The notes under the pieces were generated by a model, which made no database searches, was not told where the DNA came from, and was given only the letters and a program-made list of their open reading frames with translations. Below are positions 1-29,728 of a stretch of DNA of 29,728 nt, in pieces (positions within the stretch are counted from its first letter, which is position 1; each line of letters starts with the position of its first letter). The DNA comes from a virus, in IMG/VR virus record IMGVR_UViG_3300026083_000350, positions 1-29,728 of that record; one strand, 5' to 3'. A program made the position numbers and the translations under genes.

Positions 1-820
1 AGACTTTATATGAAAAAGGAAGCTCTGATTCGGCGAGCATATCTTCATGCAATTTTTCTCCAGGTCTCAAACCAATAATTTTAATTTTCGCTTCTTTGTT
101 TAAAATTTGTGACAAAGCTTTTATGCAAGTAGGTAACGTAAAAGAATTAATCTTGGGTACGAACACTTCTCCTCCCACGCTGTTTTCTAGAGCTGATAAA
201 ACCGTATCGCAAGCATCCTCTAAGGTAAATAAAAATCTAGTCATTTCTGTAGAGGTAACTTTTATTTCTTGATCATTCTTTATTAGATCCATAAACAAAG
301 GAACAAAAGACCCTCTAGAAGCTATCACGTTACCATATCTCACGGAACTGAATATGGTAGAGTTTGAATTGTAATCGTAATTACTGAAGATTCTTTCTGC
401 TATAAATTTACTTGAACCATATACGTTGATCGGTTGGCAAGCTTTATCTGTTGATATTAAAATGCATTTTGGTGTCTTATTGTAAAATGCGGCTTTTGCC
501 ACATTCTCTGAGCCAATTATGTTTGTTCTGATGCACTCGTCTGGATAAAACTCCATGTCATCTATTCTTTTTAAGGCAGCAGTATGTATTAAGAAATCTG
601 GACATTCGTTTTTTAAAGTTTTATTTAATTTTTCAAAATCTCTAACATCTCCTATTATATTTTTAGAAGAAAGATTTTTTGGTAAGGCTGCCTGCTTACC
701 TTCATCTCTGCTGTAAATTATAACATCTGCTCCGTATGAATTTAAGCGACGACATAAAGCTTTCCCGAGAGAACCAGTACCTCCTGTTAGTAGTACTTTT
801 TTATTTTTATAGTAATTCAT
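1..820 (-). CDS. pseB: UDP-GlcNAc 4,6-dehydratase, PseB/FnlA type (3' end beyond window)
   Basis: Short-chain dehydrogenase/epimerase that should remove water from UDP-N-acetylglucosamine to give a 4-keto-6-deoxy sugar, the first step towards pseudaminic acid or deoxy-amino sugars. The 273 visible residues start at ATG 820 and stay open to base 1; the family is usually about 330 residues, so the C-terminus lies outside. Seen: NAD(P)-binding TGGTGSLG (residues 12-19), STDKA (123-127), catalytic-type YGSSK (Y134, K138), RYGNV (161-165), TEMTRFLFTLEDA (191-203) and RPGEKLHE (252-259), all characteristic of the PseB/FnlA/CapE group. The start overlaps the end of the upstream gene by 14 bases, so the two are co-transcribed. 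The subgroup (PseB versus FnlA or another polysaccharide-type dehydratase) cannot be settled without the C-terminus and a tree; the gene symbol is a best match. Confidence 0.88.
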   Translation of the reverse strand, partial: MNYYKNKKVLLTGGTGSLGKALCRRLNSYGADVIIYSRDEGKQAALPKNLSSKNIIGDVRDFEKLNKTLKNECPDFLIHTAALKRIDDMEFYPDECIRTNIIGSENVAKAAFYNKTPKCILISTDKACQPINVYGSSKFIAERIFSNYDYNSNSTIFSSVRYGNVIASRGSFVPLFMDLIKNDQEIKVTSTEMTRFLFTLEDACDTVLSALENSVGGEVFVPKINSFTLPTCIKALSQILNKEAKIKIIGLRPGEKLHEDMLAESELPFSYKV

Positions 821-1598
821 TTAACTGTAATTTTTCAATACAATCAGGGTAATTATTAAAGCTAGAGATCAGTTTTATTTTTTTATTTTTTCTAAGAAAC
901 CAATCATTCCAGTAGGTCATTAAGTCTAAAAACATTTTTTTTTCTTTTTCAAAATTTAACCAAGGAGAAGTTTTGTGCGGATCGTTTGATGCAGCTTCGT
1001 ATTCGTTTTTTTCGTTTCTGTAGAAATGTGTTTTATTTTTTTTTGGTTCATTGTCACAACCTATCAGAATAATTTCTGAAAAACCTAAATGTTCGCATAA
1101 ATAAAATACTAATTCAGACATTATGCCTGGGCCAAAAGGTCTAAGGTGTATATCAAGACCATGCCACGCGGAAGGTAAAACATTATTTTCGTAGTTAGAT
1201 AAAGACCAATTACTTAAAAAATCTGAAGAATTCGTCTTTGAACAAACAGATGATAGGCTATTTTCTTCATCCCTTTCTTTGATATGAAAAAACATATCAA
1301 AAGAATTGTTTGAAGGTATAGTACTTGAGGCTTCCACTACTAATGGCTTTTGATTTCCGTAGTCATATTCCTCTATATTACAACAATTGTATACATGTAT
1401 GTCAATAAAATTTTTAAATATTTTATAAGCTTGCTTTATGCCCATGACCTTGTTTTTACTTAAAACCTTCTCTAGATCAAGTTTATTGTAATCAACTAAA
1501 TAAGGAGAGCACCCCAAGACAATCACTCTTTGACCGTCAAATTTATTTTTTAAATTTTTAAGTGTCAATTTTTGATTTTTGATTTTTTTACTTGACAT
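807..1598 (-). CDS. DUF115 / GT42 sialyltransferase-like protein
   Basis: A 263-residue protein with a Rossmann-like start, VIVLGCSPYL (25-34), matching the GxGPSL nucleotide-sugar site of DUF115 (MptE/Maf central domain) and Campylobacter-type GT42 sialyltransferases. A second conserved block at 153-182, RPFGPGIMSELVFY then LGFSEIILIGCD, matches their 'SG..A...A..LG..EI.L.G.D' signature. Known members transfer or handle CMP-activated nonulosonic acids, and Maf proteins put pseudaminic acid on flagellin. The immediately downstream dehydratase could supply the precursor, so transfer of a pseudaminic-type sugar is a reasonable inference. A longer reading from TTG 1607 is possible, but ATG 1598 is preferred; no Shine-Dalgarno is visible. 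The acceptor is unknown. Confidence 0.6.
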   Translation of the reverse strand: MSSKKIKNQKLTLKNLKNKFDGQRVIVLGCSPYLVDYNKLDLEKVLSKNKVMGIKQAYKIFKNFIDIHVYNCCNIEEYDYGNQKPLVVEASSTIPSNNSFDMFFHIKERDEENSLSSVCSKTNSSDFLSNWSLSNYENNVLPSAWHGLDIHLRPFGPGIMSELVFYLCEHLGFSEIILIGCDNEPKKNKTHFYRNEKNEYEAASNDPHKTSPWLNFEKEKKMFLDLMTYWNDWFLRKNKKIKLISSFNNYPDCIEKLQLNELL

Positions 1599-1620
1599 CT
1601 TTATCAAAAATATGTATAAT
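1592..1620 (+). promoter_or_regulatory. Perfect sigma-70 consensus promoter P1
   Basis: TTGACA at 1592-1597 and TATAAT at 1615-1620 with a 17-base spacer: a perfect match to the housekeeping sigma-70 consensus. The expected transcription start is near 1627, giving a leader of about 125 bases before the sigma-factor gene at 1752. The -35 box overlaps the start codon (1596-1598) of the divergent minus-strand gene. It shares TTGACAT and an ATGT 20 bases downstream of the -35 start with the other two promoters here. Confidence 0.8.
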
Positions 1621-1625
1621 TGAGT

Positions 1626-1646
1626 TCCTCAAACTCGGTTTGAGGA
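1626..1646. promoter_or_regulatory. Perfect inverted repeat at the P1 start site
   Basis: CCTCAAAC, loop TCG, then GTTTGAGG (1627-1645), extendable by one T:A pair on each side to a 9-base-pair stem. It falls at the predicted first transcribed base of P1. It is not followed by a T-run, so it is a poor intrinsic terminator. An operator or a 5' mRNA hairpin fits better. An overlapping alternative pairing also exists (GAGTT 1622-1626 with AACTC 1632-1636). Confidence 0.5.
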
Positions 1647-1652
1647 TATTCT

Positions 1653-1681
1653 TTACGTATTCTTACGTTATTGTCTAACGT
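1653..1681. repeat. ACGT repeat cluster, possible operator
   Basis: TTACGT occurs at 1653-1658 and again at 1663-1668, exactly one helical turn apart. TAACGT at 1676-1681 forms an inverted repeat with ACGTTA (1665-1670) around TTGTC. The cluster lies between promoters P1 and P2, where a regulator of the divergent operons could bind. No bound protein can be named. Confidence 0.3.
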
Positions 1682-1698
1682 TAATCTCAAAAATAATG

Positions 1699-1728
1699 TT
1701 GACATTACTTATGATATTATGTTATCAT
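1699..1728 (+). promoter_or_regulatory. Promoter P2 with extended -10
   Basis: TTGACA at 1699-1704, then an 18-base spacer and TATCAT at 1723-1728 (five of six consensus bases), preceded by TG plus one base (1720-1722), which is a true extended -10. The start should be near 1735, about 17 bases before the sigma-factor ATG at 1752. It is tandem to P1, so the operon probably has a strong distal and a modified proximal promoter. Confidence 0.65.
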
Positions 1729-1751
1729 GCATTCTTTTCAACAAATAATTA

Positions 1752-2384
1752 ATGAGAAATGTAAATAATTTTCTAAAAGATTGTCTATCGGACATGTCCG
1801 ATAAGGACTTAATAAACGGAATAAAAGAACAGGGTAATTCGGGTGAGTGTCTTTCTGAATTAGTCTCTAGGCATAGTGGGATATTTCTGAGCATGGTTAA
1901 TAACTATACGCCATCAGCTAGTTCTCCTTACAAATCCCATAAGAACGAATTAATAGATGATAAATGCTATTATATTTACCAAGCAGCTTTAAAATACGAC
2001 GATAGCAAAAATACAAAATTCTCAACTTATTTAGGTAACGAAACAAGATGGATGTGCTTAAACCTTTTTAACAGGGATAAAAAAAGAAAGGTTACAGACA
2101 TAGATCTAACAGACTCGAAAACGAAACAGATCCCAGAAGATAAAGACTCAGCCCAGGAGCACCTAAAAAAAGATTTCTTAGATATAATTTTTAAATTAAT
2201 AGAGAAGGACCCTGACTCAAGAATATCAAAAATTTTTAAGATGAGATATAAAGACTCAGATACAAATAAAGTAACTCCATGGAAAAAAATAGGAGAAGAA
2301 TTACAATTAAGCATACAGGGATGCATTAACATTCATGATAAAACAATCGATAAAATCAAAAAGGAGCTCACAGCAGATATATGA
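1752..2384 (+). CDS. Phage RNA polymerase sigma-70-family factor
   Basis: A small sigma factor of 210 residues, first gene of the plus-strand operon, likely redirecting host RNA polymerase to phage promoters. Region 2 features: LVSRHSGIF (37-45) followed, after an insertion, by YQAALKYDDSKNTKFSTYL (75-93), the usual 'A...YD..k..kFsTY' core and its trailing aromatic and basic residues. Region 4-like helix-turn-helix near the end: PWKKIGEELQLSIQGCINIH (175-194). It is shorter than housekeeping sigma factors (no region 1, reduced region 3), as is common in phage and alternative sigma proteins. The start is ATG 1752, just downstream of P2; there is no clear Shine-Dalgarno. Its TGA overlaps the ATG of ssb (ATGA). 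Its target promoters are not known; the three found here are host-type. Confidence 0.78.
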   Translation: MRNVNNFLKDCLSDMSDKDLINGIKEQGNSGECLSELVSRHSGIFLSMVNNYTPSASSPYKSHKNELIDDKCYYIYQAALKYDDSKNTKFSTYLGNETRWMCLNLFNRDKKRKVTDIDLTDSKTKQIPEDKDSAQEHLKKDFLDIIFKLIEKDPDSRISKIFKMRYKDSDTNKVTPWKKIGEELQLSIQGCINIHDKTIDKIKKELTADI

Positions 2385-2764
2385 TAAATAAATTTATAGG
2401 TATAGGTAATTTAACAAAAGATCCTGAAAGCAAAAAGCTTGGAGAATATTTTAAATGCAATTTTGCAATAGCAATCAATTCCACAAAAGATGAAGTTATA
2501 TTCCTTGATGTGGAATCTTGGGGTAAGACAGCTGAAAATTGTCAAAAATTTATAAAAAAAGGTTCTCAAGTTTATGTTGAAGGGAAGATAAAAATTAGTA
2601 AATGGGAAGACAAAAATGGAAACAAAAAGCAAAAGTACTACATTAACGCAGACCTTGTAAGATTTCTTCAAAAAGACAAAAAGGCTGCGGAAGAAAAAGT
2701 TTCAGCCCCAGAACCGTCTGCAAATGTAAAAGAAATAGTTAATGAAGAAGAAATGCCTTTTTAA
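2381..2764 (+). CDS. ssb: Single-stranded DNA-binding protein
   Basis: A 127-residue SSB that coats single-stranded DNA in replication and recombination. The OB fold opens with MINKFIGIGNLTKDPE, followed by the typical F.v.vW-like strand (residues 42-48, FLDVESW), then AENCQKFIKKGSQVYVEGKI (51-70) and W.DKNGNKK. A low-complexity linker leads to the acidic tip EEEMPF, the docking peptide that bacterial SSBs use to recruit partner proteins. The start overlaps the sigma gene by four bases. An AAAGGAG at 2361-2367 lies 13 bases upstream of the ATG, longer than ideal. The stop TAA shares its last base with the ATG of the next gene. Confidence 0.93.
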   Translation: MINKFIGIGNLTKDPESKKLGEYFKCNFAIAINSTKDEVIFLDVESWGKTAENCQKFIKKGSQVYVEGKIKISKWEDKNGNKKQKYYINADLVRFLQKDKKAAEEKVSAPEPSANVKEIVNEEEMPF

Positions 2765-3849
2765 TGAAAAGAATTAATTACAATGGCCCTATAAACCCAT
2801 TAAGTTTTGGGAACGTATCTTACAATATACTAAAACAACTTTATAAAAAAAATATTGAAGTATGTTTTTTTCCAATGGGTAATAATTTAGATTTTTCTGC
2901 ATTTGATAAAGCTAGTGAAGATTTTAAAAAATGGGTTTACAAATGCTACGAAGATAGATACAAAAACCTTTCTCCAGATTCACCAGCGTTGCGTATGTGG
3001 CACATAAATGGTTCTGATACAAGGTATTCCAAGCGTCAATTTTTATACACATTCTATGAATGCGACAAACCTACCGAAACAGAATTAAACCTTTGCAACT
3101 ATCAAGATAAAACTATCTTCAGTAGCTCTCATGCAAATGAGGTTTTTTCTAAAAATGGCTGTAATAATTCCTGCTTTATTCCGATAGGGTTCGACGAAGA
3201 CTTTTATGAAACTGGAAAAACTTATTTAGAAAATAAAATAAATTTTGGATTAGTCGGCAAGTTTGAAAAAAGAAAACATACCGCAAGAATCTTGAAATTA
3301 TGGGCTGACAAATATGGAAATAATAAAAAATATCAGCTCACATGTTCAATAACCAATCCATTTTTCAAAAAAGAACAGCAAAACTCCCTGATACTTAAAG
3401 CTCTAGATGGTAATCTGTATAACAATATAAATTTTCTTCCGTTTGTTAAAACAAATACAGAAATGAACGAGGTTTACAACGCTATAGATATTAACCTCAG
3501 CGGCCTTAGTGGGGCAGAGGGATGGAATCTTCCAGCTTTTAATTCTTCCTGTTTAGGTAAATGGAGTATTGTATTAAATTCTACCTCCCATAAGGATTGG
3601 GCTAATAATGATAATGCAATCATAGTTGATCCAACTGAGCAAACAGATATTTATGACGACATATTTTTTACCAAAGGTCAAGATTACAATCAAGGAAGTA
3701 TGTCATGCTTTTCAGACGATGATTTTTACAAAGCATGTGAAATTGCTGAAAATAAAATTGGCAAAAAAAACACAAAAGGGATAGAACTTATCAAAGAGTT
3801 TAATTATAATAAAACCGTAGATAAAATATTAGAATTAATGCAATCATGA
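2764..3849 (+). CDS. GT4-like glycosyltransferase (GT-B fold)
   Basis: A 361-residue soluble protein resembling family 4 glycosyltransferases, which transfer a sugar from a nucleotide donor with a two-Rossmann GT-B fold. N-terminal acceptor-side pattern NGPINPLSFGNVSYNILKQL (7-26). The linker FIPIGFDEDFY (138-148) and start of the donor domain INFGLVGKFEKRKH (159-172) are typical. The donor motif is AEGWNLPAFNSSCLGKWSIV (251-270), equivalent to 'E.FGLP..EA......': the first Glu is kept (E252), while the second is not obvious. It sits directly after ssb with a TAATG overlap. The acceptor (host envelope glycan, phage protein or phage DNA) cannot be read from sequence. Confidence 0.72.
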   Translation: MKRINYNGPINPLSFGNVSYNILKQLYKKNIEVCFFPMGNNLDFSAFDKASEDFKKWVYKCYEDRYKNLSPDSPALRMWHINGSDTRYSKRQFLYTFYECDKPTETELNLCNYQDKTIFSSSHANEVFSKNGCNNSCFIPIGFDEDFYETGKTYLENKINFGLVGKFEKRKHTARILKLWADKYGNNKKYQLTCSITNPFFKKEQQNSLILKALDGNLYNNINFLPFVKTNTEMNEVYNAIDINLSGLSGAEGWNLPAFNSSCLGKWSIVLNSTSHKDWANNDNAIIVDPTEQTDIYDDIFFTKGQDYNQGSMSCFSDDDFYKACEIAENKIGKKNTKGIELIKEFNYNKTVDKILELMQS

Positions 3850-4034
3850 ATATAATCAAAGAAAATAACTCAGTTTTACTATGTTGCGGAAAAGGCAGAT
3901 GCCCCGTTTTAAAAAAATCAGAAGAGCATAAAGACATGTACGAGCTTACAGATGATTATGGAAATAAAGTTCTACTTGAAAAAGAGAACCTTATGATCAT
4001 CAGTGAAGCTGTAAAATCTTTGGATGATAATTGA
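3846..4034 (+). CDS. Small cysteine-containing protein, unknown function
   Basis: A 62-residue protein starting in an ATGA overlap with the glycosyltransferase. The N-terminal strand ends in SVLLCCGKGRCPVL (9-22), three cysteines in a short span that could bind metal or act in redox. It continues with ELTDDYGNKVLLEKENL (33-49), a beta hairpin-like segment, and a short helix. The length, acidic tail and tight coupling to both neighbours support a real gene. I do not recognise a named family. Confidence 0.7.
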   Translation: MNIIKENNSVLLCCGKGRCPVLKKSEEHKDMYELTDDYGNKVLLEKENLMIISEAVKSLDDN

Positions 4035-4320
4035 ATTAATATCATGCATAGGTCTAATGTGGATTTTGAAACATGGATCTATACTTAATGCTCCCAGAAA
4101 ATTTTTAACATTTCATTCTAAAATTCTTTCCGAACTATTCAATTGTAGTTTATGTTTAGGTTTTTGGTGTGGTCTTTTAGTAGCTTTATTTTCTTATTTT
4201 TTGATTAATGAGAATAATGTTTTATTATTAATTCCTTTTGCTTCTTCTGCTCTTTGTTGGTTTTTTGATTCGTTGCTTGATCTAATACAGTTAGCTTCTT
4301 GTAAATTAGATAAAAAGTAA
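4024..4320 (+). CDS. Small membrane protein, DUF1360-like
   Basis: A 98-residue protein with hydrophobic segments at about 3-15, 47-60 and 67-85, consistent with two or three membrane passes. The central block LFNCSLCLGFWCGLLVALFS (38-57) has the CxxCxGFW pattern of small DUF1360-type membrane proteins seen in bacilli and phages. The ATG at 4024 overlaps the preceding gene by 11 bases. Its TAA (4318-4320) is immediately followed by the -35 box of the next promoter, so it ends the first transcription unit. Family assignment rests on this one motif. Confidence 0.6.
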   Translation: MIIELISCIGLMWILKHGSILNAPRKFLTFHSKILSELFNCSLCLGFWCGLLVALFSYFLINENNVLLLIPFASSALCWFFDSLLDLIQLASCKLDKK

Positions 4321-4349
4321 TTGACATTTTGTCTAGCTAAATGTATAAT
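4321..4349 (+). promoter_or_regulatory. Perfect sigma-70 consensus promoter P3
   Basis: TTGACA (4321-4326), 17-base spacer, TATAAT (4344-4349), directly after the stop codon of the membrane protein gene. The expected start is at about 4356-4357, within two bases of the ATG at 4358, so the transcript is probably leaderless. It shares TTGACATtt and ATGTATAAT with P1. Confidence 0.8.
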
Positions 4350-4357
4350 CATGCATT

Positions 4358-4741
4358 ATGCCAATGTACATTTTTAGCAATCCTAAAACAAAAGAAGTTA
4401 AAGAAGTTTTCTTTCACATGGAAGACGATAAAAAATACATAGATGAGGATGGTTTGGAGTGGAATCGAGAGCTTTCTTCTCCTCAACTAAACACTCAAGG
4501 CGGTATTGACCCTTGGAGTAACTCAGACTTTGTAAACAAAACTTCCGACTCCAAAGGTACACTTGGAGATTTAATGGATAGAAGTAAAGAGTTGTCTGAT
4601 CAAAGAGCAAAAGAGCACGGAGGAGTAGATCCACTAAAAAAGAAATACTACGAAAATTATTCTAAAGAAAGAAAAGGCGCAAAACATTTAGACGAAGTCA
4701 AAAAAACATACGAAAACAAAAATGTTAAAATAGAATTTTAA
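4358..4741 (+). CDS. FmdB-like small protein without zinc cysteines
   Basis: A 127-residue hydrophilic protein. Its start MPMYIFSNP resembles the beginning of FmdB-type zinc-ribbon proteins (MP.Y.y.C..CG), but no cysteine is present anywhere, so a zinc site is impossible. The middle segment TLGDLMDRSKELSDQRAKEH (69-88) followed by basic, charged helices resembles C-terminal parts of FmdB-like phage proteins. It is the first gene behind P3 and probably lacks a 5' leader. The function is unknown; FmdB proteins are often guessed to be regulators, but this cannot be claimed here. Confidence 0.6.
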   Translation: MPMYIFSNPKTKEVKEVFFHMEDDKKYIDEDGLEWNRELSSPQLNTQGGIDPWSNSDFVNKTSDSKGTLGDLMDRSKELSDQRAKEHGGVDPLKKKYYENYSKERKGAKHLDEVKKTYENKNVKIEF

Positions 4742-4742
4742 A

Positions 4743-5288
4743 ATGAGTATACAAATCTATAAACCAAATAAAGATAATACAGGATTCGGCTTTTCCTTTA
4801 GCTTAGGCAAAGATAAAAAAAGTGGTGATCCAGTTATGTTTGTCAATGCTATAGCTCAATACTCTTGGAATAACGGAGTAGGTTCATTTCAAAAAAATTC
4901 TGAAAATCCAGATAAAAATATATCTGTTAAATTCAATGAATTTGAATGTGGTTCAATTATATCTTGTATAAAAGAAAGATATGAATGGAACACTTTCCAC
5001 CAAAGCAAAGAGAACAAAACAACCATTAGATTAACACCATGGGATAAAGTTGTTACAGTGCAAAAGTTTGACCCTAAAACTAAAAGTTACGAAGCTTCCA
5101 AGCAAAAAGTTCCAGCCTTTGGAATGACTATGACAAAGAATGGGAATCAAACTTTTAAAATTTCATTAGACCCAGGTGAATGCGAGTGCATAGTAAGGTT
5201 TTTAGAGCTTTTGTTAGGTAAGTTATATACTCACAGAATAAATAAAGCAGCGAAAAACAGCAAGACCATAGAGCCCTTTGATGCCTAA
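4743..5288 (+). CDS. Beta-rich phage protein, possible ssDNA-binding fold
   Basis: A 181-residue protein of unknown function. It alternates strands and turns: GFGFSFSLG (13-21), MFVNAIAQYSWN (32-43), then NISVKFNEFECGSIISCIKE (59-78), IRLTPW (94-99), FGMTMTK (125-131) and FKISLDPGECECIVRFLELL (137-156). Two 'strand, then FE/GE + helix' units resemble PC4/Whirly-type single-stranded nucleic acid binders, but no diagnostic motif confirms this. It lies between the FmdB-like gene and a glycosyltransferase, one base after the former's stop. The protein is well conserved in character (aromatic and charged) and clearly coding. Confidence 0.55.
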   Translation: MSIQIYKPNKDNTGFGFSFSLGKDKKSGDPVMFVNAIAQYSWNNGVGSFQKNSENPDKNISVKFNEFECGSIISCIKERYEWNTFHQSKENKTTIRLTPWDKVVTVQKFDPKTKSYEASKQKVPAFGMTMTKNGNQTFKISLDPGECECIVRFLELLLGKLYTHRINKAAKNSKTIEPFDA

Positions 5289-7200
5289 AAAGAAAAAAAT
5301 ATTATTCCACAGTAATCACAGTAAAGCTTTTACGGGGTTTGGTAAAAACTGTAAGAATGTACTTACATACCTACACAAGACAGGAAAATACGAAATAATT
5401 GAAGCTGCCAATGGGTTTGTTAAAAGCAACCCTGCTTTAAAAAAAATGCCTTGGAAGTGTGTTGGGACTTTACCAGATGATCCAGTTAGACTTTCCCAAT
5501 TAAATAAAGATCCCAATTTAGCTAGAGCTGCATCTTATGGTGGAGAAACAATCGATTCTTTAATCAAAGAATTTAAGCCTGATATTTATGTTGGAGCCGA
5601 AGACATATGGGGCTTTAATAAGTATTGGGAGAAAAAATGGTGGAATAAAACAAATTGCATGATATGGACAACGCTTGATTCGGAACCAATCCTTCCTCTT
5701 GCAATTGAAGCTGCGGATCATGTTAAAAATTATTTTTGCTGGGCTAGTTTTGCTGAAAAAAATATGCATAAAATTGGCTTCAAGCATGTTAAGACTCTTA
5801 GAGGAATAGTTGAGAGCAAGCATTTTTATAAACTACCTCAAGAAGATAAAACTAAATTAAGGGAAAAATTTAAAATAGACAGTAATTGTTTTCTTATAGG
5901 TTTTGTTTTTAGGAATCAATTAAGGAAAAGCGTCCCAAACTTACTAGATGGATTTAAAAAATTTTGCGATGAGAATCCCAATCTAAATACTAAACTGTTA
6001 CTACACACAAGCTGGGCAGAAGGATGGGATATCCCTAGACTTATAAAAGAAAAAGGTATAGATGAATTTAAGATACTGACCACTTATTTTTGTAATAAAT
6101 GTAAAAATTATGAAATAAAACCTTTTTCAGGGCAAGAAAAAGATTGCAGATTTTGCAAAAGTGAAAAGTCTCAAAATACAATTACGGCAGCGCATGGTGT
6201 ATCTGAAAAACAATTAAATGAAATTTATAACTTAATGGATGTTTATTGTCATCCTTTTACTTCAGGAGGCCAAGAGATACCAATACAAGAAGCTAAACTT
6301 GTTGAGCTGATAACACTTGTAACAAATTACAGTTGCGGAGAAGATCACTGCACCAAAGAAAGTGGCGGTCTTCCTCTTGATTGGTCAGAATATAGAGAAC
6401 CTGGAACTCAATTTATAAAAGCCAGCACCTCTCCATTTAGTATTTGTGAGCAGCTAAATAAGGTTTACAAAATGGATGTTTTAGAAAAACAGGAAATGGG
6501 ATTTCGATCAAGACAATTTGTTATAGAAAATTATTCTACTGAGACTATAGGGTCAAAGTTAGAAGATATTTTTAACGAAATGGATTTCTGTGATTGGGAC
6601 TTCGATTTTGAAGAAAAACCCAGAAACCCTAATTACAAACCTAATGAAAATCTTAGTGATTCTGATTGGCTGGTTGATATATATAAGAATATATTAAATA
6701 TGGATGTAGACCCATCTTCAGATAAAGGTCATCAGCATTGGATGAAAAAGATAAAAGAAAACTTTTCTAGAAAAAAAATATTAAATTATTTCAAGGAAAT
6801 AGCTACAAAAGAAAACGAAGAAATTTTCAACAAAAAAACAATAGAGGACTACCTAGAAGGAGACTCTCCAAATAATAGAGTTGCAGTTGTAATGCCTGGT
6901 AGCGCTGGCGATGTTTTAATGGTCAACGCCTTGATTGATAATTTAAAATCTTTATACCCTGACAAAGATATATATTTTATAACAAAACCAGTATTTTATC
7001 CCTTAATAGAAGATAATGAAAACATTTTTAAATTAATACCTTACCATGAAAGTTATGATAGTTTACTTACGCTAGAAGGTTCTGCTGGACACGAAGGTTA
7101 TTTCGAGATCGCTTACCTACCTCATATAGGAACTCAAAAAGTTTTAAATTACGTTCACAACGGAAAAGACAAAATGCAAATTGAATTATATGAAAATTGA
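5281..7200 (+). CDS. Fusion glycosyltransferase: GT4 + DUF4214 + N-terminal half of GT9
   Basis: A 639-residue multidomain protein. Residues 1-430 are a GT-B family 4-like glycosyltransferase, with FHSNHSKAFTGFGKN (9-23) at the start and the donor motif HPFTSGGQEIPIQEAKLVE (324-342). A zinc-ribbon-like insert, CNKC (271-274) and CRFC (289-292), sits inside the donor domain. Residues about 458-515 resemble DUF4214 (YKNILN...DKGHQHWMKKI...FSRKKIL). Residues 533-639 are the start of a GT9 heptosyltransferase-type domain: VAVVMPGSAGDVLMVNALID, then IYFITK. The protein ends before the GT9 donor-binding half, which is encoded at 7576-8766. The ATG at 5281 overlaps the previous stop by eight bases; a TTG one codon earlier (5278) is less likely. 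Confidence 0.8.
   Translation: MPKKKKILFHSNHSKAFTGFGKNCKNVLTYLHKTGKYEIIEAANGFVKSNPALKKMPWKCVGTLPDDPVRLSQLNKDPNLARAASYGGETIDSLIKEFKPDIYVGAEDIWGFNKYWEKKWWNKTNCMIWTTLDSEPILPLAIEAADHVKNYFCWASFAEKNMHKIGFKHVKTLRGIVESKHFYKLPQEDKTKLREKFKIDSNCFLIGFVFRNQLRKSVPNLLDGFKKFCDENPNLNTKLLLHTSWAEGWDIPRLIKEKGIDEFKILTTYFCNKCKNYEIKPFSGQEKDCRFCKSEKSQNTITAAHGVSEKQLNEIYNLMDVYCHPFTSGGQEIPIQEAKLVELITLVTNYSCGEDHCTKESGGLPLDWSEYREPGTQFIKASTSPFSICEQLNKVYKMDVLEKQEMGFRSRQFVIENYSTETIGSKLEDIFNEMDFCDWDFDFEEKPRNPNYKPNENLSDSDWLVDIYKNILNMDVDPSSDKGHQHWMKKIKENFSRKKILNYFKEIATKENEEIFNKKTIEDYLEGDSPNNRVAVVMPGSAGDVLMVNALIDNLKSLYPDKDIYFITKPVFYPLIEDNENIFKLIPYHESYDSLLTLEGSAGHEGYFEIAYLPHIGTQKVLNYVHNGKDKMQIELYEN
6091..6156 (+). other. Zinc-ribbon-like insert in GT4 domain
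   Basis: Codes for CNKC and CRFC separated by 14 residues, the spacing of a four-cysteine zinc knuckle, inserted in the donor-binding half of the GT4-like domain. A structural zinc is inferred. Confidence 0.6.
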
Positions 7201-7579
7201 AACACCAATATCTGTAGGAGAATTTTTAGATAAAATATCTATACTTAAGATCAAATCTTTTAAAATAAAAGATGAAGAGAAACTTAAAAACATAAAATTT
7301 GAACTAGAGCATCTCAATAAAATATTAGAAGAAAAACTTTCTGATTATGAATACCTTAAAAAAAGAGGTGATGAGCTTTATCAAGTAAACACTTCTCTTT
7401 GGAACATAGAAGATAAAATAAGAGAATGTGAAAGAAAAAAACAGTTTGATTCAGATTTTATATTTCTAGCTAGGTCAGTCTATATAACAAATGATAAAAG
7501 ATTTGAAATTAAAAATAAAATAAACGAAGAATGCGGCTCAAATTTTAAAGAAGAAAAATCCTACGAAGATTATAAATGA
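7190..7579 (+). CDS. DUF6165 family protein
   Basis: A 129-residue, largely helical protein. It matches my recollection of DUF6165 throughout: IETPISVGEFLDKISILKIK near the start, EKLKNIKFELEHLNKIL, NTSLWNIEDKIRECERKKQF in the middle, FIFLARSVYITNDKRFEIKN, and the closing EEKSYEDYK. DUF6165 has no established activity; in my knowledge it is found near glycan biosynthesis genes. The ATG at 7190 overlaps the fusion glycosyltransferase by 11 bases (a TTG at 7181 is also possible), and its TGA overlaps the ATG of the GT9 C-terminal gene. It therefore sits exactly between two parts of one enzyme family and may help the parts assemble, or may simply have been inserted there. Confidence 0.8.
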   Translation: MKIETPISVGEFLDKISILKIKSFKIKDEEKLKNIKFELEHLNKILEEKLSDYEYLKKRGDELYQVNTSLWNIEDKIRECERKKQFDSDFIFLARSVYITNDKRFEIKNKINEECGSNFKEEKSYEDYK

Positions 7580-8766
7580 GTCATCTGATAGAAGAATACG
7601 CGAAATCATTAGGTGTCAAAATAGGTAAGCCTACCCTAGACCACCACTTTTTCCCTATATTAAAAGATAAATATATAACTTTTCATACAAACAATGAAAA
7701 AGTTAAAGCTAAACATTATGATCATTGGCGTATAGTTTTTAATCTAATTTCTGAATTTTTAGAAAGAGAGGGTGTATCTATAATTCAAGTAGGAGGGGCT
7801 GAAGATCCTCACTTATCTTTTTGCCACCAAGATACAAGAGGTGCATCTTTTAAGCAGATGGCTTATGTCATAGAAAACTCTTTATTGCACCTTGGTATTG
7901 ATAGCCTTCCTATGCATATGGCTAGTCTTTATGATAAAAAAATAGTCGCATTGTTTTCTAATATTTACATAGAAAATGCATCACCTATATGGAACAGAAA
8001 AAATCAAATTAAACTCTTTAGCCCAGATTTCTCTGAAGAAAAACCGTCTTTTAGATTTGATGAAAATATCAAAAGAGTAAATGAAATCAAACCAGAAGAG
8101 GTAGGCGCAGCAGTTTTAGGATTACTTGGGATAGAAAATGATCTATCTGATATAAAGACATTAAGCATAGGATATCATTATCAAAATAAAATTACTGAAA
8201 TCATTCCAGACTTCATACCAAAAGCAGATGAATATAGAGATAAATTAATAAATTTAAGATGTGATTATGACTTGATAGAAGAATCATTAATCAAATGGTT
8301 AACAAGAAAAACCAACTTAATGATTAATAAACCTATAGACATAAACACCATCAACTTTTTTAAAGAAAATATAGCTGGCCTAACCATATTTTTAGGAGAA
8401 AATGATTTCAACGAAGAGTATTTCGAAAACTTAAATAAGTTAAATATAAATTTCAATCTAATATCGAGGCATAAAGATAAGCTGCCTGATCTGCGTTTGC
8501 AGTTTTTTGATTACACTATTGAAGAATATGTCAACTACTTTAAAAAAGATCTTGACTTTACTTCAGAAATATGCGATGATACATGCTATCACAGTAATAA
8601 AACCTTAATATCAAAAAATAAAAAGTACAGCAGTAAAGCAGCATGGAAACAAGGAATAGAAACAACCCAGGAGCATCAAAAAATTATTGATACTGATGAT
8701 TTTTGGGAAGAGTTCCAACACCTAAACATATATAATTATGCCAAGAACAAAAAACTCAGATACTAA
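7576..8766 (+). CDS. C-terminal half of a GT9 (heptosyltransferase-like) enzyme with extra domain
   Basis: A 396-residue protein whose first part matches the donor-binding half of GT9 glycosyltransferases: HWRIVFNLISEFLEREGVSI (50-69) IQVGG, then FKQMAYVIENSLLHLGIDSL (92-111) PMHMAS, equivalent to the 'lig.adl.iG.DtG..HlAa' site of WaaC/WaaF. Residues 1-30 (HLIEEYAKSLGV) look like the end of the GT9 N-terminal domain. The GT9 start (GDVL motif) is missing here and is found at the end of the 5281-7200 protein. Residues about 190-396 form an extra alpha/beta segment I do not recognise (GYHYQNKITEIIPDFIP; LTIFLGENDFNEEYFENLNK). The ATG overlaps DUF6165 (ATGA). It overlaps the next gene by 29 bases. 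Confidence 0.78.
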   Translation: MSHLIEEYAKSLGVKIGKPTLDHHFFPILKDKYITFHTNNEKVKAKHYDHWRIVFNLISEFLEREGVSIIQVGGAEDPHLSFCHQDTRGASFKQMAYVIENSLLHLGIDSLPMHMASLYDKKIVALFSNIYIENASPIWNRKNQIKLFSPDFSEEKPSFRFDENIKRVNEIKPEEVGAAVLGLLGIENDLSDIKTLSIGYHYQNKITEIIPDFIPKADEYRDKLINLRCDYDLIEESLIKWLTRKTNLMINKPIDINTINFFKENIAGLTIFLGENDFNEEYFENLNKLNINFNLISRHKDKLPDLRLQFFDYTIEEYVNYFKKDLDFTSEICDDTCYHSNKTLISKNKKYSSKAAWKQGIETTQEHQKIIDTDDFWEEFQHLNIYNYAKNKKLRY

Positions 8767-9526
8767 ACGTAAATTAGGTCCATCAAAGTTTTCTAGAGAT
8801 GAAGATGGATTATTAAGCAACGTTGATTACGAATTTAACGAAGATGGATCTATTAATTGGAGGGCCATGGTTAAAGAAGAGCATTTATTCCCAAACAAAC
8901 TATGGTTTCATAATAGAGGAAAAGACACCCCAAGATCAATCGACGGTCTAGCTGATCACCAACTTTTAATTAAACTTGGTGGCATAAAAGAGTTAGCAAA
9001 ACTAAGAGGATTCTCTGATTTATCTTATAAGGTTGTAAAATGTGAAGAGGACCATGTAGCCGTCATTTGCCAAATGACGTTCTTACCAAATTACGAAACC
9101 TTTGGAGAGCCTATAACATTTCAAGATATGGCAAACGCTACTCTAAACAATACAAGTAGTTTTGCTACAAAATTTTTGGAGACTATCGCATGCAATAGAG
9201 CTTTTGTAAGGTGCGTAAGAAATTTTCTACAAGTCCATATTGTAGGGGATGACGAAATTGATAAGTCTGATGGACCTAGCAAGGTTGTTCCTAAGCAAAA
9301 AAATTCTATTCCCTCTGACCCATTAAGCCCAATATCTTCATTGCAAAATAAAGCTTCAGAAGTTCTAGGTTGCAGTTCTTTTTCTGACTTTAAATCAAAC
9401 CACATAAAAGTATGGTGGCAAGATAAAGTGGAGGGAATATACTTAAACGATTCTCTAAAGAAAGCCGAAGACTGGGGAGATATAGAGCCTAAAGACGCTA
9501 GAATAATGTTGGGATTGATCAATTAA
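8738..9526 (+). CDS. Candidate Rad52-like single-strand annealing protein
   Basis: A 262-residue basic-to-neutral protein. The core at about 67-173 has LADHQLLIKLGGIKELAKLR, a strand pair YKVVKCEEDHVAVICQMTF (97-115), and a helix FLETIACNRAFVRCVRNFLQ (146-165). The pattern 'A..RA..R.vR..l' resembles the conserved helix of Rad52/Erf-like phage annealing proteins. A disordered linker (180-200) and a small C-terminal domain (about 200-262, VWWQDKVEGIYLNDSLKKAE) follow. With ssb in the same operon, a recombination role is plausible, but I cannot assign the family firmly. The start lies 29 bases inside the preceding gene; the stop TAA (9524-9526) overlaps the opposing gene's stop. Confidence 0.55.
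   Translation: MPRTKNSDTKRKLGPSKFSRDEDGLLSNVDYEFNEDGSINWRAMVKEEHLFPNKLWFHNRGKDTPRSIDGLADHQLLIKLGGIKELAKLRGFSDLSYKVVKCEEDHVAVICQMTFLPNYETFGEPITFQDMANATLNNTSSFATKFLETIACNRAFVRCVRNFLQVHIVGDDEIDKSDGPSKVVPKQKNSIPSDPLSPISSLQNKASEVLGCSSFSDFKSNHIKVWWQDKVEGIYLNDSLKKAEDWGDIEPKDARIMLGLIN
9523..9526. other. Shared TTAA: overlapping convergent stop codons
   Basis: The palindrome TTAA supplies TAA on the plus strand (9524-9526) and TAA on the minus strand (9525-9523), ending both large modules. There is no room for a terminator between them, and no hairpin with a T-run is evident around it. Confidence 0.9.
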
Positions 9527-12500
9527 ACATTCCTGTAAACACTGTCGTCTGTAAAGACAACAGGATGCTCTGGATTTTTAATTGATATATCTTTTTCTAT
9601 GTTGTCAAACTTTTCTACATCATACTCTAATGCTTGAACAGAAAATAAACCATTGGATTCCTCTGTTATATTTATAACTTTGTATTGTTTTGGTTTAGCG
9701 AAATTCACAGAATCATTTAAGATAAATGTAGTTCCTTGAGAATCTACTATTTTTTCTAGAGAATCATCTGATATTTTTTCTAGAATATAACCATATCTTT
9801 GGTTTAGTTTTTCATGTTTCCACTTTCCATGCTCATCTTCATTTTCTGATCCGTTTATAGTTATAAATCTATGACCACTTAATCCTTCAGGGTGGTCCCC
9901 CGCTAAAAATGAATCACTAAACGGATCGTCAACTATAAAATTTTCTTCTTGGTTATCTGTTTCTAAATTTGTGGAAAACTTAGGATAATCTTTTGCCCAA
10001 TTAAAATACTGTATTCCATCATTACAATCTGGCGAGTTTTCCCAAACTAATCTTTCGGGGGAAGGCTCTTCCCTGTTGTATCCTCCAAGCCATGCTATTT
10101 GATCTTTTGGTAAAGTTATTGACGCTAGCATTTGAGATGATTCATCTGTGATTTGAGCCACCCTTCCACCTTTTTCTCTTGCGTCTATTATAGCTTCATA
10201 CCAAGTAAAATTTCCCTCAACAAAACTAAATAAATCATTATATAACTTAAGAGTTTTTCCATCGTTTTCTATGTCAAATACTCTATAAGTTCCAAACTGC
10301 TTAAAACGCATATTATCGATATCTTCATCAGTAACATTAGTGGAAGAATCTAGCGACGCAATTGTTTCATTCTCTGCAGGTTGATATATCTCTATATCTT
10401 TCCATGTTATTTCGTTAAAAGAATCAATTACTGTATGCATGGGATGGTCGATGGTCACTTCTGCCATCATTCCTCTTGGGTCAACATGTATATCAACTAT
10501 ATGACCAGCAAATCTTCCTACGGTTCTTTTATTGTCAAGTACATCAATAACATCTCCAGGCTTTAAATAAGAACCTATCATGCTTGTTTGAAAAGATAGA
10601 ATTTCTGTTTCCATATTTGCAGATTTGACCAAGAATTCTGTCGCTCTTTTTGCTTGTGCTTGAGAAGTTATACCAAATCCATCTATGGTTTGTTCTATCA
10701 TGTTGTTTTCATGAACGGCTTCTCTATCCTCTGCCCTCTCCATTTTAGGGCGATACATATTATATCTGTCCGTGTATTTTATATTGCAAGCGTTTGTTCT
10801 TGATGACTTTGGAGTGCTTGAATAAGCAAATCCTGCCTCAGAAATATTGTTGTTTGAAAAAAGCATAACAGCCTCTTTCTTTTCGTCTTGAAAGAAATTG
10901 ATGGCGCCTCCAGACCAATAGGAATAAGCTCTAAAAATTAACGCAAATTCATTTATTAATTTAAAAGCATTTTGTTTATCCATTATGTATGCATTTAAAG
11001 TATATCTTGGTTCTACGAGTGGATAATCTATTTCTACTGCACACTTAAACTGATCGTTTTTAGGTTCAACACTTAATGATATTGTTTTTTGATTTCTATT
11101 TATTGATGAAATTGTTATTGATTCGTATGTTCCGTCATCGTAAAATATTGCTAATTTTTTTCCAGTATAATTAAATTCTTTTAGGAACTCTGGGGTAGAT
11201 AGGTTACTAATTTCGGCAAATGTTCTTTTTTTGTATTTAGGACTATATCCAGTTGGCACCATTTGGTCGCAATATTTTGCTATTTTATATAAAGTCCACC
11301 TATCAATATTTTCTTCTTTTATACCAAACCTGCCCACTCCAAATCTTTTATTAGATATTAGATCATATAAACACCAGGCTGGATTGTCTGTCCACTCAAG
11401 TTCAGGCTTGAATTCTCCATTCCAGTTACCAGTGTACCTTCTACTTTCACTGTCATAATTAGATGGCACTTGGACAGTTTTCATTCTTAAATGATATGTT
11501 CTTTTTGGTATGGTTGAAACGTCTTTAGCATTTACTCTTGTTCCAATTAAAACTGAATTAGGATAATTTAATTTAACTGGAGTAATTTCTGTTATGGAAG
11601 CTAACGCAAATTTTTCTCTATATCTAGCTGCTTGCTCCCCTTCTTTTACTGCGTTTCTTTCTCTGTTTAATTTGTAAACTTTTATGACCCTATCTCTTTG
11701 GTCTGGGTTTGGTGGAAAATATATTTTAACATCTTTTCTGTAAGAAGAATTTGCAACTCCATAAAAATAAACATCTGTGCTGTACAATTGTTCTCCTTCA
11801 TTCCCGTATTTTATTCTAAACCTAGCTTTATTAGGCCAAAACTCTCCTGAGTTTTCTATTTTTGTACCTATTCTAAATCTTTCGTCATCGAGAACTTTTT
11901 TAGCTATAAGGCCTAAAGAGACAGCTAAAATTCCACTTAAAACTCCACCCCCAGCGGTTTCCGTTGCTTGAATGGCTAAATGTTGACTCATTAAATTTAA
12001 AGCTGTTACGCCTGCTGGTCCAAATCCAGTAACGGTGGAAGCTAGAGCAGTACTTGAATATACAGCAAGGCTAGCTCCTGCCGCTTCCTGAGCTATCAAT
12101 TTAGCGCCATGATAAACAGATAAAGCAAGAAGTAGGTTTGTCCAAAGTTCTCCTATTTGATAATCTACATCTATTTCGTCTCCTTCATATACATACATTA
12201 ACTCATCTATCTGTAAACTAACATAAGCTTCTTCTACTAACGGATTAATTACTCGATGAGATTCATAATTTTCTTCTTGAAGTTTTCTGGCCACCAAATT
12301 ATCTAAATCTGACCCCTCAATTTCTTTAAAAAGAAAAATTGTTTCAGCAGGGTTTGTGTAAGAGACTTCTTCCCATAATTCATTATTGGGAGGGGTTATA
12401 TCTACCTCTTCACCTATTATATTTAACGGTAGCGCAACTGATTTAGTTGGTATTTCTAATGCTGTAGGATCAAAGGTTGGATCTTCAAAATCCATCGCGT

Positions 12501-14700
12501 CTGGATCTGGAACTTCTGCGTTTGGCCCTCCAAATATATTTTTCAAATTAGAGAGTAAAAATATGGGATCATTCGTATAATCTATAAAAATCTCGTCGGT
12601 ATCTTCCTGGAAAGATATGGGTTGGGTAAAGGTGTTTAATTTATCTCCTACTGCAGGGTCATCTTTTGTTATTAAGAAAAGAGGAGAATTTTCATTATCT
12701 CCACCTCTATTTGAGTTACCCATTAATATATAACCTACTTTACCTGAATAATCTACCTCAGAGCTATATGTTCCTAAAAAATAATCTGCTTCAGCCCCCA
12801 TTGTAAAATATCCCATAGTTCTGTCCGCTTTTAATGATCTAATTTTTTCTCCACTACTATAATAGTTTTCGTTTGCATGATCAACTCTTTCACCTTTAAA
12901 TGTCTGATATTGATCTATGCCTTCTTTTGCTGTAAAAAATTTAACATTATTGACCTCATCAGCTCCATTTTGATCGTCTCCTGTGTAAACAAGGACTCCT
13001 TCCGAGTAATCTCCATTTTTTTTAAACTTATTGTTTACATTTTGAATAACTCTATATTGCTTTTTTTCATAAGAAACTATATCTCCAACGTTATACAACC
13101 GCCCTTCTATAAATTCGTTAGTTGGTAAAATATATGACTGTTCAGCAAAATTAACAGTTCTAGGACCGTACAGAACAGATCCAATCTCTTTAGTATTAGC
13201 TGTAAATAAATATTGATCTTCTAATAATTCTTGATCTTCTGAGCCCACAGATATATCTATGTCAAATTCATTTATGTTATATCCATCTAACCCCCCATCT
13301 TCTGTTTCGAAACTAATTTCTTTTACGGGTAAATCGTCTAAGAAGACTCCCTGTAGATAATCATCTTTGGGTTGCCTTGTTGGCGCAGGGGTGGCTGCAG
13401 ATCCTAAAGATATATTTTGATCTGAAACTGGTTCGCTTAATTTAAATTCTTTATCAAACTCAAGTTTCTTTCCGTTTTTATCAGAGAATCCATCTATTTC
13501 TCCTTCTGAAATTAAATCTATTGATTTAGATATGGATGTTGATTCTAGTTTGTACCATCCTACCCCTTCTGACTTGTTTCCATTTCTATATCTTTGCCCA
13601 ACTTGAACTGGGAAAGCTCCGCTTTCTTCGTCCTTATTATCATTATTTCCTTTTAAGTATGGTAAGTTATCTTGACTAAATACTATTGGATAAAATATTT
13701 TTTCGTTTTGCTGTTCGTCTTCTTTAATCGGGACACTTTGTAAGCAAACAAAAGAAGACGTTATTGCATCTCTTTCAGACACAGCATACCTTTCACTTTC
13801 TGCATCAGTTATTTTTGCCTCAGCATACCAATTTCCAGTATTTTCGTTAAAAGATCCAAGAAATGCTTTATTAACTCCCTTTGCAAAGTTGTAGCTGTAA
13901 TAATAGTAACCCCCAACAGAATTACCTTTTTTTTCCATCTTAACAGTTCTATTGGTTTGAGACTCAACTGTTTCAAATCCACCATACAGTCCATCTATAG
14001 TTCCAAATTCAGTATTATTCGCAAGTTTTGATAAATATTGAAATGCAGGATCTACCATCCTGTATCTACTCTCTCCATCAAATACGCTTCTGGCAAAACT
14101 TGAAACTAGTGGTCCAAGGTCAACAAAGTAGTGGGGGCTATAAGAGGGTATTAAACTATATAATCCATTACTAAAACTAAAAATCCTCTGAGTTTCTGAA
14201 TTGTAGTCGTAATTTATATTACAAGAAGATATTACATTACTACCTACCACCATCCTACCATAGCCTAAGGGAACAGTCGATCCTTGCTGAAATCTATTTT
14301 CAGTACCGTTATATAAATATGATTTTGTTTGAACTTTTAATACAGTTTCATCTCTCTCCATGGCTTCAGCCATTTTTTTCTGAATGTACATGGAGGCAGC
14401 TGTAGTTGCTGCCATAACTAGCAAACTAACTACAAAACCGCCAGACCCTTGAGGCACTGGAAAAATATGTAAATCCTTTTCTGTAAGTAAATCGCATTCA
14501 TCTATAGTAGCAAAATCTTTACAGTTTGATTTTTTTATTCCATAACATATTCCCTCTTGCTGTTTTTTGAATAAATATCTTTCGATTTCAGGCTCGTTTG
14601 CGAATAAAGCATTTACAGCTGATCTTGGAGTAGATACATTAAGCTCCCACTTTTTTCCAAAGCGTTTACCTAATTCTCCATGTAAATATACATTTTTCAT
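9523..14700 (-). CDS. Fused tail tip protein: gpI-like + gpJ-like with C-type lectin domain
   Basis: A 1725-residue tail tip (receptor-binding) protein. Residues 1-85 resemble lambda gpI (VYLHGELGKRFGKKWEL at the start), followed by a hydrophobic stretch (88-103) typical of the I/J junction. Residues about 1035-1440 match the central-hub core of gpJ: PNSVLIGTRVNAKDVSTIPK (1047-1066), NPAWCLYDLISNKRFGVGRF (1106-1125), LKPGDVIDV (1379-1387) and GRFAGHIVDI (1395-1404). A second, long hydrophobic region lies at about 855-937. Residues about 1483-1645 form a C-type lectin-like domain (FTWYEAIIDAREKGGRVAQI; AWLGGY; VWENSPD; GKWKHEKLNQRYGYILEKI). The last 80 residues return to a gpJ-type ending (YKVINITEESNGLFSVQALE). 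AGGG lies about 7 bases before the ATG. Lambda gpJ is about 1130 residues, so this is enlarged by inserts. Confidence 0.88.
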   Translation of the reverse strand: MKNVYLHGELGKRFGKKWELNVSTPRSAVNALFANEPEIERYLFKKQQEGICYGIKKSNCKDFATIDECDLLTEKDLHIFPVPQGSGGFVVSLLVMAATTAASMYIQKKMAEAMERDETVLKVQTKSYLYNGTENRFQQGSTVPLGYGRMVVGSNVISSCNINYDYNSETQRIFSFSNGLYSLIPSYSPHYFVDLGPLVSSFARSVFDGESRYRMVDPAFQYLSKLANNTEFGTIDGLYGGFETVESQTNRTVKMEKKGNSVGGYYYYSYNFAKGVNKAFLGSFNENTGNWYAEAKITDAESERYAVSERDAITSSFVCLQSVPIKEDEQQNEKIFYPIVFSQDNLPYLKGNNDNKDEESGAFPVQVGQRYRNGNKSEGVGWYKLESTSISKSIDLISEGEIDGFSDKNGKKLEFDKEFKLSEPVSDQNISLGSAATPAPTRQPKDDYLQGVFLDDLPVKEISFETEDGGLDGYNINEFDIDISVGSEDQELLEDQYLFTANTKEIGSVLYGPRTVNFAEQSYILPTNEFIEGRLYNVGDIVSYEKKQYRVIQNVNNKFKKNGDYSEGVLVYTGDDQNGADEVNNVKFFTAKEGIDQYQTFKGERVDHANENYYSSGEKIRSLKADRTMGYFTMGAEADYFLGTYSSEVDYSGKVGYILMGNSNRGGDNENSPLFLITKDDPAVGDKLNTFTQPISFQEDTDEIFIDYTNDPIFLLSNLKNIFGGPNAEVPDPDAMDFEDPTFDPTALEIPTKSVALPLNIIGEEVDITPPNNELWEEVSYTNPAETIFLFKEIEGSDLDNLVARKLQEENYESHRVINPLVEEAYVSLQIDELMYVYEGDEIDVDYQIGELWTNLLLALSVYHGAKLIAQEAAGASLAVYSSTALASTVTGFGPAGVTALNLMSQHLAIQATETAGGGVLSGILAVSLGLIAKKVLDDERFRIGTKIENSGEFWPNKARFRIKYGNEGEQLYSTDVYFYGVANSSYRKDVKIYFPPNPDQRDRVIKVYKLNRERNAVKEGEQAARYREKFALASITEITPVKLNYPNSVLIGTRVNAKDVSTIPKRTYHLRMKTVQVPSNYDSESRRYTGNWNGEFKPELEWTDNPAWCLYDLISNKRFGVGRFGIKEENIDRWTLYKIAKYCDQMVPTGYSPKYKKRTFAEISNLSTPEFLKEFNYTGKKLAIFYDDGTYESITISSINRNQKTISLSVEPKNDQFKCAVEIDYPLVEPRYTLNAYIMDKQNAFKLINEFALIFRAYSYWSGGAINFFQDEKKEAVMLFSNNNISEAGFAYSSTPKSSRTNACNIKYTDRYNMYRPKMERAEDREAVHENNMIEQTIDGFGITSQAQAKRATEFLVKSANMETEILSFQTSMIGSYLKPGDVIDVLDNKRTVGRFAGHIVDIHVDPRGMMAEVTIDHPMHTVIDSFNEITWKDIEIYQPAENETIASLDSSTNVTDEDIDNMRFKQFGTYRVFDIENDGKTLKLYNDLFSFVEGNFTWYEAIIDAREKGGRVAQITDESSQMLASITLPKDQIAWLGGYNREEPSPERLVWENSPDCNDGIQYFNWAKDYPKFSTNLETDNQEENFIVDDPFSDSFLAGDHPEGLSGHRFITINGSENEDEHGKWKHEKLNQRYGYILEKISDDSLEKIVDSQGTTFILNDSVNFAKPKQYKVINITEESNGLFSVQALEYDVEKFDNIEKDISIKNPEHPVVFTDDSVYRNV
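9766..10254 (-). other. C-type lectin-like domain of the tail tip protein
   Basis: Residues about 1483-1645. In order: FVEGNFTWYEAIIDAREKGG (1493-1512), RVAQITDES, AWLGGYNREE, RLVWENSP, FNWAKDYP, EENFIVDD, GHRFITINGS and GKWKHEKL..RYGYILEKI. These follow the CTLD order 'W.eA...c...gg.La.i', 'WiGl', 'W.W..g', 'f..W....p', 'e.cv.m', 'g.W.d..c...yiCE', without the canonical disulphide cysteines. Confidence 0.8.
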
Positions 14701-14719
14701 CCTTATCCCTGTATTATAT

Positions 14720-15445
14720 TTACACTAATTGAGGGTGCCTGTACACTCCTTTGATTTTTTTTTGCCACCTTTTATCTAAAAGAGTTTTTTGAGATATGCT
14801 GTTTCCACATTGATGAATAAAATAATCGTCCCCTAAATACATGCCTACATGTTTTCTGCCTTCTTTTTTTATTTTAAAAACTATTACATCGTGTGTTTTT
14901 AATTCGTTTTTTTGTTTATAGATAAAATTTGAATGCATTACATTTTCTAAAATCTTGTTAGATTCTTTGTCGCATTCAGGCAGCCAATAATTATAATGAT
15001 ATCTTGTTATATTAATATTTAATTCTTTAATAAAATAATCCTTAAGCAAGCAAGTGCATTCATAAAAACCTCTCACATATGGTCTTTTTAATAAATTATC
15101 AGGCTCGAAAGAATTGGGGAAATGTAAGAAAAAATTGTCAGTAAATATGCTGTATATAAGAAAAGGTATACCAAGCTCTTGAGATATATTTAAATCATGC
15201 AAAGAAGGATTCTCATTACCCCTGGGATGAGAATGGTATATCCCTAGTATTTTTCTATTAAGTTTATTTTTTATAAAAGTCGATGGAGATATAGAAAAAG
15301 AAAGTTTCTTGTTTGGGTTTTCGTTTCTTACTCTCTCTACTGATATTGTATTGTCTGAGTTTAATATAATAAAACCACAAACCTCTTCTTCAGGTTTTTC
15401 TAAAGCATGAGCTTTTACTTGTAAATGAAAATCATTTAAATTCAT
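14720..15445 (-). CDS. gpK-like tail protein: JAMM peptidase + NlpC/P60
   Basis: A 241-residue homologue of lambda gpK. The N-terminal half is a JAMM/Mov34 metallopeptidase: a conserved Glu in KPEEEVCGFI (17-26), HSHPRGNENPSLHD (71-84) with the HxH and S...D zinc ligands. The C-terminal half is NlpC/P60: YECTCLLKDYF (128-138, catalytic-type Cys130), HVGMYLGDDYFIHQC (199-213, His199). The pair is expected to cut peptidoglycan cross-links or process tail proteins during tail assembly or entry. The start chosen is ATG 15445, where homology begins; a longer frame to 15490 lies inside gpL. The gene overlaps the end of gpL by 14 bases. Confidence 0.92.
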   Translation of the reverse strand: MNLNDFHLQVKAHALEKPEEEVCGFIILNSDNTISVERVRNENPNKKLSFSISPSTFIKNKLNRKILGIYHSHPRGNENPSLHDLNISQELGIPFLIYSIFTDNFFLHFPNSFEPDNLLKRPYVRGFYECTCLLKDYFIKELNINITRYHYNYWLPECDKESNKILENVMHSNFIYKQKNELKTHDVIVFKIKKEGRKHVGMYLGDDYFIHQCGNSISQKTLLDKRWQKKIKGVYRHPQLV

Positions 15446-16451
15446 ACGGATCAATTCCAGGAAAACCTCCATAAGGAAGACCTTTATCAATTTCTTTCCA
15501 AGCTATTGGATCCCCAAGTTTATTTCTAAAGTTTAACCTCAAGCATCCCCCAGCTTCACTGGCTTCCGTAGAAAATCTTAATTTACATCCACAAAGAGTT
15601 TTATCGCAATCGTCTAATCTCCAGTTTTCAGTATCTCTTATTGGATTAGACCTTGTGTTGTCATTAAGGCACACGTAAATATTTACTGGATGAATTTCTC
15701 TATCGTTGTCTAACGGTTCTATTTTTACAACGTCTCCTTTGTTGTATATTTGATTTTTTACCCATTCTCCAGTTGGCCCTCCAGCGAAATCTCCATTTGG
15801 TTGCTCGATATAAACTTCTTCGCCGACCATTTGACCAGTATATCCACTAGGCACGAATCTTTTGTTTTTTTGGTCTGAGATAGGTTTACCTTTATAGCCG
15901 CATCCTATTTCGCTTCTATATTGCCAACCACAGTAATTAGAATACATTGTTCGAGCAGGTATATTTGCGTTTTGCAGTTCAAGCAAAGACACGAGTTCAA
16001 ACTCTACTATATTGTCGTCTTCTTTGGTTTTTTGATTTACATAAAATATATCCTCTACAAAAGAGCTATCTGGATCAGGGTCAGCATGAGGATTAACATT
16101 GTTAGGGAAATTTACATCGTCTATATACCTTACAAAGGTTTTAATTCTGGTAACCTTGTAGTTTATAAAGTCTTTGAAAACTCCAAGTCTCATTGATATG
16201 TTGCCGTTTTGATTTGAGAAAGTTAATTTTGGACGTGGCAACTTTCCATCTCCATGCATTTCAAAGCCTTCAACTTTTATGGGGTAATAATTATACTCTT
16301 TGCCGTCAAAAATTATAGGGTTTTTGTATCCATTTTCTCCCGCATGAAATCTATATTCTCCTTGATCCTTGAGGTCTACAACATAAAGAAGGACAACGGT
16401 TGACGGTTCTGTTGCGAATATTTCTTTATTTATTTTCGATGTGTTTTTCAT
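15432..16451 (-). CDS. gpL-like minor tail protein (Fe-S type) with inserted module
   Basis: A 339-residue homologue of lambda gpL, a tail tip component whose C-terminal domain binds a [4Fe-4S] cluster. N-terminal part: VVLLYVVDLKDQGEYRFHAG (19-38), PRPKLTFSNQNGNISMRLG (72-90), RIKTFVRYID (102-111). Cluster-type cysteines: C174 and C184 (NYCGW, IGCGY), and later C289 and C303 (GCKLRF, GGCLRLNF); the region ends in GLPYGGFPGI, a strong gpL signature. Between the cysteine pairs, residues about 225-280 hold an inserted CBM5/12-like module (GEWVKNQIYNKGDVV... YVC...NWR). C261, C282 and C287 are extra cysteines. The ATG directly follows the preceding gene's TAA. Confidence 0.9.
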   Translation of the reverse strand: MKNTSKINKEIFATEPSTVVLLYVVDLKDQGEYRFHAGENGYKNPIIFDGKEYNYYPIKVEGFEMHGDGKLPRPKLTFSNQNGNISMRLGVFKDFINYKVTRIKTFVRYIDDVNFPNNVNPHADPDPDSSFVEDIFYVNQKTKEDDNIVEFELVSLLELQNANIPARTMYSNYCGWQYRSEIGCGYKGKPISDQKNKRFVPSGYTGQMVGEEVYIEQPNGDFAGGPTGEWVKNQIYNKGDVVKIEPLDNDREIHPVNIYVCLNDNTRSNPIRDTENWRLDDCDKTLCGCKLRFSTEASEAGGCLRLNFRNKLGDPIAWKEIDKGLPYGGFPGIDPYEFK

Positions 16452-17981
16452 TTAAACTTCTTCTATTGGATCAAGTGGTTCATTTTCAAAATTTCCATAT
16501 TCGCACACGAACATTTTTACATCAGAGCCAGCTCGACCCAGTTCTATGTTGTAAAATATAACCTTGTCGCTCATAAATCCAGCTGCAGGATTACCTTCCA
16601 GGTCGAATTTTAACCCAGTATATTCTACTCCATCTATAGTAGTCTTTACCACATTAGAAGTTGAGAATGAAGCATTGTATGTAAGAGCAAAAAATTCAGA
16701 CAAATTATCCTCAAAAGGTGTTTGTATGGCATCGGGATTTGGCTGCAGGAAATTTGGACACTCTTGGTTTTCGCAATCATTTACAGAGTTATCTGCTAGC
16801 CATACTGGATAAGAAAACGGAAGCCCTGAATCACTCTTATTTGTGTCAGCTTCCAGTATTTCTGTAGCTGATCCCGCATTAACCGTCGATCCGTCTGGAT
16901 TAATAGAAATTACATGATTTTCTGCATCTACTTCCGAATGATACATTGGATAAAAAATTTGTTGATCTCCGTTGGCATCAGTGCCTTCTATCTTGAAAGG
17001 CTCCCTATATAAATCCAAAGTGCAAGATATTTCAAGGCCATTTGCATCCACGCAATAAGATCCACCGTATGCTAGCTCTTCATTATAATTTATTGAAATT
17101 AAATTATTAAAATCATCGTCATCTCCACTTTCTTGTATATCGTTAATATGATTATCTAAAGCTATAAGGCAACCGCTATAACCTAAGTCTTTGTATAGAT
17201 TTTTAAAATCTCTATCTTTTAAGTTTTTGGCCATAACTTCTATAGATTTTTTGATAGCGTCAAATTTATTTTCCTCCGATTCTGAGTGATCAGGGTGATC
17301 GTAGTTCACTATTTGAGTTCTTGTTAGCACGAAATAATTACTAACATTAGGCAAATCGTAATCATTTGATTCTTCAAAGTTTTCTTTGTTTTCTAACCAT
17401 TCTAAATCATGTTCTTCATTAGGGCACAATAATTCTCCTGTAAGTATGAAGCTTGCGTCGCATGGAGCTTTATTGCAGTTTATTATAGGGAACCCTGGGA
17501 GCATTCTAACTTCTGCTCCAAATTTATCACCAGTTCTGTTTTCTGGAGTACCTGCATTTCCGTATTTTAACTCTTCATAATATGGATGAAAGTATGTATT
17601 TATTTTTATTTTTTCTCTTGGAGCTAAAGTAAAAGGTATTTGGGGTACGTTTCCAGAAAAATAAGTTCCAGTCCCAGTATAATTTGGAAATTCGAACAGA
17701 GAAAACCTTCCAGAATCAGACACAGTCATGCCAGTAACAGTTATAGGCAATGTGCATGAATTTATCATTGTAAAACTTCCAGAAGCGGTGACTCCTTGCT
17801 GGCAAGCGTTTTGGCAATCTATTTCAAAATTGGCGCTAGACCCAACTTCTATTAGCAACCCATTTTCGGTCTTAGTCTGAAGTAGTATGGGTTCACTTTC
17901 TACTTCTAAAAACCTAAGATTTTCTTTTATATTAACCTCACTAAACGTGATGCCATAATCATCTGGATTAATAAGTGTCAT
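16452..17981 (-). CDS. Tail-associated protein with ASH/HYDIN-like Ig domain
   Basis: A 509-residue structural protein of unknown precise role in the tail operon. Residues about 45-185 look like an ASH/HYDIN-type immunoglobulin domain: ASGSFTMINSCTLPITVTGM (66-85), SGRFSLFEFP (90-99), FTLAPREKIKINTYFHPYY (116-134) and ASFILTGELLC. The rest is acidic and rich in Asn, Asp and Ser (INDIQESGDDDDFNNLIS), with a beta-rich final part (FYNIELGRAGSDVKMFVCEY). The ATG overlaps the stop of the upstream gene (ATGA). The position between the gpM-like and gpL-like genes suggests a tail tip or fibre-associated part; lambda has no gene there. Confidence 0.7.
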   Translation of the reverse strand: MTLINPDDYGITFSEVNIKENLRFLEVESEPILLQTKTENGLLIEVGSSANFEIDCQNACQQGVTASGSFTMINSCTLPITVTGMTVSDSGRFSLFEFPNYTGTGTYFSGNVPQIPFTLAPREKIKINTYFHPYYEELKYGNAGTPENRTGDKFGAEVRMLPGFPIINCNKAPCDASFILTGELLCPNEEHDLEWLENKENFEESNDYDLPNVSNYFVLTRTQIVNYDHPDHSESEENKFDAIKKSIEVMAKNLKDRDFKNLYKDLGYSGCLIALDNHINDIQESGDDDDFNNLISINYNEELAYGGSYCVDANGLEISCTLDLYREPFKIEGTDANGDQQIFYPMYHSEVDAENHVISINPDGSTVNAGSATEILEADTNKSDSGLPFSYPVWLADNSVNDCENQECPNFLQPNPDAIQTPFEDNLSEFFALTYNASFSTSNVVKTTIDGVEYTGLKFDLEGNPAAGFMSDKVIFYNIELGRAGSDVKMFVCEYGNFENEPLDPIEEV

Positions 17982-20900
17982 GTGGATTTAGTAAAAGTTA
18001 AATCTATCTGATAATAAAAACTATCGAGATGAAAAAGATGATCGTTTGTGCTAAAATTTAAATTGAAATTATAGGTCTTGTTCGCTTTTAATTTAAAAAT
18101 TTCGTTACTTCGATCTATTCTTCTGTTTATATGAGAACCTTCGATAATAAACCTATCACCTTCTTCTGGATTAAATTCAAAATCTTGTTTTGTTTTTATG
18201 GTTTTGCTTGCTGCCGTGAAAGAATCTATCTCTATTGATCTATTGGTATTTTTCCCTGTTAGAAATTTTATTTTAGGATTTCTGCCTGCGTAAGATTGAA
18301 ATCTTGGATTAAAAAAATTGTCAGACTCAGTTAAATTAGTCGAAAATTCTTTTTTGCTAATTTGGCCTTGAACATCTCCTACTCTAGGCAAGAAAGATTT
18401 TATTTCTTGACAACCAGCTTTATAAGTGAAACCCTTTAAGTCTGAAATCAACTCATTATTGTAATCTTCACCATTCAATCTTAAAGTCATTTGGTCATAA
18501 GGTTCATCTTGTACTTCAGCTATCCCTTCTGCATCTATTTTTAAATCTACATCTTTCGGTCCAACTACGATAGTTGCTTGACCAGTACCTGATTGTGTTA
18601 CTGGGCAGCCTTGTCCGCAATTTGAAGAGCCAGAAAGTTCATATCTTACACTAGATGTCATTTCAGCTGAATTTACTACGTTATTATACTCTTGCCATGG
18701 GCTGGGGTTACATGCATTATTTGCATTTAAGTCCCAGTTAATACTAATTAAAGGGGGCACAATGACTTCTTTTTGATCTTTTTCTTCAACGCTACTGTCT
18801 GGGTACACCGAAAAGTTAAACCTACTATAACAATCCATTTTTTCGTCTTTGAGGTCTAGCGTGTTAATTACAATTTCAAAATCTTCTTTTTCAAAATTAT
18901 TAAGATTAGATCTTACTCCAAAAAATAAATCTATAGACTCTCCGTCTTTTAGCACAGGCAAATGGGAATAATCTCCCTGAAACAAATTTTCTTCAGATGG
19001 TTTTGTTATATTATAATCAATCACTTCGATCCCAGATTCAGTTTTTGTAGACCTAACACTAAACCCTTTCTTAGCTATCCCATCATTGTTAACGCCTTCG
19101 CTCCTATAATTTTCATATCTTATTAAGTCAGTCATTAACTTTTCTCCTGAATCTAAAACTATACTTTCTAAGTTTTCTGTTTGAATTTCATAGTTTTTTC
19201 TTCCAGGCTTCCAGCCCCCATTTATTTCTTCCACTTCTCCATTTCTATATACTTCATATTTGGTGTTGAAATTTTGCCATATTACATTTGATTGAAGTGT
19301 TCCAAATATTGTTTGATTGTTCGGATCATTAAAATATTGACCTCCCTGGCCAATGGCTGGCGTTTCTCTTAATTGCAATCTATTTAAATATTCAAAACTT
19401 TCGTAATTGTTGTTTTTAGGTATTCCTTTTTTTATTCTTTCTACTGACCATTTTGAGCTAGATGAGTCTTTTTTTGAATTAATTATTGAATTAATTAGTT
19501 TAATAGGATTGGGTCCGCAATTTTTTAAGTTGATAGAAAAACCTCCTTCAAATCCATTTTCTGAAGTAATTTGACTTGTTATTTTAAGTATCTCGGCAAC
19601 CCTTTCTGATTCTTTAGAGCCTGTTCCGTCACTGCTTATTTCGTGCAAAAATTGTGGTTTTTTTTCAGAATCTTGTTCAAAATCAAAAGCATACTTTTCG
19701 AATACAGAGGAGCTTGCTGTTCCATTGAAAATACCAAAAACACAGGGTATTAATTTTGTAGATAATTTTTCTTCATACCAACTTGGATTAACTTCGCCAA
19801 CGTCAGAATATACTCCTTCATAATCGGGGTTATATATTTTAGCGTAACTAGCTTTATATTTTGAAATAGGAAAACCATAATCTTTTAGTTTCGTAAAAGG
19901 GCTTACTGGATGAACGAACACATTGGAATTACCAGAAGGATTAAAGCCAAACCGCCTCAATACACTGTCTTTAGGCCTTCTTTTAGCTAAAACACCATTT
20001 TTCAACTCAGATGTCATTTCTAGTAAATATTCATGTTGTTCAGAGCTAAATAAAAAATCGCTTATTAAAAATATTATTCTTTCATCTACTCTGCCCGCTC
20101 TTCTTGAATTGTATAATTGAGCTAATGCGGATGAAAAAGCTCTATTTATATCTTTATTATAATATTGATCAGATGAAGGAGAATTTTTTATCTTGTTATA
20201 GGTTAAAAATTTATCAAAAGAGTCTGGATAATCTGATATGTCAACTATATTCTCTTCGCTATGCCCGATTAATATTAATCCAATATTAACTCTTTTGTTT
20301 TCTAATTTTATTTCAAATCTTAAAAAATTATTTAAATTATACCCTGAAGAAGATAACTCTTCTTCAATCACTTTACTTTCGTCGTCATAAATTTCTGAGT
20401 ATATTTTTTCTATAAGACTTATTGTCTCATTATTTTCTGTGGTGGTAGCCCAGGGAGGAGAGTTACTGTCTCCATCAATTGAAGAAAACTCGACAAGAGT
20501 AGGGGTTTCATAAATTCCTTTGTAATCTTCTGTTCCAGGCATTTTTCCACCATCATAAGAAACTATCATTTTTAATAAAATATCTTTTAAGAAATTATAT
20601 TTAGTAATTCTTTCTGTGGTGCCACCTCCGTCATTAATTAAAAAATCTTTATTTGATAGAATAGGATCTCCGTCTACCATAAAAATTATATCAGTTTCTT
20701 TATTATTGATTTCAGAATAAAATTCCGACCCTCTTGTTTTTAATCCGCTTTGATGGCTGGCAATAGCCACAGAAGAAAAAGTGCAAAGCGAATGCCTGTT
20801 TATATTATCAAATAAAGTTACCCCAAAACAAGGCTCTTCTATATTACTAACATCTTCCTGTATGTTTGTGGTAGATTCGATAAAAGTTGCGCTGATTAAA

Positions 20901-23296
20901 TGGTTATTTTTGTATACAATATCATGTTGCCAATCAGGACAGTAAAATACAGAGTTGTTAGGTCTTCCAGGTGTCGTTAAAGAACTGTCATCTGCTCCGT
21001 ATGGTCTAGGCATTGCAAACCTAAACTTTTTGTACCCCAGATGACTTTCTAAAAATTGTAAAATTTCGGAAGCTTCGTTGTCATCTCTCATGTCAAAAAC
21101 CACATTAAAGGTTGACATGTTTTGATTTATAGATTTTTTATACCTTTTATTATAATACTCTAAAAACTTAGATTCTGTATGCTTTGGTTTTTGGGATAAA
21201 TTAAAAGACAACGTGGGCCGATGTTCAAAATTTCTAACCTTATAATATGGAAACTTAGCAATCTTTTCTGGGTCTTCTAGATAAATACTACTTCTTCCAC
21301 AAATAGCTGGAACAATAACATTGTAAGCTTCTCCTGATTTTAAAGTAAAGTTAGATAGAGGAGTGACTTCAAAAGAAAAAGATTCTGAATTTATATCTGA
21401 TTCTAATTGCAACTGAACGTAATTACTTAAATGTATGATTCTTTTTCTTTTCTCTCCTGTGATTTTATCTGTAAAATCTTTTGATATTAACTCGCAACCT
21501 TCTGGGAATATTGCCTTGGCCGCCAAGCAATCTTGTGGGCAAAACTTTAATTTGCTTACAGTAGCAGGCGCGTCTTTTGTTTTGTCTATAACTACTAGTG
21601 CGCGATCTTCATTGTCTTCTAATATTTCTTCTGGATCTGTTGTCAGTCCTAAATAGTTTCCAACATCAGATGGATCTCCCGACTCAAGAAGCTTGGATTT
21701 TAAAACTAACCTTGGGATTGGATCAGTTATTAATTTTTCGCAAGAATCTAACTGAATGTTTTTTTCAAAATCTGTTATTATTGATTGCTCAAAATATTCA
21801 ATAACAAACCCTTCTCCGTTTCCAAATATAAAAGTTTTATTGTTTATAGCTCTGAATACCCTAGCAAAACCTATAGAAAAAATAGAATCTTCTGGGTCAT
21901 CTACTTGTATATGCAAGCAATCTCCTTCTTTAAGATTTTGAGCTTCTCTAAAAAAAAGTACGCCAGATGTAGGTTTGTTATTTTCATCTGTTCTATAAAC
22001 ATATATTTCTATTAGAGAACTCAGAGGCTCTTTTGAATCTTCATCCATACTAAAAGTATCAAGCCTTATCGTTTTACCTTTTTCTAAGTCTATATCTTTG
22101 TTTACTTTAATTGGGAGTAGGGCATCAATTCTTTCATTGAATCCAGAATGACTTTCAACGCTTCTTAATGTACTCTCTGTGTTACAAATGAATTTTGCGG
22201 ATACGCTATTATTGTTTCTATAAGAAATACTGTGATCAAATTCTACACATGTGAACTTTAAATCCGTTCTGTATGGAAAACTATATACAAAATTAAATGC
22301 TTGTACATCTGTAGACAGCAATCGCTCTCCTTTGTAGTCTAACGCATAAATAGATTCATACGGGAAGTGTTTTTCTTGCAAGAAATGCAGTATAGCTTTT
22401 GCTTCTTTGTCTGTTCTGTTGTTGAAGCTTAAATTTAATTCAAGAGGCAGAGAATTGATGGCTAGATTGTTTACATAATCATAACCTTCGCCTAATTGCA
22501 TCGATTCGTTACTAGCTTTGTAAGATGATCTTGATCCATATGATGGCCTCCATACAAAATTTTGAGTCCAATTTTTTGAAGAGCTGGGGTAATTTGAGGG
22601 ACTTGATATATGATCCTCTACGCAGTAAAAAAATTTATTTGCCGAAGAAGATCTTACATCTCTAAACTCAAACCCTCCTTCTTTGTGTCCATATACAAAA
22701 ATAAAAGCTTGAGCCTTGACTGCGTTTTCAGGAATACTAGACGGCGCTACATCTAATTGAACGTTATAATATTCAGATTCGCTTAGCTCTGAAGATGCCA
22801 TAGGTCTTACAAGCGGCCTGTAGTTTTCTACTTCGATAAACTCTTCTTTTGCATCAAAAAATTTAACTCCTACTCCGACACCATTTGAATATAATTTATC
22901 AATTACCCCATTTGATGTTTGAATGTCTGTTAAGTACGGATCTTGCGTGTCAGACAACGCTGTTGTTTTTCTTACATATGTTTTAAAAGTATATGGTATA
23001 CTTTTGTCTATCGAAAAAATAAAACCAAAAGGTATTTCGATATTGCCAGACACAACAGTTTTTTTAAAAAATCTACCTCTACTTGGGTCTATTGATATTA
23101 ACGCGCCTTCTTCATCTGATATTTTGACATTACCTGGCGAGCAATCAAAATTTTTATCGCTTATTAAATTATTACCATCAGGCCTAGCGACAGAATATTT
23201 ATCTATTTCATTTGGCACAGATAAGTTGTCTACCTTTACGATATCGTTTTTTTGGTAGCTTTTTTCTAGTTGCCAACTTTTTGCTGAAATATCCAT
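17978..23296 (-). CDS. Giant gpM-like tail protein with duplicated gpM domain and vWA-like domain
   Basis: A 1772-residue tail protein. Two copies of a lambda gpM-type domain are visible: residues about 280-372 (DKEAKAILHFLQEKHFPYES, later VEFDHSISYRNNNSVSAKFI) and 690-810 (DNEASEILQFLESHLGYKKF, YCPDWQHDIVYKNNHLISA). Residues about 865-1125 resemble a von Willebrand factor A domain: ETDIIFMVDGDPI, VNIGLILIGHSEEN, INRAFSSALAQLY, ERIIFLISDFLFSS. The N-terminus (WQLEKSYQKNDIVKV) and residues 222-249 (FFYCVEDHISS...NWTQNFVW) look like a CBM5/12-like module split by an insert. A late beta-rich part (about 1660-1720) holds NPKIKFLTGKNTNRSIEI and EEGDRFIIEG, similar to gpL/DUF2163-type segments. Lambda gpM is about 110 residues, so this is a vastly expanded relative. 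Confidence 0.78.
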   Translation of the reverse strand: MDISAKSWQLEKSYQKNDIVKVDNLSVPNEIDKYSVARPDGNNLISDKNFDCSPGNVKISDEEGALISIDPSRGRFFKKTVVSGNIEIPFGFIFSIDKSIPYTFKTYVRKTTALSDTQDPYLTDIQTSNGVIDKLYSNGVGVGVKFFDAKEEFIEVENYRPLVRPMASSELSESEYYNVQLDVAPSSIPENAVKAQAFIFVYGHKEGGFEFRDVRSSSANKFFYCVEDHISSPSNYPSSSKNWTQNFVWRPSYGSRSSYKASNESMQLGEGYDYVNNLAINSLPLELNLSFNNRTDKEAKAILHFLQEKHFPYESIYALDYKGERLLSTDVQAFNFVYSFPYRTDLKFTCVEFDHSISYRNNNSVSAKFICNTESTLRSVESHSGFNERIDALLPIKVNKDIDLEKGKTIRLDTFSMDEDSKEPLSSLIEIYVYRTDENNKPTSGVLFFREAQNLKEGDCLHIQVDDPEDSIFSIGFARVFRAINNKTFIFGNGEGFVIEYFEQSIITDFEKNIQLDSCEKLITDPIPRLVLKSKLLESGDPSDVGNYLGLTTDPEEILEDNEDRALVVIDKTKDAPATVSKLKFCPQDCLAAKAIFPEGCELISKDFTDKITGEKRKRIIHLSNYVQLQLESDINSESFSFEVTPLSNFTLKSGEAYNVIVPAICGRSSIYLEDPEKIAKFPYYKVRNFEHRPTLSFNLSQKPKHTESKFLEYYNKRYKKSINQNMSTFNVVFDMRDDNEASEILQFLESHLGYKKFRFAMPRPYGADDSSLTTPGRPNNSVFYCPDWQHDIVYKNNHLISATFIESTTNIQEDVSNIEEPCFGVTLFDNINRHSLCTFSSVAIASHQSGLKTRGSEFYSEINNKETDIIFMVDGDPILSNKDFLINDGGGTTERITKYNFLKDILLKMIVSYDGGKMPGTEDYKGIYETPTLVEFSSIDGDSNSPPWATTTENNETISLIEKIYSEIYDDESKVIEEELSSSGYNLNNFLRFEIKLENKRVNIGLILIGHSEENIVDISDYPDSFDKFLTYNKIKNSPSSDQYYNKDINRAFSSALAQLYNSRRAGRVDERIIFLISDFLFSSEQHEYLLEMTSELKNGVLAKRRPKDSVLRRFGFNPSGNSNVFVHPVSPFTKLKDYGFPISKYKASYAKIYNPDYEGVYSDVGEVNPSWYEEKLSTKLIPCVFGIFNGTASSSVFEKYAFDFEQDSEKKPQFLHEISSDGTGSKESERVAEILKITSQITSENGFEGGFSINLKNCGPNPIKLINSIINSKKDSSSSKWSVERIKKGIPKNNNYESFEYLNRLQLRETPAIGQGGQYFNDPNNQTIFGTLQSNVIWQNFNTKYEVYRNGEVEEINGGWKPGRKNYEIQTENLESIVLDSGEKLMTDLIRYENYRSEGVNNDGIAKKGFSVRSTKTESGIEVIDYNITKPSEENLFQGDYSHLPVLKDGESIDLFFGVRSNLNNFEKEDFEIVINTLDLKDEKMDCYSRFNFSVYPDSSVEEKDQKEVIVPPLISINWDLNANNACNPSPWQEYNNVVNSAEMTSSVRYELSGSSNCGQGCPVTQSGTGQATIVVGPKDVDLKIDAEGIAEVQDEPYDQMTLRLNGEDYNNELISDLKGFTYKAGCQEIKSFLPRVGDVQGQISKKEFSTNLTESDNFFNPRFQSYAGRNPKIKFLTGKNTNRSIEIDSFTAASKTIKTKQDFEFNPEEGDRFIIEGSHINRRIDRSNEIFKLKANKTYNFNLNFSTNDHLFHLDSFYYQIDLTFTKST
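19922..20704 (-). other. von Willebrand factor A-like domain
   Basis: Residues about 865-1125. The first metal-site motif is DGDPI in place of DxSxS, the second Thr position is replaced (INRAFSSALAQLY), and the third motif is LISDF in place of LiTDG. The fold order is preserved, but metal binding is uncertain. Large inserts lie between strands. Confidence 0.55.
20867..22459 (-). repeat. Two gpM-like domain copies within one protein
   Basis: Copy 1 at about 22459-22181 and copy 2 at about 21229-20867 (residues about 280-372 and 690-810). Both have the helix pattern 'EA..ILhFL', an aromatic and glycine-containing stretch, then 'hsI.Y.NN..vSA.FI'. They are separated by about 320 residues. Nucleotide identity is not obvious, so the duplication is old. 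Confidence 0.7.
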
Positions 23297-24507
23297 TATC
23301 TATAAGATTGCCTAACAGTTGCCCTTCCTCTGAGGTATCCCCCTTCTGAAACAGTTAATGCGTCTTGATCGACAACCCCGTATTGTTTTAATTCTTCTGG
23401 GACTTCTTCTGGCAAAACTAAATTTCCAAGTAACCTAAACTCTTTTAGTTTGCCCTGATTATTGTCTGAGAAATTTTTTGAGAAACCAATGTCATATAGC
23501 TTTATAGTTACATCAGCTCTTTGCCCAGTTATTTTTAAAAAAGGATCTAATTTTTCGCCTTGAAGGTTGATGGTTATGTCTATTTCATTTTTGGTTACCC
23601 TGGTTGGCAGTTCTCCGTCTAGATCAAAATTACCACTTATTGGGATTGGTACTTCTGGGATTCTATTTGCTGATATATTGTAATCAAAAGAAAGCGGATA
23701 TTGTATGCCGACATCATTCGTGCCTAGTATTTCGCTTCTTGATGCATGCGGTACGGTTATCTGATTTTCTTTTAAACAATCATAGTTTTCAGTAATACTA
23801 TCTGCTAATCCTTCTATATATTCCATCTTACCATAAACATCTAAGCTGGCTTCTGCGGTAATAGGTTGAAAAGGAGATGCGCTAAAACTCATTTCTGTTA
23901 AATATATATCGTTAAATGCATAGTCGCCTAAACAACCTGTCATCTTCGCTTCGTTCACCTGAGGGTAAATTTTAGGATCAAGTAATCCCGTGAGGTCTGC
24001 AAAAGTATGAAGGTTTCCAGTATTCATGTAGTAACTAAAATTCAACCTTCCCCTCACAGGGCCTCTAGCCGAATGATTCCTTACAACCTCCACTTCTCCA
24101 TAGGGAACGTCTTCTTCAATATCTAAAGTCATCTCTCCAGTTGATCTAACTTTAATGTGATAATCTCCAGCTTCTAAATCATCTGCTAATATCAGCGACT
24201 GTCCATTGGGGTAAGCTATCTTTTGCCCACTTCTTATAACCTCTATTGAATTTGACATTTTCATCCCAGGCCCCGAAGGAGGACCAAGTATAAAGCCAGA
24301 TTCGTGTGCTCCAGTGAAATGGATATTTTCTTTTTGAAAAGCAAAAGATATGTTATGGTCGTCAACATATTTTCTCGCTTCTATTGGTTGGTTAGCAGAT
24401 ATACTAGCTGAATTTGCAAAAACCATAATTGGATCTTGACCTTCAGACGCAAGCAATAGAGGTACATCTTCGTACCTGTAAAAAGGTTTATTTTTTCTAT
24501 TACTCAT
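23296..24507 (-). CDS. Tail structural protein, paralogue of its upstream neighbour
   Basis: A 403-residue beta-rich protein. Segments such as HESGFILGPPSGPGM (67-81), SFSASPFQPITAEASLDVYG (209-228) and PLSFDYNISANRIPEVPIPI resemble, in order, parts of the 358-residue protein encoded just upstream. It ends GGYLRGRATVRQSYR. It could be a tail tube or distal tail protein; it lies between tape measure and gpM, where lambda has nothing. The ATG overlaps the upstream stop by four bases (ATGA), and its TAA shares a base with the next ATG (TAATG). No catalytic motif is visible. Confidence 0.65.
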   Translation of the reverse strand: MSNRKNKPFYRYEDVPLLLASEGQDPIMVFANSASISANQPIEARKYVDDHNISFAFQKENIHFTGAHESGFILGPPSGPGMKMSNSIEVIRSGQKIAYPNGQSLILADDLEAGDYHIKVRSTGEMTLDIEEDVPYGEVEVVRNHSARGPVRGRLNFSYYMNTGNLHTFADLTGLLDPKIYPQVNEAKMTGCLGDYAFNDIYLTEMSFSASPFQPITAEASLDVYGKMEYIEGLADSITENYDCLKENQITVPHASRSEILGTNDVGIQYPLSFDYNISANRIPEVPIPISGNFDLDGELPTRVTKNEIDITINLQGEKLDPFLKITGQRADVTIKLYDIGFSKNFSDNNQGKLKEFRLLGNLVLPEEVPEELKQYGVVDQDALTVSEGGYLRGRATVRQSYR

Positions 24508-25580
24508 CTCTTATTATAATAAGCTATATAGCTTAAATTTGCAGTCAATCTTCCCTCTGTAGACGCAGACATTGATTCATTAATCAGTCTAGCTAACTTT
24601 ACTGTGTAGCTTTGTATAGGTTCTCCAAAGCAATCTTTTATTCTTATGGCTAAATTATGTAGAGTAGGAGATTTTAAATACTTTCTCAGGCTTTTGTATT
24701 TTCTTTCGTCAACTTCAACCGTAAAATCGGTTTTGGTGGTAATGGGCCAAATTACATCAACTTGAGCAGGCACTGTTGATCCTACTGTGTAAATAGGATC
24801 TATACCAATATTTATAGTATGATTAAATGACGTAATTCTATCGAATACATAATCGCCTTTATCTCCTTCGTAGTCAGTGGGATAGGATTCACCCTCACCT
24901 TCTCTTAACAGTCCTCCTATTTCAACTTCTATAGATTTTTGATTTGTTAGTCTTATTTCAGGGAAAGGTGATTCTCCTGAAGCGTTATAAGTTGTGGGGT
25001 TGTCTGTATTTTCTTGTATAAATAAAAAATTATCTTCGCTTTTTAGGTCTGTATCATCTTCATTTTCTATGATATCTGGAGACCCGCCTATATCTCCTAG
25101 AACTCTAATATTTGTGCTTGTTGTTGGTAATTGACCTATTCCACATGATACAGAATGACTTGTTATGTACCCACTATGAAACCCAAAATAACTATTACCA
25201 TGATGAATACTACCTGTAAATGGGTTGTCACCAGTAAAATTTAGCATAAAATCTTCGCTAACTAAAATTGAATTTATGTTAAAAGTTCCTTCTAGTGGCG
25301 CATTTAATACAGCTAAACTTTCTGGCAGTCTCTCATTTCTTTCCCTGGTGCATATTCTTTCTTGTAAAAGCTTGAAACCTTCAGCGTCCAACAAAAACCC
25401 CTGCTCAGTGACCTGGAAATAATGAGCTTGTTCATAAAATGATTTATTAACATGGCCCCAGCCAAGTACATTTATAGGTTTTTCTGATATAGAATAAGAA
25501 CCCTCAACGCTTTGCACTCCAGAAATTTGAGTGCCGTTAAGATAAAATTGCTGCTCATAACCTAGTACTGCCTGTCTCAT
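24504..25580 (-). CDS. Tail tube-like / distal tail structural protein
   Basis: A 358-residue beta-rich protein, first gene after the tape measure. The N-terminus FYLNGTQISGVQSVEGSYSI (12-31) has the 'F.lnG..i.GvQsv.gsy' character of tail tube-type proteins, followed by PINVLGWGHV. The middle GYITSHSVSCGIGQLPTTST (139-158) and later FNHTINIGIDPIYTVG align in order with parts of the next gene's product. It ends with LTANLSYIAYYNKR, a typical sandwich strand. GTGGGG lies about 10 bases upstream of the ATG as a weak ribosome-binding site. Tube protein, Dit-like adaptor or decoration protein are all possible. Confidence 0.65.
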   Translation of the reverse strand: MRQAVLGYEQQFYLNGTQISGVQSVEGSYSISEKPINVLGWGHVNKSFYEQAHYFQVTEQGFLLDAEGFKLLQERICTRERNERLPESLAVLNAPLEGTFNINSILVSEDFMLNFTGDNPFTGSIHHGNSYFGFHSGYITSHSVSCGIGQLPTTSTNIRVLGDIGGSPDIIENEDDTDLKSEDNFLFIQENTDNPTTYNASGESPFPEIRLTNQKSIEVEIGGLLREGEGESYPTDYEGDKGDYVFDRITSFNHTINIGIDPIYTVGSTVPAQVDVIWPITTKTDFTVEVDERKYKSLRKYLKSPTLHNLAIRIKDCFGEPIQSYTVKLARLINESMSASTEGRLTANLSYIAYYNKR

Positions 25581-28500
25581 CTATCAAGTTCCCCACCTAA
25601 CCTCTTCTCCTCTCTTATAACCTCTAGAACTCTTGTCTTTATTTTCATTGCAAGTTCTTGTTCTTGTTGGAAAGATCCTTCTGGAGTTTGGGCTTCCACA
25701 CTTTCTTTGCCAGAGCTATCAATGGTAACGTTTACATTAATGTTGTTAGTTATTTCATTATTTTGGGCGGCACTTGTTTTTTCTATGCCTGAAGCTTTTG
25801 GCGGCTCAATTAAAGGTTGGATTCTATTTACTGGTTCGTTAGATGTGGCTTGTGTTTGATTGGGTTGATTTAACGCAAAGTTTGCACTGCTTCCTGTGCC
25901 CACTATTCCGCCTTCGTAATAACCAGTTGCACCCCTTCTAAATCCATCAGGATTCTGCATTGCGAATCGCATGGTGTTTGGATTATCTCGCATCAGTTTA
26001 TCTGTGGAGCTTTTTCTTATTATAAAATCTCCTTCGTCGAGACCAACAGGACCAACCTTATCAATTCCAGATGGACCTTGAATTGTAGGCATTGAGCCAG
26101 TTCTGTTCATTGTTTCAAGATTCTGATAGCCAATTCTTCTTGCTATGCTTGAAGGTATAAAACCTTCGCCTCTTGTTAACATTGATGGAATTTTTCCTCC
26201 AGAATTTTTTCGCAAGGCTCTATTCTCGTAAGAGCTTTCCATGTTGTTTGAACTTGGGCGAGTAGGATCAGTAAAAGGCCTGTCGTCAAATGTTCTTGTC
26301 TTTGTTACTTTAAAGAAATTGCCAGGTTGATAAGAGATTGATCCTTCAGGCCCAACTCTTCTTCTGTCTTGAGGTGTTAAGGTGCGCGTGGTTGCATTCT
26401 TTTTACCTTTATTAGTTGTGTATTCTATTGGCTGTCCAGTTTCAAAAGAGTTTTTTATTTGATTGTAACTAAGATCATATCCAGCTTTATTTGCTGATCG
26501 ATAAGCGTCTGAATATTCTCCAAAACCTAAATCTCCATTAAAGAAATCGTTAGCTTGATTGCCAATATATTTTCCCGCCTTAACAAAAGGTGATGATATG
26601 AAATCAACTGTTTTTCTTAAAGGTTCCCTGAGTACGTTTGTTAGTTCTCCTATAGCAAAACTGCTAATAAATCCCATGGCCTGCTGGAGGTATCCCATTC
26701 TTTTTTTGAATTTAGCATTCTTTTGATCCACTTCGTATGCAGCTTTCTCTAAAAGATAATCTTTATACTCTTGCATCTCCTGGCTTTTCGCTAAAGCCCT
26801 TCCGCTCATTCTTGGGTCTCCTGTTTTTAAACTAACATCAGAGCCCAGGGAAAGGGGGCTCATCTTTTTCATATCAAAGACAGGTGGCCCCTTTTTCTTG
26901 CTTTGATCCTCCATTGCTTTACTTACAGCTTTAGCAGTTATAGTCATTACTGCTGCTTGGGTAGCTCCTTTAAAGAATCTAGTAGCTCTTCCTCCTTCTG
27001 AGAAATTTTCAACCTCTTCTTTGGGTACAACATATTCACCAGCGGTAAGCATTGCTGGTACATTATCGATGCCTCCTGGACCTTTGACTAGACCTCCTTT
27101 TGCAAAGTGTTTGATTTCCCCTCCCCAGAATTTATTTCTTCCTTTCGGTCTTACCACTTTCTGTGGTGGCGATTGAGGGCTCGTGGGTTGAGTCGCAATA
27201 TTATTTGTCAAGCTTTTAAGCTTATTGGCCTCTTCAACCGCCATCGTTGATACCTGCCGTAGGGCTTCTGAATACTGATCTAAGGGTAATGTCCCTTGTT
27301 GAAGATTTGTTGATAATTCTCCTAGATTATCTTGATATTTATTAAGGGTTTGTAATTGAGACTGATCAAGCTTAATTTCTAGATCCCCTTTTCCTTCCTT
27401 TGCTTCTGTGGCTTTTTCTAATAATACTGCTTTTATTTCACCTAATTTAGTTACAGCTTCATTAGATTCCATTATTTTTTTAGAATTAGAAGGAGCCCCT
27501 TCGGCGAGTTCTGCAAGGGCCATTAATCTTCCTCTGACAGGTCTTCCACGCACCCCCTGATTATTGTTTCTTTCTACTAACCCCTGAACGCCAGGTTCGT
27601 TTGGATAAAATAAATTTTTCTTTTCTTTAAGGTGAGTATTTTGAACTTTGAGTATGTCCAAGTTTTCTTGTACTTGGTTTAGATCAAATATAGGCTTTGT
27701 TGGGCCACCAGGTCGATTACTTAGTTGTTTATGCTCAGTTATCGCAGCTTTTGCGGCTATTGCAGCTCGATCCGTTCTACTCATGTTCGAAAACGCATCT
27801 TCTGTTGGCTGACTTTCCGCAAATAGCATTGCATCTTCTATGCTTTTATTTCTTGCTTTTAGTTTTTCTTGATTGTTTTGAATTTCTGATAAAGGCGTGA
27901 CTCTTCCTCCTCTTCCTCCTACTGTATCATAAGTTTCTTTAGAAACATTTCTAAATTGCTCGGCTAATAAATCCTTTTCTGCCGCAGGTTTTAATTTTTT
28001 CTTTTCTTCTCTTACTGTTTGCAGGACTTTGCTTAAGTCTTGTACAAAAGTTCCCGTAGCACTAATGAAATCCTCTATTTCTATACCTAGGTTTGTTATA
28101 TGTTTTTCTAAGTCGCTTCCTTTTGGAGCTATTCCTTCTAAGGCAGTTTTGTTTGTTTCTTCTATTTTATTTGCTATCTCTTGCAATGAAGCTGCACTCT
28201 CGGAGGATTTTTCAGGTTTTATTCCTTTCATTAATTGAGTTCTTAATTTTTCCAAGGCCGAAGTATTTGCAGATACTGCGTCGTTGTTTGCCAGTAAAAA
28301 TTTATTCGCTTCTTGCTCGGGATCTACTCCAGTAAATGCATAAGTTAAATTGCTGATAATTTTATCAACATTATGCTGCATCATTCTATCTAGAACTGCT
28401 TCAGCTAAACCAAGCCCAAGATCTCGATACGCATCGCCTACTGATTTAGCGCCTGACCCAATGTCTTTAAACATTTGAACCATATTGGTTCTTAAATTTT

Positions 28501-29728
28501 CAATACCTGTGTTTACTAAATCTGATTTTAGATTAGAAGCAGAGACTTGCATCTCAGCCATTTTTACTCTTAAGGCGTCTATCGCTTCTGTTCCATTGTT
28601 TGTTGTTTTATTGAATTCTTTTAATTTTTCAGTAAATGCAAGCATATCTTCCGCTGTTGCATTAGGATTGATTGCTTGTGTTGCAGCTGCTCTAGTGTCA
28701 TATCTTTGGTTAAAGCGATTAATTTGCATGTCAGCGTCAATTATACCTGATAGCGCTCTTTGATCCATTGAAGCTCTGTTTGCGGCAAGTCTCGCTTCGT
28801 CAATCTTGTTTGAAAAATCAAGAAGTTCTTGAGCTTTCTTTTGTCTTTCATTTATGCCTTCCAGTAGCTGTGCTTGTTCTGATTTTAATGCGGCTAAGTA
28901 TGCATCTTTTTCAAGCATTGAAGTTTCAAGCTTTAATTCTTCCTGTACTGTTTCGAGCAATTTGCCATTGTTTGAGGCAACTTGAAACTTAGTTTCTTCT
29001 ATTAATCTTTGGGATTTTAACTCGTTTAGCTCTGATTGAACTTGTGATTCTGCTAAAGCTAATCTAAGTTTTTCCTCTCCATATGCATTTAGTTTTGCCT
29101 GAGAAGTGAGTTCTGCTATTTTTGTGTCAGCAATTTCATTTTGTAAAAGAAGCTCGCCTAATTTTTTTCGTTCTTCTACATCTTGTAATATGTTAATACG
29201 TTCCGCTTTGTCTTGTATTTGAATTCTAAGAGAAGATATTTCTTCTGTAAATTTTTGTTCCGCTATTCTTTTTCTCAATCCAAGCGCATCGATTAAAGCT
29301 TGTTGTATTTTGTTTTCTTTATTGGTTTTTGAAAGGCTAAGGTATTCTGATGTTACTTTGTCTGCTAATAACTTTACATTAGTTTCTCTAAGCTCTAAAA
29401 GCTCGCCATCTAATTTTAAACTCGGGTCTAAAGATACCACGTCTGCTTTCAGTAACCCTATTTTGCTTTGATTTTCTCTCAGCTCTGTTGTGTTTTTTCC
29501 AATTTTTCCAACAACAGCTTGGGCGGTAAGATCGTTTATTATCTCTTGCCTTAGTTTCAATTCTTCTTTTTTTGCGTCATTAAGTTGCATGTCAAACATT
29601 GTTGACTCTTCTGCTTGCTTAGCCAAAGTTTTACTATCTGTTATTCTGTCTTTAAGTATTTTGTATAATTCTTTATTACCCTCTAGTGTTTTAGCTGTTA
29701 GATTTTCGTTTTCCATTTGTAACGAAAG
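25577..29728 (-). CDS. Tail tape measure protein (5' end beyond window)
   Basis: At least 1384 residues; the frame is still open at base 29728, so the true start is probably outside, and ATG 29716 is only the first internal Met seen. The protein sets tail length and is probably ejected on infection. Residues 1-330 (from 29716) are almost continuous coiled coil (KEELKLRQEIINDL; EEKLRLALAESQVQSELNEL). Gly/Pro-rich signature motifs follow at about 873-900 (GGLVKGPGGIDNVPAMLTAG then EYVVP), 1172-1192 (SGGKIPSMLTRGEGFIPSSI) and 1208-1238 (GPSGIDKVGPVGLDEGDFII). A moderately hydrophobic stretch lies at about 1012-1026. The end, NNINVNVTIDSSG then VIREEKRLGGEL, is typical of tape measure C-termini. 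Its stop overlaps the next ATG (ATGA). Confidence 0.93.
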   Translation of the reverse strand, partial: LSLQMENENLTAKTLEGNKELYKILKDRITDSKTLAKQAEESTMFDMQLNDAKKEELKLRQEIINDLTAQAVVGKIGKNTTELRENQSKIGLLKADVVSLDPSLKLDGELLELRETNVKLLADKVTSEYLSLSKTNKENKIQQALIDALGLRKRIAEQKFTEEISSLRIQIQDKAERINILQDVEERKKLGELLLQNEIADTKIAELTSQAKLNAYGEEKLRLALAESQVQSELNELKSQRLIEETKFQVASNNGKLLETVQEELKLETSMLEKDAYLAALKSEQAQLLEGINERQKKAQELLDFSNKIDEARLAANRASMDQRALSGIIDADMQINRFNQRYDTRAAATQAINPNATAEDMLAFTEKLKEFNKTTNNGTEAIDALRVKMAEMQVSASNLKSDLVNTGIENLRTNMVQMFKDIGSGAKSVGDAYRDLGLGLAEAVLDRMMQHNVDKIISNLTYAFTGVDPEQEANKFLLANNDAVSANTSALEKLRTQLMKGIKPEKSSESAASLQEIANKIEETNKTALEGIAPKGSDLEKHITNLGIEIEDFISATGTFVQDLSKVLQTVREEKKKLKPAAEKDLLAEQFRNVSKETYDTVGGRGGRVTPLSEIQNNQEKLKARNKSIEDAMLFAESQPTEDAFSNMSRTDRAAIAAKAAITEHKQLSNRPGGPTKPIFDLNQVQENLDILKVQNTHLKEKKNLFYPNEPGVQGLVERNNNQGVRGRPVRGRLMALAELAEGAPSNSKKIMESNEAVTKLGEIKAVLLEKATEAKEGKGDLEIKLDQSQLQTLNKYQDNLGELSTNLQQGTLPLDQYSEALRQVSTMAVEEANKLKSLTNNIATQPTSPQSPPQKVVRPKGRNKFWGGEIKHFAKGGLVKGPGGIDNVPAMLTAGEYVVPKEEVENFSEGGRATRFFKGATQAAVMTITAKAVSKAMEDQSKKKGPPVFDMKKMSPLSLGSDVSLKTGDPRMSGRALAKSQEMQEYKDYLLEKAAYEVDQKNAKFKKRMGYLQQAMGFISSFAIGELTNVLREPLRKTVDFISSPFVKAGKYIGNQANDFFNGDLGFGEYSDAYRSANKAGYDLSYNQIKNSFETGQPIEYTTNKGKKNATTRTLTPQDRRRVGPEGSISYQPGNFFKVTKTRTFDDRPFTDPTRPSSNNMESSYENRALRKNSGGKIPSMLTRGEGFIPSSIARRIGYQNLETMNRTGSMPTIQGPSGIDKVGPVGLDEGDFIIRKSSTDKLMRDNPNTMRFAMQNPDGFRRGATGYYEGGIVGTGSSANFALNQPNQTQATSNEPVNRIQPLIEPPKASGIEKTSAAQNNEITNNINVNVTIDSSGKESVEAQTPEGSFQQEQELAMKIKTRVLEVIREEKRLGGELDR
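26003..27100 (-). repeat. Three tape-measure GPSGID/GEY motifs
   Basis: Motif copies at about 27100-27017, 26203-26141 and 26095-26003, each 'GG/GP..(G)ID.VPaMLT.GE(Y/F)(V/I)(V/I)P'-like. The first and third share GPxGIDxV; the second keeps IPSMLTRGE. Similar motifs are widespread in tape measure proteins and are a reliable identifier. Confidence 0.8.

Follow-up and report, generated by a model that had tools for sequence, protein, structure and literature searches.

A GT9-type glycosyltransferase divided between two genes in uncultured phages, with its acceptor-side half fused to a GT4 domain

In GT9 and other GT-B glycosyltransferases, the acceptor is bound by the N-terminal domain and the nucleotide sugar by the C-terminal domain, as in WaaC. 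Alg14/Alg13 has these two roles on two polypeptides, one binding the acceptor and the other the donor, which build a single active site together (PMC8993221). Together with bacterial EpsE/EpsF, Alg14/Alg13 belongs to a set of two-subunit, GT1/GT28-related transferases of GlcNAc or Gal/Glc, most of which split after one ancient event (PMC8993221). The phage locus described here resembles Alg14/Alg13 in that a GT-B enzyme is split at the boundary of its acceptor and donor domains, but it differs in several respects. The phage enzyme belongs to GT9 rather than to GT28 or GT1, its N half shares a polypeptide with another glycosyltransferase, of the GT4 type, and its C half carries an extension of about 205 residues. 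Moreover, it is phage-encoded, with other genes inserted at the junction and no re-fusion seen in the loci studied. WaaC, WaaF, the Veillonella GT9 protein of structure 3tov, and TibC share with the phage halves their fold and the SxGD and GxD....H motifs, yet each of these enzymes is a single chain.

The window, that is, the whole stretch of DNA analysed, is a 29.7 kb IMG/VR virus record assembled as a metagenomic contig. It contains three overlapping genes on the plus strand (Table 1), the first of which can start at a TTG at 5278 or an ATG at 5281. The overlaps measure 11 bases (7190-7200) and 4 bases (7576-7579), with the DUF6165 gene in the middle, as a preliminary description made from the sequence had reported. 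Also correct in that description was the fusion of the first GT9 half to a GT4 enzyme, since the upstream protein matches phrog_2170 across residues 4-434 (E 5e-15) and Pfam Glycos_transf_1 at E 2.6e-5, slightly below the cut-off. The GT4 domain contains a zinc-ribbon-like insert of the form C-x2-C...C-x2-C (FCNKCKNYEIKPFSGQEKDCRFC), common to loci L004-L007 and L198.

Table 1. Genes, domains and motifs of the locus, in window coordinates
Feature	Positions	Strand	Evidence or remark
GT4-GT9N gene	5281..7200	+	640-residue protein
GT4-type glycosyltransferase domain, phrog_2170-like	5281..6642	+	N-terminal part of the 640-residue protein
DUF4214-like linker, GT4 to GT9N	6643..6798	+	PF13946, E 1.5e-4, 22.2 bits (cut-off 23.2)
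GT9N, N-terminal (acceptor-side) Rossmann half of GT9	6853..7197	+	AlphaFold2 model, profile and structure matches
Conserved Asp, SAGD motif	6910..6912	+	Invariant in 54 aligned N halves
DUF6165 gene in junction slot	7190..7579	+	PF19662, 31.3 bits (cut-off 27)
GT9C gene	7576..8766	+	396-residue protein
GT9C core: last N-domain helix (MSHLIEEYAKSLGV) and C-terminal (donor-side) Rossmann half	7576..8136	+	PF01075, AlphaFold2 model, structural matches
Donor-site motif GxD....H (Asp109, His114)	7900..7917	+	Invariant columns
C-terminal extension of GT9C, about 205 residues	8137..8763	+	AlphaFold2 pLDDT mostly about 87-97

The C-terminal 107 or so residues of the upstream protein, here called GT9N, form half of a heptosyltransferase-type GT-B enzyme. 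Searched by itself, the upstream half has no GT9 match in Pfam. Family profiles were built from 54 relatives of each half and run against all solved structures, and the best matches of the GT9N profile are GT9 structures (3tov 8-65, E 0.011; 1psw, which is WaaF, 2-56, E 0.057). AlphaFold2 models were built from the family alignments, with the N and C halves folded separately. The GT9N model (pLDDT 79, with a low-confidence, poorly ordered tail from residue 94) aligns to 1psw 1-119 (Z 7.0) and to 3tov 5-155, and its top six structural matches are all GT9 entries (the N-terminal domains of 3tov, WaaC and WaaF), with Z of 6.8-7.3, values that are modest alone but gain force from the presence of GT9 entries at the head of the ranking and from the agreement with the sequence profile. 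By motif, the conserved Asp of GT9N occupies the position of WaaC Asp13, a catalytic residue in that enzyme.

The downstream half, the GT9C core, scores 27.7 bits against PF01075 (cut-off 22; profile positions 98-229 of 247), a profile matched by 47 of 54 GT9C family members at the E-value limit used, and the GT9C family profile finds 1psw 243-311 (E 0.001) and, weakly, 3tov 211-299 (E 0.59) among solved structures. The model (pLDDT 92) aligns to 1psw 128-345 (Z 15.6) and 3tov 133-344 (Z 16.1); its top eight structural matches are all GT9, the C-terminal half of WaaC also giving Z of 15-16. The lysine-bearing donor loop of WaaC, however, is not clearly kept in the phage protein. The preliminary description had placed the GT9 donor site at the start of this protein, and rightly so, but the GT9 piece occupies residues 1-187 only, the remainder being an extra domain. 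This C-terminal extension lies beyond the GT9 match and is present across the split loci, and it was not seen in single-ORF GT9 relatives of about 300 residues, which matched only the profile core. Among the PDB matches listed for GT9C none covers the extension, which is not evidence of a new fold because a single domain accounts for that list.

Modelled separately, the two halves thus point to the same GT9 structures, each to a different and complementary part, and together cover WaaF of E. coli with about 8 residues left over. By structure and profile comparison, the two halves lack no substantial part of the GT9 core and repeat none. The GT9 is broken close to its domain boundary, immediately ahead of the final helix (HLxExYAxxxG) of the N-terminal domain. 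(In an alignment with an intact GT9, MAFFT misplaced the HLxExYA helix of rows holding only the C half, and this alignment was left out of the modelling.) The GT9 domains reside in separate genes, not in one polypeptide, both in the window and in all 117 split loci found among viral contigs, and the division of GT9 into two genes, as first proposed from the window alone, is real. Its assignment to GT9 families rests on profile and fold for both halves and, for the C half, on Pfam as well.

Viral contigs were scanned with the N half and the C half, and the loci were classified by HMM. The GT9 is split at the same point in 117 of 119 loci with distinct N halves, far beyond chance, and is intact in two (L008/L183 and L100), both with different domain architectures. 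Because the window is a metagenomic contig, an assembly or sequencing artefact or a decayed gene might be suspected, but the same split occurs in more than 100 contigs with varied junctions, and dN/dS is low; the related loci have already refuted this explanation, and we give it practically no credence. Wherever enough sequence is available, the upstream protein has the length of a GT4-GT9N fusion. GT4-GT9N proteins fall into two main length classes, of about 560-580 and 630-645 residues, the longer of which may be the one that carries the DUF4214-like linker. In the nearest set read in detail (L004-L007, of which L005 ends inside GT9C), the locus is flanked by the genes that also flank it in the window; L004 is 82-86% identical and has DUF6165, whereas L005-L007 are without it, their GT9N and GT9C genes overlapping by 14 bases.

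Cultured phage records contain no relative of the GT4-GT9N protein of the window or of GT9N, only weak 22% matches to GT9C in Campylobacter phages and, for the version in L082, nothing more than a remote GT4 match in Synechococcus phage S-CBS4. A genome collection gave one match, L101 (CAJQLD010000083.1), binned in a Flavobacteriaceae metagenome-assembled genome, which is a weak hint at a host; its GT9 halves are near-identical to those of phage contigs L014 and L015. Open-literature text searches, covering part of the literature, returned no report of a split GT9.

At the junction itself, no gene stands between the halves in 92 of 117 split loci, and these empty junctions range from a 14-base overlap to a 14-base gap (a single base, TAAT, in L042) while the split point stays constant. 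Many of them overlap by 4-14 bases with the halves in different frames, an arrangement that might allow ribosomal frameshifting or read-through to yield a full-length protein, in which case the split would be only apparent. Such an explanation is very improbable, as junction lengths vary between -14 and +14 bases and share no frame relation, many loci have the start codon placed after the stop, and one or more separate genes intervene in the window and 24 other distinct loci. The junctions are varied but mostly tight, at both ends of DUF6165 in the window as well, which suggests that translation of the genes may be coupled.

What occupies the junction in the other 25 loci, each with one or more genes, bears on the role of DUF6165, which the preliminary description placed between the halves of an interrupted ancestral GT9 and perhaps saw as their partner. 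DUF6165 fills the slot in 22 loci (21 flagged by HMM, and the window), a cupin gene in L034 and L045, two small ORFs of unknown function in L020, and an FkbM-type methyltransferase gene in L198. Since 92 of the 117 junctions are empty, only 22 hold DUF6165 and others hold different genes, the split is independent of DUF6165, and the junction is best described as an optional cargo slot; an interruption of the GT9 gene by DUF6165 is not supported. Nor does it appear to be a needed partner, as 12 of 12 sampled records without a slot copy have none anywhere in the record, with the proviso that records may be fragments, and as the gene is present in many other phage sugar operons. It is common in phages (406 candidate loci), where it also lies beside epimerase, GT2, methyltransferase and nucleotidyltransferase genes.

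DUF6165 could still be imagined as an essential third subunit, a bridge that first interrupted and now joins the halves, given its exact position between them with overlaps at both ends, the purifying selection on it (dN/dS of the window copy is 0.15 against L012), and its frequent occurrence immediately after an intact GT9 gene in other phages. The many loci with no insert, the sampled records without any copy, the use of the same slot by other genes, and the occurrence of DUF6165 beside epimerase, GT2 and methyltransferase genes nevertheless make a bridge highly unlikely. Because the slot is often empty and DUF6165 is common elsewhere, DUF6165 is best read as a glycan-operon accessory rather than the cause or bridge of the split. 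Seven loci (L110, L114, L136, L144, L158, L164 and L178) show it directly 3' of a GT9-like frame with an overlap of a few bases, much as in the window; in these pairs, however, the GT9 is a single ORF and no GT9 piece was found after DUF6165. They suggest a GT9-DUF6165 partnership that is general among phages. In a tree of concatenated proteins the DUF6165 state changes at least 4 times, each change readable as gain or loss, and the DUF6165 tree accommodates both repeated insertion and one insertion with losses; DUF6165 in the slot may be of one origin.

Whether the halves still work as one enzyme can be approached through their evolution. In all estimable close pairs dN/dS is about 0.3 or less and mostly below 0.2 for both halves, several pairs having saturated synonymous sites, and for the C-terminal extension of GT9C it is 0.04; judged by these ratios, both halves are under strong purifying selection. 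Among the split loci, 115 of 117 N halves retain the PxSxxD motif with its Asp, and all 117 C halves retain GxD....H. For 45 loci below 85% identity, pairwise divergences were compared between the GT4 region, GT9N, and the core and extension of the C half. GT9N has a partial correlation of 0.59 with the C core, as against -0.06 with the GT4 region to which it is joined and -0.03 with the extension, and the N-C value exceeded the N-GT4 value in 300 of 300 subsamples. Such correlated divergence is to be expected of a single functional unit encoded by two genes, and it could partly arise from joint inheritance or recombination of adjacent DNA. Taken together, purifying selection, kept motifs and correlated divergence lend indirect support to the view that both halves still function together.

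These data also weigh on the possibility that the halves are no longer one enzyme, with GT9N left to the GT4 as a domain for binding or tethering only and GT9C acting by itself or with a different partner. In its favour, both halves are complete Rossmann folds that could exist independently, the extra domain of GT9C is large, and splitting can free halves for a change of role; on the other hand, the Asp at the catalytic position of the N half and the donor motif of the C half are kept in nearly all loci, GT9N diverges in step with the C core and not with the GT4, and the halves are always adjacent in the 117 loci. Separate roles for the halves are, on this balance, unlikely.

The explanation we favour, and hold to be probable, is that of a putative two-subunit GT9 resembling Alg14/Alg13, with the acceptor half fused to a GT4, probably coupled translation and an optional junction slot. 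The N-terminal acceptor-side Rossmann domain is carried at the C-terminus of the GT4, and the donor-side domain belongs to another protein, which has an extra domain of its own. Both are most likely products of coupled translation and would associate, as Alg14 and Alg13 do, so that the active site lies in a cleft formed by the two. The GT4 would probably transfer a first sugar and the GT9 tethered to it a second, to a glycan acceptor for which host envelope, virion and DNA are candidates. The split is old in this phage group, and the junction slot has received DUF6165, cupin, FkbM methyltransferase or other small genes. Against the two-subunit reading stand the weakness of the GT9N model in the very tail (residues 94-115) that would be expected to touch GT9C, and the result that the N half by itself obtains no GT9 score in Pfam.

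More tentatively, the loci may represent an obligate two-subunit GT9 family of uncultured phages, in which the GT4-borne acceptor half physically links two sugar transfers, the donor half carries a new domain, and the gene boundary accepts glycan-modifying genes while the operon stays intact. If true, this would be a viral, GT9 counterpart of the Alg14/Alg13 split, stable over deep divergence, and a natural test system for a GT-B enzyme working as two chains. It also suggests that accessory genes can dock at the boundary between the two parts of a split enzyme gene.

The nearest unsplit relative of GT9N in the scans is L008 (IMGVR_UViG_3300003358_000005), about 36-38% identical to the half in the window, where a phage GT9 followed by a GT2 domain lies downstream of a GT4 gene. 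The order of GT4 then GT9 is the same as in the window, but the GT9 is in one piece, with GT2 at its C-terminus and no extension of the GT9C type. The GT4 of L008 (3229-5820) bears a large intein-like insert starting CFSPDTDIMTKEG (a weak HINT match) and is interrupted by a single in-frame stop ahead of the GT9-GT2 part (5820/5830). The window itself has a second GT4-like gene at 2764-3849, also phrog_2170, upstream of the GT4-GT9N gene and adjoining a gene for a single-strand binding protein (SSB) at 2381-2764. An SSB gene near the operon suggests early expression, which fits glycosylation of envelope, virion or DNA alike.
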